Below are positions 1-64,000 of a stretch of DNA of 64,000 nt, one piece after another. This stretch comes from Acidobacteriota bacterium. Lineage in GTDB: Bacteria; Acidobacteriota; Vicinamibacteria; Vicinamibacterales; UBA2999. Each line of letters starts with the position of its first letter. Within the stretch, counting starts at the first letter, position 1. The position numbers and the translations under genes are program-made. Below the pieces are notes generated by a model. The model was not told the origin of the DNA. It saw nothing but the letters and a program-made list of their open reading frames with translations, and searched no databases. Location: assembly GCA_947482665.1 (NCBI GenBank), contig CANKJK010000003.1, positions 62,001 through 126,000 of the forward strand, read 5' to 3'.

Positions 1-957
1 CACGACGATGCCATCTGGCTCAAGCGCGCCTATCTCTACGGGCGGTTTGACCGTACGATCGCGGCCCTGCACCCGGAGGTGGAGGATGCGCACCCATGGC
101 GCTTCTGGGGACTGATTCACCCTGCCTCGCGCCCGGTCGTGGGTCTCTCGCTGCTGTCGCCAGCTCTCGGCCGCGCGGCCGCACGCACGGCGTTTCATGC
201 CGCGCAGTTCACGGACCGGCTCCGCCTGACGCGCGTGGCCGTGCTGCTGGCCGCCGTCGCCTATGCGCTCGAGTACTTCCGCGGTCTGCGTGAGGAGTGC
301 GGCTCCTTTGGCGCCTTCTGGCGGGACCGGCCGGCCTATCGGAGGAGCCTGTTCGCGGCCGTGGGCGCCATGCGCCACGCCATTCGCGCGGACCACGAAG
401 AGGTACGCGCGCACCGTCTCAAGTATCAGGACGAGCTGGTGCCGGCCTCGCGGCTCCCGGTCGACCTCGTGCGCCGGGTCGGCTTTCAGATGCTGGCGTG
501 GTATCGCCTGATGCGCTGCCTCGACACATGCGGCGTGCCCGTCCTCCCGATGGTCATCTCGCGGTTGATTCGGCACCTCTATGGGGCAGACATCCACTGG
601 CGCACGCAGATTGAACCCGGCGTCTCGGTGGTGCACGGCCAGGGTCTCGTGCTCGGTCGCCACGCCGTGGTCGGCACCGGCTGCATCCTGTTCCAGAACG
701 TCACGCTCGGAGAGTGTTTCGACGCGGTAACCGGCAAGGTCGGCACGCCGCGACTGGGTGCCCACGTCCACGTGGCGCCGGGCGCCACGCTGCTCGGCCC
801 CATCGACGTTGGTGCGCGTTCCAAGATTGGTCCCGGCGCGGTGCTGATGCAGAGCGTGCCTGAGTTCAGCCTCGTGTCCTCACCGGTGGCGACCATCACC
901 TCGCGCCGCTCACCTGCGGCGCTGGCACTCTACGCCTTTGCCAAACGGGCGATCTAG
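1..957 (+). CDS. Glycosyltransferase tail fused to serine O-acetyltransferase-like domain (5' truncated)
   Basis: The frame is open from the first base of the window, so the gene starts upstream; 318 residues are visible. The first ~120 residues (a YGR motif near the edge, then hydrophobic and basic helices) resemble the C-terminal tail of family 2 glycosyltransferases. The last ~130 residues form a left-handed beta-helix of hexapeptide repeats like CysE, with a His-containing turn (VVHGQG) and a TLGE stretch. The likely role is acetylation of a sugar or carrier during exopolysaccharide assembly rather than cysteine synthesis, because the neighbours are a GH44 glycosidase and an ATP-grasp enzyme. 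The glycosyltransferase assignment rests on the tail only; the catalytic part lies outside the window. Confidence 0.7.
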   Translation, partial: HDDAIWLKRAYLYGRFDRTIAALHPEVEDAHPWRFWGLIHPASRPVVGLSLLSPALGRAAARTAFHAAQFTDRLRLTRVAVLLAAVAYALEYFRGLREECGSFGAFWRDRPAYRRSLFAAVGAMRHAIRADHEEVRAHRLKYQDELVPASRLPVDLVRRVGFQMLAWYRLMRCLDTCGVPVLPMVISRLIRHLYGADIHWRTQIEPGVSVVHGQGLVLGRHAVVGTGCILFQNVTLGECFDAVTGKVGTPRLGAHVHVAPGATLLGPIDVGARSKIGPGAVLMQSVPEFSLVSSPVATITSRRSPAALALYAFAKRAI

Positions 958-987
958 CCAGCGCCATCCTTGCCTCTGACCGCCTGT

Positions 988-1022
988 CCGCGGTGTCTCG
1001 GTCTGAGACACCGCGGTGTCTC
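988..1022. repeat. Perfect 12-bp inverted repeat plus a third copy of the arm
   Basis: CCGCGGTGTCTC (988-999) is followed after 5 nt by its exact reverse complement (1005-1016), and the same 12-mer recurs directly at 1011-1022, overlapping the second arm. It lies 30 nt after the preceding stop codon. The hairpin would be strong but has no T-run, so it may be a factor-dependent terminator, an mRNA-stabilising hairpin or an operator with three half-sites. Confidence 0.7.
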
Positions 1023-1111
1023 AGGCGCCGCGGCCGACGTGGCCCTTCTCGAAGGAACGCGCCACGGTGGCCGACAGTGAGCATGGCCCGCGTCTTGCTC
1101 TGACAACCTCT

Positions 1112-2836
1112 ATGCACAGAGAGTTATCGCGCCGGTCGCTGATGCGAGCAGCGTCACCCTCCCGCAAGGGACGCCGAAACAGCAGCATTGTTGCCATAGC
1201 CCTGCTGAGTGCGGGCTGCCTCGCCACCGGCGCACGCGCACAGGACCCGGTGGTCGAGGTCACCGTGGATGTCACAGCCGGGCGGCATGCCATCAGCCCG
1301 CTCATCTACGGAGTCTCGAAGACGAGCGCCGAGAACCTCGCGGCTCTCAATGCCCCGATGACACGGCTCGGAGGGAACTATACGTCCCGCTACAACTGGC
1401 AGGCCAACGCGTACAACCGGGCCGTCGACTGGTTCTTCGAGAGCGTGCCGGAGACCGGCGAGACGCCCGGGGCGAGCGCGGACGCGTTCATCACCGATGC
1501 GCGGAGCGCCGGCGCGCAGCCACTGGTCACGGTGCCGATGCTGGACTGGGTGGCCAGGCTCAGTGATCGGCGCTCACGCCTCGCCAGTTTCTCCGTGGCC
1601 CGGTACGGTGCACAGACCTCCACGGATGCCCAGTGGTTTCCAGACGCGGGCAATGGCGTGCTGAAGGGCGGCGCGCACGTGCAGGGCAACGACCCGGCCG
1701 ACGCGAACACGCGGGCGGGCGTCGGGTTTCAACAGGCCTGGATCCGCCACCTCGTCTCCACCTGGCGCGGTGCCGCCGATGGCGGCGTCCGCTACTACGT
1801 GGCGGATAACGAACCAAGCCTCTGGCACTCCACGCACCGCGACGTGCACCCTGCCGGCGCGACGATGGACGAAGTGGCCTCCAGGCTCATCGAGTATGCC
1901 GAGGGGATCAAGGCGGTCGACCCGGGCGGCAAGGTCGTGGGTCCCGAGGAGTGGGGATGGCTTGGCTTCCTCTACAGCGGGCACGATCAGCAGTTTGCCG
2001 ACCGATGGGGTTGGCGCGCCACGCTGCCGGACCGCACGGGTCATGGCGGGCAGGACTACCTGCCCTGGCTGCTGGACCGGCTCGCGCAACGCGGACGCGC
2101 GACGGGCCGATGGCCCCTCGATGTCGTGAGCGTCCACTACTACCCGGAGGGCGGTGAGCACAGCAACGACACCTCCACCGCGATGCAGCTCAAACGGAAT
2201 CGCTCCACCAGGGCGCTGTGGGATCCGGCCTACGTGGACGAATCGTGGATTGACACGCCGGTACGGCTGATTCCGCGGCTGCGCAGCTGGATCGACGCGC
2301 ACTATGTGCCGGGCACGCCAATCGGCATCACCGAGTACAGCTGGGGCGCCGACGGGCACATCAGCGGCGCCATGGCCCAGGCCGACCTGCTCGGCATCTT
2401 CGGCCGCGAGGGCGTGGGCATGGCAGCCCGCTGGACGGTGCCCGCGGCCGGCTCACCCACCTTCCGCGCCATGCAGATGTACCGGAACTATGACGGGCGC
2501 CGGTCGACCTTCGGTGATGTCAGCGTCCGCGCATCCGGAGCCGACCCCGATACCCTGGCGGTCTTCGCGGCCGAGCGCATGACCGACGGCGCCCTCACGG
2601 TGATGGTGCTCAACAAGTCGCTGAGCGGCGCAGCGCCCGTCCGGCTGACGCTGCCTCACTTTCTCTCCACCGGCACCGCGGAGCGCTGGGAGCTCTCGGC
2701 CAGCGGCGTCATCCGCCGTCTGGAGGATGTCGGGGTTCGCGACGCCCTGTCGGCGCTGCTGCCGCAGCAGAGCATCACTCTATTCGTCCTGCCGTCGGCC
2801 GCATCGGCCGCCACGCAGCCGGGGAGGGTCCAGTGA
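1112..2836 (+). CDS. Secreted glycoside hydrolase family 44 protein
   Basis: This is a retaining beta-glycanase of the GH44 type (endoglucanase/xyloglucanase family). An N-terminal basic and hydrophobic segment ending GARAQ looks like a Sec signal, so the enzyme acts outside the cytoplasm. Family landmarks are visible: the early ISPLIYGV strand, GGNYTSRYNW, the acid/base region ADNEPSLW, the nucleophile region ITEYSWG, and HISGAMAQADLLGIFGREG. A C-terminal beta-sandwich follows. Start chosen at 1112; 1142 is an equally possible ATG, and a GTG at 1016 is unlikely because it falls inside the inverted repeat. The stop overlaps the start of the ATP-grasp gene (GTGA), so the two are co-translated. 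Polysaccharide-locus glycosidases often trim or release the polymer; the substrate here is unknown. Confidence 0.85.
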   Translation: MHRELSRRSLMRAASPSRKGRRNSSIVAIALLSAGCLATGARAQDPVVEVTVDVTAGRHAISPLIYGVSKTSAENLAALNAPMTRLGGNYTSRYNWQANAYNRAVDWFFESVPETGETPGASADAFITDARSAGAQPLVTVPMLDWVARLSDRRSRLASFSVARYGAQTSTDAQWFPDAGNGVLKGGAHVQGNDPADANTRAGVGFQQAWIRHLVSTWRGAADGGVRYYVADNEPSLWHSTHRDVHPAGATMDEVASRLIEYAEGIKAVDPGGKVVGPEEWGWLGFLYSGHDQQFADRWGWRATLPDRTGHGGQDYLPWLLDRLAQRGRATGRWPLDVVSVHYYPEGGEHSNDTSTAMQLKRNRSTRALWDPAYVDESWIDTPVRLIPRLRSWIDAHYVPGTPIGITEYSWGADGHISGAMAQADLLGIFGREGVGMAARWTVPAAGSPTFRAMQMYRNYDGRRSTFGDVSVRASGADPDTLAVFAAERMTDGALTVMVLNKSLSGAAPVRLTLPHFLSTGTAERWELSASGVIRRLEDVGVRDALSALLPQQSITLFVLPSAASAATQPGRVQ

Positions 2837-4122
2837 GCCTCCAGATGCGACCCGAGACGCTGCTCATGCTGGGCGACCACCTCGGCAGCCTGGCCGCCAC
2901 ACGCAACCTCGGACGCAACGGGTTTGACGTGGTCTTCGCAGAACACCGGGGCCTCGTCCCGGGACGCTGGTCCCGCTACGTGACAGAACGGGTCGCGGCA
3001 CCGCCGCCCTCGGACCTCGGCGCCTACGCCGACTGGCTGGTGGCGCAGGGCCGGAGCCGGCCGGGGCGATTCCTCTATGCCGCCAGCGATGACCTCTGCT
3101 GGATTCTGGCCCGTCATCGCGAGCAGCTATCCGCGTGCTTCCGGATGTATCAGCCGACGCTCGCCACGATCTACGCGTTGCTGAACAAGCACCGGCTGGG
3201 TGAAGTGGCCGCCGAGGCGGGCGTGCCGACACCCCCCACGTGGGCACCCACATCTGATGAGGCGTTGGAGGAGGTGGCCCTCACGGCCAGCTATCCGGTG
3301 CTGATCAAGCCGCGGACGCAGATCGGCCTGGCGAGCAAGCAGAAGGGCACGGTCTGCACGAATGGCGCGGATCTGCTGCACGCCTATCGTGAGTTCCGCC
3401 GGGCCAACACGTATCACGCAGAGGTCGAGGCCTACGATGCCGAGGTGACGTGGCCGCTCGTGCAGGCCTTCCTCCCGTCGGCGGCCTCCAACATCCTGAG
3501 CGTGGCTGGCTTCCGGGATGAAGCCGGACACATGGTGCTGCGTGCGTCGCAGAAGGTCTTCCAGCGGCCGCGGCGGATCGGCGTGGGCGTCGGCTTCGAG
3601 GCCCGGCCGGTACCTGAACAGGCTGAGGCGTGGGTCCGCAGCCTCTGCGAGGCCACCGGCTACTTCGGCGTGTTTGAGGTCGAGTTCCTGGTCGACTCGG
3701 ATGGCCGCCTCTTCCTGGCGGACTTCAATCCGCGCTACTACGGCCAGATGGGATTCGAGATCGCACGCGGTCTTGAACTACCGTGGCTCGCCTGGCTGGG
3801 CGCGTGCGGCGACGGCGCCAAGCTCGAAGCGGCGCTGGCGCTCGCGGCCCGCGACATCCGGGAGGAACCCGGCGCCATCAATCGCTTCGCCCATGGCTGG
3901 GTGCTGCGGTTGCTCGTCACGGCCCAGCACGCGACCGGGCGGCTGAGTGGACGGGAGCGCTCATCCTGGCGGCACTGGATGAGCGGGCGGGGCGGGGCGG
4001 TGGCCGACGCCGTGCACGATGCGCAGGACATGCGACCGTTGCTCGTCGATCTCGTCGCCACCTGTGCGATGTTTGCCCGCCACCCGCGGGCCTTTGTCAG
4101 GAACTTCTGTCTGGATGGCTGA
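2833..4122 (+). CDS. ATP-grasp domain protein (carboxylate-amine ligase type)
   Basis: The 429-residue protein has an N-terminal Rossmann-like pre-ATP-grasp half (LLMLGDHLGSLAATRNLGRNG), then an ATP-grasp fold with PVLIKPRTQ (ATP-binding lysine), VQAFLP, and a metal-binding stretch FEVEFLVDSDGRLFLADFNPRYYG containing the conserved Glu and Asn. Such enzymes make an acyl-phosphate and join a carboxylate to an amine. Similar proteins occur in polysaccharide loci, where they may add amino-acid or amide decorations; that role is inferred from the neighbours. The GTG start at 2833 overlaps the previous stop and has a GGGGAGG ribosome-binding site just upstream. The 3' end overlaps the convergent regulator gene by 26 nt. 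Confidence 0.75.
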   Translation: MSLQMRPETLLMLGDHLGSLAATRNLGRNGFDVVFAEHRGLVPGRWSRYVTERVAAPPPSDLGAYADWLVAQGRSRPGRFLYAASDDLCWILARHREQLSACFRMYQPTLATIYALLNKHRLGEVAAEAGVPTPPTWAPTSDEALEEVALTASYPVLIKPRTQIGLASKQKGTVCTNGADLLHAYREFRRANTYHAEVEAYDAEVTWPLVQAFLPSAASNILSVAGFRDEAGHMVLRASQKVFQRPRRIGVGVGFEARPVPEQAEAWVRSLCEATGYFGVFEVEFLVDSDGRLFLADFNPRYYGQMGFEIARGLELPWLAWLGACGDGAKLEAALALAARDIREEPGAINRFAHGWVLRLLVTAQHATGRLSGRERSSWRHWMSGRGGAVADAVHDAQDMRPLLVDLVATCAMFARHPRAFVRNFCLDG

Positions 4123-4921
4123 CCGGGGTCGTGGACGCGAACCGGAGGCACGCGGCCTTCAGGAGTGCCAGCGCCGGTTCGAACTCCACGACGAGACGGT
4201 CGATGAGCGGGGCCGTGTCCATCACGCGGCCCGCCGACGCCTGGACCTCGATCCGGGCGCACAGTGCGGCCATCCCGTCGAGGCCGAGCGTGGCGGCGGC
4301 GCTCTTCAGCGAATGGGCCAGCCGGGCGGCGTCCTTTGAGGCGCCGGCACCGGCCAACCGGGCGGCCTGCAACTGGCTCAGGACGGCAGGTGTCCGATCG
4401 GCGAACAGGTCATACAGGTCGAGCCGGATGTCGCGCCCGTCTTCTCCCACCAGACCATCGAGCTTCGCGAGAGCCGCCTCATTGATCGTCCACGTGGTTG
4501 AAGGGGACGGCTCCGGCGTCAACGCAGGAGGGGCGACCCGTCGATCCAGAATCGAGCGGACGTCGGCAGCCAACGTGGTGGCGTCAAAGGGCTTGGTGAT
4601 GATGCCGGCGGCGCCAAGCGCGCCCAGCCGCGACAGGTCCTCCGAGGTGGCCTTCGCGGTGAGAAAGACCACGGGAATGCCAGCGGTGGACGGATCGCCG
4701 GCCAGCGCCCGCAGGACGTCCGGGCCGTCCATTTCTGGCATCATGACGTCGAGCAGGATGACATCCGGACGGACCGTGGCCACCACCCTCATGGCGGCGG
4801 AGCCCGACGCCGCTTCGACGACGGTGAATGCACCCTGGCGCTGGAGGGCCAGACGCGCCACCAGACGGATGTCGGGTTCGTCCTCCACGAGCAGCACGGT
4901 CAACGGGCCGGGGTCTGGCAC
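4097..4921 (-). CDS. Receiver-Hpt phosphorelay protein
   Basis: The product has 274 residues. An N-terminal receiver domain (VLLVEDEPD acidic pocket, phospho-acceptor Asp58 in LLDVMMPEMDG, switch Lys in TKPFD) is joined by a Pro-rich linker to a C-terminal Hpt domain with His203 in AHSLKSAAATLG. It has no DNA-binding or enzymatic output, so it would pass phosphate on within a phosphorelay. It diverges from the H-NOX / kinase / NtrC-type operon, which lacks an Hpt of its own, so it is a candidate side branch of that system. The GTG at 4921 was chosen because the upstream extension runs into the opposite promoter region and because a -10-like TATTCT ends 6 nt before it. Confidence 0.8.
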   Translation of the reverse strand: MPDPGPLTVLLVEDEPDIRLVARLALQRQGAFTVVEAASGSAAMRVVATVRPDVILLDVMMPEMDGPDVLRALAGDPSTAGIPVVFLTAKATSEDLSRLGALGAAGIITKPFDATTLAADVRSILDRRVAPPALTPEPSPSTTWTINEAALAKLDGLVGEDGRDIRLDLYDLFADRTPAVLSQLQAARLAGAGASKDAARLAHSLKSAAATLGLDGMAALCARIEVQASAGRVMDTAPLIDRLVVEFEPALALLKAACLRFASTTPVSHPDRSS

Positions 4922-4927
4922 ATCGGA

Positions 4928-4933
4928 AGAATA
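4928..4933 (-). promoter_or_regulatory. -10-like element for the receiver-Hpt gene
   Basis: TATTCT on the minus strand ends 6 nt before the GTG at 4921. No Shine-Dalgarno sequence is present, which would fit a leaderless transcript. Confidence 0.35.
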
Positions 4934-4956
4934 GCAAAGCAGACGGGAGCGCCGAG

Positions 4957-5511
4957 ATGTACGGGCTGGTGAATCAGGCAATCGAGGATCTGGTGCGCAC
5001 ACACCACGGCGACCAGGCGTGGGAGGCGATCAAGCGACGCGCCGGCGTCGAGATCGATGCCTTCGTCACCATGGAAGGCTACCCGGACGAAATGTCCTAC
5101 GGGCTCGTCGCGGCCGCGAGCGCCGAGCTCGGCGCGCCAGCAGAGGCGCTGCTTGAGGCCTTCGGCGAGCACTGGACCCTGTTTACCGCCGAGCGCGGGT
5201 ACGGCGCCATGTTCAAGATGGGCGGCAGTTCGTTCAAGGAGTTCATGCTGAACCTGCACAGCCTGCACAGCAAGATCGCCCTGGGCTTTCCCCGCCTCCA
5301 GCCGCCCTCCTTCTGGTGTACAGACGTCACCGATACCTCGCTGCACCTCCACTATCAGTCGGCGCGCCAGGGCTTCACACCCATGCTGGTCGGCCTCGTG
5401 CGTGGGCTGGGCCGCATGTATCAGGTGGACGTGACGATCACGCCGCAGGCAGCCGCCGCAGGTGAGAACGCCGTGCTCTTCGTCACCTTCACCCCGACAC
5501 CGCACGCATGA
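4957..5511 (+). CDS. Stand-alone H-NOX heme nitric-oxide sensor
   Basis: This 184-residue cytosolic heme protein has the H-NOX fold, starting MYGLVNQAIEDLV. The proximal heme ligand is His104 (in NLHSLHSKI), the heme-propionate motif Y-x-S-x-R is Tyr133-Ser135-Arg137, and the conserved distorting proline is Pro117. The position of the distal tyrosine that stabilises O2 in oxygen-binding H-NOX (Tyr140 in the Thermoanaerobacter protein) aligns with Pro142, so the protein is predicted to be an NO sensor that excludes O2. Start at 4957 is supported by an upstream GGGAG and by the family N-terminus. Its stop overlaps the kinase start (ATGA), so H-NOX most likely controls that kinase. Confidence 0.92.
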   Translation: MYGLVNQAIEDLVRTHHGDQAWEAIKRRAGVEIDAFVTMEGYPDEMSYGLVAAASAELGAPAEALLEAFGEHWTLFTAERGYGAMFKMGGSSFKEFMLNLHSLHSKIALGFPRLQPPSFWCTDVTDTSLHLHYQSARQGFTPMLVGLVRGLGRMYQVDVTITPQAAAAGENAVLFVTFTPTPHA

Positions 5512-8399
5512 CCGCCCTCGGATTGACGCCCGACCAACTCTCGGGCGCGTTCCCTTTTCACTTTGTCGCCGGTGCGGACCTCCGCATCGTGCAGGCCGGA
5601 CCGGCATGGGTGCGCGTGGCGCCGGCGACCTGCGTGGGCGCGCGACTGGCCGACGTCTTCCGCCTGCAACGACCCCAGCACCCCCTCACTCCCGAGGCCC
5701 TGCAGCTGCACGTAGGCAGCCTCATGGTGCTCGAGTGCCTCGAGGGCGGATTGCCGCTTCGCGGCCAGTTCATGGCCGCGGGAGAGGGGTCGCTCATCTT
5801 CCTGGGCTCACCGCTCCTGCGGGATCCGTCCGAGTTGGCGCAGTTCAAGCTGTCGCTCACCGACTGGCCGCCTCACGACCCGGTGGGCGACTACCTGTTC
5901 CTGCTCCAAGGCAGGGACGCGGCGCTCGAGAATGCGCGGGATCTCTCCAGCCACTTGGCCCGGCAGCGCGACGAGCTGCGTGCCTCGGTCATCACGCTCG
6001 AAACTTCGGCGCGGGCCCGTGAGAGAGCGGAGCGCCGTGCCGAACAGGTGCTCGACGGCACGCTCGACGCCGTCATCACAATCGACAGCGTGGCCAATGT
6101 CACGTTCTGGAATACCCAGGCGGAACAGGTGTTTGGCTGGACGCGGGCCGAGGCCGTCGGCCAATCTCTCGCACACCTCATCATCCCCGAGCGTCTCCAT
6201 GCCGCCCATGCGGAGGGGATGGGACGGCACCTCAAAACCGGCGAGGCACGCCTGCTGGGTCGTCGTGTGGAAGTGCCGGCGCGGCACCGCACCGGACGGG
6301 AATTCCCCGTGGAGCTGACCATCACGGCGATGGCCGGGGACGATGCCGTGGGCTTCAGCGCCTTCGTGCGGGATGTCACGATCGAGCGCCGGAACGAGCA
6401 CCTGCTCCGCTCGCAGCACGACGTGGCCCGCATCCTCACGTCGGCACAGCAGTTATCGGCGGCTGCGCCCGCGATTCTTGAATCGGTCTGCAGCCAGCTT
6501 GGCTGGGCTGCGGGCGCCATCTGGCTGAAGGATCGGCGGTCGGTCTCACGACCCGGGCAGGGCACCGGTCCGGCCACCTTGCGCTGCCTCGCCGCCTGGG
6601 CGGATGCCGCGCTGACGGCCACTCCATTCATGGCCGAGACCCGCACGATGTCCATGGAGGAGGGCACCGGACTTCCCGGCGCCACCGATATGGAACAGGC
6701 CGCGACGGTCATCGACGTGGCGCAGTGTGACCATGCGTTCCCACGCCATGCTCTCGCCCTTCAGGCTGGCATCCGCTGGGCCGTCTCACTGCCGCTGTCG
6801 GTGGAAGAGGAGTCATTAGGCACACTCGAGTTCTTCTCGCTGGAGACAGCGCGGCCGGTGGCCGAGGTCGTTGAAGGCCTGGTCAGCATCACGCGGCAGA
6901 TCGGCCAGTTCATTCTGCGAGAGCGCTCGGAGCGCCGCCTGGTGGCCGAGCGGCAGCGGCTGACTCTCGCCCTTGAGGGGGGCGCGCTGGGCACCTGGGA
7001 GTTCTTCCCGGCTTCGGGCGATGGCACGATCGACGAACGCTGCCTGGCGATGCTCGGGTACCAGTCCGGCGAATTCGAGACCACGCTGCGGCACTGGGCG
7101 ATGTCTCTCCACCCCCACGACCTGCCGGTCTTCCAGGTGGCGTTCGACCGGCATCTCTCGGGAGAAATCGGCGCGGTGGAAGTCGAGGGGCGCGTCCGGC
7201 ACAAGGACGGGCACTGGGTGTGGGTGCTCGATCGGGGCCGGGTGATCGAACAGGACGCGGACGGAAAGCCCATCCGGGTTTCCGGAACGCTGCTGGACAT
7301 CAGCGCGAGGAAGCGCGCCGAGAGTGCGCAGCGGCAGAATGACCTGCGTGTGCGCGCCATGATGGACAATCTGCTGGAGGGCTTGTTCATCCTTGACGGC
7401 CAGCAACGGATCCTTCAGGTGAACCGGGCGTTCGCGCGAAAGTTCGGGTACGACAGCAAGGAACTTCCCGGCTGCTCTATCGGAGACATGCTGCCCGACG
7501 CCCTGTCCACCGACGGACACGCTCTGGCGGCTTCCTACCAGCGGTCGATGGGCCAGGTACTTCAACGGAACGGGCGAAGAGCCGACGGCGCGATCTTCCC
7601 CGTTGAACTCTGTCTCTACGAGATCGAAACGTCGGATGGCCGCCTCGTGGCCGGACACGTCCGGGATCTCTCCCCGCTGCAGGAGGCAGAGCGTCTCAAG
7701 AAGCAGTTCGTCGCCTCGGTCAGCCACGAATTGCGCACGCCGCTGACGGCCATCCGGGGCGCGCTCGGTCTGCTGTCGAGCGGCGCCGTTGGCGTCCTCC
7801 CACCGGAGTCCAGCGAGGTGCTCGATGTGGCCGAGCGCAACGTCGGCCGGCTGAGTGCGATCATCGGCGACATCCTCGATTTCGAGCGGATTCAGAGCGG
7901 CCTGTTTTCCATTGCTCCCGCGGATATCCCGCTATCGTCCGTCGTCCAGGGCGCACTGGACGTCGTCGGCACGCTGGCCCGCGAAGCCGATGTCCGTATA
8001 GCCGCAACGCCGTCCGACCTTCGCGTGCGCGCCGACGAGGCCAGGCTGACACAGGTGCTGGTGAACCTCCTGAGCAACGCGGTGAAGTTCTCGCCGGCAG
8101 GCTCGGAGGTCAGCCTCACCGCCAGCCGCCAGCAGGACTGGGTGGAAGTGCGCGTGAGCGACCGGGGCCGTGGCGTGCCGGAGGCGCTCCGCTCGATCAT
8201 CTTCGAGCCATTCAGGCAGGCCGAGCAATCGGACGCCCGCCGGCACCGCGGCGCGGGCCTGGGGCTGGCCATTTGCCGCGCTATCGTGCAGCAGCATGGC
8301 GGTACGATCGGCGTCACGCCACGTCCTGGCGGCGGCGCCACGTTCTGGTTCACCATGCCGGCAGCCGGCATCGCCACCGACATGAAGGAGATACTATGA
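5508..8399 (+). CDS. HNOBA-PAS-GAF-PAS-PAS sensor histidine kinase
   Basis: The 963-residue protein has no membrane segment. Residues ~1-150 match the HNOBA domain (GAFPFHFVAG, a D-L-R-I-V-Q strand, RGQFMAAGEGSLIFLGSP), the domain that accompanies H-NOX in soluble guanylate cyclase. A short helix follows, then PAS (~180-290), GAF (~300-480), two more PAS domains (~484-600 and ~604-727), a HisKA domain with phospho-acceptor His740 (SHELRTPL), and a HATPase with an N box (NLLSNAVKFS) and G boxes (DRGRGV, GAGLGLAI). The gene overlaps both H-NOX (ATGA) and the NtrC-type regulator (ATGA). The likely sequence is NO binding to H-NOX, altered contact with HNOBA, and changed kinase activity toward the receiver proteins encoded alongside. 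Confidence 0.92.
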   Translation: MTALGLTPDQLSGAFPFHFVAGADLRIVQAGPAWVRVAPATCVGARLADVFRLQRPQHPLTPEALQLHVGSLMVLECLEGGLPLRGQFMAAGEGSLIFLGSPLLRDPSELAQFKLSLTDWPPHDPVGDYLFLLQGRDAALENARDLSSHLARQRDELRASVITLETSARARERAERRAEQVLDGTLDAVITIDSVANVTFWNTQAEQVFGWTRAEAVGQSLAHLIIPERLHAAHAEGMGRHLKTGEARLLGRRVEVPARHRTGREFPVELTITAMAGDDAVGFSAFVRDVTIERRNEHLLRSQHDVARILTSAQQLSAAAPAILESVCSQLGWAAGAIWLKDRRSVSRPGQGTGPATLRCLAAWADAALTATPFMAETRTMSMEEGTGLPGATDMEQAATVIDVAQCDHAFPRHALALQAGIRWAVSLPLSVEEESLGTLEFFSLETARPVAEVVEGLVSITRQIGQFILRERSERRLVAERQRLTLALEGGALGTWEFFPASGDGTIDERCLAMLGYQSGEFETTLRHWAMSLHPHDLPVFQVAFDRHLSGEIGAVEVEGRVRHKDGHWVWVLDRGRVIEQDADGKPIRVSGTLLDISARKRAESAQRQNDLRVRAMMDNLLEGLFILDGQQRILQVNRAFARKFGYDSKELPGCSIGDMLPDALSTDGHALAASYQRSMGQVLQRNGRRADGAIFPVELCLYEIETSDGRLVAGHVRDLSPLQEAERLKKQFVASVSHELRTPLTAIRGALGLLSSGAVGVLPPESSEVLDVAERNVGRLSAIIGDILDFERIQSGLFSIAPADIPLSSVVQGALDVVGTLAREADVRIAATPSDLRVRADEARLTQVLVNLLSNAVKFSPAGSEVSLTASRQQDWVEVRVSDRGRGVPEALRSIIFEPFRQAEQSDARRHRGAGLGLAICRAIVQQHGGTIGVTPRPGGGATFWFTMPAAGIATDMKEIL

Positions 8400-9781
8400 C
8401 CGGCCCCACCATCCTGGTGGTCGAGGATGACGTTTCGGCCTACACGCTGCTCAGCGCGGTCCTGCGGCAGGGAGGCTTCCATCCGATCCACGCCGCCTCT
8501 GGCAGCGAGGCGGTCCAGCTGCTCGACCAACACGAAGTCGCCGTGGTCTGTCTGGACGTCGTCCTTCCGGATCAGCGAGGCGAGGTGGTGCTGGAGCAGA
8601 TCCAGACCCGCCGGCCCGGCCTGCCCGTTGTCGTCCTGTCAGGACAGGACAGCGTCTCCCGCGCTGTCGACATCATGAAGCTGAAGCCGTTCGACTACTT
8701 CGTAAAGCCGTTCGACCATGAGCGGCTGGTGCGCAGCGTGGCGCTGGCCGTGCGCGATCACGATCTGCAGCGGCGCGTCACGCAGCTGGAGCGGGAAGTC
8801 CAGGACACGCTTCGCTTCGATGAGATCGTCGGGCGATCCGCCAGAATGCGCCAGGTCTATGACCAGGTGGAGAAGGTGCTCGACAACGCCGTCTCCGTCT
8901 TCATCCACGGGGAAAGCGGGACGGGCAAGGAACTCATCGCGCGCGCCATCCACTACAACGGCGCACGCCGTCGTGGTCCCTTCGTCACGCTCAACTGCGG
9001 GGCGATCGCCGAAAGCCTGCAAGAGAGCGAGCTGTTCGGACACGAGAAGGGCTCGTTCACGGGCGCCGTGGCCCAGTACCGCGGCAAGTTCGAACAGGCG
9101 CACCGGGGCACGCTGTTCCTCGACGAAATCGGCGAACTGAGCGCCTCGGCCCAGACGCGGCTGCTGCGGGTCCTGCAGGAAGGCACCATTCAGCGCCTCG
9201 GGGGAACGGGCAATATCGAGGTCGATGTCCGGATCGTCTCGGCAACGCACCGGGATCTGGAGGCCCTCGTCGGCCAGAAAGCCTTCCGGCAGGATCTCTA
9301 CTACCGGCTGATGGTGTTTCCGATCGAGCTGCCACCGCTGCGCGAGCGGGCTGACGACATTCCGTCGCTGCTCAACCACCTGCTCCGGAAGCACCGCTCA
9401 CTCTCGCGACACCGCGCGGTGACCTTCGACCAGGATGCGGTCGATGTGCTGTCCCGCTACGACTATCCCGGCAATGTGCGCGAACTGGAGAACATCGTGC
9501 TCCGCGCGATGGTGTCGAGCAAGAGTGAACAGATCGGCGTGGAGGCGCTGCCTCCGGCGTTGGTCATGCGATCGATGGGCGTCGCCGGTGGGGGGCTGCC
9601 CGCCGACAGCACCGCGGAGGAAGTGCTGTCGCTGGACGAAGTCGAGCGGAGGGCCATCGAACAGGCGATTCGAGCCCTGAACGGCAACATGTCGCTGGTC
9701 GCCAGGCGCCTGGGCGTCGGCCGGGCCACGCTGTACCGCAAGCTGGCCCGCTACGGACTGGACGGCCAGAGCGGCGCCTGA
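8396..9781 (+). CDS. NtrC-family sigma-54-dependent response regulator
   Basis: The 461-residue protein starts MTGPTILVVEDD at the ATG overlapping the kinase stop; longer frames are kinase sequence read in another phase. It has a receiver domain with phospho-acceptor Asp54, an AAA+ domain with Walker A (GESGTGKE), a sigma-54 contact loop GSFTGA (Ser for the common Ala), Walker B (GTLFLDEIGEL) and an arginine-finger region (ELPPLRERADDI), and a C-terminal Fis-type helix-turn-helix (LVARRLGVGRATLYRKL). It should activate sigma-54 promoters when phosphorylated by the upstream kinase. No -24/-12 target promoter was identified here, so the regulon is unknown; NO detoxification or respiratory genes are natural candidates. 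Confidence 0.92.
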   Translation: MTGPTILVVEDDVSAYTLLSAVLRQGGFHPIHAASGSEAVQLLDQHEVAVVCLDVVLPDQRGEVVLEQIQTRRPGLPVVVLSGQDSVSRAVDIMKLKPFDYFVKPFDHERLVRSVALAVRDHDLQRRVTQLEREVQDTLRFDEIVGRSARMRQVYDQVEKVLDNAVSVFIHGESGTGKELIARAIHYNGARRRGPFVTLNCGAIAESLQESELFGHEKGSFTGAVAQYRGKFEQAHRGTLFLDEIGELSASAQTRLLRVLQEGTIQRLGGTGNIEVDVRIVSATHRDLEALVGQKAFRQDLYYRLMVFPIELPPLRERADDIPSLLNHLLRKHRSLSRHRAVTFDQDAVDVLSRYDYPGNVRELENIVLRAMVSSKSEQIGVEALPPALVMRSMGVAGGGLPADSTAEEVLSLDEVERRAIEQAIRALNGNMSLVARRLGVGRATLYRKLARYGLDGQSGA

Positions 9782-9808
9782 CCCTGAGCGGCCAGGCCCG
9801 CTGGTCGC

Positions 9809-11506
9809 CTACTTCGCGCTGATGCTGATCTGGTGCTCGTCGAGGATGCGGCCAGTGGCGCGGTTCAGCAGCGCCAGGCCCTTGCTCAGGTCGGCTTCCG
9901 CGCGGGCGCGCAGGCTGCGCGTGTTGATCAGCGCCGACTGCCGCTGCAGCACGAAGAAGACCGTGGAGGTGCCGGCGTCGAACTTGCGCTGCTCGCTGGC
10001 GTACTGCTGCTCAGCGAGCCGGGTCGCCTCGGTGGCGGTTTCGAGTGTTGCCCGGGCCGACGCGACAGCCTGCATCGCGTTCCGGACATCGGCCGCGATG
10101 GCGTTTTCCACCTGACGGCGCTGCAACTCGATGCGCTTCCCCTCCACCACCGACGAGGCCAGATTGGCCTCGGCCGTCTGATTGCGGAAGGGGACGGCGA
10201 TGCGGACGCCCACCTCAATGGTCGGGAAATCCTGCCGCAGCAAGTTCGTGAAGGACTGCCCCAGCCCGCCCACGAGCCGGGTCGGAACACCCGAGTCGCC
10301 GCCGCCGAGCGCGAGGGGAGGGAGTCCCTGGGTCGCCGAGAGCGTGTTCAACCGCTCGAAGAGCGGTCCGAAACTCGACGTCAGCGGATTGCCCGTCGCA
10401 CTGACGAACGTCTGGCCGGCGAGTCCAGCCGTCGTATACGTGCCCACCAGATCCACCTGCGGTTTCGTCTGGTCCTTGAAGTAGTCAGTGTTCGTCCGGT
10501 TCAGGGTAGACGCAATCCCCAGCTGCTGCAGCTCTGGCCGGGTGCTGAGCGCGCTCTTCATCGCCGCGTCGACCGCAAGGTCCGCTGTCGGTGCCTTGGG
10601 GGCCGTGGTCGGCGAGAGCGCCGAGGACCAGATGCCAGCCGAGGGATCCGGCGCCACCAGCTGCTTCAGCGCATTTTCCGCACGCGTCAGCGTGGTCTGC
10701 GCGACGTAGAGATTCGACCGGAGCGTGGCGCGCTGTGACTCCGCCTCGATCACATCGATGGGCGCGGAGACGCCCTGGTCCACCAGCCGGCGATTGGCCT
10801 CGACGACCCGGTTCGCCAGCTCCAGGCCGGAGCTCAAAATCGCCAGGTTTTCGCGCGCGAACACCAGATCCCAGTAGGCCTGCTCGACCTGCACGGCCAC
10901 GTCCATGACGCGCTGCTTGAACTGCGTCTCCGTCAGCTCCTCGTTCCGCTTCGCGACTTCGACCTGGCGGCGAGCCGCATCCACCTTCCGGCCGCGCAGG
11001 AGCGGCTGCGTGACGGACACGGCGAGCGCCGAGGGGTACTGCGGGTTGAGCTGCGTGAAGGAGTTGTCCGTCGTCTGCCGGCGGGCTGTGAGCGTGCCCT
11101 GATAGCTCGTGCCGAACTGCGGAAGGATCCCTGAGACGCGCGGCGCGATCAGCAGGTCGTTCTGCGTCAGCGACCCGCTGGCGGAACCCGCGATGATGGA
11201 CGCCACCGGCGACACCTGATGCAACAGCGTGGACTGCAGGCTGAACATCGGCTCGAAGGCGCCCTGCGCGCCGCTGATGCCGTAGCCCGCCTGCTCGACC
11301 GTCGTCTTCGCGACGGCGATGTCCGGGTTGTTCGCCATCGCCTCGGCCAACGCCTCGGGAAGCGAGAGGCTCCGCTCGCCGATGACCCCCACGCGCAGCG
11401 GCAGCGGCGCGGAGACGGCCGCCCCGGGCGTCTGCGCCGAGGCGACGGCAGACAGGCCCAGTGTGAACCCGGCTGCCCAGGTGAAGAGACGCGCGTTATT
11501 CAGCAT
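9809..11506 (-). CDS. TolC-family outer membrane efflux protein
   Basis: This is the outer-membrane channel of a tripartite efflux pump. The start at 11506 gives a clean signal peptide ([25 protein letters not shown]) and a 565-residue protein. Two OEP repeats with long periplasmic helices are visible, including LRGRKVDAARRQVEVAKRNEE and the later LRARAEADLSKGLALLNRATG, typical of the family. The start overlaps the end of the RND gene by 11 nt, and the gene is third in a membrane-fusion protein - RND - TolC operon. The substrate cannot be predicted from sequence. Confidence 0.9.
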   Translation of the reverse strand: MLNNARLFTWAAGFTLGLSAVASAQTPGAAVSAPLPLRVGVIGERSLSLPEALAEAMANNPDIAVAKTTVEQAGYGISGAQGAFEPMFSLQSTLLHQVSPVASIIAGSASGSLTQNDLLIAPRVSGILPQFGTSYQGTLTARRQTTDNSFTQLNPQYPSALAVSVTQPLLRGRKVDAARRQVEVAKRNEELTETQFKQRVMDVAVQVEQAYWDLVFARENLAILSSGLELANRVVEANRRLVDQGVSAPIDVIEAESQRATLRSNLYVAQTTLTRAENALKQLVAPDPSAGIWSSALSPTTAPKAPTADLAVDAAMKSALSTRPELQQLGIASTLNRTNTDYFKDQTKPQVDLVGTYTTAGLAGQTFVSATGNPLTSSFGPLFERLNTLSATQGLPPLALGGGDSGVPTRLVGGLGQSFTNLLRQDFPTIEVGVRIAVPFRNQTAEANLASSVVEGKRIELQRRQVENAIAADVRNAMQAVASARATLETATEATRLAEQQYASEQRKFDAGTSTVFFVLQRQSALINTRSLRARAEADLSKGLALLNRATGRILDEHQISISAK

Positions 11507-14500
11507 GATCAGCGACCGTCGGCTTGCCTGAGAACGCCGCGACCGATTCCTGGCGGCGGCCTGACGGCAACAGCCGCCGGACACGAGCTGCGAACCGGGC
11601 CATCGCCGGCCACTGTTCGAAGTCGTCAAAGAGGGAATAGAAGACCGGCACCGCCAGCAGCGTCAGCAGCAGACAGAGCATCTGACCGCCAACCACGAGC
11701 ACGCCGATCGTCTTGTTGGTCGAGGACCCGGCGCCCTTGGCCACGACCAGCGGAATCATGCCCGCGACCAGTGCCATCGTGGTCATCAGAATAGGCCGCA
11801 GCCGTTCCTTGTTGGCCTGCAGGATCGCCTCAGCCCGCGGGAGCCCTTCTGCCCGCAGACCGTTGGTGTGATCGATCTGCAGAATCGCGTTCTTCTTCAC
11901 GATGCCGAAGAGCAGCAGCAGGCCCAGCCCCGCAAACAGGTTCACCGTCTCGCCGCCGATGAAGAGGGAGAGGATGCCAAAGGGCACCGCGAGCGGGAGC
12001 GTCAGCAGAATCGTGATCGGATGGACGAACGACTCGAACTGCGCGGCCAGCACGATATACATGAAGATGAACGAGAGCGAGATCGCGATGGCGAAGCCGC
12101 GCCCCGTCTTGGCCAGCTCCTCGGAAATGCCGATGGGCTTGGCCACATAGCCCGGCAGCATCCCCAGCTGCGCCACTTCATGCTCGATGTCCGCGATGAG
12201 CTCGGACTGCGAGGCGCCCGGCGCGAGATTGGCCGTGAGCGTCACCTGGCGCTCGCGGTTCAGGCGCTCGATTGAGGACGGACCGGTTGATGGCACCAGG
12301 TCGACCACCTCGTTGATATCCACGATGCCGCGCTTGCTCGACGGCACCGTCATCCGCTGTAGGCCCTCGACCGTGGTCCGGAAGCCCTCGGCCGCTCGCA
12401 GCGTGACGTCGTACTGGTCTTCGCCCACGTCGAACGTGGTGACGTTCTGCCCGCCGACAAGGACGTTGAGCGCGGTGGCGATGTCCTGCACGCGGACGCC
12501 GAGATCCGCAGCGCGCTGGCGATTGATCTCCACGCGCAGCTCCGGCTTGCCGTAGACGAGCGAGGTGTCGACATCGGCCCCCCGCGGGTTCTTGCTGACG
12601 ACCTTGTAGAGCTGGTCGGCATACTTCCCGAGCTGGGCCAGGTCAGGCCCGCGCAGCGAGAACTGCGCACCGGGTCCGCCGCCAGGTCCGCCGAGCGCCA
12701 TCACGGACGTCCGGAGATTGCCCGGGTAGCCGGCAAGCATCTGCCGGAAGATCGGCTGGAGATCGAACTGACTGCGCGTGCGCTGCTCGATCGGCTTGAG
12801 GGTGACCGTAATCGATCCGATATTGCCGGCCGATCCGCCAATCACCATGCCGGGACCCATGCCCGCGGCCGTGGAGGACCCGATCGAGACCAGCGTGTCC
12901 TTCACTTCGGGCACCTTCCGGAGGTCGGCCGCGATCCGCTCGAGGATGGTGGTCGTGGCGGCGATGCCGGTGCCCTCGGGTGCGCGGATGCTGATGGTCA
13001 GCTTGGAACGATCCTCGTCTGGCGCGAAGTTCTTGCCGATCGCGTTGAACAGCGGCACGATGCTCGCCGTTGTCAGGATGCAGGCCAGCACAATCACCCA
13101 GCGGTGCGCCATCGACCAGCGCAGCATCGCCATGTAGGTGCGCTCGATGGGCTTGAAGACGATCGAGTCCTTCGAGCCGTGGTGCGCCGCCACGTCCTCG
13201 GCCTTCGGGGCCTTCACGAACCGCGAGGCCAGCATCGGCGTCAGCGTGTAGGACACGAGCAGCGACACGCCGACCGCGAAGGCGGCCGTGAGGCCGAAGG
13301 AGGCGAGCACGCGGCCGACGATGCCGCCCATGAAGGCCACGGGCACGAACACGGCCATCAGGGAGAGCGTGGTCGCGAGCACGGCGAACCCGATTTCCTT
13401 GGTGCCCTTGATCGCGGCTTCGAAGGGCGGCATGCCCTTCTCCTCGATGTAGCGATAGATGTTCTCGAGCACGATGATCGCGTCGTCGATGACGACGCCG
13501 ACCATCAGCGTGAGCGCCAGCATCGTGACCACGTTCAGCGTGTAGCCCATGACCGCCATCAGGAAGAACGTCGAGATGATGGAGGTGGGAATCGCGATCG
13601 CGGCGATGAGTGTCGTCCGGATGTTGGAGAGGAAGAGCAGGATGACGACTGACGCCAGGAGGGCGCCGAGGAGCAGATGCTCCTTCACGGCGTCGAGCGC
13701 GGCCTGCGTGAACAGCGACTGATCGTCCACGATCGTGACGCTCATGTCCGGCGGCAGCGCCTTCTGGATCGTCTCCAGCCGGTGCTTGAGGTCGCCCGCA
13801 ACCGTCACCGTATTCTGCCCGGACTGCTTGGTGACCGTCAGCGTGACCGCGGGGCGGCCGTTGAAGAAGGCGGCCGTGCGCATTTCCGCCTGGCCGTCCA
13901 CGACCTCGCCGATGTCGTGCAGGCGCACGACGTAGTCACCGCGATTCGCGATGGCGATGCCATTGAACTCGCGCGGGTCGGTGATCTTGCCCATGGTCCG
14001 CAACGTGACTTCGAGCGCACCCTGCTCCACGCGGCCACCGGGAAGGGTCAGGTTCTGGCTGCGGAGCGCGGCGGTGACCTCGGGGACCGTGACGCCGTAC
14101 GCGCGCATCTTGTCCGGGTCGAGGCGCACCTGGATGGCGCGCTTGCTGTCACCGGCCATCGACACCTGGCCGACGCCGCTGATGCTCTCGAGCCGCTCCT
14201 TGACTTCCTTTTCCGCGAAGCGGGTCACCTCGCGGAGGGGACGGGTGCCCGCCACCACAATCTGCAGCACGGGCGTCGCGCCCGGGTCGGCCTTGAGGAT
14301 GATGGGCGCCTTGGAGGATTCCGGCAGCTGGCCGGCCAGCAGGTTCACCTTGTCGCGCACTTCCTGCGCGGCCACGTCGCCGTCCTTTTCAAGCGCGAAG
14401 GTCACGATAACCAGCGACTGCCCTTCGCTCGAGGTCGAGCGCAGTTCGTTGATGCCGCTGATCGTGTTGACCGCGCCTTCGACCTTCTTGGTGATTTCGG

Positions 14501-14684
14501 TCTCGACCTGCTCGGCCGAGGCGCCCGGGTTGGTGATCGTGATGGCAACCGTCGGGATGTCGATGTTCGGGAAGTAGTCGACACCCAGCCCGATGTACGA
14601 ATAGATCCCCATGACGGTCAGCGACACGATGAGCATCGTGGCGAGGACCGGACGCCGGACGCAGAGTTCAGCGAGTTTGTGCAT
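11496..14684 (-). CDS. RND (HAE1-type) multidrug efflux permease
   Basis: The 1062-residue inner-membrane transporter begins [19 protein letters not shown], the usual cytoplasmic start and TM1 of AcrB-like pumps. Features include the large periplasmic loops after TM1 and TM7, the proton-relay TM4 segment with two adjacent acidic residues ([15 protein letters not shown]), and the Pro-rich end of the first half ([15 protein letters not shown]). It uses the proton gradient to export substrates through the TolC partner. The start at 14684 has TCCGGAG upstream; an N-terminal Pro-rich extension in the same frame belongs to the preceding gene's 3' end. A lone GGPGGGPG loop in the second half is a glycine-rich variation. 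No regulator gene is adjacent. Confidence 0.93.
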
Positions 14685-15864
14685 GGCTGGCTCCGGAGGC
14701 GGGCGCGGCGCTGGCGCCGGCGGCCCGGGCGGGCGCACCGTCGAAGAGCTTGTCGAGTGCGGTGACCGCCACGACCTGACCCGCGGTGAGGCCCGAGCGG
14801 ACGCGGCGCAGGCCGTTGAGGTCGTCGTCGGCCTGCACCACTTTCACGTGGGCCTGCCCATCGCTGATCACATACGCGATCGACGCATCGCCGTTGGCCA
14901 GGCGCGTAATGGCGGCCGTCGGCACGAAGAGCGACTTCTCCGTGGCCGGCAGCCGGATCTCCGCACTGCCGAACATGCCAGGCGTGAGCTTGCCGTCGGC
15001 GTTCGGGAAGCGCGCTTCCACCGTCATCGAGCGCGAGTTCGGGTCGATGGCGACGTTGAGCGCGCCGACTTTCCCCTTGAACACGGACTTTTCATGGGCA
15101 GGCACCGTGACTTCCACCGGCATGCCGACGCGCAGGCGGGTGGCATCCGACTCGGGGACCTGAAGGTTCAACTTGATGGGCGCGATGCGCACCAGCGTGA
15201 CCAGCTTGACCGACGTGCTCACGAACTCGCCGACCGACGCGGGTCGCGCGCTGACGTGGCCGGAGAAGGGCGCGCGCACCACCGTGTCCTCGACGGCCTT
15301 GTCGGCCGCCGCGAGCTGCGCCTTCGCCTGGGCGACAGAGGCTTCGGCAATGGCGACCTGGGCGGTGAGCCGGTCGAAGCTGGCGCGTGACACATCACCG
15401 CTCTTGGCGAGGTCCGCGTTGCGCTGCACCTCGAGCCGAGCGCGGGCCGCTTCGGCTTCCGCCTGCTGGAGCGAGGCCTGCACCTGGCTCTGACGGATCC
15501 GGGCATCGCGATCGTCGAGTTTCACAATCACGGCGCCGGCCTTGACGACATCACCGACCTGCACCAGCGTCTGGATCACGGTGCCCGCCACCTGCGGGGT
15601 CACATCCGACGACTCATCGGGGATGAAGGTGCCCGTTGCCCGAATCACCACCGGCACCTGGCGTTCGTCCGCCGTAGCCACGGCGACGTCCGTCGGAGCA
15701 GTCGACGGGGCCGGACCGGATGCGGACGCAGGTGCCGTTGACGGAGCCGATGGGGCCGTCGCGGCAGTGGCCGCGGCGGGGGCGGGGGCGGGAGCAGACT
15801 TGCGGCAGGCAGGCACGGCCAGAAGGGCAATGCCCGCACACACGAGAAGAAGCTTCGGTCTCAT
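14668..15864 (-). CDS. RND periplasmic adaptor (membrane fusion lipoprotein)
   Basis: This 398-residue lipoprotein links the RND pump to TolC. The start at 15864 gives the signal MRPKLLLVCAGIALLAVPAC with a lipobox cysteine, then an Ala/Pro-rich linker, a barrel-sandwich half-motif (AGTVIQTLVQVGDVVKAG), a long coiled-coil hairpin (about residues 150-215, rich in Gln/Ala/Glu), the second lipoyl half (VVRAPFSGHVSARPASVGEFVS) and a beta-barrel domain. AGGA upstream supports the start. It is the first gene of the pump operon and its stop overlaps the RND start by 17 nt. Confidence 0.9.
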   Translation of the reverse strand: MRPKLLLVCAGIALLAVPACRKSAPAPAPAAATAATAPSAPSTAPASASGPAPSTAPTDVAVATADERQVPVVIRATGTFIPDESSDVTPQVAGTVIQTLVQVGDVVKAGAVIVKLDDRDARIRQSQVQASLQQAEAEAARARLEVQRNADLAKSGDVSRASFDRLTAQVAIAEASVAQAKAQLAAADKAVEDTVVRAPFSGHVSARPASVGEFVSTSVKLVTLVRIAPIKLNLQVPESDATRLRVGMPVEVTVPAHEKSVFKGKVGALNVAIDPNSRSMTVEARFPNADGKLTPGMFGSAEIRLPATEKSLFVPTAAITRLANGDASIAYVISDGQAHVKVVQADDDLNGLRRVRSGLTAGQVVAVTALDKLFDGAPARAAGASAAPASGASHAQTR

Positions 15865-15977
15865 TCGATCCTGGGAACGTGCAGACGTTCGGAGGTGCTG
15901 GCGGGAAGGTCCGGCAGCCACCCTTTGATTGACGACGGACCCAGGGTGAATGTTTCCAGAACCCCAGCGCCCTCTAG

Positions 15978-15983
15978 ATTTTA
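15978..15983 (-). promoter_or_regulatory. Possible -10 of the efflux operon
   Basis: TAAAAT on the minus strand, in the 242-nt stretch between purK and the adaptor gene, is the best -10 match there. It would give a leader of about 105 nt. I see no clear -35, operator repeat or additional gene in this stretch. Confidence 0.3.
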
Positions 15984-16106
15984 GCGCGGGCATCACCCCG
16001 CCGGATCGGGCCCCGTTCCGCTCAGGGTTTGAGGTGGCGGCGCACCAGCCCGTGGCTGCACGGATCTGCGCAGCCGCGTGGTCAACCGGGAACGCCGTGG
16101 AGGGGC

Positions 16107-17242
16107 CTAACCGAGGAGCGCGTCGCGGGCGGCGATGACGAGGTCCTGCGCCTCGGCGGCGGTCGCAGCCATGGCCGTCAAATGGCCCATCTTGCGGCCC
16201 TTCCGGGCAGTCGCCTTGCCGTAGAGGTGCAGCTTCACGCCTGGGAACCTGAGGGCATTAGCCCAATCAGGCTCACCGCCCTCCCACAGGTCACCGAGGA
16301 GGTTGGCCATGGCGGCCGGCCGCAGCAGCGAGGGATCCCCGAGGGGGAGGCCGCAGACGGCGCGGACCTGCTGCTCGAACTGGCTCGTGACCGCGGCGTC
16401 AAACGTCAGGTGTCCCGAGTTGTGGGGCCGCGGCGCCAGCTCGTTGACCATCAGCTGGTTGTCCGTGTCCACGAAGAACTCCACGCAGAGCACGCCGACA
16501 TACTCCAGCGCCTGAAGGATGCCCCTCGTGATCGTCGCGGCCTCGGCGGCCACGCGCGGGGGCACGACCGCCGGCGCCGTCGTGACATCCAGAATGTGAT
16601 TGGCGTGCCGGTTCTCGAACGGCACGTATTCGACGGTCTGACCGTCAACGCCACGGGCGGCGATCACGGAGATTTCGGACTGGAGCCGGATGTAGCGCTC
16701 GACGACGACCTCCTGGCCACCAACGGACGCCCAGACGGCATCTGCCTCGCTCGCGCGCGTGACCTTGTGCTGGCCCTTGCCGTCGTAGCCAAAGGCCGCC
16801 GTCTTCACCACCGCAGGGGTGCCCACCTCCGCAATGGCGGCCCGGAGTTCGTCGAGCGTCGTGGCATGGGCAAAGGGCACGGTCGGGAAACCGTGCGTGC
16901 GGAGAAACGCCTTCTCCCGGGCCCGCTGCTGCGCCACATAGAGCGCGTTGGCTCCAGGCCGCACGGGCACGTGGCGCTCGATGGCCTGAATCGCCTCCGC
17001 CGGGACGTTCTCAAACTCCAGCGTGACCACCTGTACGCCCTGCGCGAAGCGGCCGAGCGCCTCCAGGTCCTGATAGCTCGCCGTGATTTCTGCGTCGGCT
17101 ACCTGGCCGGTCGGGGTGTCGTCGTCCGGGGAGAAGGTGTGGACCCGGTAGCCCATGCGCCTGGCGGCGATGGCAAACATGCGGCCCAGCTGGCCACTGC
17201 CCAGCACGCCGATGGTTGCGCCGGGCGGGATGACCCCGCGAC

Positions 17243-17246
<4 letters not shown>
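16107..17246 (-). CDS. purK: N5-carboxyaminoimidazole ribonucleotide synthase PurK
   Basis: The enzyme uses ATP and bicarbonate to convert AIR to N5-CAIR in purine synthesis. The 379 residues include the N-terminal [11 protein letters not shown] dinucleotide-like loop, the ATP-grasp lysine region [16 protein letters not shown], and the metal-binding end [26 protein letters not shown]. Length and order are normal for the family. The start overlaps the purE stop by 4 nt, so the two steps that make CAIR are co-expressed. Confidence 0.95.
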
Positions 17247-17743
<497 letters not shown>

Positions 17744-17753
17744 GGAAGTGAGG

Positions 17754-17759
17754 ATTGTA
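17754..17759 (-). promoter_or_regulatory. -10 element of purEK
   Basis: TACAAT on the minus strand ends 10 nt before the purE ATG, so the leader would be only a few nucleotides. Confidence 0.45.
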
Positions 17760-17787
17760 CCCGCTCCGGGCGGGCGGGGGCCCGGTG

Positions 17788-17793
17788 TAGAGT
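17788..17793 (+). promoter_or_regulatory. -10-like element of the M16 operon
   Basis: TAGAGT, preceded by GTG, ends 6 nt before the ATG at 17800. No Shine-Dalgarno is visible, which fits a leaderless start. Confidence 0.4.
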
Positions 17794-17799
17794 GGCGGC

Positions 17800-19185
17800 A
17801 TGCGCGCGTCCTTTCCCATGATTGCCCGCTGGCGGCGGGCTCTTGCCCTCGGTGTGGCCGGCCTTCTGGCAGCCGTCTCCGGCGCCCCGGTCGGGGCCCA
17901 GGCCCCCGCACCACTGAGCGTCCCCTACCGGATGTTCACGCTGGAGAACGGCCTGACCGTGATCCTCCACCGGGATACGTCGGTTCCCGTGGTGTCCGTC
18001 AACGTCTGGTACCGCGTTGGCTCCGCGAACGAGAAACCCGGGCGCACCGGCTTTGCGCACCTCTTCGAGCACCTGATGTTCGAGGGCTCGAAGCATGTGA
18101 AGGACGGCGAGTTCGACGGCCTGCTCGAAGCCAGCGGCGGCAGCAACAACGGCACCACCGACAACGACCGCACCAACTACTACGAGGATGTGCCCTCGAA
18201 CGCGCTGGAGCTGGCGCTCTTCCTGGAATCGGACCGCATGGCGTACCTGCTCGACACGATGACGCCCGAGCGGGTCAACGGCCAGCGCGACGTCGTGAAG
18301 AACGAGAAGCGGCAGCAGGTGGACAACCAGCCCTACGGGAAGGCCTCCGAGGAAATCGACAAGTTGCTCTATCCACCGACCCATCCCTACAGCTGGCAGG
18401 TGATTGGCTCGATGGACGATCTGTCCGCCGCGCGCTATGAGGACGTGGTCGAGTTCTTCAAGCGGTACTACGCGCCCGGCAACGCGAGCCTCGTCGTGGC
18501 CGGCGACATCGACCTCGACAAGGCGCAGGCGCTGGTGACGAAGTGGTTCGCCGAGGTGCCGAAGGGCGCGCCCGTCGAGCCGCTCACCGTGCCGCAGCCT
18601 GCGTTGACCGAGGTGAAGCGCAAGACCATCACCGACAAGGTGCAGCTCCCGCGGCTCTACCTCGCGTGGCTCTCACCGAAGGAGCTGACGGCGGACGCCG
18701 CCGCGCTCACCGTGGCGGCCGATGTGCTTTCAGGCGGCAAGGGCGCCCGTCTCGACAGGCGCCTCGTGCACGACACACAGATGGTGCAGGAGATCGGAGC
18801 CTACCAGGGCGGGCAGGCGCTGTCCGGCGCCTTCCAGATCCTGGCCACCGCGCGGCCCGGCAAGAGCCTCTCTGACATCCAGAAGGCGATCGATGAGGAA
18901 CTGGACCGCCTGCGCACCACGCCGCCGACGGCGGCCGAAGTGGAGCGCGCGGTGAACGGCATCGAAGCTTCCTTCTATCGCGCGATGGAGCGGGTCGGCA
19001 GCTACCGCGGCAAGGCGCTGCAGTTGAATCACTACTACAACGCCACCGGCGAGCCGGACTACTTTGCTAAGGACCTCGCGCGCTACAAGGCGGTGACGCC
19101 AGCCGCCGTGCAGGCGGCCATCGTGAAGTACCTGCCGAAGGACAAGCGCGTGGAGTTCATCGTCGAACCGGAGGGCGGGCGATGA
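17800..19185 (+). CDS. M16 zinc peptidase, catalytic subunit
   Basis: This 461-residue secreted insulinase-type peptidase has a signal sequence that ends near GAQA. The inverted zinc motif HxxEH is His87-x-x-Glu90-His91 ([10 protein letters not shown]), and Glu169 in NEKR is the likely third ligand. The second, inactive M16 half begins near residue 230. It probably forms a periplasmic clamshell dimer with the product of the next gene, whose start overlaps its stop (ATGA), and degrades peptides. Confidence 0.9.
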
Positions 19186-20654
19186 GAACCGGGCATCTCC
19201 ACCAGAAGGGCCATGCGACGCTGGCGCGCCGTGCTGCGCTGGCGCTCTTCGCCATCGTCGGCAGTTTCGCGATGGTTTCCGCGCAGGCACCCGACCGCAC
19301 CAAGCCGCCGGTACCGGGTCCGCCGCCGGCGCTCAAGGTGCCAGCCATCCAGAAGCGGACCCTCAGCAACGGCCTCCCCGTCTGGATCATGGAAGCGCAC
19401 GAGGTGCCGCTCGTGCAGGTGAATCTCGTCGTGCTAGCAGGGAGCGCCGACGACCCGGCCGGCAAGTTCGGCCTCGCCAGCCTGACCTCGGCGATGCTCG
19501 ACGAGGGCGCGGGCGCGCGTTCCTCTCTCGAGATCGCCGACACGATCGACGGCCTTGGCGCCACGCTCAACGTCGCCGGCGCGGTGGATTCCTCCGGAGT
19601 GCGCCTCAACGTGCCGGTGGGCAGACTCTCGGCGGCCCTCCCCATCATGGCGGACGTGGCCCTGCGGCCCACCTTCCCTGCCGCGGATCTGGCGCGCGTC
19701 CAAGACGAGCGCATCACCTCACTGCTCCAGACGCGGGATGAGGCGGCATCGCTCGCCGCGCTCGCCTTCTCGCGCGTGGTCTTTGGATCGACACACCGCT
19801 ACGGCACCGGCACCATGGGCACCACGGCCTCCGTGAAGGCCCTGACGCGCGAAGACCTCGTGGCCTTCCACAAGGCCCACTACGTGCCGGCAAAGGCCGC
19901 GCTCCTCATCATCGGCGACGTGAAGCCGGACACGATCCTGCCCCTGCTCCAGCAGCACTTCGGCTCATGGAGTGGCAAAGGTGCGCCGAGGGCATCCCTC
20001 CCTGTGCCACCGCAGGTCGCCAAGCGCCGCATCGTGATCGTGGACAAGCCCGGTGTGCCGCAGTCGCAGATCCGCATCGGCTGGGTGGGCCCGCCACGTG
20101 CGACGCCTGACTATTTCCCACTCGAAGTGATGAACACGCTCCTCGGGGGCGCGTTCTCGTCGCGGCTGAACAACAACCTGCGCGAGGAGCACGGCTACAC
20201 CTACGGCGCCTACTCGATGTTCGATCTGCGCCGCGTGGCCGGGTACTTCTCCGCCCAGGCCGGAGTGCAGACGGACAAGACGGCCGAGGCGCTCAGGGAA
20301 TTCTTCAACGAGTTCGGCCGCATCACGACACTCAACGCCGAGGAACTGAGCCGCACGAAGAACAACATCGCCCTCGGCTATCCCGCCGAGTTCGAGACCA
20401 CGACGCAGCTCTCGCGCAAGCTCGAGGATGTGCTCGTCCACAAACTCCCGGACGACTACTTCGACCGCTATATCGGCCGCGTGCAGGGCGTGACCAGTGA
20501 GCAGGTGCAGAAGGCCGCACTGCGGCACCTGGATCCCTCGCGCTTCGTGGTCGTGATTGTCGGCGACCGGAAGAAGATCGAGGCGGGCGTGGCAGCGCTC
20601 AAGCTGACGCCGGCCGTGGAAGTGATGACGGTGGACGAGGTGCTCGGCCGGTAG
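19182..20654 (+). CDS. M16-family peptidase, non-catalytic partner
   Basis: The 490-residue secreted M16 homologue has no HxxEH: the matching segment reads FGLASLTSAMLDEG. The C-terminal half keeps the conserved Arg/Tyr-containing stretch LREEHGYTYGAYS that completes the active site of the partner in M16B heterodimers. A signal peptide is visible (ALFAIVGSFAMVSAQ), followed by a Pro-rich linker. Its overlap with the catalytic gene supports a 1:1 complex. Confidence 0.88.
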   Translation: MRTGHLHQKGHATLARRAALALFAIVGSFAMVSAQAPDRTKPPVPGPPPALKVPAIQKRTLSNGLPVWIMEAHEVPLVQVNLVVLAGSADDPAGKFGLASLTSAMLDEGAGARSSLEIADTIDGLGATLNVAGAVDSSGVRLNVPVGRLSAALPIMADVALRPTFPAADLARVQDERITSLLQTRDEAASLAALAFSRVVFGSTHRYGTGTMGTTASVKALTREDLVAFHKAHYVPAKAALLIIGDVKPDTILPLLQQHFGSWSGKGAPRASLPVPPQVAKRRIVIVDKPGVPQSQIRIGWVGPPRATPDYFPLEVMNTLLGGAFSSRLNNNLREEHGYTYGAYSMFDLRRVAGYFSAQAGVQTDKTAEALREFFNEFGRITTLNAEELSRTKNNIALGYPAEFETTTQLSRKLEDVLVHKLPDDYFDRYIGRVQGVTSEQVQKAALRHLDPSRFVVVIVGDRKKIEAGVAALKLTPAVEVMTVDEVLGR

Positions 20655-20710
20655 GACTCCGACCAGACCGAACGCGAAGCTCTCGTCGCATTACGCGATT
20701 CGCGTCCAGC

Positions 20711-20716
20711 TAGAAT
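20711..20716 (+). promoter_or_regulatory. -10-like element of the TetR gene
   Basis: TAGAAT ends 7 nt before the GTG at 20724. No ribosome-binding site lies in between, which fits a leaderless transcript. Confidence 0.4.
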
Positions 20717-20723
20717 GTGAGTC

Positions 20724-21425
20724 GTGCCGAAACGATCGCCACTTTCTCCAAGAAAAGCGCCGCTCCAGCAGCGCGCCCATCAGATGAATGATGACATTCT
20801 GAATGGCGCAATTCGCGTTTTGACGGCCTATGGGCCCATCAAATTCACGACGACCCGGGTGGCACAGGCGGCGGGCATCAGCGTCGGGTCCCTCTATCAG
20901 TACTACTCGAACAAGGAATCGCTGCTCTTTGCCCTCCACCAGCGGGAGATGCGGCAGGAGTGGGTGGCCATCGAGAAGATGCTCACGGACAGCCGCCTGA
21001 CCCCCTATGCCCGGGTGGCCGCGATGACCGAGATGTTCTTTCAGGGCGAATCCGAGGAGTCACCCTCGCTGCGTGGCCTCGTCGAGGACGCCCAGGCCCA
21101 CTTCCGCGACTCCCGGGAATACCGCCAGCTGCGCCGCGAGGCGGACTCGCGCATCGGCTCGATGCTGGCCGCGGCCATCCCCGGCACCCGCACCGAGAGC
21201 GAGTTGGAGTTTCTCGCCGACGTCTTTTCTACCGTGATCGAAAACGTCGGCAAGGCTGTGGCGCTCCGGTCGCTCACGCGGGAAGAGGTCAGCCGCTGGT
21301 CGCGGGCGGTCACGGACATGCTCTGTGGCTACGCCGGCATTGCCGTGACCACGGCGACCTCGACTGGGCCGGCAGACCCGGCGACCGCCCTGCCAGCACG
21401 TGCTGTGCGCGCCGTGCGCGGCTGA
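20724..21425 (+). CDS. TetR/AcrR-family transcriptional regulator
   Basis: The 233-residue protein has a basic N-terminus and a TetR helix-turn-helix (TTTRVAQAAGISVGSLYQYYSNKESLL, about residues 35-62). A helical ligand-binding domain follows, with a C-terminal region of the AcrR_C type (SEESPSLRGLVEDAQAHF). GTG start at 20724. It does not adjoin an obvious target gene; the M16 pair is upstream on the same strand and a DUF1552 gene is convergent. The inducer is unknown. Confidence 0.85.
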   Translation: MPKRSPLSPRKAPLQQRAHQMNDDILNGAIRVLTAYGPIKFTTTRVAQAAGISVGSLYQYYSNKESLLFALHQREMRQEWVAIEKMLTDSRLTPYARVAAMTEMFFQGESEESPSLRGLVEDAQAHFRDSREYRQLRREADSRIGSMLAAAIPGTRTESELEFLADVFSTVIENVGKAVALRSLTREEVSRWSRAVTDMLCGYAGIAVTTATSTGPADPATALPARAVRAVRG

Positions 21426-21431
21426 CCTTCG

Positions 21432-22766
21432 CTAGACACCCGCCAGCATCGGCAACTCGCCGTTGCTGTCGCCGAAGCGCTCCATGGGCAGCCCGAACCG
21501 ATCGAGCAGCGTGAGCTGCAGGTTGGCGAGCGGCGTCCGGTCCGGCGCCTGGAGGGAGCGGTTGCCAGCGATGCCGAAACGCTTACCCGCCACAAGCAAC
21601 GTCGGCACGTTGGTGGGCACGTGCAGGTTGCTGTCGCTCATGCCCGAGCCGTAGAGCAGCATGGTGCTATCCAGCATCGATCCATCGCCGTCGGGCGTGG
21701 CCTCGAGCTTCTCCACCAGGTAGCTGAACTGCTTCACGTGGAAGAGATTCACGCGCGCCAGGCGCGCGAGCTTCTCGGCGTTGTTCTGGTGGTGCGAGAG
21801 CGGATGATGTGAATCCGGCACGCCGATCTCCGGGTATGAGCGGACGCTCGACTCCCGTACCAGCACGAAGGTGAAGACGCGCGTCAGGTCTGTCTGCAGT
21901 GCGAGCAGCTGCAGGTCGAGCATCAGCCTGACGTAGTCCTCGTAGACCGCCGGGATGCCCGCCGGCTGCTCCATGACCGGCAGTTCCCGATCGGCCTGCT
22001 GCTCCGCCTTCTGGATGCGCCGCTCGGCGTCGCGCACGGCATCCAGGTATTCGCCGAGCTTACGGCGATCGCTCGGACCGAGCCCACGCGTGAAGCCGCC
22101 CACCTGAGCCACGAGAGAGTCGAGCACACTCGCATTCGCCCGGCGGATCCGCGCCTGCGCCGCCTTGTCCGTGGAATCACTCGCGCCGAAGAGGCGCTCA
22201 AACACGTTCCTCGGGTTGTTCTCCATCGGGAGGGGCGTCGTCGGCGTCCGCCACGCGATGGTGTTGTTGTAGGCGCAGCTGAACCCGTAGGCACAGCTGC
22301 CCGCCAGGTCCGTCGGCTCGACTGTCAGCTCAAGCGACCCGAGTTGTGTCTCGCGCGCGGTCTCTGTTGCGATGATTTGGTCGAGCGAGGTGCCCAGGCG
22401 GATGTCGGGCCCATCGGTCTTCTTCGCACGACAGCCGGAGAGCCACGCCGACTGCGCCCGCGGGTGCTGGCCCTGGTCGTTGGAGATGGCCTCCTTGCTG
22501 TCGAGGCCGCCGACCACGACGACACGGTCGCGCTGACGCTCGAGCGGCTGGAGGATCGCGTTGATCGCGAGGGGACCCTCGGCCTGCGACCACATGTTCA
22601 TGTTCATGCCCATGCCGACGTACATCGCGCCAAAGCGCTTCACGGGGGCCGCGGTCCGCGTGGCGGCGAAAGCCGGGACCATGCCGTCGAGCATGGGGAG
22701 CGCGAGTGCGGCGCCGGCGCCACGCAGGAGCGTGCGGCGCGAGAGATGCTGTTTCGTGACGATCAT
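21432..22766 (-). CDS. Tat-exported DUF1552 protein
   Basis: The 444-residue protein has a Tat-type signal (SRRTLLRGAGAALALPML) and the DUF1552 pattern: KRFGAMYVGMGMN, HPRAQSAWLSGC, YNNTIAW, and SDSNLHVPTNVPTLLVAGKR near the end. The family is abundant in Acidobacteriota and Planctomycetota and usually sits beside large heme-containing DUF1587/1592 proteins; that partner is absent here. No enzymatic function is established. The start at 22766 has an AGGAG ribosome-binding site in the right place; the longer reading frame runs into the oxyR region. Confidence 0.85.
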   Translation of the reverse strand: MIVTKQHLSRRTLLRGAGAALALPMLDGMVPAFAATRTAAPVKRFGAMYVGMGMNMNMWSQAEGPLAINAILQPLERQRDRVVVVGGLDSKEAISNDQGQHPRAQSAWLSGCRAKKTDGPDIRLGTSLDQIIATETARETQLGSLELTVEPTDLAGSCAYGFSCAYNNTIAWRTPTTPLPMENNPRNVFERLFGASDSTDKAAQARIRRANASVLDSLVAQVGGFTRGLGPSDRRKLGEYLDAVRDAERRIQKAEQQADRELPVMEQPAGIPAVYEDYVRLMLDLQLLALQTDLTRVFTFVLVRESSVRSYPEIGVPDSHHPLSHHQNNAEKLARLARVNLFHVKQFSYLVEKLEATPDGDGSMLDSTMLLYGSGMSDSNLHVPTNVPTLLVAGKRFGIAGNRSLQAPDRTPLANLQLTLLDRFGLPMERFGDSNGELPMLAGV

Positions 22767-22870
22767 GGCGGGTCTCCTCTTGATAGGCCTCGAGGCCGCC
22801 GGCGCTCGGGACAGTTGGAGTGTCACGCTGCTGGCCCCATAGCCGCCAATACATCGTGTGTCTCGCAGTG

Positions 22871-22885
22871 ATAGCCTGTCGCTAT
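22871..22885. promoter_or_regulatory. OxyR-type ATAG-N7-CTAT site overlapping the oxyR start codon
   Basis: ATAG (22871-22874) and CTAT (22882-22885) are separated by exactly 7 nt, the core spacing of one OxyR dimer site. It spans the oxyR start codon (ATG 22884-22886). A further ATAG begins at 22839, 32 nt upstream. The same DNA contains a -10-like TAGCCT ending 6 nt before the ATG, so autoregulation by steric block is plausible. Confidence 0.45.
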
Positions 22886-23921
22886 GGCTCAGAGCTTCGC
22901 GCCCCACGCGGTCTCACTCCGACAGTTGCAGTATCTGGTCGCCGTGGCGGACCTGGGTGGCTTCGGCCGCGCCGCCGCGGCCTGCCACGTGGCGCAGCCA
23001 TCACTCTCGGCGCAGGTCGCGCAGGCCGAAAGCCTCCTGGGCGTGCAGGTCTTTGAACGCAGCCAGCGCGGCGTGCGGGTTTCCACAGCGGGCGCCACAA
23101 TCCTCGAGCAGGCGCGGACCATCCTGAACGCCGCCCGGCATCTGGAAGACATCGCATCACAGCTCACCGACCCGTTCACAGGCACGGTGCGGCTCGGCGT
23201 GATTCCCACGGTCGGGCCGTATCTGCTGCCGGAGATCGTACCGGCGCTCCGCGTGGCGTATCCGCGATTGACGATGCAGTGGACGGAAGAGCGGACGCCG
23301 TCGCTCGTGCGTCTCCTCCACGACGGCCAGCTCGATGCCGCTATCCTCGCGCTGGACGAGAGCCTTGAGGGTCTGGCCCACGCGCGACTGGCCTTCGATC
23401 CGTTCGTCATCGCGGCCGCCAAGGGCAATCCGGTGATGGCGGGCCACAAGCCCGCGAAGCCGCGCGACCTGGACGGCGCCGAGGTGCTGCTCCTCGAGGA
23501 CGGCCACTGCCTGCGTGACCAGACGCTCAGCCTGTGCGATGCGGCCGGCGCGCGCGAGGGCGACTTCCGCGCCACGAGCCTCGGCACGCTGGTGCAGATG
23601 GTGAGCGCGGGGCCAGCCGTCACGGTGCTTCCGGCCATGGCGGTGCCCGTCGAGAATCGTCGCGGGCAGCTGGCCGTGCGGGAGTTCGCACCGAAGAGCC
23701 CGGGTCGCACGCTCGTGCTCGCGTGGCGCAAGGGCTCGGCGCTCAAAACGGCGCTTGAGGCTGTGGCCGCTACGATCCGGAATGGGCTGGCGGAATCGGC
23801 TCGAAGATCCCCGTCGAGCGATTCTTCCGCACCTGGTCCCACGGAAACGCCCGGCCGTTCATCGCCACGTACACGCCGGGCTCCAGCACCTGCGCGAACG
23901 ACAGCGCGCTCCCGAGGTTGA
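22884..23921 (+). CDS. oxyR: Hydrogen-peroxide sensor OxyR (LysR family)
   Basis: This LysR regulator has an N-terminal winged helix-turn-helix (FGRAAAACHVAQPSLSAQVAQAESLLG) and a regulatory domain carrying the peroxide-reactive pair Cys209 and Cys218 in EDGHCLRDQTLSLC. The context and 9-residue spacing match E. coli Cys199/Cys208. It forms a disulfide on H2O2 exposure and changes transcription of defence genes. The 345-residue length exceeds the usual ~305: after RNGLAES the frame continues ~40 Ser/Pro/Arg-rich residues across the convergent asparaginase gene (152-nt overlap), so the tail may be non-functional read-through. It diverges from the DUF1552 gene. Confidence 0.9.
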   Translation: MAQSFAPHAVSLRQLQYLVAVADLGGFGRAAAACHVAQPSLSAQVAQAESLLGVQVFERSQRGVRVSTAGATILEQARTILNAARHLEDIASQLTDPFTGTVRLGVIPTVGPYLLPEIVPALRVAYPRLTMQWTEERTPSLVRLLHDGQLDAAILALDESLEGLAHARLAFDPFVIAAAKGNPVMAGHKPAKPRDLDGAEVLLLEDGHCLRDQTLSLCDAAGAREGDFRATSLGTLVQMVSAGPAVTVLPAMAVPVENRRGQLAVREFAPKSPGRTLVLAWRKGSALKTALEAVAATIRNGLAESARRSPSSDSSAPGPTETPGRSSPRTRRAPAPARTTARSRG

Positions 23922-24273
23922 AGAGCCCGTCCGAGCTGCCAAAGGCATAGGGCACCATCGCACCGGTCAGCACAATGGTCTTGCCGGCAACGCCCGCGGC
24001 CAGGGCTGCGGCCGTCTCCACCATCGTGTCGGTGCCGTGGGTCACGACGATGCGTTGCTCGGACGCCTGCCCGCAGGCCGTGACAATCAGCGCGCGGTCG
24101 ACCTCCGTCATCTCGAGGCTGTCGACCATCATGAGCGTGCGGACCGAGACCTCCACCTGTGAGCGGCCCAGGCGCAGCATCTCATGCAGGTGGCTCTCCG
24201 CGAAGGCGAGCCGGCCCGCGATTTCATCGTAGGTCTTGTCGAATGTGCCGCCAGTGACGAAGATGGCAACCAT
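23770..24273 (-). CDS. Short asparaginase-like protein (N-terminal domain only)
   Basis: The 167-residue protein contains the two catalytic threonine motifs of type I/II asparaginases: TGGTF at residues 7-11 and VVTHGTDTM with its Thr-Asp pair. It ends after MNGRAFPWDQVRKN, without the second domain of the ~330-residue enzymes. Short one-domain homologues exist as a recognised group of uncertain activity. The start at 24273 has AAGGAAGGGG upstream. Its ATG overlaps the ATG of the divergent GNAT gene (CATG), and its 3' end overlaps oxyR. Confidence 0.8.
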   Translation of the reverse strand: MVAIFVTGGTFDKTYDEIAGRLAFAESHLHEMLRLGRSQVEVSVRTLMMVDSLEMTEVDRALIVTACGQASEQRIVVTHGTDTMVETAAALAAGVAGKTIVLTGAMVPYAFGSSDGLFNLGSALSFAQVLEPGVYVAMNGRAFPWDQVRKNRSTGIFEPIPPAHSGS

Positions 24274-24775
24274 GCCCGTAACCCCTTCCTTCCACATCGA
24301 GTCTGCCACGGCCAGGGACGTCCCCGTGATTCTGCAGATGATCCGCGACCTGGCCGAATACGAGCGGCTCTCCGACGCCGTGACGACGAATGAGGCGGAA
24401 CTGCGCGAGGTGCTCTTCGGCCCCTCACCCGCCGCGGAGGTCGTGCTGGGCTACGACGGCACCGCGCCCGTGGGCATCGCCATCTTCTTCCACAACTTCT
24501 CGACGTTTCTCGGGAAGCGCGGCCTCTACCTGGAGGATCTGTTCGTGAAACCGGAACACCGCGGCAAAGGCTACGGCCGGGAACTGCTCACCCACCTGGC
24601 CAGGCTGGCCGTGGCGCGGGGCTGCGGCCGGATGGAGTGGTCGGTGCTGGACTGGAACGCGCCGTCTATCGCCTTCTACCAGAAGCTCGGCGCGGTGCCG
24701 ATGGACGAGTGGACGGTGTTCAGGCTGACGGGCGAGGCACTCGCAGCGCTCGGTGCACGCGGGTCGCGCACATGA
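24272..24775 (+). CDS. GNAT N-acetyltransferase, SSAT/thialysine type
   Basis: This 167-residue acetyl-CoA-dependent acetyltransferase resembles diamine/thialysine acetyltransferases: ILQMIRDLAEYERLSD at the N-terminus, FFHNFSTFLGKRGLYLEDLFV, the acetyl-CoA loop RGKGYGREL, and WNAPSIAFYQKLGA. The probable substrate is a polyamine or lysine analogue. Start at 24272 was chosen because the conserved domain begins at once; ATG 24263 and TTG 24236 are in frame upstream but lie inside the divergent gene. The stop overlaps the next start (ATGA). Confidence 0.83.
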   Translation: MPVTPSFHIESATARDVPVILQMIRDLAEYERLSDAVTTNEAELREVLFGPSPAAEVVLGYDGTAPVGIAIFFHNFSTFLGKRGLYLEDLFVKPEHRGKGYGRELLTHLARLAVARGCGRMEWSVLDWNAPSIAFYQKLGAVPMDEWTVFRLTGEALAALGARGSRT

Positions 24776-25746
24776 GTCAGCGACGTGTCGTGGTGACGGG
24801 CGCCGGTGGATTCATCGGCGGACATCTCGTACGCCGCCTCAAGGCCGAGGGGCATTGGGTGCGCGGCGTCGATCTGAAGCCGCACGAGTTTGCGCAGTCA
24901 GCCGCGGATGAATTCCTGATCGCCGACCTTCGCGATCGGCGTGCCGCCGAGGCGGCGGTCGCCGGCATGGACGACGTCTACCAGCTCGCCGCCGACATGG
25001 GCGGCGCCGGGTACTTGTTCACCGGCGAGAACGACGCGGCGGTGATGCACAACTCGGCGGCCATCAATCTCCATGTGCTCGACGCGGGGCGGCTGGCGGG
25101 TGTGACCCGCGTCTTCTACTCCTCGTCCGCCTGCGTCTATCCCGAGCGCAATCAGCAGGACGCGCAGCACCCGAACTGTGCGGAGGACTCCGTCTATCCC
25201 GCGGCACCGGATAGTGAATACGGCTGGGAAAAGCTCTTCAGCGAGCGCCTGTATCTCACTTACATGCGCAACTACGGGGTGGAGGTGCGCATCGCCCGCT
25301 TCCACAACATCTTCGGGCCCGAAGGAACCTGGACCGGCGGACGTGAGAAGGCTCCGGCCGCCATCTGTCGCAAGGTCGCCGAGGCACCAGAGGGCGGAGC
25401 CATTGAAGTCTGGGGTGACGGCGAACAGACGCGGTCATTCCTCTATGTCGACGAATGCATCGAGGGCGTGCGTCGCCTGATGGAGTCGGACTTCGCCGGG
25501 CCAGTCAACATCGGGTCCGACGACATGATCTCGCTCAACGACCTGGCGAGACTCGTGATGGACATCGCGCACAAGCCGCTGAGCCTGACCCATACGGCGG
25601 GCCCGCTCGGTGTCAGGGGCAGAACCTCCGACAACCGCCTGATCGAGGCGCGGCTCGGGTGGCGCCCGTCGCAGCCGCTGCGCGCAGGCCTGGCGCGCAC
25701 GTATGCGTGGATCGCCGATCAGGTGGCCCGTCAGTCGGAGCGCTGA
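24772..25746 (+). CDS. NAD-dependent epimerase, GDP-mannose 3,5-epimerase-like
   Basis: The 324-residue extended short-chain dehydrogenase has the NAD loop GAGGFIGGHL, the AADMGGAGY segment typical of GDP-mannose 3,5-epimerases, SSSACVYPE, and the catalytic Tyr/Lys in YGWEK. The C-terminal half has FHNIFGPEGTWTGGREKAPAA and RSFLYVDEC for nucleotide-sugar binding. It would interconvert GDP-sugars for polysaccharide or a related sugar pathway. Exact substrate assignment is uncertain because related epimerases share these motifs. It is co-translated with the GNAT gene. Confidence 0.82.
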   Translation: MSQRRVVVTGAGGFIGGHLVRRLKAEGHWVRGVDLKPHEFAQSAADEFLIADLRDRRAAEAAVAGMDDVYQLAADMGGAGYLFTGENDAAVMHNSAAINLHVLDAGRLAGVTRVFYSSSACVYPERNQQDAQHPNCAEDSVYPAAPDSEYGWEKLFSERLYLTYMRNYGVEVRIARFHNIFGPEGTWTGGREKAPAAICRKVAEAPEGGAIEVWGDGEQTRSFLYVDECIEGVRRLMESDFAGPVNIGSDDMISLNDLARLVMDIAHKPLSLTHTAGPLGVRGRTSDNRLIEARLGWRPSQPLRAGLARTYAWIADQVARQSER

Positions 25747-25860
25747 GATACCACCGGGCCGGAGAGCACGCACCCTGGCCCCGGTCGTCACACCGCCGGA
25801 CACCGGTTCAGCGGCGGCGCGTGTGATGTGCGGCCGCGACCGGCACGCAGGGCCGGGGGC

Positions 25861-27288
25861 CTACGCCGCGGACTTGCGGGGCTGCCGTGCGAAGTAGATG
25901 AGCGTCCCGATCGCGCCGACGATGAGCGCAAGCACCAGCGCCTCGGACGACTTGGGACGCATCACCAGCAGATAGACGAATCCGACAAACGCGAGCAGCG
26001 CCGGGAGCGGATAGAGCCACATCCGGAATGGTCGCGGAAACTCCGGCTGCTGCGTCCGCAGCACCATGATGCCGACGGTCTGCCCGAGAAACTGCACCAG
26101 CACGCGGATGACGACCAGCGCCGTCACCACATCCGAGAGCTTGAAGAGGCAGAAGAGCGTGGCGAGGCCCCCGAGCACCAGCAACGACACATGTGGGAAG
26201 TGGTGCTTGGGGTGCACCTTGGCGAACGGCGCGAAGTACTCGCCGTCGACCGCCGCGGCGTATGGCACGCGCGAGTAACCAAGCAGCAGCGAAAACACCG
26301 ACGCAAACGCCGTCCAGATCATCAGCACGGCGACGATGACGCCCGCGCGCGGCCCCCACACGTGCTCCATGAAGTCGGCGGCGATGAACTTGGACTTCGC
26401 CACGTCCTGCCACGGCATCGCGCCGAGGATGGCGACGTTCATCGTGAGATAGATAGCCGAGACACCCGCGATGGAATAGAGAATCGCGCGCGGGATCGTG
26501 CGCGCCGGGTCGCGCACTTCTGCTCCGAGATAGCAGATGTTGTAGTAGCCCCAGTAGTCATAGACGGCGATGAGGAGCGCCGCCCCGAGACCGGTGAAGA
26601 AGTCGAGCGTGGGCGTGAACGCGCCGGGAGGAAAGGTGAAGGCCTGCTTGGCGTCGAAGTGCGTGAGCGCCGACAGAATGATCCAGAGCGCGGTGCCGAT
26701 GACGCCCACCCAGAGAAACTGCGCCATCCGGCCGATGAGCGTGATGCGCCGGTAGAGGAGCGCGACGGCCAGCAGAGCTGCGCCCATCGCCACGAAGGTG
26801 GCGCGCGTGATCGTGAGCTCGATCGTGGTCGCGCCAACCCCGGGCATGGCCAGCGCCAGCTTGTGCGAGGTGAGCACGGTCGACAGCGACGGCCAGAGAT
26901 AGGCGGCGTACTGTGCCAGGCCGATGCACCCCGACGCCATCGAGAGGGGCGCGCTGAAGGTGAGCTGCCAGACGAAGAGGAACGAGAGCCACCGGCCGAC
27001 CTTCGGGCCGTACATCGCGCGCAGGTAGCGGACGGGCCCGCCCGCCTCCGGCATCGCGGCGCCCAGCTCGGACCACACGAGACCGTCGCAGACGACGAGC
27101 ACCGCGCCGACAATCCAGCCCAGCATGGCCTGCGGGCCGTGCATGGCGGTGATGATGAGCGGGATCGTGATGAACGGCCCGACGCCGATCATGTCGATCA
27201 TGTTGAGGGCCGTGGCCTGCCCCACCCCGATGCCGCGCTCGAGCTGAGGCCCGCCGCGGCTGGCCGGAGAAGAGGCGACTGGGTCCAT
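25861..27288 (-). CDS. APC-superfamily amino-acid permease
   Basis: The 475-residue integral membrane protein has about 12 transmembrane segments. TM1 contains the substrate-binding loop MIGVGPFITIP (unwound-helix Gly motif of the APC fold), and ELGAAMPEAGGPVRYLRAMYG is the conserved TM2-TM3 region. It probably imports an amino acid or polyamine with protons. ATG 27288 is used; a GTG at 27291 is directly before it and sits 6 nt after a TATACT -10, so leaderless translation could begin at either. Confidence 0.87.
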   Translation of the reverse strand: MDPVASSPASRGGPQLERGIGVGQATALNMIDMIGVGPFITIPLIITAMHGPQAMLGWIVGAVLVVCDGLVWSELGAAMPEAGGPVRYLRAMYGPKVGRWLSFLFVWQLTFSAPLSMASGCIGLAQYAAYLWPSLSTVLTSHKLALAMPGVGATTIELTITRATFVAMGAALLAVALLYRRITLIGRMAQFLWVGVIGTALWIILSALTHFDAKQAFTFPPGAFTPTLDFFTGLGAALLIAVYDYWGYYNICYLGAEVRDPARTIPRAILYSIAGVSAIYLTMNVAILGAMPWQDVAKSKFIAADFMEHVWGPRAGVIVAVLMIWTAFASVFSLLLGYSRVPYAAAVDGEYFAPFAKVHPKHHFPHVSLLVLGGLATLFCLFKLSDVVTALVVIRVLVQFLGQTVGIMVLRTQQPEFPRPFRMWLYPLPALLAFVGFVYLLVMRPKSSEALVLALIVGAIGTLIYFARQPRKSAA

Positions 27289-27297
27289 CACGCGGGC

Positions 27298-27303
27298 AGT
27301 ATA
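27298..27303 (-). promoter_or_regulatory. -10 element of the permease gene
   Basis: TATACT on the minus strand ends 6 nt before GTG 27291 and 9 nt before ATG 27288. No Shine-Dalgarno is present. Confidence 0.42.
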
Positions 27304-27337
27304 TGGCCGTTGGTCGGCGCGAGCCGGCGGGCGGCTG

Positions 27338-29116
27338 TCAGGCGGTCGGTGCGGGCGCGTTGAGCCACTCCGCCAGCCTCGTCCGCTGTGCCTCGGTCGC
27401 CTTCGGGTCCACCTCCAGCTTCCACGTGGCGGCCGGGGCCTGCCCCAGCGTGACCTCCACCCGCTCGAGGCGGCCACGCCGCGCCACGAGCACGCGCACG
27501 CGCTGCCCCGGCACGTACTGCTCCAGGCGCGCGTCGAGCTGGTCTGCCAGCACGCGGATGTCATCGATCGCGATGAGTTCGTCATCCACGTTGAGGCCGG
27601 TGCCCCAGGCGGGCGTGCCGCGCCGGACCTGGCTCACAAGCAGGCGCCCGGCATCCACGCGCGTCGTGAGGCCGAGGTAGGCCTTGGGTGCCTCTTTGGG
27701 TGCTCCGGGCTTTGCGGGCTCCTCAGGCTTGAAGCGGAGCCCGAGCAGCGTCAATGCCGGCTCGTAGTCGAGTTCCGCCGATCCGGAGACGCCGCGCTCC
27801 CAGAAGTCCGCGAGGCTGATGCCGGCCACGGTCTCCGCCACGGACTGGAACTCGGCCTGGGTAAACCCGCGCGGCCCCGCATAGAGCCGGTAGGCCTCAC
27901 GCATCACGTCCTCAAGGGACGTCGCGCCGCTCGTCACCTGGCGGATGCGCATGTCGAGGAGCCACGCGAGCACGTGCCCCTTCACGTAGTAGCTGATGGC
28001 GACGTTCGGGGAGTTTTCATCGGGCCGGTAGTGGCGGATCCAGGCGTCGAAGGACGCCTGATCCACCGGCTGCACCTCGCGGCCCGGGGTCGTCTGGAGC
28101 GCCGTGATCTGCTCGGAGAGACCCTCGAGATACGTGGCCTGGTCGATCAGGCCAGCGCGCCGGACGCCGAGGTCGCCGTAGTAGTCGGTGATGCCCTCGG
28201 CCACCCACAGGCCGCGCGTCGGGTTCTCGCGCTCGTAGTCGAAGGGACCGAGCTCGACGGGCCGGAGCCGCTTCACATTCCAGGCGTGGAAGTGCTCGTG
28301 GCTGGCCAGTTGCAGCCAGGCCGCATAGGCCTTCTTCGTCCGCGTGGCCCAGCGCGAGGTCATCAGCACCGACGAATCCAGATGCTCAAGGCCGCCCCCG
28401 GCCTCGGTGATGACGTTGAAGAAGAGGTAGCGCTCATAGGGCATCGCACCCCAGAAGCGGCGGTGCTCGCGGACGATGGCCTCCAGGTCCTTCGCGGCGC
28501 GGGCACCGTCGAACAGCGACGTGTCACCGACGTTGACCAGCGCCACCGGCGTGCCCTCGACGGTGAAGCGGTGGGTCACCGGATTGCCCAACACGATGGG
28601 GCTGTCCACCAGCGCGTCGTAGTCGGGCGCGACGTACTGGTGAGGTCCGCCAGCCAACGCGGGCAGCGTCGTGACTGACTCCTGCCAGCCCTCGGGGAGC
28701 GTGATCGCGACTTCGTGCGGTCGCTGGTGGTCACCGGCCAGGGTCAGGAATGTAGGAGCGCCGTTCACGAGCGCAAAGCTGGCATCGATCCAGTTGGTCC
28801 GGACGGCCATCTCGCGCCCATAGACCCGGTAGCTCACCCGCACCTGAGGCTCGCCGCCTGTCGCGACCCGCCAGCGGTTCTTGGCGCACTTCTCGACAGC
28901 CAGGGCGCCACCCGTCGCGGTCCGGGCCGTCACCGCTTCCACATGACGGGCATATTCCCGGACCAGGTAGGACCCGGGCGTCCAGACCGCCATCATCAGC
29001 TCGACGGCCGGCTGCCCGCCGGTGGGGACCGTGGCCTCCACCTCGACGTAGTGGGTCTGGGGCGCCGGAAAGCGCAGCTGATAACGGATGGGGTCGGGTG
29101 TGGGGGCGTCAGCCAT
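27338..29116 (-). CDS. M61 glycyl-aminopeptidase-family protease with PDZ domain (cytoplasmic)
   Basis: The 592-residue protein has an N-terminal beta-domain, a thermolysin-like catalytic domain with HExxH at His273-Glu274-x-x-His277 and the third ligand Glu307 (AEGITDYYG), then a C-terminal PDZ domain (about 475-560: GLTTRVDAGRLLVSQVRRGTPA, GLNVDDELIAIDD). M61 enzymes release N-terminal Gly or Ala. Unlike the paralogue at 33974-35635 it has no signal peptide. It diverges from the aa3 oxidase operon and shares its promoter region. Confidence 0.9.
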   Translation of the reverse strand: MADAPTPDPIRYQLRFPAPQTHYVEVEATVPTGGQPAVELMMAVWTPGSYLVREYARHVEAVTARTATGGALAVEKCAKNRWRVATGGEPQVRVSYRVYGREMAVRTNWIDASFALVNGAPTFLTLAGDHQRPHEVAITLPEGWQESVTTLPALAGGPHQYVAPDYDALVDSPIVLGNPVTHRFTVEGTPVALVNVGDTSLFDGARAAKDLEAIVREHRRFWGAMPYERYLFFNVITEAGGGLEHLDSSVLMTSRWATRTKKAYAAWLQLASHEHFHAWNVKRLRPVELGPFDYERENPTRGLWVAEGITDYYGDLGVRRAGLIDQATYLEGLSEQITALQTTPGREVQPVDQASFDAWIRHYRPDENSPNVAISYYVKGHVLAWLLDMRIRQVTSGATSLEDVMREAYRLYAGPRGFTQAEFQSVAETVAGISLADFWERGVSGSAELDYEPALTLLGLRFKPEEPAKPGAPKEAPKAYLGLTTRVDAGRLLVSQVRRGTPAWGTGLNVDDELIAIDDIRVLADQLDARLEQYVPGQRVRVLVARRGRLERVEVTLGQAPAATWKLEVDPKATEAQRTRLAEWLNAPAPTA

Positions 29117-29151
29117 ATGCAGGGAGAGTCCTTCCGGGTCGGAGTAGGACG

Positions 29152-29158
29152 ATAATAT
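29152..29158. promoter_or_regulatory. Symmetric divergent -10 element (M61 gene / cox operon)
   Basis: ATAATAT reads TATTAT on the minus strand (leader ~35 nt to the M61 ATG) and TAATAT on the plus strand, ending 11 nt before the coxA GTG. It is the only AT-rich block in the 53-nt gap between the two start codons. Confidence 0.45.
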
Positions 29159-29169
29159 CCGCCGATACG

Positions 29170-30897
29170 GTGCCGACCTTTTTCCGCCGCTACATCTTCT
29201 CGTTGGACCACAAGGTCATCGGCGTTCAGTACGCCCTGACCTCGCTGGTCTTCCTGCTCTTCGGCTTCACGCTGATGCTGCTGATGCGCTGGCAGCTCGC
29301 GTATCCGGGCCAGCCCCTGCCATTCATCGGGGGGCTCTTCGGCGTGGCCAACGCCCCCGGTGGCGTGATGCTCCCTGAGTTCTACAACCAGCTCGGCGCC
29401 ATGCACGGCACCGTGATGGTCTTCCTCGGCGTGGTGCCGCTGGCGGTCGGCGGGTTCGGCAATTACGTGATGCCGCTCCAGATCGGCGCGTCGGACATGG
29501 CTTTCCCGAAGCTGAACATGGCCAGCTACTGGCTGTACTTCCTCGGGGGCGTGACGATGCTGGCCAGCTTCGTGCTGCCGGGTGGCGCGGCCAACTCCGG
29601 CTGGACGGCCTATCCGCCGCTCTCCTACTTCGCCACCATCGGGCAGACGGTCTGGCTCGGCGGCATGCTCTTCCTGATCCTGTCGTCGCTGCTCGGGTCG
29701 GTGAACTTCATCACCACCATCGTCCAGCTGCGCGCGCCGGGCCTGACCTGGTTCCGCCTGCCCTTCTTTGTGTGGGGACAGCTGGTGACGGCCTTCCTGC
29801 TGCTGCTCGCCTTCCCCGCGCTGCAGGCCGCGGCCCTCCTCCAGGCGATGGATCGGATCTTCGGCACGAGCTTCTTCATGCCGAGCGGGCTGGTTTATGG
29901 CGGCAAGGTGGTGGCTGGCGCCGGCGGCGGGAATCCCCTGCTCTGGCAGCACCTCTTCTGGTTCCTCGCGCACCCGGAGGTCTACGTCCTCATCCTCCCG
30001 GCCATGGGCATCGTCGTCGAGATCATGACGGCCAACACGCGCAAGCCCATCTGGGGCTACCGCCTGATGGTCGGCTCGGCGATCTTCCTCGGGTTCATGT
30101 CGTTCCTGGTGTGGGCGCACCACATGTTCCTGACGGGCATGGGCACCAGCATCAGCACGTTCTTCCAGACGACGACGATGATCATCTCGATCCCGTCCGT
30201 CATCATCCTGAGCGCGCTTTTCCTCTCGCTCTACGGCGGGTCGATCCGCTTCAACACGCCGATGCTCTTCGCGCTGGCGTTCCTGCCGATGTTCGGTATC
30301 GGCGGACTGACGGGGCTGCCGCTGGGCCTGGCCTCGTCGGACATCGCGCTGCACGACACCTACTACGTCATCGGCCACTTCCACTACGTGGTGGCGCCGG
30401 GCACCATCTTCGCGCTCTTCGCCGGCGTCTATTACTGGTACCCGAAGGTGACCGGGCGGCTGATGAACGAGACGCTCGGCAAGATCCACTTTGCCGGGTC
30501 GTTTGTCTTCATCAACGGCATCTTCATGCCGATGTTCATCCAGGGCCTGGCCGGCATGAACCGGCGGCTCTATGACGGCGGCGCGCAGTATGCCCACGTG
30601 AAGGACGTGCTGCACTGGAACACGTTCATGTCGTGGTCGGCCTGGGGACTCGGCCTCTTCCAGCTCTTCTTCATCGTCAATGTCTTCCTGAGCCTCCGGA
30701 CCGGGAAACCGGCCGGCAGCAATCCGTGGCAGGCGACCACGCTCGACTGGGCGGCCACGTCTTCGCCGCCACTCGCGCACGGCAACTTCGCCTCGGCGCC
30801 GGTGGTGCATCGCGGGCCCTACGACTACAGCGTGCCGGGCACGCGCGAAGACTTCATCCCCCAGCACGTCGAGCATGCGGACGGGGAGGCGCGGTGA
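29170..30897 (+). CDS. coxA: Cytochrome c/quinol oxidase subunit I (second aa3-type oxidase)
   Basis: This 575-residue heme-copper oxidase catalytic subunit has a heme a ligand in MHGTVM, the CuB His-Tyr pair in AHPEVYVLILP, the CuB histidines AHHMF, and the heme ligands GHFHYVV. The HPEVY glutamate and the FGNYVMP / ASDMAFPKLN segments indicate a type A1 proton pathway. GTG 29170 was chosen because upstream codons are promoter DNA. It is the first gene of coxA-coxC-subunit IV-unknown-coxB. Subunit II being last is unusual. Confidence 0.92.
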   Translation: MPTFFRRYIFSLDHKVIGVQYALTSLVFLLFGFTLMLLMRWQLAYPGQPLPFIGGLFGVANAPGGVMLPEFYNQLGAMHGTVMVFLGVVPLAVGGFGNYVMPLQIGASDMAFPKLNMASYWLYFLGGVTMLASFVLPGGAANSGWTAYPPLSYFATIGQTVWLGGMLFLILSSLLGSVNFITTIVQLRAPGLTWFRLPFFVWGQLVTAFLLLLAFPALQAAALLQAMDRIFGTSFFMPSGLVYGGKVVAGAGGGNPLLWQHLFWFLAHPEVYVLILPAMGIVVEIMTANTRKPIWGYRLMVGSAIFLGFMSFLVWAHHMFLTGMGTSISTFFQTTTMIISIPSVIILSALFLSLYGGSIRFNTPMLFALAFLPMFGIGGLTGLPLGLASSDIALHDTYYVIGHFHYVVAPGTIFALFAGVYYWYPKVTGRLMNETLGKIHFAGSFVFINGIFMPMFIQGLAGMNRRLYDGGAQYAHVKDVLHWNTFMSWSAWGLGLFQLFFIVNVFLSLRTGKPAGSNPWQATTLDWAATSSPPLAHGNFASAPVVHRGPYDYSVPGTREDFIPQHVEHADGEAR

Positions 30898-31493
30898 TGG
30901 AGCTCGAAATCCCCTACACCGTCGAGGAGCGGCCCGACACGGGCCTCACCAACGCCCGCCTCGCGATCTGGCTCTTTCTCGCCTCCGAGGTGATGCTCTT
31001 CGGTTCGCTCTTCTCGGCCTACGTGTTGCTGCGCTCCGGGTCGGAGTTCTGGCCACGCCAGGCGGACTACGTCAACATCCCGCTGGCGACGCTGAATACG
31101 ATCGTGCTCATCACGTCGTCGGTCACGATCGTCATGGCGTGGGCGTCGCTGAAGCTGCAGCAGTTCCGGAGCTACCGGCTCTACATGGGGCTGACGGTGC
31201 TGGCCGGCCTCGGCTTCCTGATCCTCAAGGGTGTGGAATACGGCCAGAAGTTCGAGCACCACTACTACCCCGCCACGAACAACTTCCTCGGGATGTACTT
31301 CGTCCTCACCGGGCTCCACATTGCCCATGTCATCGGCGGGCTCGTGGTGAATCTCTATCTGCTCGGCCCCGGTGCGAGAATGTGGAAGACGGCACCCGCG
31401 CAGTTCACCGGCCGGGTGGAGGCTGCGGGGCTGTACTGGCACTTCGTGGACCTGGTCTGGATCTTTCTCTTCCCCGTGCTGTATCTCCTCTAG
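30897..31493 (+). CDS. coxC: Cytochrome c oxidase subunit III (second oxidase)
   Basis: The 198-residue membrane protein begins with a soluble segment, then five transmembrane helices with subunit III landmarks: FLASEVMLFGSLFSAY, LTGLHIAHVIGG and [22 protein letters not shown]. This is the short five-helix form. Its ATG shares a base with the coxA stop (TGATG). Confidence 0.92.
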   Translation: MELEIPYTVEERPDTGLTNARLAIWLFLASEVMLFGSLFSAYVLLRSGSEFWPRQADYVNIPLATLNTIVLITSSVTIVMAWASLKLQQFRSYRLYMGLTVLAGLGFLILKGVEYGQKFEHHYYPATNNFLGMYFVLTGLHIAHVIGGLVVNLYLLGPGARMWKTAPAQFTGRVEAAGLYWHFVDLVWIFLFPVLYLL

Positions 31494-31511
31494 CCGTTGC
31501 TCAACACGACC

Positions 31512-31886
31512 ATGGCCACCTACACCGCCTCGTCCGCCGACGTCCGCGCCTCGGTCCGTCAGTACGTGGCGGGCTTTGCCGCGCTGCTGGTGCTGACGGC
31601 CCTCACGGTGGGCGCGTCGACGCAGCTGACCGCCACGGGGAGCCGCGCGACGGTCGCACTGGGCATCGCGGGGGTTGAGGCCGTCGTCGCGTTGACGATC
31701 TTCATGAAACTCCCCCGGGCACGATGGGTCGTTCTCGGCTCGCTCCTCCTCACGCTCGTGCTGCTCATCGCCACCCTGGCCCTGCCGGTGCTGAGCGAAG
31801 GCGACCACATCGTAGGCACGCGCTACCGCACCTGGGATGCGGGCGTGGCGGCACCGGGTGCTGCCAGGCACGAGGAGAGTCACTGA
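31512..31886 (+). CDS. Prokaryotic cytochrome c oxidase subunit IV-like protein
   Basis: The 124-residue protein has three hydrophobic helices; the pattern VEAVVALTIFMKLPRARWVVLGSLLLTLVLL is that of small COX4-type subunits. ATG 31512 is preferred over TTG 31497. It lies between subunit III and an unknown membrane protein, and its stop overlaps the next start (TGATG). It probably stabilises the oxidase complex. Confidence 0.75.
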   Translation: MATYTASSADVRASVRQYVAGFAALLVLTALTVGASTQLTATGSRATVALGIAGVEAVVALTIFMKLPRARWVVLGSLLLTLVLLIATLALPVLSEGDHIVGTRYRTWDAGVAAPGAARHEESH

Positions 31887-32314
31887 TGCCGCTTCGCTAT
31901 GTGCACCTCGGCTTCATCAGCGCCGCGACCGTGCTGGCCCTCGGTCTGGGGGCGTGGTCCGTGGGTGCCTGGATGGAAGAGGGCGGCGCACAGTGGGCCA
32001 CACTCGCCGTGGTGGGTGTGGGTGGCGCTGTGGGCCTCGTGTTCTACGGCACGCGCTTCTTCCGGAAGATGCGTGGCCTCGGCGTGGTCACGCTCGTGTT
32101 CGGCATCGTCCTGAGCGCTCCTGAGAGCGTCCTGGCCTGCCCGGCCTGCGTCGGCACGACGGACTCTCCGCTGGCCACGGGCATGAACCTCGGCATCCTG
32201 ACGCTGGTGGGCGTCACGATCACGATGCTGCTCGCCATGGGCGCCTTCTTCGTGCATCTCGCCCGGCGGGCCAGGCTCGCCCCCGCACCCTCGCCCCGTC
32301 GGGAGGGTGCGTAG
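31886..32314 (+). CDS. Unknown four-helix membrane protein with CPxC motif, in the oxidase operon
   Basis: I do not recognise a named family. The 142-residue protein has hydrophobic helices at about 7-29, 38-55, 66-84 and 101-126, and a Cys-Pro-Ala-Cys pair (Cys85, Cys88) at the end of helix 3, followed by VGTTDSPLATGMN. The basic C-terminus suggests it faces the cytoplasm. It overlaps both neighbours by one base (TGATG before, TAGTG after), so it is tightly coupled to the oxidase genes. A role in metal delivery, thiol chemistry or assembly of CuA is an inference from the CPxC pair and position. Confidence 0.7.
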   Translation: MPLRYVHLGFISAATVLALGLGAWSVGAWMEEGGAQWATLAVVGVGGAVGLVFYGTRFFRKMRGLGVVTLVFGIVLSAPESVLACPACVGTTDSPLATGMNLGILTLVGVTITMLLAMGAFFVHLARRARLAPAPSPRREGA

Positions 32315-33048
32315 TGCTGGAACTGCTCGGCCTTCCCCCGGAGGCCTCCGCGCACGCGGCCGAGATCGATCGCGTAATCGTACTGCTGCACTGGCTCATG
32401 GCCGTGCTGGCAGCCGGCTGGGGCGCGTTCTTTCTCTACACGCTCGTGCGCTTTCGCCGCGGCGCCAATCCCGTGGCGCGGCGCGAGGGCATCACGGCCG
32501 GCTGGTCGACCTATGTGGAAGCCGCCGTCGTGCTGAGCGAGGTCGTGATCCTCGTCTTCTTCTCAATCCCGGCCTACAGCGCACGCGTCACCGGCTTCCC
32601 CAACGCGATGGAGGCGACCGAGGTGCGCGTGGTCGCCGAGCAGTTTGCGTGGAATGTCCACTACCCGGGCGCGGATCGGACGTTCGGCCGGACGGACATC
32701 CGGCTCGTCTCCTCCGAGAATCCGATCGGGCTGGACCGCAAGGATCCGGCCGCGGCCGACGACGTGGTCTCGGTCAACCAGTTCAATATACCCCTCGGGC
32801 GCCCGGTCATCGTCCACCTGACGAGCAAGGACGTGATCCACAGCTTCGGCCTGCCGCAGATGCGGGTCAAACAGGACGCGATTCCCGGCATGGTGCACGA
32901 CCTGTGGTTCACGCCCACCCGCACCGGTGACTGGGAGATCGTCTGCTCGCAGCTGTGCGGGCTGGGCCACTACCGCATGCGGGGCTTCTACAGCGTGCAG
33001 GCGCCGGAGGCCTTCACGGCCTGGCTGAGAGAGGCAGCGACGCCCTGA
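32314..33048 (+). CDS. coxB: Cytochrome c oxidase subunit II without fused heme (second oxidase)
   Basis: The 244-residue protein has two N-terminal transmembrane helices and a periplasmic cupredoxin domain. The CuA ligands are His176 (DVIHSF), Cys211, Cys215, His219 and Met222 (CSQLCGLGHYRM), so the dinuclear copper site is complete. No CxxCH is present, unlike subunit II at 51046-51993, so it must receive electrons from a separate cytochrome c or cupredoxin. The GTG start overlaps the previous stop. Confidence 0.9.
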   Translation: MLELLGLPPEASAHAAEIDRVIVLLHWLMAVLAAGWGAFFLYTLVRFRRGANPVARREGITAGWSTYVEAAVVLSEVVILVFFSIPAYSARVTGFPNAMEATEVRVVAEQFAWNVHYPGADRTFGRTDIRLVSSENPIGLDRKDPAAADDVVSVNQFNIPLGRPVIVHLTSKDVIHSFGLPQMRVKQDAIPGMVHDLWFTPTRTGDWEIVCSQLCGLGHYRMRGFYSVQAPEAFTAWLREAATP

Positions 33049-33977
33049 ACGCCACGCTCCATCGGCTGCTCTATGCAGCCGGTCTCATCCTGCTCGTGGT
33101 TGCGCTCTGGGTCCTCGTTCGCCAGATCAACGAGATCGGCCTGGGCAACGTCCTCGCCGCGCTGCGCTCCGAGCGCCCCGATACGGTCGGCCTCGCCGCG
33201 GTGCTCGTGGCGCTGAACTACGTCGTCCTCACGTTTCACGATCACCTGGCCGTGCACTACATCGGGCGGCGGCTCTCGTGGTGGCGCGTGACCGCCACCT
33301 CGTTTATGGGATTTGCGGTCAGCAACTCCGTCGGCTTCGGCGTCTTCTCCGGCGCGACGGTCCGCTACCGCTTCTACTCGCGGTGGAACGTCACCGGCGG
33401 TGAGATTTCCCGAATCGTGGCGTTCTACTCCAGCTCCACGGTGCTCGGCCTCGCCGTGATCTCGGGCTGCAGCCTCGCCTTCGATCCGCCAAACGCGCTG
33501 GCCGCCCTTCTGCCGGTCCTTGCGCTGCGGCTGCTCGGTGCCGCGCTCCTCGCCGGCGTGGGGCTCTACGTGCTGGTGTGCGTCGTGCGGCGCGAACCGC
33601 TCAAGATCTGGCGCTTCACGCTGCCGCTGCCCTCTCCCGGCATGTCGCTCGGGCAGGTCGCGATTTCGTCAGTGGACTGGATGGCGTGCGCGAGCATCCT
33701 CTACGTGCTGCTCCCAGAGCCGCGGCCACCCTTCTTCGAGCTGGCCGGTGCGTTCGCGGGTGCGCAGCTTGCCGGCATTCTGAGCCATGTGCCTGGCAGT
33801 ATCGGCGTCTTCGAATCGCTGGTCGTGCTCTCGCTCAGGAACGACGTCGACGTCACGCACCTGCTTCAGGCGCTGCTGCTCTTCCGGGTGCTCTACTACC
33901 TGGTGCCCTTCGCCATCGCGCTCGTCGTGATCTTCGTGGATGCGACGTTCCGCCGGCGGCCGGCGCCCCAGCCCTAA
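33045..33977 (+). CDS. Lysylphosphatidylglycerol synthase transmembrane-region family protein (UPF0104-like)
   Basis: This integral membrane protein of about 310 residues and 7-8 helices belongs to the family that includes the flippase half of MprF. Typical segments are NSVGFGVFSGATVRYRFY and LSHVPGSIGVFESLVVL. There is no synthase domain. A lipid-flipping role is known for some relatives but not shown here. The start is uncertain: no ATG or GTG lies between the coxB stop and the first helix, and CTG 33045 overlaps the coxB stop (CTGA); GTG 32955 would overlap coxB by 94 nt. The stop overlaps the convergent M61 stop. Confidence 0.72.
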   Translation: MNATLHRLLYAAGLILLVVALWVLVRQINEIGLGNVLAALRSERPDTVGLAAVLVALNYVVLTFHDHLAVHYIGRRLSWWRVTATSFMGFAVSNSVGFGVFSGATVRYRFYSRWNVTGGEISRIVAFYSSSTVLGLAVISGCSLAFDPPNALAALLPVLALRLLGAALLAGVGLYVLVCVVRREPLKIWRFTLPLPSPGMSLGQVAISSVDWMACASILYVLLPEPRPPFFELAGAFAGAQLAGILSHVPGSIGVFESLVVLSLRNDVDVTHLLQALLLFRVLYYLVPFAIALVVIFVDATFRRRPAPQP

Positions 33978-35635
33978 TTTCGAGCGCCGGGCCGGTGCGG
34001 CCCCATCCACTGCTCACGGAAAGCCCGCTGCGCGGGCGTGAGGTGGCTCACGGGCACGAGGGCAAGGCGCGCCGGTTCATCCACGCCCTTTCGTGCGGCG
34101 CCACGATCCTGAAGCACGAAGCCGGCTGGAGCAACCAGCGATGCGAAGTCCGGCACGTCGCGGCCCCGCACGTAGCGCTCCATGAAGTTGCGCGCAAAGG
34201 CCTCGTCGCCCGAGACTTCGGCGAGCGTGGTTTCCACGTCGTCATTCCCGTAGCCCCGCACCACGTAACCCGGTTCGCCCTGCGGTGCCCCGAAGCGCTG
34301 CCACAGCGCCTGCATCAGCGTGTCGAGTGACACGGCGTGCTGGCTGCGTTCGCGCAGCGAGAGATCCAGCGCCAGGCCGATCACCTCGCCCCAGGTGTAA
34401 TAGGAGAGGAACCCGCCTTCGATCCCGGCCTTTGCCTCAGGCGGCGCACCATCGACCACTGCGGCGAGACGGCTCATCTCGACAACCGAACGCCGCTGCC
34501 GGCCGGCGCCGTGAGTCACCTGGGCGATGGACTCACCGAGCGCCGCCATCACCTCCTCGACGGGCGTGATGCCAGCCCGGGCCCCCAGGAGCCGACCGTA
34601 GTAGTTGGTCACGCCCTCTCCAAGCCAGAGTTCTCCCGAGACGTTGGCGCGGTCAAAGTCGAACGGCTCGAGGGTCTGGGGCCTGATGCGTTCAATATTC
34701 CAGGCATGAAACACCTCGTGCGCGGCCTTCTCGGCCAGCGGCTGCGGAGCGCTGGCGAGTGAGGACCCCGAGGTCAGCACGGTGCTGTTGCGGTGCTCCA
34801 TACCGTCGCCAAGGGCCGTGGGCAGGTAGTCCGTGATGAAGGTGTACTCAGGCGACTCAAATGCCGGCAGGGCTCCAAAGACCGCCGTGGCCTCGCCAGC
34901 CAGCCGCTCCAGCGTGCGCGCGTAGGCATCGGCGTCGGCCGCGGTGCCGGCGTGGTGCAGCGCCAGGCGGAAGGTGGCCGACCGGGTCGCGTCACGGATG
35001 ACGAAGCTGCGGGTCGTGAAGGTGGAGAGCTCCGACGGGCTGTCCATCAGGTACTGGAGGTTGGGAGCGGTGAAGGCCAGGGGCGACGCCGTCGGCAGGA
35101 GCTGTGTGGCCACACGCCAACCGGAGCCGGCCGGCGGCTCGAAGGTGACGCGGATGGGCCGGCGATCCTGGCCCTTCGCCCAGAGGATCGCGGCAGGCAT
35201 GTTGATGTGCGCGTGCGTAGCGTCGACCCCAAGATAGGTGCCGTCCACCCTGTCACCCCGGACGCGATACCGGACCCGCACTGTCGACGGATGGGCCGGG
35301 ACGGTCCAGCCAGCCGCGTCGGGTCCGGTGACAGCCAGCGGACGTCCGGCTGCATCCAGCACATCAAGATGTGAGACGGCGGAAATGAAGTTGTGGAGCG
35401 CGTAGCGGCCGGGCGACGACCGGCTCATGTGGAGCTCCAGTGGTACGGCCGGGAGATCGGTCAGCGTCAGTTCAACACCGAGCCAGTGCTGGTCCGGCGC
35501 GGGCACCGAGAGGCGATATTCGATGGCGCCGGTCGGGTCACCTGCCGCCAGCGGGCCGCGCGCCGCGGCAAGCGCGAACACCACGGCCACGACGACCAGC
35601 CACGCCTGATGGCGCCAACCGTGCCTCGGAGACAT
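33974..35635 (-). CDS. Secreted M61-family peptidase
   Basis: This 553-residue paralogue of the M61 enzyme at 27338-29116 has an N-terminal signal anchor (AWLVVVAVVFALAAARG), the beta-domain, the catalytic HExxH at His306-Glu307-x-x-His310 (AHEVFHAWN) and the third ligand Glu340 (GEGVTNYYG). The C-terminus is shorter and only a fragment of a PDZ-like strand is visible (PAGFVLQDRGAARKG). It should act in the periplasm. A TATCCT -10-like element ends 6 nt before the ATG. Confidence 0.87.
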   Translation of the reverse strand: MSPRHGWRHQAWLVVVAVVFALAAARGPLAAGDPTGAIEYRLSVPAPDQHWLGVELTLTDLPAVPLELHMSRSSPGRYALHNFISAVSHLDVLDAAGRPLAVTGPDAAGWTVPAHPSTVRVRYRVRGDRVDGTYLGVDATHAHINMPAAILWAKGQDRRPIRVTFEPPAGSGWRVATQLLPTASPLAFTAPNLQYLMDSPSELSTFTTRSFVIRDATRSATFRLALHHAGTAADADAYARTLERLAGEATAVFGALPAFESPEYTFITDYLPTALGDGMEHRNSTVLTSGSSLASAPQPLAEKAAHEVFHAWNIERIRPQTLEPFDFDRANVSGELWLGEGVTNYYGRLLGARAGITPVEEVMAALGESIAQVTHGAGRQRRSVVEMSRLAAVVDGAPPEAKAGIEGGFLSYYTWGEVIGLALDLSLRERSQHAVSLDTLMQALWQRFGAPQGEPGYVVRGYGNDDVETTLAEVSGDEAFARNFMERYVRGRDVPDFASLVAPAGFVLQDRGAARKGVDEPARLALVPVSHLTPAQRAFREQWMGPHRPGARN

Positions 35636-35640
35636 GCCGT

Positions 35641-35647
35641 TAGGATA
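35641..35647. promoter_or_regulatory. Symmetric divergent -10 element (secreted M61 / unknown gene)
   Basis: TAGGATA reads TAGGAT on the plus strand (20 nt before ATG 35667) and TATCCT on the minus strand (6 nt before the M61 ATG at 35635). The two start codons are only 31 nt apart, so both promoters must lie here or within the coding regions. Confidence 0.42.
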
Positions 35648-35666
35648 CGCTTCCGAGCGGCACACC

Positions 35667-36107
35667 ATGGACACGCTGCGCGCTCGCCTGACGGAACTGA
35701 TTGACGCCCTGAAGCGGGGACGCCTCGATGTGCCGGATGGCCTGCTGGACCGGAATGCGGCCTTCTCGCTGAACGGCACGCCCTACGAAACGCTCCTCGG
35801 GCGCGACCCGGACGACCCGCTCATCCGCCTCATTGCCCGTGGTCCCGCCGGCTATCGCTTTGCCGCGCAGGCACTGATCCGCGCGCTCGGCACACCGCTC
35901 CTGACCATCGAACGGATGGACGACGCACCGCCTGGATACGAAGTCACCGGGTTGCTCTCGGGCCTGCTACGGGGCTCCGGGGGCAGCATCAACTGCCCGG
36001 TCATCATCCGCATGACCATGACGCTTTCAGGTACGGTGGCCACGGCGGATGTCGTGATCGAGCGGGATGTGTTGACGAAGCTGGACCACGCGCGCGGCCT
36101 TCCCTAG
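35667..36107 (+). CDS. Uncharacterised 146-residue protein
   Basis: I do not recognise a family. The protein starts MDTLRARLTELIDALKRGRLD and lacks a signal or transmembrane segment. It has an alternating alpha/beta pattern, a glycine-rich turn (LLRGSGGSINCP) and a beta-rich second half ending IERDVLTKLDHARG. Codon use matches its neighbours, which supports a real gene. It diverges from the secreted M61 gene and converges on the EF-P-like gene. Confidence 0.6.
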   Translation: MDTLRARLTELIDALKRGRLDVPDGLLDRNAAFSLNGTPYETLLGRDPDDPLIRLIARGPAGYRFAAQALIRALGTPLLTIERMDDAPPGYEVTGLLSGLLRGSGGSINCPVIIRMTMTLSGTVATADVVIERDVLTKLDHARGLP

Positions 36108-36184
36108 CGGCCCGTCCGGCGGACCTGGCCTGTGCAGGGAGCGCACGACACACGCATCTCCAGCCCGTGACCGGGCTGTCCGGA

Positions 36185-36760
36185 CTACGCCCGGCCGGCG
36201 AACTCGCCCGTCTCCGTGTGCACCTTCACCTTCTCGCCTTCCTTGATGAAGAGGGGCACGCGGATCTCGAGGCCGGTCTCAACCGTTGCCGCCTTGGTGA
36301 CACCGCCACTCGCGGTATCGCCACGCACACCGGGCTCGGTCTGGGTCACCGTCAATTCAACGAGCGACGGCAGCTGGATGCCGATGGGATTGCCGTTGAA
36401 CTTCTGCACCTGCACCAGCAGGTTGTCGGCGAGGTAGCCGCTCTGTTCGCCGAGGATGTCGCTGCTCAGCGTGAGCGTTTCGAAGGACCCCTGGTCCATG
36501 AAGTTGTAGCCATCCCCATCGGCATAGAGGAATGCGGCCTCCACCATCACGAGGTCCGGTTCCTTGAACTTGTCGCCGGCCTTGAAGGTCTTGTCGAATA
36601 CGGCCCGGGTCAGCAGGTTCCGCATCTTGAGGCGGACGAGCGTCTGGCCGCCACGCGCGGTTGGCTTCGAAATCTCCTGCTCGAGACACACATACGGCGT
36701 GTCGTCCATCTCGAAGAACGTCTTGCGCTTCACGTCGATTGCTTCAATCAGCGATGCCAT
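36185..36760 (-). CDS. Elongation factor P-like protein (EfpL/YeiP-type loop)
   Basis: This 191-residue three-domain EF-P fold protein should enter the ribosomal E site and relieve stalling at proline-rich stretches. The tip loop of domain I reads KPTARGG (Arg36) where classical EF-P has a PGKG lysine that is modified. The TARG sequence and the C-terminal GRA resemble the YeiP/EfpL branch. A GGAGA ribosome-binding site precedes the ATG. It lies 24 nt after an ABC-F gene on the same strand, so both may act on translation. No classical efp or modification enzyme is in the window. Confidence 0.85.
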   Translation of the reverse strand: MASLIEAIDVKRKTFFEMDDTPYVCLEQEISKPTARGGQTLVRLKMRNLLTRAVFDKTFKAGDKFKEPDLVMVEAAFLYADGDGYNFMDQGSFETLTLSSDILGEQSGYLADNLLVQVQKFNGNPIGIQLPSLVELTVTQTEPGVRGDTASGGVTKAATVETGLEIRVPLFIKEGEKVKVHTETGEFAGRA

Positions 36761-36784
36761 GTGTCGTCTCTCCGGAACCGATGC

Positions 36785-38389
36785 CTATTGGCCGTGCTCG
36801 GCCACGAACTCCTCGTGCGGACCCTTGAAGTCGCGCACGGCCCCGCTGCCGTCCAGGTGCCACACGCGCGTGCCCACTTCTTCCAGCAGGTCCTGGTCAT
36901 GCGTCACCAGGAACACCGTGCCCTCGTACTTCTGCAGCGCGATGTTCAAGGCGTTAATCGACTCGAGGTCGAGGTGGTTCGTGGGCTCATCGAGCACGAG
37001 GACATTGGGCTTGAGCAACATGATGCGGCAGAAGAGCAGCCGCGCCGTTTCGCCACCCGAGAGCGCCTCGGTCGGCTTGTAGCCTTCCTCACCCTTGAAG
37101 AGCATTTGGCCCAGCAGGCCGTGGATATCCTGGCGCCCGGCCTCGGGATCGAACTGGTGCAGCCACTCGACGGCCTGCATCCCTTTGCTGATGATGCCGG
37201 TCGCATCCTGCGGGAAGTAGCCGACCGACACCTCGTGACCCCAGCGAAGCGTGCCGGCATCGCGGTCGCCCGGCGTCTGATCGCAGTCCGGCCCGTCCGC
37301 GAGGATGGCCTTGAGCAGCGTGCTCTTGCCCACGCCGTTCCTGCCCACGATCACGATACGGTCTCCGCGATTGACGATCGAGTCGAACGGCTTGAGCACC
37401 TGGTGATCGCCGTAGCCCTTCGCCAGGCCCTTGAACTCGACGGCCATCTTGCCCGACGGCCGCTTCTGGTTGAAGCGGATGTAGGGGCGCTCGATGTTCG
37501 ACCGGGCGAGGGCTGTGGTCTCGAGCCGCTCTACTTCCTTGCGGCGTGAGGACACCTGGCTGGCGCGCGTGCCGGCGCTGAACCGCGCAATGAAGTCCTG
37601 CAACTGCGCGATCTTCTTTTCGCGCTGCGCGTTCTCGGACTCGATGCGCGACCGCACCTGCGTCTTGGCGAGCACCATCTCGTCGTAGCCGCCGGTGTAG
37701 GTGATGATCGTCTGGTAATCGATGTCAGCGGTGTGCGTGCAGACGTTGTTGAGGAAGTGTCGGTCGTGCGAGATGACGATGAGCGCCCCCTCGTAGCGGT
37801 TCAGGAAATCCTCGAGCCAGTGGATCGAGTCGAGGTCCAGGTGGTTCGTCGGCTCGTCCAGGAGCAGAGCCGTGGGGTTGCCGAAGAGCGCCTGCGCGAG
37901 CAGCACCCGCACCTTCTGGCCGCCCTGCAGCTCGCCCATCGTGCGCTCGTGCAGCGCATCCGGAATGTCGAGACCCTGCAGCAGCACCGCGGCGTCGCTT
38001 TCGGCTGAATAGCCGTCTTCCTCACCAACCACGCCTTCCAGTTCGCCCAGGCGCATGCCGTCAGCGTCCGTCATGTCCGCCTTCTCGTAGAGCGCGTCGC
38101 GCTCCTGGAGGGCGTCCCACAGGCGCTTGTTGCCCATGATCACCGTATCGACCACGCGGAAGGCGTCAAACGCAAACTGGTCCTGCCGCAGCACGCCGAA
38201 CTTCTTCGGGCGGACGACGCTCCCCTTCTGCGGATCCAGCTCCCCGGTCAGGAGCTTCATGAAGGTGGATTTGCCGGCCCCGTTGGGTCCGGTGAGGCCG
38301 TATCGGCGGGCTGAAGTAAACGTCGCGGTGACTTCGTCGAAGAGCACCTTCGACCCGTACCGCATGGACACGCTGCTGACGGAAATCAT
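36785..38389 (-). CDS. ABC-F ATPase, YbiT-like
   Basis: The 534-residue soluble protein has two ABC domains and no membrane part. Walker A motifs are GPNGAGKST and GRNGVGKST; signatures are LQGGQKVR and LSGGETAR; each half has a DEPTNHLDL Walker B. A charged linker of ~80 residues (P-site tRNA-interaction motif) joins them. ABC-F proteins act on the ribosome. The sequence order and length fit YbiT better than EttA or Uup. It is upstream of the EF-P-like gene. Confidence 0.9.
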   Translation of the reverse strand: MISVSSVSMRYGSKVLFDEVTATFTSARRYGLTGPNGAGKSTFMKLLTGELDPQKGSVVRPKKFGVLRQDQFAFDAFRVVDTVIMGNKRLWDALQERDALYEKADMTDADGMRLGELEGVVGEEDGYSAESDAAVLLQGLDIPDALHERTMGELQGGQKVRVLLAQALFGNPTALLLDEPTNHLDLDSIHWLEDFLNRYEGALIVISHDRHFLNNVCTHTADIDYQTIITYTGGYDEMVLAKTQVRSRIESENAQREKKIAQLQDFIARFSAGTRASQVSSRRKEVERLETTALARSNIERPYIRFNQKRPSGKMAVEFKGLAKGYGDHQVLKPFDSIVNRGDRIVIVGRNGVGKSTLLKAILADGPDCDQTPGDRDAGTLRWGHEVSVGYFPQDATGIISKGMQAVEWLHQFDPEAGRQDIHGLLGQMLFKGEEGYKPTEALSGGETARLLFCRIMLLKPNVLVLDEPTNHLDLESINALNIALQKYEGTVFLVTHDQDLLEEVGTRVWHLDGSGAVRDFKGPHEEFVAEHGQ

Positions 38390-38434
38390 GCTGATGGCTT
38401 TCTGCCGGGGCCGGAAGGCGCCGGGGAACCTCTA

Positions 38435-38440
38435 ATTGTA
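38435..38440 (-). promoter_or_regulatory. -10 element of the ABC-F / EF-P-like operon
   Basis: TACAAT on the minus strand in the 115-nt divergent gap would leave a leader of about 40 nt before the ATG at 38389. Confidence 0.4.
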
Positions 38441-38490
38441 GACCGGCCGCCCGCAGACCTGGCGAAACCGGTAGGCAGACGGTCCCTGTG

Positions 38491-38496
38491 TAGACT
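38491..38496 (+). promoter_or_regulatory. -10-like element of the SGNH hydrolase gene
   Basis: TAGACT, preceded by GTG, ends 8 nt before the ATG at 38505. No Shine-Dalgarno is seen. Confidence 0.38.
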
Positions 38497-38504
38497 GGGC
38501 CCTG

Positions 38505-39617
38505 ATGCGTCAGGTCTACCGCGGTGCAGCAGCGCTGCTCCTGAATACGACGGTCGCCCTTCTGCTGGTCGAGGGCCTGGCTGCCGGGGTCCTGGCCATC
38601 GACCATGGGGTGCGCCGCCCTACCGTCGCCGAGGCGTTCTACGCCACCCAGCCCTGGGGAGCGGCCTACGTGCAGGAGTCCCGGTATCTGGCGGAGCAGG
38701 CGGCGCCACACGTGGGCTGGCAGCTCGCCCCCCTGACGGGGCGCTACATCAACGTCGAAACGTCTGGCTTGCGGGCGACGCCTGGCGCGCGCTGCGAGAA
38801 GGGCGCCTTCACCGTCTTCGTCCTGGGCGGATCGGCCGTGATGGGCGAGGGGGTCCCTGATGAATTCACCGTCCCGGCAGTCTTGCAACGCGCGATCGCG
38901 GCGCGGACGTCCCGCCCGGTGTGCGTGAGGAACCTGGGCTCACCTGCCTGGGTTTCGACGCAGAGCGTCATCTCCCTGCTGAGGCGGCTGCAGGCCGGTG
39001 ACCGGCCTGACCTCGTCATTGTTCACGACGGGTACAACGATGCGGTCACCGCCGGCGAGGGACTTCCAGCCGGTGACAGCTTGCCGGTCGTCGTGTCCGA
39101 AGCGCCCAGTGATATGGACCGCATCGGCGCCAGTTTCCTGCGGCTGGTGCAAGCCACCCATCTCTACGCGATTGTGCAGCGCGCCACGCAGAAGGCGCAG
39201 GCGCTCTTCAGTGCTGGCACCAGCGGCCCGGACGCGCCGGTCGACCTGGCTGCAGCCACGCGCGCCTATGAGACAAACGCCGACACGATCCGTGCGCTCG
39301 GGGAACGCTTCGGCTTCCGGTATGCGTTCTTCTGGCAGCCGACACTCTGGGTGAAGGCCGGCACGCTCACACCGGAAGAGGAGCGCGCGCGGAAGGAAGC
39401 GTCGGCCAAGCCAGTCAATGTCGAGGCCGTGCGGACGATGTATGCCCGGATGCGGGAGGAAGTCGCGCGACACGACCGGCAGTTCTACCTCGGAGACCTC
39501 TTTGATGGTGTCCCCGGCGTGTTCTACCTGGACGAGGCGCATCTGACGCCAGACGGGAACGCCCGCGTCGCCGCGCGGATCATCGATGCGGTGGCCGGAG
39601 ACCTCCCGGGACGCTGA
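38505..39617 (+). CDS. Membrane-anchored SGNH/GDSL hydrolase
   Basis: The 370-residue protein has an N-terminal hydrophobic segment (about 8-32) that anchors or exports it. SGNH blocks are present: GGSAVMGEG with nucleophile Ser110, a HDGYND block with Asn178, and the catalytic Asp343-x-x-His346 in DEAHLTPDGN. It is likely an esterase or O-acetyl hydrolase/transferase acting in the periplasm on glycans or lipids; no specific substrate is evident. Single-gene unit, divergent from the ABC-F gene and convergent with uup. Confidence 0.83.
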   Translation: MRQVYRGAAALLLNTTVALLLVEGLAAGVLAIDHGVRRPTVAEAFYATQPWGAAYVQESRYLAEQAAPHVGWQLAPLTGRYINVETSGLRATPGARCEKGAFTVFVLGGSAVMGEGVPDEFTVPAVLQRAIAARTSRPVCVRNLGSPAWVSTQSVISLLRRLQAGDRPDLVIVHDGYNDAVTAGEGLPAGDSLPVVVSEAPSDMDRIGASFLRLVQATHLYAIVQRATQKAQALFSAGTSGPDAPVDLAAATRAYETNADTIRALGERFGFRYAFFWQPTLWVKAGTLTPEEERARKEASAKPVNVEAVRTMYARMREEVARHDRQFYLGDLFDGVPGVFYLDEAHLTPDGNARVAARIIDAVAGDLPGR

Positions 39618-39630
39618 GGCCCAGACCGCG

Positions 39631-41448
39631 TCAGGCCCGCATCGACTCCAGTTCGTCCCAGCGGGCATAGGCGTCGAGCAGCTCTGCCTGAAGCGTCTCG
39701 ACACGGGCCAGCGCCAGATGAATCGCCTCGGTGGATTCCGAGTAGAAGGCGGGCGCGATGACACGCGCATTCAGGGTCTGCTGTTCGGCCTCAAGGGCCG
39801 CGATGCGGCCCGGCAGCGCGTCGAGTTCGCGCTGATCCTTGTAGGACAGCTTCTTCTTCGGCGCGGCAGGAGGGGCGGGTGCCGGGGTCGCCGAGGGCGG
39901 TGCGGCCTTCGACGACGCGGACTTGCCGGCTTTCCGTGAGCCAGCCCCGGGGGCGTGCCGCTGGCGCAGCCAGTCCTCGTAGCCGCCGACGAATTCCTCG
40001 ACGCTGCCATCGCCGTTACAGACCAGCGTGCTGGTGACGACGTGGTCGATGAAGGCGCGGTCGTGGCTGACGAGCAGGAGCGTGCCGGGCCATTCCGCCA
40101 GCATCGCCTCCAGCAATTCGAGCGTCTCGATATCGAGGTCGTTGGTGGGCTCGTCGAGCACCAGCACGTTCGCGGGCCTCGTGAAGAGCCGGGCCAGGAG
40201 CAACCGGTTGCGTTCACCGCCCGAGAGGGCCTTCACGGGCGACTGCGCCCGCTCCGGCGGGAAGAGGAAGTCCTGCAGGTACCCGTGCACGTGGCGTTCA
40301 CGGCCACCGATCGTCACCGTGGTCTGGCCGTCCGCGACGGTGTCGACCACGGTCCGTTCAGGGTCGAGCTGCTCCCGCTGCTGGTCGAAGTAGGCGAGCG
40401 CCACGTTCGAACCGGTGCGCACCTCGCCGGCGTCCGGAGCGAGCTCGCCAATGAGCATGCGCAGCAGCGTCGTCTTGCCTGCTCCGTTTGCGCCGATGAT
40501 GCCGACGCGGTCGCCACGCTGGATGCGGCCTGAGAAGCCCGAGATGACCGGGCGGCCGTCATAGATCTTCGAGACGTCCTCGGCCTCGAACACCATGTGG
40601 CCCGACCGGTCGGCGGTCTCGACACTGAGCGACACCGAGCCGATCCGCTCGCGCCGGCGTGCCCGCTCGGCGCGCATCTCGAGCAGCGCCTTGACGCGGC
40701 CTTCATTCCGGGTGCGCCGGGCCTTGACGCCCTGCCGCAGCCACGCCTCTTCCTCGGCCAGCCTCTTGTCGAACTTGCCCTGCCGCGTGGACTCCGCCTC
40801 CAGCCATTCTTCCTTGCGCCGCAGATAGGTGGCGTAGTCACCAGGCCAGCTGGTGAGGTGGCCGCGGTCCAGCTCGACGATGCGCGTCGCCACGCGCTGC
40901 AGAAACACGCGGTCGTGGGTGACGAAGAGGACCGCTCCGCGGTAATCGCCGAGGAAGGTTTCGAGCCACGTCATGGACTCGATGTCGAGGTGGTTCGTGG
41001 GCTCGTCGAGCAGGAGCAGCTCGGGCTCCCCCACCAGCGCCCTGCCGAGCAGCACGCGCCGGCGCCACCCGCCGGAGAGGGTGCTCGCACGGGCGTCCGC
41101 CGGCAGGTGCAGCCGCGAGACCACCATCTCGACGCGCTGATCGCGCATCCACGGCTCCTCGTCGTGGCGCAGCACCAGGCCATCGGCGACGACCTCGAAG
41201 ACCGTCCGTTCGTCACGCAGGATCGCATCCTGCTGAAGCCGGCCAATGCGCAGGCCAGGCTCGCGCCAGACCGTACCGGCATCGGCCTCGGCTTCCCCGC
41301 TCACGACCTGCAGCAGCGTGGACTTGCCCGCGCCGTTCCGGCCGATGATGCACACCCGCTCCCCGGTCTCAATCTGCAGGAAGGCGTCGTCGAGGAGCGG
41401 AACATGCCCGTAGGCGTGGGTAACGTGGTCGAGAGTCAGCAGTGGCAT
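39631..41448 (-). CDS. uup: ABC-F ATPase Uup
   Basis: The 605-residue protein has two ABC domains (Walker A GRNGAGKST and GANGAGKTT; signatures LSGGWRRR and LSGGERNR). A Pro/Ala/Lys-rich linker leads to a C-terminal coiled coil (KLSYKDQRELDALPGRIAAL onward), the hallmark of Uup. Uup works at the ribosome and influences precise excision of transposons. It starts 3 nt after the recQ stop, so the pair is an operon; both have links to genome stability. Confidence 0.9.
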   Translation of the reverse strand: MPLLTLDHVTHAYGHVPLLDDAFLQIETGERVCIIGRNGAGKSTLLQVVSGEAEADAGTVWREPGLRIGRLQQDAILRDERTVFEVVADGLVLRHDEEPWMRDQRVEMVVSRLHLPADARASTLSGGWRRRVLLGRALVGEPELLLLDEPTNHLDIESMTWLETFLGDYRGAVLFVTHDRVFLQRVATRIVELDRGHLTSWPGDYATYLRRKEEWLEAESTRQGKFDKRLAEEEAWLRQGVKARRTRNEGRVKALLEMRAERARRRERIGSVSLSVETADRSGHMVFEAEDVSKIYDGRPVISGFSGRIQRGDRVGIIGANGAGKTTLLRMLIGELAPDAGEVRTGSNVALAYFDQQREQLDPERTVVDTVADGQTTVTIGGRERHVHGYLQDFLFPPERAQSPVKALSGGERNRLLLARLFTRPANVLVLDEPTNDLDIETLELLEAMLAEWPGTLLLVSHDRAFIDHVVTSTLVCNGDGSVEEFVGGYEDWLRQRHAPGAGSRKAGKSASSKAAPPSATPAPAPPAAPKKKLSYKDQRELDALPGRIAALEAEQQTLNARVIAPAFYSESTEAIHLALARVETLQAELLDAYARWDELESMRA

Positions 41449-41451
41449 AGG

Positions 41452-43275
41452 TCAGAAAGTGTGGGCGCGGATTGCATCAAGGAACTCTTCACCCAGATCC
41501 TCGGCCTTGCGTGCGCCGACGCCGCGAACGTCGAGCAGCGCTGCCGCCGTGGTGGGCTTGACGCGCGCCATGTCGCGCAGGGCGGCGTCGTGAAAGATGA
41601 CATAGGGCGGCACGCCGCGGGTGCGCGCAATGCGCAGACGGACCTCGCGCAGACGGTCGAAGAGCGTCCGGTCCACGTCCTGCCACGATTCGGCCTCAGC
41701 CGTGGAGCGCGTCCTGGTGCCGTCGCGCCTGGGCGGCTTCTGCCGCGCCAGTACGAGGTCCGGGCACGCGGCCGGGTCCTTGAGCAGCGCCGAACCGAGG
41801 GGCGTGAGTGCGAGCACCGGATAGGCGTCGCCCGTCTGGCGCAGGAGCCCCAGAGCCGAAAGCTGTTCGATGTAGCCGCGCACCTCCGCGATGGACGTGC
41901 CCGAGAGGAGGCCGAACGTGCTGAGCTCGGCGTGGCCGCGCGTGACCACCGCCTCGCTGGACTGTCCGCGGAGCACCGCCGTGATGTGCGCCGCGCCGAA
42001 TCGCTGCCCCACGCGGGCCACGCACGAGAGGATCTTGCGGGCCACGGTGACAGGCTCGGGCACCGATTCCAGCTCGCCCAGGCACACATCGCAGGCACCG
42101 CAGTCGGTCTTGCCCCAGCGGTCGCCGAAGTACTCGCTCAAATGGCGGTGCCGGCAGCTCGTGCCGCCCGCGTAGCGCTCCATCTGCTGCAGGAGCGTCT
42201 TCGAGGCGTCCGTAAACTCGCCGTTGCGTTCGAGCATCACGCGCCAGCGCATGAAGTCGGCCGCCGAGGAGATGAGGAGGCACTCTGCCTCGAGACCGTC
42301 GCGACCGGCACGGCCGGATTCCTGCTGATAGTGCTCGACGGACCGCGGCGCGCCCACATGCACGACGAAGCGCACATCCGACCGGTCGATGCCCATGCCG
42401 AAGGCGACGGTGGCGACCACCAGCTCCACGCGCTCGTCGAGGAACGCATCCTGGTTGCGGTGGCGCTCCTCGTCCGAGAGGCCCGCGTGATACGGCAACG
42501 CCGGGTGGCCGTTCTCGGTGAGCCAGTCCGCGAGGGCATCCACTTCCTTGCGCGAGGTGCAGTAGATGATGCCCGCCTCGCGCGGATGGCGCTCCAACAC
42601 CGCGAGGAGCTGCTTCTTCAGCACGTCGCGCGGGAGCACGCGGTAGACGAGGTTGGGCCGGTCGAAGCCGCCCACCAGCTCCACCGGGTCCTCGAGGGCG
42701 AGCTGCGTCGTGATGTCGCGCCGGACGCGGGCCGTGGCCGTGGCGGTAAACGCGTGGAGGCTGGCGCCCGGAAAGAGCTGCTTGAGCGAGGCCAGCTGGC
42801 GGTATTCCGGCCGGAAGTCATGTCCCCACTGGCTGATGCAGTGGGCTTCGTCGATGGCCACGAAGCTGACGCCACAGCCAGCGAGCATGGTGCAGAAGGA
42901 CTGGCCGCCCTCGCCAACCAGCCGCTCGGGCGACACGTAGAGCAGCCGGAACTCGCGCCGGCGCAGGCCGCTCATCACACGCGACTTCGCCTCGCCCGAG
43001 AGCGAGCTGTTGAAGAGCGCTGCGGGAACGCCATTGCCGAGCAGTGTGTCGACCTGGTCCTTCATCAGCGAGATGAGGGGCGAGACAACGACGGCCAACC
43101 CATCGCGGACCAGCGCCGGCGCCTGGAAGCACAGGGATTTGCCGCCGCCGGTCGGCAGCACCACAACCGAATCGCGCCCGGCCACGACGGCATCCATGGC
43201 CTCGCGCTGGAGCGGACGGAAGGAGGAATAGCCCCAGTACTGATGGAGCACCTGGGACAGGCGATCGGCGGGCAT
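41452..43275 (-). CDS. recQ: ATP-dependent DNA helicase RecQ
   Basis: This 3'-5' DNA helicase for repair of stalled forks and recombination intermediates has 607 residues. It has helicase motifs I (LPTGGGKS) and II (AIDEAHCISQWGHDFRPEY), motif VI (QQESGRAGRDG), the zinc-binding RQC cysteines (CRHRHLSEYFG ... CGACDVC), a winged helix and an HRDC domain at the C-terminus. ATG 43275 is preferred to GTG 43296 because a TACAGT -10 at 43295-43300 overlaps the latter. Confidence 0.93.
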   Translation of the reverse strand: MPADRLSQVLHQYWGYSSFRPLQREAMDAVVAGRDSVVVLPTGGGKSLCFQAPALVRDGLAVVVSPLISLMKDQVDTLLGNGVPAALFNSSLSGEAKSRVMSGLRRREFRLLYVSPERLVGEGGQSFCTMLAGCGVSFVAIDEAHCISQWGHDFRPEYRQLASLKQLFPGASLHAFTATATARVRRDITTQLALEDPVELVGGFDRPNLVYRVLPRDVLKKQLLAVLERHPREAGIIYCTSRKEVDALADWLTENGHPALPYHAGLSDEERHRNQDAFLDERVELVVATVAFGMGIDRSDVRFVVHVGAPRSVEHYQQESGRAGRDGLEAECLLISSAADFMRWRVMLERNGEFTDASKTLLQQMERYAGGTSCRHRHLSEYFGDRWGKTDCGACDVCLGELESVPEPVTVARKILSCVARVGQRFGAAHITAVLRGQSSEAVVTRGHAELSTFGLLSGTSIAEVRGYIEQLSALGLLRQTGDAYPVLALTPLGSALLKDPAACPDLVLARQKPPRRDGTRTRSTAEAESWQDVDRTLFDRLREVRLRIARTRGVPPYVIFHDAALRDMARVKPTTAAALLDVRGVGARKAEDLGEEFLDAIRAHTF

Positions 43276-43294
43276 GTCGGGAGACGGAGGATTC

Positions 43295-43300
43295 ACTGTA
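43295..43300 (-). promoter_or_regulatory. -10 element of recQ-uup
   Basis: TACAGT on the minus strand lies 19 nt before the ATG at 43275 and supports that start. Confidence 0.35.
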
Positions 43301-43313
43301 CCACCGGCGTTGC

Positions 43314-43319
43314 TAAGCT
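43314..43319 (+). promoter_or_regulatory. Possible -10 element of apbE
   Basis: TAAGCT ends 6 nt before GTG 43326 and 9 nt before ATG 43329. The match to a -10 box is weak, but the position follows the pattern seen at other genes in the window. Confidence 0.3.
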
Positions 43320-43328
43320 ACGGGCGTG

Positions 43329-44396
43329 ATGCGTGCCCTCTGCTGCTCTGTGCTGGTGCTGCCCCTGCTGGGGAGCGCCTGCACCAACGCGCACAGCCCG
43401 GCCCCGGCCGAGGCGGACCGCACAGAGGCCCCCTCTGCCCCGGCTGTCGAACGCACGCACGAGACGATGGGGACGCTCCTGCGTGTGACGGTCTCGACAG
43501 CGGAGACGGCAGCCGCCGAGCAGGCCTGCCGGGAGGTGTTTGCCGAGTTTGACCGGCTCGACGCCCTGTTGAGCGTGTGGAAGCCGGACAGCGAGGTGCT
43601 TCGGCTGAACGCCGCCGCCGGGAGCCACCCGGTGCCTGTGAGCGCCGAGACTCGGGAGGTGCTCCGCATCGCGCGCCAGGTCAGTGAGTGGACCGGCGGG
43701 GCCTTCGACGTCACCTTTGGGGCTCTTTCCGGTCTCTGGAAGTTCGACGCGCAGGACAAGGACGGCACGGTGCCCGATCCCGCGCGCGTGAAGGCGGCCC
43801 TGGCGCTGGTCGACTACCGGGCGCTCACCATCGACGATGGCGCGGGCACGGCCTTCCTTGCCCGCGCGGGCATGCGAGTGCACCTGGGCGGCATCGGCAA
43901 GGGCTATGCGGTGGACCGTGCCGTCGCCATCCTCAAGAGCCACGGCCTCAGGGACTTCATCATTCAGGCCGGCGGCGATCTCTACGTCGGTGGCATGAAG
44001 GACGGCCGGCCATGGCGGCTCGGCATCCGCGATCCTCGCGGGCCGGTTGAGCGCAGTTTCGCCAAGGTGGAACTGACCGACGGCACATTCAGCACGTCAG
44101 GCGACTACGAACGCTTCTTTCTGAAGGACGGCCGGCGGTATCACCACATCATCGACCTCACGACCGGCGAGCCCGCGCGCCTCTCGCGGAGCGTGACGCT
44201 CGTGACGAACAAGGCGGTCATCGCCGATGCGCTCGCCAAAGGGGTCTTCATCCTCGGGCCGGTGCGCGGCCTCGCGCTCGTGGAGCGGATTCCGGATGTG
44301 GAAGCCGTGATCGTGGGTGCCGGCAACGAGGTCGTCGTGTCGTCGGGCCTGAAGGGCAGGGTCACGATGCTGGCGCGCCCGACCGACGCGCCCTAG
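43329..44396 (+). CDS. apbE: FAD:protein FMN transferase ApbE
   Basis: This 355-residue lipoprotein (lipobox LLGSAC, Cys18) transfers FMN from FAD to a threonine in exported flavoproteins. Family landmarks are the HETMGT start of the fold, FDVTFGALSGLW, the nucleotide-binding HLGGIGKGYAVDRAV, QAGGDLYVGG, and the metal-binding region FSTSGDYERFF with HHIIDLTTGEPA. The FMN-binding proteins encoded at 46495-47590 carry the threonine motif it would modify. A GTG directly precedes the ATG (43326). Its stop overlaps the convergent DUF3303 gene by 4 nt. Confidence 0.92.
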   Translation: MRALCCSVLVLPLLGSACTNAHSPAPAEADRTEAPSAPAVERTHETMGTLLRVTVSTAETAAAEQACREVFAEFDRLDALLSVWKPDSEVLRLNAAAGSHPVPVSAETREVLRIARQVSEWTGGAFDVTFGALSGLWKFDAQDKDGTVPDPARVKAALALVDYRALTIDDGAGTAFLARAGMRVHLGGIGKGYAVDRAVAILKSHGLRDFIIQAGGDLYVGGMKDGRPWRLGIRDPRGPVERSFAKVELTDGTFSTSGDYERFFLKDGRRYHHIIDLTTGEPARLSRSVTLVTNKAVIADALAKGVFILGPVRGLALVERIPDVEAVIVGAGNEVVVSSGLKGRVTMLARPTDAP

Positions 44397-44662
44397 GGCG
44401 ACGGTACTCGCGCGGCCGCCTCCGGTGAGGTGATGACCGGGATCACTTCGAACTCCACGAGGTCACTCCAGGCTGCCATCCACTCATCAAGGAGCGCACG
44501 GCTCGGACTCTCCATGACCTGGTAACAGCGCGTGAGATCAGCCGTCACCCAGCTGTTGACGTAGTTCACGCCGTCCGGTGCGAGGCGGCCACGCGTGCGG
44601 AACCGCGCGTAGACCGGTTCAGCGTTCCCGCCGCGGAAGGACTCGATCACCATGAAGAGCAT
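44393..44662 (-). CDS. DUF3303 family protein
   Basis: The 89-residue protein starts MLFMVIESF and contains YVNSWVTADLTRCYQVME, which resembles DUF3303, a small ferredoxin-like-fold family of unknown function. No signal or membrane segment is present. It lies 46 nt downstream of the DinB-like gene on the same strand. A GAGG sequence precedes the start. Confidence 0.7.
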   Translation of the reverse strand: MLFMVIESFRGGNAEPVYARFRTRGRLAPDGVNYVNSWVTADLTRCYQVMESPSRALLDEWMAAWSDLVEFEVIPVITSPEAAARVPSP

Positions 44663-44708
44663 GTGAACCTCGACAGCGACGTAACGGCCCGTGAGTCGGC
44701 GAGGCCGG

Positions 44709-45236
44709 TCAGGCGGGCCCGATGATTCGCAGGTAGTTCCGCCATGGGCCGACCGCCTCCGTGTACTGCCGGCCCATCACGCGCGCGACCTGAACCACGT
44801 GGTCAAGGTCGTGGGCGACCCACGTCGCCAGATGCTGGGCAAGCGTGACGCGCCCGAACTCGGGATGCCGGCCCGGGCGATCCAGATCCGCCGCCGTCAG
44901 GTTCAACGCTTCGAGGCGGCGCAGGCTCTCGACCCGCAGCTCAGCGAAGGTATCGAGCAAGGCCGGGAGACCCTGACCGCTGGACGCTTCGAGCTGCGCG
45001 AAGCGATCAAAGACAGGAAAAGGTATCGCCTCCCCATGCCGCAGGAGGTGTTCGGCGCGAGGCATCCAGTCCGTTCGCTCGCCATGAATGAGGTGGCCGA
45101 CCACGTCGTACGGACTCCAGGTATCCGGCCCTTCATTGCGCGAGACCCAGTCAGAGGGCAGATTCCGGAGCAGCGCATCCAGGACAGCCGGAGTGCGCGT
45201 CAGGACTGGAAGCGCCGTGCGGAGTTCGAAATCCAT
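44709..45236 (-). CDS. DinB-family putative metal-dependent protein
   Basis: This 175-residue four-helix-bundle protein has the three histidines of the DinB/YfiT metal site, in VGHLIHGE and VAHDLDHVVQ. Relatives include thiol transferases (mycothiol or bacillithiol dependent), but no specific activity can be assigned. The start at 45236 was chosen because the longer frame (to 45503) is Arg/Pro-rich and overlaps the Fe-S gene end. TACCCT ends 10 nt before this ATG. Confidence 0.8.
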   Translation of the reverse strand: MDFELRTALPVLTRTPAVLDALLRNLPSDWVSRNEGPDTWSPYDVVGHLIHGERTDWMPRAEHLLRHGEAIPFPVFDRFAQLEASSGQGLPALLDTFAELRVESLRRLEALNLTAADLDRPGRHPEFGRVTLAQHLATWVAHDLDHVVQVARVMGRQYTEAVGPWRNYLRIIGPA

Positions 45237-45379
45237 GTTGGCCCACAGGGTACTTCGCCGCGGGGTCGACGCATGCCCTCGACATGGTGGGCTCGCGCTC
45301 GCTGGAGCGCCCTCGGGGCCTCGGGCTGGCGAGGGCTCCCGCCAGGCCTGACGGCTCGGCCAGGGCGGCCGTGCCGCGC

Positions 45380-46495
45380 TCAGCTCTGGGCGCGGGCCTG
45401 TGCGGCTGCGGTGCGGGCGGCCGCGCGCGCGAGGAGGACGTCCTTGCGCTCGATCACGATCCAGTGGACGCACTTCTTCGTGTCGTCGTAGATCCGCTCG
45501 CAATCATCGCAGCGGACGCACTCGCTTCGAATGATGCGGGGCCCCTGGATGGCGCCCCACTCGCAGGCGCGCTCGCAGATCGTGCACGACTTGCACTCGG
45601 ACCAACGCTTGATCCGGAAGATCGTCGTGATGCTGGAGATGATGCCGAGAAAGGTGCCCACCGGGCAGATGAACCGGCAGTAGAGATTCCGGACGACGAT
45701 GGAGGCCAGAAGGAGGGCGGCCAGCATGCCCCAGAGGAGCCACGCACCCGGGACGGCGGTAAACGCCTCGAAGTTCGCGAGCGCGCCGAACATCCAGAAG
45801 GGCTCGACATACCGGGAGACCAGAATGTTGTGCGTGGTCAGGTAGTATCCGATGACAAACACAAGCAGCGCGTACTTAAAGTAGTAGGCGTTCTGCTCCA
45901 CCTTCACCGGGATCTTGAGCTGCCACTTCTTCGGCACGAACCGGTCCATCAACTGCGTCAGGGCGCCGAAGGCGCAGAGGCGGCCACAGTAGAGCCGGCC
46001 CCAGATGACGGTCGTGCCGAGCGTCGCGGCCCAGAACATGTAGGTGAAGATCGCGTTGGAGAAGATCGGCAGGTTCATCGTGATGAGCCCGAAGATGTTC
46101 ACCACGGAGTAGAGCTGGCTGCGCAGGAAGCCCAGGAACACGAGCGTGTAGACGAGCGTGGCGATCTTCAGCGCGTCGCTTTTCTTGAAGAAGCTGATGA
46201 GGCACAGGACCAGCAGGCCCGTGAAGGCCGCGATGTCCGGAAGCTGGGGGCGGACGATTTCGCCCAGCGTCTGTTCGCGGGCGGTCTTCTCTTCGTCCTC
46301 GTCGTCAAAATTCCAGCCGTTGTCGTCGTCCGCCTTGCTCCCGGCGGCGGCACCGGCGGCAGGCGCGGGAGCGGCCTTCGGGGCCGGAACGCCGGTGGCC
46401 GGGCGTGGAGCCTCCTGCGCCTGGGCGATCCCGGTGAGGCCCAGGGTCAGCACCCCGGCATACAGCGCCGCCAGGACGCGGAGGCGAAGGCGCAT
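45380..46495 (-). CDS. NosR/NapH-like membrane protein with two 4Fe-4S clusters
   Basis: The 371-residue protein has a signal sequence, then an Ala/Pro-rich and acidic linker (residues ~30-75), about six transmembrane helices, and two NosR/NapH-type CxxxC motifs (YCGRLCAFG and YCRFICPVG). At the cytoplasmic end are two ferredoxin-like sites: CKSCTICERAC (CX2CX2CX3C) and CVRCDDC with a further Cys nine residues on. It should carry electrons across the membrane to periplasmic flavin domains. Together with the two upstream FMN-binding genes it looks like a NosR-type protein divided into separate polypeptides. ATG 46495 shares a base with the preceding stop. Confidence 0.82.
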   Translation of the reverse strand: MRLRLRVLAALYAGVLTLGLTGIAQAQEAPRPATGVPAPKAAPAPAAGAAAGSKADDDNGWNFDDEDEEKTAREQTLGEIVRPQLPDIAAFTGLLVLCLISFFKKSDALKIATLVYTLVFLGFLRSQLYSVVNIFGLITMNLPIFSNAIFTYMFWAATLGTTVIWGRLYCGRLCAFGALTQLMDRFVPKKWQLKIPVKVEQNAYYFKYALLVFVIGYYLTTHNILVSRYVEPFWMFGALANFEAFTAVPGAWLLWGMLAALLLASIVVRNLYCRFICPVGTFLGIISSITTIFRIKRWSECKSCTICERACEWGAIQGPRIIRSECVRCDDCERIYDDTKKCVHWIVIERKDVLLARAAARTAAAQARAQS

Positions 46496-47052
46496 CACTT
46501 TTCAGGGGCCGGCAGATACTGCCGCGCCATGCGGCGCGACGCATTCTTGATGGCGCGCGCGGCGCTGGTCACGGTGATCGTCGCGCGTGAGATGGCGTCA
46601 ACATCCGCGCCGACTCTAAAGCTGTCGCGGATACTCTTGCCGCGGAACTGGGAGACAAAGCCGGGCGTTTCCACGGAGATGTTGCCGTACGGCTCGTGGT
46701 GCTCGGCGACCACGAGACCGGTGAGCACGCCCTTCATGTCCATGCCGACCAGCATCTTGATCGGACCGTCATACCCGCGCTCCAGCGGCTCGAGTTCGGT
46801 GGTCCAGTACACATAGCCGATGGGCGTCTGCTTGCCAGCGGCGTCAGTCCCGTAGGCCACGAAATGGGGTGGGTCGCCCTGCTTGGGTGAGAAGCTCTGC
46901 GCACCGGGAAACGCCCGAGCCATCTGCTCAGGCAGCTTCGAAGCTTTGCTGGCAGGCGTGGGATTCACGCCGCCTGGCGCAGGCGTCTGCGCAGTGAGCA
47001 CACCCAGTCCAAGCACGCAGGCACAAAGCACGAGCGCTGGTCGGATCGACAT
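46495..47052 (-). CDS. Periplasmic FMN-binding protein (NqrC/RnfG-type domain), copy 1
   Basis: This 185-residue exported protein has a signal peptide ending near LTAQ. The FMN-binding domain has the block TTELEPLERGYDGP and the flavinylation motif DAISRAT, a variant of D-x-x-S/T-G-A-T in which Thr158 is the FMN acceptor and Gly is replaced by Arg. ApbE encoded 2 kb away is the likely modifying enzyme. It lies between a paralogue (4 nt upstream) and the Fe-S membrane protein, and probably relays electrons on the periplasmic side. Confidence 0.82.
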   Translation of the reverse strand: MSIRPALVLCACVLGLGVLTAQTPAPGGVNPTPASKASKLPEQMARAFPGAQSFSPKQGDPPHFVAYGTDAAGKQTPIGYVYWTTELEPLERGYDGPIKMLVGMDMKGVLTGLVVAEHHEPYGNISVETPGFVSQFRGKSIRDSFRVGADVDAISRATITVTSAARAIKNASRRMARQYLPAPEK

Positions 47053-47056
47053 GGTC

Positions 47057-47590
47057 TTACTTCGCGTCTTCCGGCTTGAACATCTGGATGGCAACGTGAC
47101 GGGCGCTCTTCCTCACGGCCCGGGTGGCATGGGTGATCGTGATGGTGGCGGTCGCCACCACATCCAGGTCTTCGCCGGGCTTGAAGGGATCCTTGACGCT
47201 CTTGCCCTTGAACTGTTGGGCGAAGCGCGGCGTGTCGACCGAGAACTTCCCGAAGGGTTCGTTGTGCTGCACCACGACGATGCCCGCGATGACGCCCTTC
47301 GTGTCGAGGCCCACGAGCATCTTGACGGGGCCGTCGTAGCCACGTTCCAGGGGCTCAAGTTCCGTGGTGTAAAAGGCCACGCCAAGCAGCTGCGGCTGGC
47401 CTTTGGCGTCGGTGATGAAGGCCTTGAAGTGCGGCAGCGGCAGCGCTTCCTTGGCCGAAAACGACGTGGCGGTTGGAAACAGGCTCTTCAGGTGCGCCTG
47501 GACAAGCTCCGCCTTTCCCTGCTGGGCAAGGAGGAGCGCCGAACTGCACAGGGCGAGCACGAGGGTGAAAAGCGAGGGTCGTCTGGACAC
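47057..47590 (-). CDS. Periplasmic FMN-binding protein, copy 2
   Basis: The 177-residue tandem paralogue of the next gene shares TTELEPLERGYDGP and the same domain layout. The signal peptide is MSRRPSLFTLVLALCSSALLLAQ. Its flavinylation motif is DVVATAT: the acceptor threonine (Thr149) is kept, but the Ser/Thr three residues before it is Ala and the Gly is Thr, so modification may be weaker or altered. GTG start; a TACAAT -10 lies about 40 nt upstream. Confidence 0.78.
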   Translation of the reverse strand: MSRRPSLFTLVLALCSSALLLAQQGKAELVQAHLKSLFPTATSFSAKEALPLPHFKAFITDAKGQPQLLGVAFYTTELEPLERGYDGPVKMLVGLDTKGVIAGIVVVQHNEPFGKFSVDTPRFAQQFKGKSVKDPFKPGEDLDVVATATITITHATRAVRKSARHVAIQMFKPEDAK

Positions 47591-47604
47591 GGGCCGGAAC
47601 TCTC

Positions 47605-47634
47605 TTGGGACAGCTATTTTCCGCGTGTATTGTA
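47605..47634. promoter_or_regulatory. Divergent promoter with overlapping -10 boxes
   Basis: Plus strand: TTGGGA (47605-47610), 17-nt spacer, TATTGT (47628-47633), ending 7 nt before ATG 47641. Minus strand: TACAAT on 47634-47629 directs the FMN-binding operon. The two -10 boxes overlap as the 7-mer TATTGTA. Confidence 0.5.
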
Positions 47635-47640
47635 TTGCAC

Positions 47641-48105
47641 ATGCGCACTGTGACTCTGGCTCTTGTTGTCGTGGCCGCCCTGGGCCTCTCCCGCTCGGCC
47701 GCCGCTCAGGATGGTGGCCTGACGCTGTCCACCGCCACGGAGATTTCGTGCACCTTCCCCGTGATGTCCACTGGCACCTGGTCGAAGGAGGGCGAGGTCA
47801 CCAACGAGGTGAAGAAGTCCGAGTTCACTCTGGTTTACCAAGCCATCGATACCCAGGACGGCAGTGCTCAGGTAAAGGGCATGTCCGGCAACTTCTACAT
47901 CACAGTGCGAATCGTCGGCGGACACCTCCATCTGCTGACGACGGACTCGGGCGGTCCCGTCTACATGACGACCGTCTTCAATAGCCCAGCCCACAAGGGC
48001 AAGTACAAGGCAGCCCACTCGCGCCATGAATTCACGCCGGTCCAGCTCCCCGGCTTCACGTCGCGGCCCGAGCAGTACGTCGGAGAGTGTGAACTGGTGA
48101 AGTAG
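47641..48105 (+). CDS. Uncharacterised secreted protein
   Basis: I do not recognise a family. The 154-residue protein has a clear Sec signal (MRTVTLALVVVAALGLSRSAAAQ). The mature part is beta-rich with two cysteines, one in ISCTFPV near the N-terminus and one at the C-terminus (GECELVK), which could form a disulfide. It diverges from the FMN-binding genes and shares their promoter, so a linked expression pattern is likely; function unknown. Confidence 0.65.
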   Translation: MRTVTLALVVVAALGLSRSAAAQDGGLTLSTATEISCTFPVMSTGTWSKEGEVTNEVKKSEFTLVYQAIDTQDGSAQVKGMSGNFYITVRIVGGHLHLLTTDSGGPVYMTTVFNSPAHKGKYKAAHSRHEFTPVQLPGFTSRPEQYVGECELVK

Positions 48106-48331
48106 GCCCTCGCGCGATGCTCCTCGTGTTCGGCGAGGGGCTGTTCGAGCGCGCCGCCAGGCGTGAATCCGTCCAACGGCGGTCAGGCACGGCACTGCGA
48201 GAAGGGGCACCGCCCGCCTCGCCTGACTGAGGCCTCGGGCTGGGCAGCAGACCCGCACCGCGGGGGCGGCCCGGCCTGACGCGAGGGTTCGGGGAGCGCT
48301 CGGAGGGATTCTCGTCGGCGCACACCGCCGG
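48106..48331. other. Gene-free stretch
   Basis: Between the secreted-protein gene and the terminator of the oxidase operon there is no convincing coding frame on either strand. I see no RNA gene or repeat here. Confidence 0.55.
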
Positions 48332-48380
48332 TAGAAACAAACGGGGCGGCGGAAGGACGGTCAAGCCCCTCGCGCCGCCC
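48332..48380 (-). terminator. Rho-independent terminator of the act-cta operon
   Basis: CGCCGCCC (48373-48380) and GGGCGGCG (48344-48351) form an 8-bp GC stem with a 21-nt loop. Read on the minus strand, the stem is followed by a T-rich tract (GTTTGTTTCTAC). It lies ~30 nt after the ctaF stop and would end the 12.6-kb transcript. Confidence 0.6.
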
Positions 48381-48408
48381 AAATTCCCCAGCGCAGAGCT
48401 GGGCGATA

Positions 48409-48729
48409 TCAGTGCTGGGTAATCATCGACCCCTTCTGACCGTTTGGCTGGATGCCGCGGGTCAGATAGTCGGTCATCGTCAAGCCAAACAGGATCAGCA
48501 GGAAGAAGAATCCCGTCGCCACGATGAGCTTCGTGAGGCGGCTGCTGTGGATGACGTGCATGAAGAACAGGATCACCAGGGTGGCCTTGGTGATCGCGAT
48601 GGCCAGTGCCACCGGGAAATTAAGGTGGCCCAGATCAACAAAGGCCACACCGACCGTCAGCGCCGTGAAGAACATCAGGGCGCCGAAGATCGTGAAATAC
48701 ATGCTCTTGGGCGAAACGTGTCCGGACAT
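48409..48729 (-). CDS. ctaF: Cytochrome c oxidase subunit IV (caa3 oxidase)
   Basis: The 106-residue protein has three transmembrane helices typical of small bacterial subunit IV: TIFGALMFFTALTVGVAF, a second helix containing ITKATLVILFFMHV, and LIVATGFFFLLILFGLT. It is the last gene of the minus-strand operon, followed by a hairpin terminator. It likely stabilises subunits I and III. Confidence 0.85.
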   Translation of the reverse strand: MSGHVSPKSMYFTIFGALMFFTALTVGVAFVDLGHLNFPVALAIAITKATLVILFFMHVIHSSRLTKLIVATGFFFLLILFGLTMTDYLTRGIQPNGQKGSMITQH

Positions 48730-48747
48730 ATCAGTCGCCTCGCCTGT

Positions 48748-49443
48748 CTATCCGACGTGGTGGACGCGGTCCACCAGATAGAGCAAGGGGAAGAGGAAGA
48801 TCCACACGATGTCGACGAAGTGCCAGTAGAGTCCGGCCATTTCGACGTGTGAGTAGTACTCCGGCGAGAAGCGCCCCTTGTGGGCCATGCCGGCGATCCA
48901 CGCCAGGATGCCGAACCCGATCAGCATGTGCAGTGCGTGCAGGCCGGTCATCATGAAGTAGAGCGAGAGGAAGATCTGGATCTGGTCGGCATTCGGGCCG
49001 TGGAACACGAAGTCGGCGCCAGGGATATGGTGCATTTCGAACTTGTGGTAATACTCGAAACCCTTGATGACGACGAACACCAGTCCGAGTACCAAGGTCA
49101 GGAGCAGCCAGTTTCGTGTGGCCTTGTTCTGACCGAGCTGCGCGCAGCGAACGGCGAAGGCCATCGTCAGCGAGCTGCCAATCAGGACGACGGTATTGAT
49201 GCCGCCGAGCATGACGTCGAGTTCCTGGCTACCCTCGGCCCACGCGGCTGGATACCAGACGCGGTAGAGCAGATAGGCCATGAACAGGCCGCCGAAGAAC
49301 ATGACTTCCTGCGCCAGGAACACCCACATCCCGAGGGTGACGCTCTCCTTCTGCTGCACCATCGTTTCGAACTGGTGCTGCTGCGCCGGGTGGTGATGAT
49401 GGCCGCCGTGTGCGGCGGTCGCGTGGGCGAGAGACTCAGCCAA
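48748..49443 (-). CDS. ctaE: Cytochrome c oxidase subunit III (caa3 oxidase)
   Basis: The 231-residue membrane protein opens with a His-rich soluble tail ([12 protein letters not shown]). Five helices follow, with [31 protein letters not shown] and [21 protein letters not shown]. Its start overlaps the ctaD stop by 8 nt. Confidence 0.92.
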
Positions 49444-51049
49444 CGTGCGCCCCCTGTCGTGCGTAGTCGTACGGTTCTTCGGTGACGATCGGCGTCTCCG
49501 TGAAGTTTTCCGTCAGCGGCGGCGACTGCGTCTTCCACTCGAGTCCGGTCGCCCCCCACGGATTATTGCCAGCAACCTTGCCGTACTTGAGCGACCAGAG
49601 GAGATAGATCAGCGGAATCGAGTAGCCGACGGCGAGGATGGTGGCTCCGGCCGACGACAACACATTCAGGACCTGAAACTCCGGCGGGTAGGTGTGGTAC
49701 CGCCGCGGCATGCCCATGTAACCCAGGATGAACTGGGGGAAGAATGTCAGGTTGAAGCCCACGAACACGGCGAGGGCCGAGAACTTGGCCCACGCTTCCG
49801 GATACATCCGGCCCGTGATCTTCGGCCAGTAGAAGTGAATGCCGGCGAGGTAGCCCATGATGGCGCCACCGACCATGATGTAGTGGAAGTGCGCCACCAC
49901 GAAGTAGGTATCGTGGATGTGGATGTCGGTGCCGAGGGACGCGAGGAACAGCCCCGTGAGACCGCCGATTGTGAACAGGCCCAGGAAGCCGAAGACGAAG
50001 ATCATCGGCGAGGCCAGCCAGATGGCGCCCTTATACATCGTCGCCGCCCAGTTGAAGGTCTTCACCGCGGAGGGAATGGCGACCGCGAAGCTCAGGAACG
50101 AGAAGACCATCGCCGCGTAGGGCGAGATGCCAGCGACAAACATGTGGTGCGCCCACACAAGGAAGCCGAAGACGGCAATCGCGAGACTCGAGAACGCGAC
50201 GAACGAGTAGCCAAAGATGGGCTTGCGGGAGAAGCAGGCCACCAACTCGCTGATGACGCCCATGGCCGGCAGAATCATGATGTAGACGGCCGGGTGCGAG
50301 TAGAACCAGAACAGGTGCTGGAAGAGGACCGGGTCGCCGCCAAGGGCCGGGTTGAAGATGCCGATCCCGAACGCCCGCTCAGCCGCCAGCATCAGGACCG
50401 TAATGGCCACGACGGGGGTGCCCAGGATCTGGATCAGGCTGGTCGCGTAGTGTGCCCACACAAACAGCGGCAGGCGGAACCAGGTCAGGCCCGGCGCGCG
50501 CATCCGGTGAATGGTGACGATGAAGTTCAGTCCAGTGAGAATGGACGAGAAGCCCGTGATGAAGATGCCGATGCCTGTCGGCAGGACGTTGGTATTCGAC
50601 GCGCTCGTGCTGTACGGCGTGTAGAAGGTCCACCCGGTGTCGACACCACCCACGACGATGGCGTAGAGCGTGAAGCTGCCGCCGATGATGTAGATGTACC
50701 AGCTCAGCAGGTTGATGCGGGGAAACGCGAGGTCCTTCGCCCCGATCATGATCGGGATCAGGAAGTTGCCCAGAATCGCCGGAATCGATGGGATCAGAAA
50801 GAAGAAGATCATCACGATGCCGTGCATCGTGAACATCTTGTTGTAGGTGTCGGCCGCCAGCAGGTCACCGGCTGGCGTGGTCAGTTCAAGCCGGATCAAT
50901 CCAGCGAACATGCCACCAAGGCCGAAGAACACCGTCACGCTGATGAGGTACAGCAGCGCGATGCGCTTGTGGTCCTTCGTCAGGAGCCACGAGCGGATGC
51001 CGTGGGTGGCGTTGAGATAATTGAGTTCTGGATACGCTGGCGTTGTCAT
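49436..51049 (-). CDS. ctaD: Cytochrome c oxidase subunit I (caa3 oxidase)
   Basis: This 537-residue catalytic subunit reduces O2 at the heme a3-CuB site and pumps protons. It has twelve helices with [10 protein letters not shown] (heme a ligand), [16 protein letters not shown] (CuB His and Tyr), VWAHHMF (CuB) and [10 protein letters not shown] (hemes a and a3). The CuB loop reads SHPAVY, lacking the Glu of HPEVY seen in the other oxidase in this window, which suggests an A2-type D-channel. It overlaps ctaC by 4 nt. Confidence 0.93.
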
Positions 51050-51993
51050 GGCTCTCGCGTCGCGGGCTTACGCATGGATTTCACGTACTCAAGGAGAGCC
51101 ATCACGCCCTCCTCGTTAACCAGGCCCTGGAAGGTGGGCATCTGGGGCTGATAACCGGCCACGAGCTTCGCCTGAGGCGTCAGGATGGACTCGCGAATGT
51201 AGTTTTCGTCGGCGAGGATGACGCTGCCGGTTGAGAGTGTGACCTGCGAGCCGAAGACCCCATGGAGAGTCGGCCCGCGGCCACTGCCCTCCGGGACGTG
51301 GCATGAAATGCACGCCAGATCCTGGAAGAGCTTCTGACCCTTGGTGGCCAGTGAGCCTTCGCTCGTGCCGCCAGACAGCCACTGCTCGTATGCGTGCGGC
51401 TCCATCACGATCACGGTGCCGACCATGCCGGAGTGCTTGGTTCCGCAGTACTGGGAACAGAAGAGGTGATATTCACCGGGCTTGGTCGGCGTGAACCAGA
51501 TCGACGTGTACCGCCCCGGGATGGCGTCTGCCTTGACGCGGAAGGCAGGCACGAAGACATCGTGGATGACGTCTTCTGATGAGATGGTCATCTTGACGGC
51601 TCTGCCCACCGGCAGGTGCAGCTCGTTGATTTCGCGCTGCCCGTCGATGTGCTGGAACTTCCACATCCACCGCTTGCCGACGGCGTAGATCTCGAGCCGT
51701 TCATCGGGCGGACGGATGATGCGGAAATACACCGTCGTCGACCACGCGAAGATGAACATCGCGATGACAAACGGAATGACGGTCCACAGTATTTCCAACG
51801 GCACCGAGCCGTGGATGTTGGCGCCCACGTCGTCGGGGTGCTTGCGGCGGTACTTCAGGGCGAAGTATCCAACCGCGAGGGCCACCACGCCGGCGAAGAA
51901 CACCGTGACCGCGATGAGGAAGAAGTACAGGTTGTCGACCTGGGGTGCCAGGGCCGACGCCTGTTCCGGAAAGAGCGGGGGTGCGGAAAACAT
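51046..51993 (-). CDS. ctaC: Cytochrome c oxidase subunit II with fused cytochrome c (caa3)
   Basis: The 315-residue protein has two N-terminal helices, a cupredoxin domain with CuA ligands His144, Cys179, Cys183, His187 and Met190 ([12 protein letters not shown]), and a C-terminal cytochrome c domain with CISCH at 228-232 and a Met ligand near MPTFQG. The fused heme makes this a caa3 oxidase that can accept electrons directly from alternative complex III encoded upstream. Confidence 0.94.
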
Positions 51994-51995
51994 GG

Positions 51996-52850
51996 TTACG
52001 CGTGCGCCACTGCGGAATCTTTCCGCAGCGCCAGCCAGATGAAGCCGCCAAGGATAAGCACGGTCATGCCGCCTCCCAGACGGATAATGTTCATGGGGAT
52101 CGCGCCGTACCGACCGGCCGCGGCGTCGTAGTGATAGCAGTAGAGCAGGAGTTGGTCGACGGCGCTGCCGATGGTTCCGCGCCCGGATTCCACCAGCGCC
52201 AGGCGGAGATCCTTCGGTGAGTATTCGATGCCGTAGAAGTAGCGGGAAAGGCGGCCGTCCGGGGTGGCGACCAGCACGCCGCTCACGTGTGCGAACTGCT
52301 GAGTCCGTTCATCCCACTGATAGGTGAACCCGGCCGCGCTGGTCACTGCCTTGATGTTGGCTTCGGTCCCGGTCAGAAAGTGCCAGCCGTCCGCCGTCGC
52401 CGTCTGGTGATAGTCGGCCAGCAGGGCGGACTTCTTGGCCTGCGCCGCCTCAGGAGTATCGCGCGGGTCAAAGCTCAGGAAGACGATGTCGAAGTCGCGT
52501 CCGACCACAAACGGCAGCGGCTTGAGTGAGCTGGCCGTGCCATTCAGCACCTGCGTGCAGAGCATCGGGCACTGGAAATACACAAACGCCAGAAGCACGG
52601 GCTTCTTTGAGAAGTAGCTCCCAAGCGTAACGTCGCGCCCGTATTCGTCCTTGAAGGGTGTGTCGAGCGGCAGCTGCGTGTTCAGCCGCTGTTGGAAGGA
52701 CACTCCCTCCAGCTGCTTCGGCACCACGGTCGAGGCCAGGCCTGGCGCCTCCATTGACCCAGGCAAGCCCGGGGACTGCTGGGCGTACGCCGACGAAGCG
52801 AGCGTCGTCGCCGTCAGCGCAGCCAGGAAGAGAGGGGAAAGGCGGGGCAT
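51996..52850 (-). CDS. SCO1/SenC-type copper chaperone
   Basis: This 284-residue exported thioredoxin-fold protein inserts copper into CuA. The copper ligands are Cys94 and Cys98 (CPMLC) and His188 (FAHVSGV). A signal peptide precedes the domain and a C-terminal helix (GGGMTVLILGGFIWLALR) anchors it. ATG 52850 is used; a GTG at 52853 directly precedes it. It sits just before ctaC, its client. Confidence 0.9.
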   Translation of the reverse strand: MPRLSPLFLAALTATTLASSAYAQQSPGLPGSMEAPGLASTVVPKQLEGVSFQQRLNTQLPLDTPFKDEYGRDVTLGSYFSKKPVLLAFVYFQCPMLCTQVLNGTASSLKPLPFVVGRDFDIVFLSFDPRDTPEAAQAKKSALLADYHQTATADGWHFLTGTEANIKAVTSAAGFTYQWDERTQQFAHVSGVLVATPDGRLSRYFYGIEYSPKDLRLALVESGRGTIGSAVDQLLLYCYHYDAAAGRYGAIPMNIIRLGGGMTVLILGGFIWLALRKDSAVAHA

Positions 52851-52852
52851 CA

Positions 52853-53365
52853 CTATTGCCTCCGCCGCTCCGTCAGGCGCCCCGCGCTCGCATTTGACAG
52901 CGTCGCGTTGGCGTTCTCGAAGGGGACCATGCCGGGTGCCGTGGAGTCCGGGCGCGAACGAAGCCCTTTGGTCGCCAGGCGGATCGCCTCCTCAATTGGG
53001 ATGTGCACGGTGCCGGCGGCCTTGTCCACCCAGCCGTAGCTGGCGAGGAGCGCGTTTTCTTCAGCGCGGACGGCTACGAGATCTTTTGTCGGGCTCGTCT
53101 GGAGGCGCGGTTCTGGCGGGAGCCGCTGCGCGTTGGTTTCCGCGAGCGGATACCGCCGCGCCGACGTCTCTTCGTTCTGGTGCTGAAGGAACGAGAACAT
53201 GCCGCCCATCAGCAGGTGCGTCACGATCACCAGCGCTGTGAGCCACGCCAGGAACTTGATAATGGCGCCGGTGTGGGCGTCGGTATGTTCGTATCCGGAG
53301 CTTGCAGGTCCGGGGAGATAGTCGTCGTCCGGAGTCGTGTGCGCGTGGGCGTGATGGTCGCTCAT
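52853..53365 (-). CDS. Small single-helix protein of the alternative complex III operon
   Basis: The 170-residue protein begins His/Asp-rich (MSDHHAHAHTTPDDDY), has one transmembrane helix (residues ~35-58, IIKFLAWLTALVIVTHLLMGG), and then a soluble part with PPEPRLQTSPTKDLVAVRAEE. A similar small single-helix gene often lies after actF in act operons and may be an accessory subunit or assembly factor. It shares a base with the actF stop, and its stop abuts the SCO gene. Confidence 0.75.
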   Translation of the reverse strand: MSDHHAHAHTTPDDDYLPGPASSGYEHTDAHTGAIIKFLAWLTALVIVTHLLMGGMFSFLQHQNEETSARRYPLAETNAQRLPPEPRLQTSPTKDLVAVRAEENALLASYGWVDKAAGTVHIPIEEAIRLATKGLRSRPDSTAPGMVPFENANATLSNASAGRLTERRRQ

Positions 53366-54582
53366 CAGTGCCCTCCCGTGGCGGCAATCGCCTTGGCCAG
53401 ATCAGGTTCCCGAAGCGGCAGCAGTGGCCGGCTGCCAAGCTGACGCAGGAAATACGCCACCCAGATGCCCCCGATGGCGAGTGGAGCCGCAACGTCGAGC
53501 CAGTTGACGAAGGCCGAGGACACGGCGTCTTCGCCCGCATGCAGATTCGCGCCGGCGCTGTTGAACTCCGGTGACACCAGGAACGCGATGTCCACCAGGC
53601 GCATCACGATCACCAGCACCGCGATCGTGATCAGCCGGTTGGCGTTCCGCTTCAGGTCGCGCGACAGCAGCATCGAGAAGGGCAGCACGAAGTGGAGCAG
53701 GAGCAGCCCCAACGCCACATACTGCCAGCCGTTCGATAGGCGGGTGATGTAGTAAGGCACCTCTTCGGCCAGGTTGCCGGAGTAGATGATGAGGAACTGG
53801 GAGAAGTTGAAGTAGGCCCAGAGCATGACGAAGGCGAGCATCAGCTTGCCGAGGTCGTGAAAGTGCACGGGCTTGAAGACGTGGTCCATCGGTGCGCGCC
53901 GCGCCAGTGCGGTCGCGATGACGACGGTGAAGGCCAGCGCGATCAGTCCATGGCCACCCATGAACAGGAACCCCATGATGGTCGAGAACCATTTGGGGTT
54001 GAGCGACATCACCCAATCCACGGCCGCAAACGTGATCGTGAGTCCGTAAATCACCAGACCCGCGCCGCTGAGCCGCTGCATCTTGCGCGCCGCGTTCACG
54101 TCCCCGCCATCCTGCGCCAGCGACCACTTGCTCAGCAGCGTCGAGAGCCCAATCCAGCAGGCGAAGTAGATGACCGCCCGGACCAGGAAGAACGGCGTGT
54201 TGAGGTACGGCGACTTGGCGTGAAGGATGTGGTCGTGCGCAACCAGGGTCTCGTTCGTCCACGGATAGAGCGAGTGCATCCCGGCGGCGATCGGCAGAAA
54301 GAGGATCGCCAGCAGTGGCAGCGTCCGGCTTGAGGCCTCGAAGATCCGGCGGATCACGACGCCCCAGGCGCCTCCGGACAGGTGATGCACCATCAGGAGC
54401 GCCATGGAGCCGAGCGGTATTCCCAGCCACAGGAGATAGCCAATGAGGTAGGCGCGGTAGAACTGTTCGCGGGCAACCGCGAAGCCGATGCCGCACAGCA
54501 CGACGCCGACCACTCCCGCCATCAGGGCGGGGCGGCTGCGGGCAATGAAATCGGCCGGGGCGGCGTAGTTGGTCTGGGTCAT
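53365..54582 (-). CDS. actF: Alternative complex III membrane subunit ActF
   Basis: The 405-residue integral membrane protein has about ten helices and is a NrfD-like homologue of ActC. Segments such as YLLWLGIPLGSMALLMVHHLSGGAWG and AYFNFSQFLIIYSGNLAEE are typical. With ActC it forms the membrane arm that may move protons during quinol oxidation. It lies 3 nt after the actE stop. Confidence 0.9.
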   Translation of the reverse strand: MTQTNYAAPADFIARSRPALMAGVVGVVLCGIGFAVAREQFYRAYLIGYLLWLGIPLGSMALLMVHHLSGGAWGVVIRRIFEASSRTLPLLAILFLPIAAGMHSLYPWTNETLVAHDHILHAKSPYLNTPFFLVRAVIYFACWIGLSTLLSKWSLAQDGGDVNAARKMQRLSGAGLVIYGLTITFAAVDWVMSLNPKWFSTIMGFLFMGGHGLIALAFTVVIATALARRAPMDHVFKPVHFHDLGKLMLAFVMLWAYFNFSQFLIIYSGNLAEEVPYYITRLSNGWQYVALGLLLLHFVLPFSMLLSRDLKRNANRLITIAVLVIVMRLVDIAFLVSPEFNSAGANLHAGEDAVSSAFVNWLDVAAPLAIGGIWVAYFLRQLGSRPLLPLREPDLAKAIAATGGH

Positions 54583-54585
54583 CGT

Positions 54586-55239
54586 CTAGTGCCCCTGCTT
54601 CTCGTGGCCAGCCGCGCCATGCTCAGCATGCTCCCCAGCGCCGTCTTCGGCCGTGGCGGGAGCGTCGAGCGACGCACGCTTCTCGGCGGGAACGTCCGCC
54701 ACCGTGGCGTGCTGGCTGATCTGCAGCGCGCGGAGATAGGCCGCAATGGCCCACCGATCCGGCACCGGAACCTGCGCGGAATAGTCCTGCATCGCGCCGA
54801 AGCCGTTGGTCATGACGTCGAAGAAATAGCCGACTGGCGCAGACCGGAGGCGGTCGCTATGGAACGTCGGCGGCCGCCGGAATCCTCGGCGCACCACCAT
54901 GCCATCTCCACGCCCGGTCCGGCCGTGGCATGGCGAGCAGAACACGTTGAAGCGCTCGTGACCGCGGGCCAGCAGCTCGGGTGTCGCCGCAACGGGAAGC
55001 GCATCGGCGAGCTGACCCCCGATCTTGCCGGTGTAGAGGTGCTCGTCCGTACGGATGGAACCGCGGGCCACGGTGTGGGCCACCGGCACGCGATAGGCGT
55101 GTCCGTCGGTGAAGAACGTCGAGGCTTCGAGTGGCTCGTACCGGGGGTTGTCGTGCATGTCCTGACGGCAGGCGCCGGCGAGAACAGACGAGGCCACCAC
55201 GGCCGAGAGGACGCCGAGGCGATGGAGCTTACCAGGCAA
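54586..55239 (-). CDS. actE: Alternative complex III monoheme cytochrome c lipoprotein ActE
   Basis: The 217-residue lipoprotein (lipobox LAGAC, Cys24) carries one heme c site, CSPCH at residues 101-105, and a Met-rich region (VMTNGFGAMQ) supplying the axial ligand. It is the likely electron exit toward the caa3 oxidase. The C-terminal tail is Ala/Glu/His rich. It overlaps actD by 11 nt. Confidence 0.92.
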   Translation of the reverse strand: MPGKLHRLGVLSAVVASSVLAGACRQDMHDNPRYEPLEASTFFTDGHAYRVPVAHTVARGSIRTDEHLYTGKIGGQLADALPVAATPELLARGHERFNVFCSPCHGRTGRGDGMVVRRGFRRPPTFHSDRLRSAPVGYFFDVMTNGFGAMQDYSAQVPVPDRWAIAAYLRALQISQHATVADVPAEKRASLDAPATAEDGAGEHAEHGAAGHEKQGH

Positions 55240-55780
55240 CTTCGGTGACCTCCTGCGGACCCAGGCCCTTGAGGAACTGCTCAGTGCCCTGCCGATCGAA
55301 TTGCGGGTCGGCCGACTCGATGCAGAGGAAGAAGCGATCCTGGGAAGCCCGGTGAAAACGGGGCGCGTTGAAGACCGGGTGATACGGCTGCGGCAGCCCG
55401 TTCAGCACGATCATGCCGACCACCGCCGAGAGGGCGGCGCCAAGAATCGTCGTCTCGTACGCCACTGGAATGAACGACGGCCAGGTGAACTCGGGCCGGC
55501 CGCCGATATTCATGGGATACGCGATGGTCGATGCCCAATACTCGAGGCCCATGCCCAGCACCGTGCCAGCAATTCCTCCGGCGAGCACCAGACGCGGCAG
55601 GCGGGTCTTGGGGAGCGCCAGCGCCTCGTTGAGTTCCTCGATCGGCATCGGGGAGTAGGCGTCCATGTTCCGGTATCCGGCAATGCGGGCCCGGTTCGCC
55701 GCGGCCACCAACTCGCTCGGATTGACGAATTCCGCCGTCAGTCCGTAGATGGCCGGCGTCGAAGATGTGGATGCGGACAT
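55229..55780 (-). CDS. actD: Alternative complex III subunit ActD (DUF3341)
   Basis: The 183-residue protein has the DUF3341 pattern: an N-terminal cytoplasmic domain (YGLTAEFVNPSELVAAANRARIAGYRNMDAYSPMPI) and two helices around GGIAGTVLGMG and AALSAVVGMIVLNGLP. The C-terminal stretch RFFLCIESADPQFD is conserved in the family. It joins the membrane subunits ActC and ActF. Confidence 0.9.
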   Translation of the reverse strand: MSASTSSTPAIYGLTAEFVNPSELVAAANRARIAGYRNMDAYSPMPIEELNEALALPKTRLPRLVLAGGIAGTVLGMGLEYWASTIAYPMNIGGRPEFTWPSFIPVAYETTILGAALSAVVGMIVLNGLPQPYHPVFNAPRFHRASQDRFFLCIESADPQFDRQGTEQFLKGLGPQEVTEVAW

Positions 55781-60386
<4,606 letters not shown>

Positions 60387-60399
<13 letters not shown>

Positions 60400-61034
60400 G
60401 TGGAGCAGCTCGTGCGTGGGTTCACGTGGTATTCCTTCATCAGCCGCGCGCCGACCACCGCCTGAGACTCAGCAGGCCGGTACCCCATTGTGTAAATCTC
60501 CGAGCGGGGCCTCAGGTACTGGGCGGGATTGCGGTGGCAGTCCAAGCACCATTCCATCTGCAGCGAGTTCTCCTGCAGCATCAGCGGCATCTTGTCGACG
60601 CGGCCATGGCAGGTTTCGCAGCCAACGCCCTTCTTTACGTGGACGCTGTGATTGAAGTACGCGAAGTCGGGGAGGTCATGCACCCGGACCCACCGCAATG
60701 ACCGGTTGTCCCGGAAGCTTGAGCGAACTGGTTCGAGATATGGACTGGTGATCCAGATCTGCGAATGGCAGTTCATGCAGGTCTTGGTCGGGGGGATACC
60801 GGCGAACGTCGACGTTTCTGCCGACGTATGACAGTACCGGCAGTCGAGCCCGATCGTCTGCACATGGTGCTGGTGACTGAACTGGATGGGCTGCTCGCGG
60901 ACGACCCGCTGGTTGTTGACCCACGACCAGCGGTTGGCGGTCGTCAACAGCCCAAGCAGTGACCCGACGACGAGCACCAACCCGACGATGCTGGCCTTCG
61001 CGATGAAGTTCGCCGAACGATTGAAAATCTGCAT
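60387..61034 (-). CDS. actA: Alternative complex III pentaheme cytochrome c ActA
   Basis: The 215-residue protein has one N-terminal membrane helix and five heme c sites: CRYCH 65-69, CMNCH 86-90, CETCH 139-143, CLDCH 163-167 and CSTCH 210-214 at the extreme C-terminus. It is the first gene of the operon. Start at 61034 (MQIFNRSANF); the longer frame would add a leader without a hydrophobic start. Confidence 0.93.
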
Positions 61035-61260
61035 GCAGCCTGTCGCAGCGCTTTCTACGCGCTCCTGATTCTGTTCGAACGCGCGCACCCAGGGAACTTC
61101 AGCGCGCGTCTATCCGTCAGTACCGAAGCCGTGACGGGTGCCATTTGTACCACACAATGTGAAAAAAGGTTCAGAGGCTCTGGAAACCGGCCTGAAATTG
61201 TGGATTTGTGGTTGAGTTGAGGCAGGCGCTACTATTACGCGGCCTTTCTTCACCCACTTC
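61035..61260. promoter_or_regulatory. Divergent control region of the act-cta operon and zinc-ribbon gene
   Basis: This 226-nt gap is AT-richer than its surroundings, with a run of six A and the segment CACACAATGTG near 61152-61162. A plus-strand promoter candidate is TTGTGG (61206-61211), 18 nt, TACTAT (61230-61235), 25 nt before ATG 61261. I could not pick a convincing minus-strand promoter for actA. Confidence 0.4.
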
Positions 61261-61710
61261 ATGAGCGATCGCAAATACCGTCAGCGGGGATATCAGGACG
61301 AGCCCCGGGATCGGCCGGAGCGCCCAGCCGAAACAAAGCGAGTCCCCGAGCCCGGCGCGCCCGCCGGTACCAGGCGGATGCAGCGCGACGGTATGAAGCA
61401 GGTTCAGTCGCTGAACCTCCGGGAAGTCGTTCGCTGCGCGCAGTGTGGGTCCAGCGTGACGGAAGAGATCGGGCTGCTGAGCCGGTGCGGCCGATGCGGA
61501 ACCGACCTGCACGCCTGCGCGCAGTGCGTGTCCTTTGACCCGGCCAGCCGGTTCGAGTGCGCGGACTCAGGCGTGACCGCCCGGGTGTCGCCCAAGAACG
61601 AACGGAACAGCTGCTCGTTCTATGCGCCACGCACCACCGTTGAGCGGGAAACCACGGCCCCGCGCCAGGACAGCGCCAGGAAGGCCTTCGACGACCTCTT
61701 CAAGTTCTAG
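61261..61710 (+). CDS. Zinc-ribbon protein of unknown function
   Basis: The 149-residue soluble protein has a highly charged N-terminal ~45 residues, then paired cysteine motifs CAQC (near 59-62), CGRC, CAQC and two later single cysteines, consistent with one or two zinc ribbons. The acidic/basic tail ends KAFDDLFKF. It diverges from the act-cta operon. A nucleic-acid or protein-binding role is plausible but not shown. Confidence 0.7.
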   Translation: MSDRKYRQRGYQDEPRDRPERPAETKRVPEPGAPAGTRRMQRDGMKQVQSLNLREVVRCAQCGSSVTEEIGLLSRCGRCGTDLHACAQCVSFDPASRFECADSGVTARVSPKNERNSCSFYAPRTTVERETTAPRQDSARKAFDDLFKF

Positions 61711-61723
61711 GTTCGCCGTCCCC

Positions 61724-61729
61724 TAGAAT
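61724..61729 (+). promoter_or_regulatory. -10-like element of the GltB-like gene
   Basis: TAGAAT ends 7 nt before ATG 61737, with no Shine-Dalgarno between, as at other starts in this window. Confidence 0.4.
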
Positions 61730-61736
61730 CACAGCC

Positions 61737-63254
61737 ATGGTGGTGCTGAGCCTGGTTGTCGTCGCCGGTGCGGTCGTCCTCTACGATCTGGCCCAGCGCC
61801 AACACGCCATCCTTCGCAACTTCCCGCTCGTCGGACACTTCCGCTACTGGCTCGAGGCCATCGGCCCGGAGCTGCGCCAGTACATCGTCACCGACAACAA
61901 CGAGGAGCGCCCGTTCAGCCGCGATCAACGGCGGTGGGTGTACGCCTCCGCGAAGCGGGAGAACAACTACTTCGGGTTCGGCTCCGACAACGAGATGGAG
62001 CTGCAGTCCAACTACCTGATCATCAAGCACGCCACGTTTCCCCTGGCGGCCCCATCCCCGGGCGAATCCGGCCACGACCCGCATTACGCCATTCCCTGCG
62101 CCAAGGTCATGGGTGAAGCGCGCGGGCGCCGCAAGGCGTTCCGTCCCAGCTCTGTTGTGAACATCTCGGGCATGAGCTTCGGTTCCCTGTCGGGCCCCGC
62201 GGTGGAATCGCTCAATCGGGGCTGCTCTATCGCCGGCTGTCTGCAGAGCACCGGCGAGGGCGGGGTCTCGCCCTATCACTTGAGTGGTGGCGATCTCGTC
62301 TGGCAGATCGGTACGGGCTATTTCGGATGCCGCGACGCCCAGGGGCGCTTCAGTCTCGAGCGCCTTCAGGAGACACTGACGCGCGCGCCGCAGATCCGGG
62401 CCCTCGAGATCAAGTTGAGCCAGGGTGCCAAGCCGGGTGTCGGGGGCGTCCTGCCGATGGCCAAGATCTCTCGCGAGATCGCGGACATCCGAGGCATCCC
62501 ACAGGACCGTGACTGCATCAGTCCTTCGGTCCACACCGCTTTCCACGACGCCGACAGCCTCCTCGACTTCGTCGAACACCTCGCGGAGGTCACCGGGCTG
62601 CCAGTCGGGATCAAGTCAGCGGTGGGCGAGACCGCGTTCTTCGTCGAACTCGCGCGCCTCATGCGGGACGGCAGCCGGGGCGTCGACTTCATCACCATCG
62701 ACGGCGGCGAGGGTGGCACCGGCGCCGGTCCCCTCGTCTTCGTGGACCATGTGGCGCTGCCCTTCAAGCTCGGCTTCAGCCGCGTGCAGAAGATCTTCGC
62801 GGACGCCGGTCTTGCGGACCGCATTGTCTTCATCGGGTCCGGGAAGCTGGGATTCCCCGAGGCCGCGGTGTTCGCGTTCGCGCTCGGCTGCGACATGGTG
62901 AACGTGGCACGCGAGGCGCTGCTGGCCATCGGGTGCATCCAGGCGCAGCGGTGCCATACGAATCACTGCCCAACCGGCATCGCCACGCAGAACGCGTGGC
63001 TGGTGCGCGGCGTGGATCCGACGCGCAAGTCGGCGCGGCTCGCCAACTACGTGATCACGCTGCGCAAGGAACTGCTGGCGCTGAGTCATGCGTGCGGTGT
63101 GGCGCATCCGGCACTCATTTCGGCGGATCACCTGGAGCTGGTCGACGGCCGGTACGGCTCGAAGACCGTCGCCGAACTCTTCGGCTATTCCGCCGGAGTC
63201 GGCATGCCCTCGGCCACGGACGCCGCGGCCGCCACGCGAATGATGCGGAACTGA
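61737..63254 (+). CDS. FMN-binding glutamate-synthase-like protein
   Basis: The 505-residue protein has an N-terminal hydrophobic segment (~1-18) followed by a GltB-type FMN barrel. FMN-binding segments include ISGMSFGSLS, STGEGGVSPYH, KPGVGGVLP, TIDGGEGGTGAGP and FIGSGKLG. The 3Fe-4S cysteines are present as CX5CX4C in CIQAQRCHTNHCPTG. The glutaminase and ammonia-channel domains of glutamate synthase are absent, so it is a stand-alone synthase-domain protein of uncertain substrate. Confidence 0.87.
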   Translation: MVVLSLVVVAGAVVLYDLAQRQHAILRNFPLVGHFRYWLEAIGPELRQYIVTDNNEERPFSRDQRRWVYASAKRENNYFGFGSDNEMELQSNYLIIKHATFPLAAPSPGESGHDPHYAIPCAKVMGEARGRRKAFRPSSVVNISGMSFGSLSGPAVESLNRGCSIAGCLQSTGEGGVSPYHLSGGDLVWQIGTGYFGCRDAQGRFSLERLQETLTRAPQIRALEIKLSQGAKPGVGGVLPMAKISREIADIRGIPQDRDCISPSVHTAFHDADSLLDFVEHLAEVTGLPVGIKSAVGETAFFVELARLMRDGSRGVDFITIDGGEGGTGAGPLVFVDHVALPFKLGFSRVQKIFADAGLADRIVFIGSGKLGFPEAAVFAFALGCDMVNVAREALLAIGCIQAQRCHTNHCPTGIATQNAWLVRGVDPTRKSARLANYVITLRKELLALSHACGVAHPALISADHLELVDGRYGSKTVAELFGYSAGVGMPSATDAAAATRMMRN

Positions 63255-63261
63255 CCGAGGG

Positions 63262-63729
63262 CTATCGCGCCCGACCGAGCCGGCAGACGATGTCGAATTC
63301 AGCTTTCGTCACCGGCTGAATGGACAACCGGCTTCCCTTCTGCACGACCATCATCTTGTCCAGGCCCTTGGCGGCCTTCAGCGTGTCGAGTGGGACAACG
63401 GCCGGGAACTGCTCGACGAACCCGATGTCGACGGTGTACCACGCCGGCGCGTCGGTCTTGCTGTCCGGGTCGAAGTACTTGTGGCCCTTCTTGAAAGCGA
63501 ACGGGTCGGGATAGCCCGCCTTCACGATCTCGGCGAGCCCAGTCACCCCTGACGGATCGGCATTGGACGCATAGAAGAGCACGGGGTCGCCGACCTGCAT
63601 CTGGTCGCGCATGAAGTTGCGCGCCTGGTAGTTCCGCACGCCCTCCCACCCAGTCTGCCCGTCCCGGGCCAGCGCCTCGATCGTGTAGGCGGACGGCTCA
63701 CACTTCATCAACCAATACCGCTTCGGCAT
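63262..63729 (-). CDS. EVE-domain protein
   Basis: The 155-residue cytosolic protein has the EVE fold (PUA-like) starting RYWLMKCEPSAYTIE, with WEGVRNYQARNFMRDQMQVGDPVLFYAS, the usual binding pocket for a modified base or nucleotide. ATG 63729 was chosen because the domain begins at once and because TAGACT ends exactly 7 nt upstream; ATG 63735 and a longer frame are alternatives. It converges on the GltB-like gene. Confidence 0.85.
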   Translation of the reverse strand: MPKRYWLMKCEPSAYTIEALARDGQTGWEGVRNYQARNFMRDQMQVGDPVLFYASNADPSGVTGLAEIVKAGYPDPFAFKKGHKYFDPDSKTDAPAWYTVDIGFVEQFPAVVPLDTLKAAKGLDKMMVVQKGSRLSIQPVTKAEFDIVCRLGRAR

Positions 63730-63736
63730 GGGCATC

Positions 63737-63742
63737 AGTCTA
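63737..63742 (-). promoter_or_regulatory. -10-like element of the EVE gene
   Basis: TAGACT on the minus strand ends 7 nt before ATG 63729. If it is the promoter, the other ATG at 63735 would lie upstream of the transcript start. Confidence 0.38.
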
Positions 63743-63956
63743 CCCAGCCCAGCGCGAACGGCTCCGCCCCGTGTTCGATTCCCGCCTGGACGCCATGGGT
63801 CTGCCTGGACGCCGCTGATGGCTCTATTGCGCGTCTCTACGCCCGCGGCGCTCACTCCGCGATTTCACTCGGCGCGGCCCGTTCTCCCTGGCAGTAGAAT
63901 CCGGCCTGCGGGCGATGGCCCTGGCAACCCACACACTTCATGGAGGAAGAAGACCA

Positions 63957-64000
63957 ATGTCCGACACCACTCGCCGCGACAGGCCGGATCAGACAGAACA
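63957..64000 (+). CDS. Start of an unidentified gene (truncated by the window edge)
   Basis: ATG 63957 is preceded by a strong GGAGG (63942-63946) with a 10-nt spacer. Fourteen codons are visible (starting MSDTTRRDRPDQTE), too few to identify the product. Confidence 0.45.
   Translation, partial: MSDTTRRDRPDQTE

Follow-up and report, generated by a model that had tools for sequence, protein, structure and literature searches.

A probable flavinylated NapH/NosR-like transmembrane electron-transfer module of split type in Vicinamibacteria

NapH-like gene clusters were surveyed by Meheust et al. 2021 (eLife), who counted 2465 of them, 539 with a separate FMN-binding gene (PMC8238504). Models of the electron path in NapH, NosR and PceC (PMC8238504, PMC5928378) underlie the route from quinol through Fe-S sites to FMN that we propose below, and both the flavinylation and the topology of NosR and PceC have been published (PMC12052999, PMC5928378). 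The published flavinylation motif is D-x-x-[S/T]-G-A-[S/T], and in one protein tested, flavinylation dropped when the glycine was replaced (PMC12052999). Here we analyzed a locus in a 64,000-nucleotide stretch of DNA from an Acidobacteriota bacterium (hereafter the window). Its genes probably encode a transmembrane electron-transfer module that is flavinylated, NapH/NosR-like and of the split type, and the locus fits the published NapH-like class with a separate FMN gene.

Gene arrangement and domain content of the locus

The sequence itself shows FMN1 first on the minus strand, followed by FMN2 and the membrane Fe-S protein (Table 1). A 4-nt gap separates the stop of FMN1 (47057) from the ATG of FMN2 (47052), and the stop of FMN2 overlaps the ATG of the membrane-protein gene by 1 nt at 46495. 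In a Pfam scan, ApbE, Fer4_5 (PF12801) and both FMN_bind domains all scored above the curated cut-offs. These matches and the tight packing bear out the first-pass annotation, which had described two tandem exported FMN-binding proteins and a membrane Fe-S protein as an operon with apbE 1 kb away. The apbE gene indeed lies about 1 kb from the operon and matches PF02424 at E 4e-84; it is on the opposite strand in convergent orientation, with a DinB-like gene and a DUF3303 gene in between. Promoter and terminator scans of the locus gave nothing usable.

Table 1 Features of the locus in window coordinates
Feature	Position	Strand	Basis
FMN1, probably exported FMN_bind protein, 177 aa	47057..47590	minus	PF04205 E 3.9e-10, above cut-off
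FMN2, probably exported FMN_bind protein, 185 aa from ATG 47052	46495..47052	minus	PF04205 E 6.9e-11
Membrane Fe-S protein, NapH-like / NosR C-terminal half	45380..46495	minus	PF12801 E 7.4e-16
ApbE, FAD:protein FMN transferase	43326..44396	plus	PF02424 full length, E 4.4e-84
Exported barrel protein, 154 aa, without Pfam family	47641..48105	plus	AF2 model, co-occurrence

The membrane protein matches PF12801 with 58.3 bits (cut-off 22) and carries the motifs CX3CA, CX3CP, CX2CX2CX3C and CX2CX2CX9C. Its best named match is the NosR model, which it covers from position 430 to 677 (E 1.9e-30), with a score of 105.8 bits against a cut-off of 1000. When aligned with NosR and with NirI-like proteins from annotated plasmids, it keeps every one of the 12 cysteines found in the C-terminal half of NosR/NirI, as well as the EPF motif, and shows a family signature, CGRxCAxG, in place of CGWxCPxG. 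The 12 cysteines are invariant across 30 relatives. The protein has hydrophobic segments and a helical predicted structure, and a search for a known fold returned no PDB match below E 1. The middle region of the NosR model (about 160-430) has no match anywhere in the locus. The earlier reading of a NosR-like conduit in separate polypeptides with ApbE nearby is well supported, though such a conduit is not exceptional. Its description as split into three reflects a local duplication, since a single FMN protein beside one membrane protein is the rule in relatives, with few exceptions, and the NosR middle region is missing rather than split off.

On the other side of the locus, at 48409-61088 on the minus strand, the window contains cytochrome oxidase genes, including those of a c-type subunit II and a Sco-like protein, which end just upstream of the module. 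They are preceded by alternative complex III (ACIII)-like genes, the complex III assignment being made by eye. Among the loci compared, this oxidase operon stands beside the module in the window genome only. We considered a functional link between the module and the ACIII/caa3 operon and rejected it, since the operon was found in no relative's neighbourhood and an oppositely oriented gene lies between the two.

FMN-binding proteins, their motifs and ApbE

FMN1 and FMN2 are 51% identical and are the only PF04205 proteins of the genome, just as the membrane protein is its only PF12801 protein. Both match the NosR model within positions 11-160 (16-160 for FMN2) and share with NosR the HxEP(Y/F/I) region and the position of the motif. 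They scored 41.7 and 36.2 bits against the RnfG subfamily model, below its cut-off of 102 and so short of an assignment to RnfG/NqrC. Their N-termini are hydrophobic, as judged by eye, and the signal peptides were likewise called by eye and not with a trained predictor.

The motif is DVVATAT in FMN1 and DAISRAT in FMN2, and the motif alignment confirmed the residue numbers given before: the candidate FMN site is Thr149 in FMN1 and, numbering from ATG 47052, Thr158 in FMN2. FMN2 departs from the published consensus once, with R for G, and FMN1 twice, with A for S/T and T for G. As far as can be judged from the motifs, the departures in both proteins count against the module reading. In the motif alignment of the split-module family, the glycine is often replaced by R, T or S and the acceptor Thr is sometimes Ser; a NirI-like protein adjoining an ApbE also has no motif glycine (DGVTKAT). 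Covalent flavinylation of FMN1 and FMN2 by ApbE is nevertheless likely, because ApbE is commonly encoded nearby: in 27 of 44 de-duplicated loci of relatives, apbE lies at most 4 kb downstream. The non-glycine motif would also bear on how strict recognition by ApbE is.

The window ApbE is probably a lipoprotein. The genome has a second ApbE (L136:9503-11697), which adjoins a DUF3570 protein and a redoxin, a neighbourhood fitting the published DUF3570 flavinylation type; therefore the window ApbE is the likely partner of the FMN proteins.

FMN2 is the positional counterpart of the single FMN gene of the relatives. Two FMN genes were found only in the window and in one relative (G018, locus L101), in which a barrel-protein gene sits between them. 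FMN1 is on a long branch of the FMN tree; as to the origin of the tandem pair, neither a grouping of FMN1 with the distal copy of L101 (p-AU 0.63) nor one with FMN2 (p-AU 0.42) was rejected. We also looked for fused di-FMN proteins in relatives, but the long FMN ORFs (e.g. 322 aa) contain one domain only.

Taken as a flavinylated module, the locus would work as follows. A donor in the membrane, most likely quinol, would reduce the membrane Fe-S protein, whose two cytosolic [4Fe-4S] sites and CX3C motifs would relay the electrons to FMN presumably attached by ApbE to the two separately encoded and probably exported FMN domains, and the reduced flavoproteins would then hand the electrons to an extracytosolic acceptor.

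Relatives, neighbouring genes and alternative roles

Close relatives of the membrane protein (E < 1e-60) occur in 73 of the 193 Vicinamibacteria genomes searched, so the family is common in this class. A further 64 loci come from named MAGs, mostly of Acidobacteriota, with one alphaproteobacterial group; labels such as 'Bifidobacterium breve' among them are probably wrong. Genes were called with our own simple codon model, which makes the counts approximate, and many contigs are short. In 55 of 61 de-duplicated loci, the membrane-protein gene is immediately preceded by an FMN gene, nearly always a single one. Of the co-occurring reductases that the first-pass annotation had proposed to search for, none was consistently linked to the module, and no oxidase either. 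PQQ dehydrogenase and GMC oxidoreductase were each rejected as a recurrent partner, since both recur within lineages only. DUF1552 clusters were seen near the module twice (0.59 expected, p 0.12), which is not significant.

The dehydrogenase genes suggest that electrons could run the other way, from a periplasmic PQQ- or GMC-type dehydrogenase to FMN, on to the Fe-S protein and into the quinone pool. In one lineage of marine acidobacteria, a PQQ dehydrogenase is encoded two genes from the module; several alphaproteobacterial loci have GMC oxidoreductase genes at a distance of about five genes, and Meheust et al. reported NapH-like clusters with the ethanol oxidase ExaA (PMC8238504). However, no such dehydrogenase adjoins the module of the window, and most loci with PQQ neighbours belong to a single lineage with 72-98% identity among its membrane proteins, so that inherited synteny may explain them. 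We regard reverse flow as unlikely.

Less probable still is a role in maturation or thiol redox, in which the module would supply reducing power for maturing or repairing a periplasmic metalloprotein or disulfide and would not serve a terminal reductase. Besides electron transfer, NosR is proposed to take part in activating NosZ, and the CX3CP motifs may work like thioredoxin-like disulfides (PMC5928378); in the window, the module adjoins the ACIII/caa3 oxidase operon with its Sco-like copper protein. Against this, the oxidase neighbourhood appears in no relative's locus, and none of the module's conserved neighbours is a redoxin or a metallochaperone.

The earlier reading of the locus had overlooked a recurrent neighbour, the exported barrel protein, which is encoded divergently from FMN1 with about 50 bp in between. 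No Pfam family matches it. Its AF2 model is an eight-stranded beta barrel (pLDDT 84), for which neither Foldseek (best E 5.5e-3, to NHBA) nor VIA (best Z 8.3, to generic barrels) gave a confident fold, and two cysteines are invariant in the family. Across 59 genomes, 14 had both the barrel protein and the module, 1 the barrel protein alone, 15 the module alone and 29 neither (Fisher p 6e-5, without correction for relatedness). The two adjoin in 10 of the 14 genomes having both, and extra copies of the barrel protein occur elsewhere in the same genomes, enriched near DUF1592/DUF1552 clusters (5 of 23 copies within 7 kb of DUF1552 clusters, about 1 expected). The barrel protein is thus a frequent companion of the module and not an obligate part of it. 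For most NapH-like flavinylated systems the acceptor is not known, and a recurrent exported neighbour would be a concrete candidate partner. Vicinamibacteria might possess a distinct electron-export system made up of the barrel protein, both FMN proteins and the membrane Fe-S protein, with the two different flavoproteins in series and the barrel as acceptor, docking partner or outer-membrane link; this is a doubtful proposal to which we give little credence.

There is next to no chance that the module acts as NosR for a nitrous-oxide reductase whose gene lies at another place in the genome: its membrane protein does have the NosR model as best named match, but a search of the whole genome (97.5% complete) for the NosZ propeller (nos_propeller) found none, the same search was positive in three relatives (G042, G048 and G057), and a hidden nos system was ruled out on these grounds. 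In all three, NosZ adjoins a long fused protein, taken as NosR-NosD, in the nos cluster, and the split module is at a separate locus. The absence of a nitrous-oxide reductase gene noted earlier thus holds genome-wide and not for the window alone, and linkage to Nos in the same genome, which had been named as a refuting condition, was not found. The long ORFs beside nosZ (1101-1152 aa) are at L131:8538-11843, L132:8529-11834 and L133:2975-6433; the one scanned, that of L131 (G048), is a NosR-NosD fusion. In another genome, G027 (L130:4324-7312), a fused NosR-like protein and an ApbE stand beside DUF1592/DUF1552 cytochrome-type genes, and a NosZ search of that genome found none.

Comparison with known systems

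As a probable flavinylated transmembrane electron-transfer module, the locus can be set beside four described types. NirI-like proteins beside ApbE, such as that of L160 on a Pseudosulfitobacter plasmid, have the same cysteines and likewise a non-glycine residue at the motif glycine, but form a single fused 700-residue polypeptide where the proteins here are split. RdhC/PceC of organohalide respiration share the FMN domain and a membrane module with CX3C motifs; PceC is fused and has no two C-terminal 4Fe-4S sites, both of which are present here.

NosR has the same type of FMN domain, and its C-terminal half has the same 12 cysteines; its two CX3CP motifs and two C-terminal 4Fe-4S sites all have counterparts in our membrane protein, save for one P to A change: NosR has CGWxCP where the protein here has CGRxCA, so that the first CX3C motif ends in A and not P. 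NosR combines FMN domain, periplasmic middle and Fe-S membrane domain in one polypeptide, whereas here the FMN and Fe-S domains are encoded by separate genes, with no middle region (about 160-430 of the model) and no NosZ.

The closest are the NapH-like split systems, in which a PF12801 membrane Fe-S protein, a separate FMN_bind protein (here probably exported) and ApbE likewise share one locus (PMC8238504). The locus differs from them by its tandem pair of FMN proteins where they have one, by an R or T in place of the motif glycine, and by the exported barrel protein as a neighbour. Since it fits the class of 539 clusters, we file it under a known kind. The kind of module is already catalogued; what is new here is the local FMN duplication, which adds a rare second flavin protein, and the recurrent unclassified exported neighbour.
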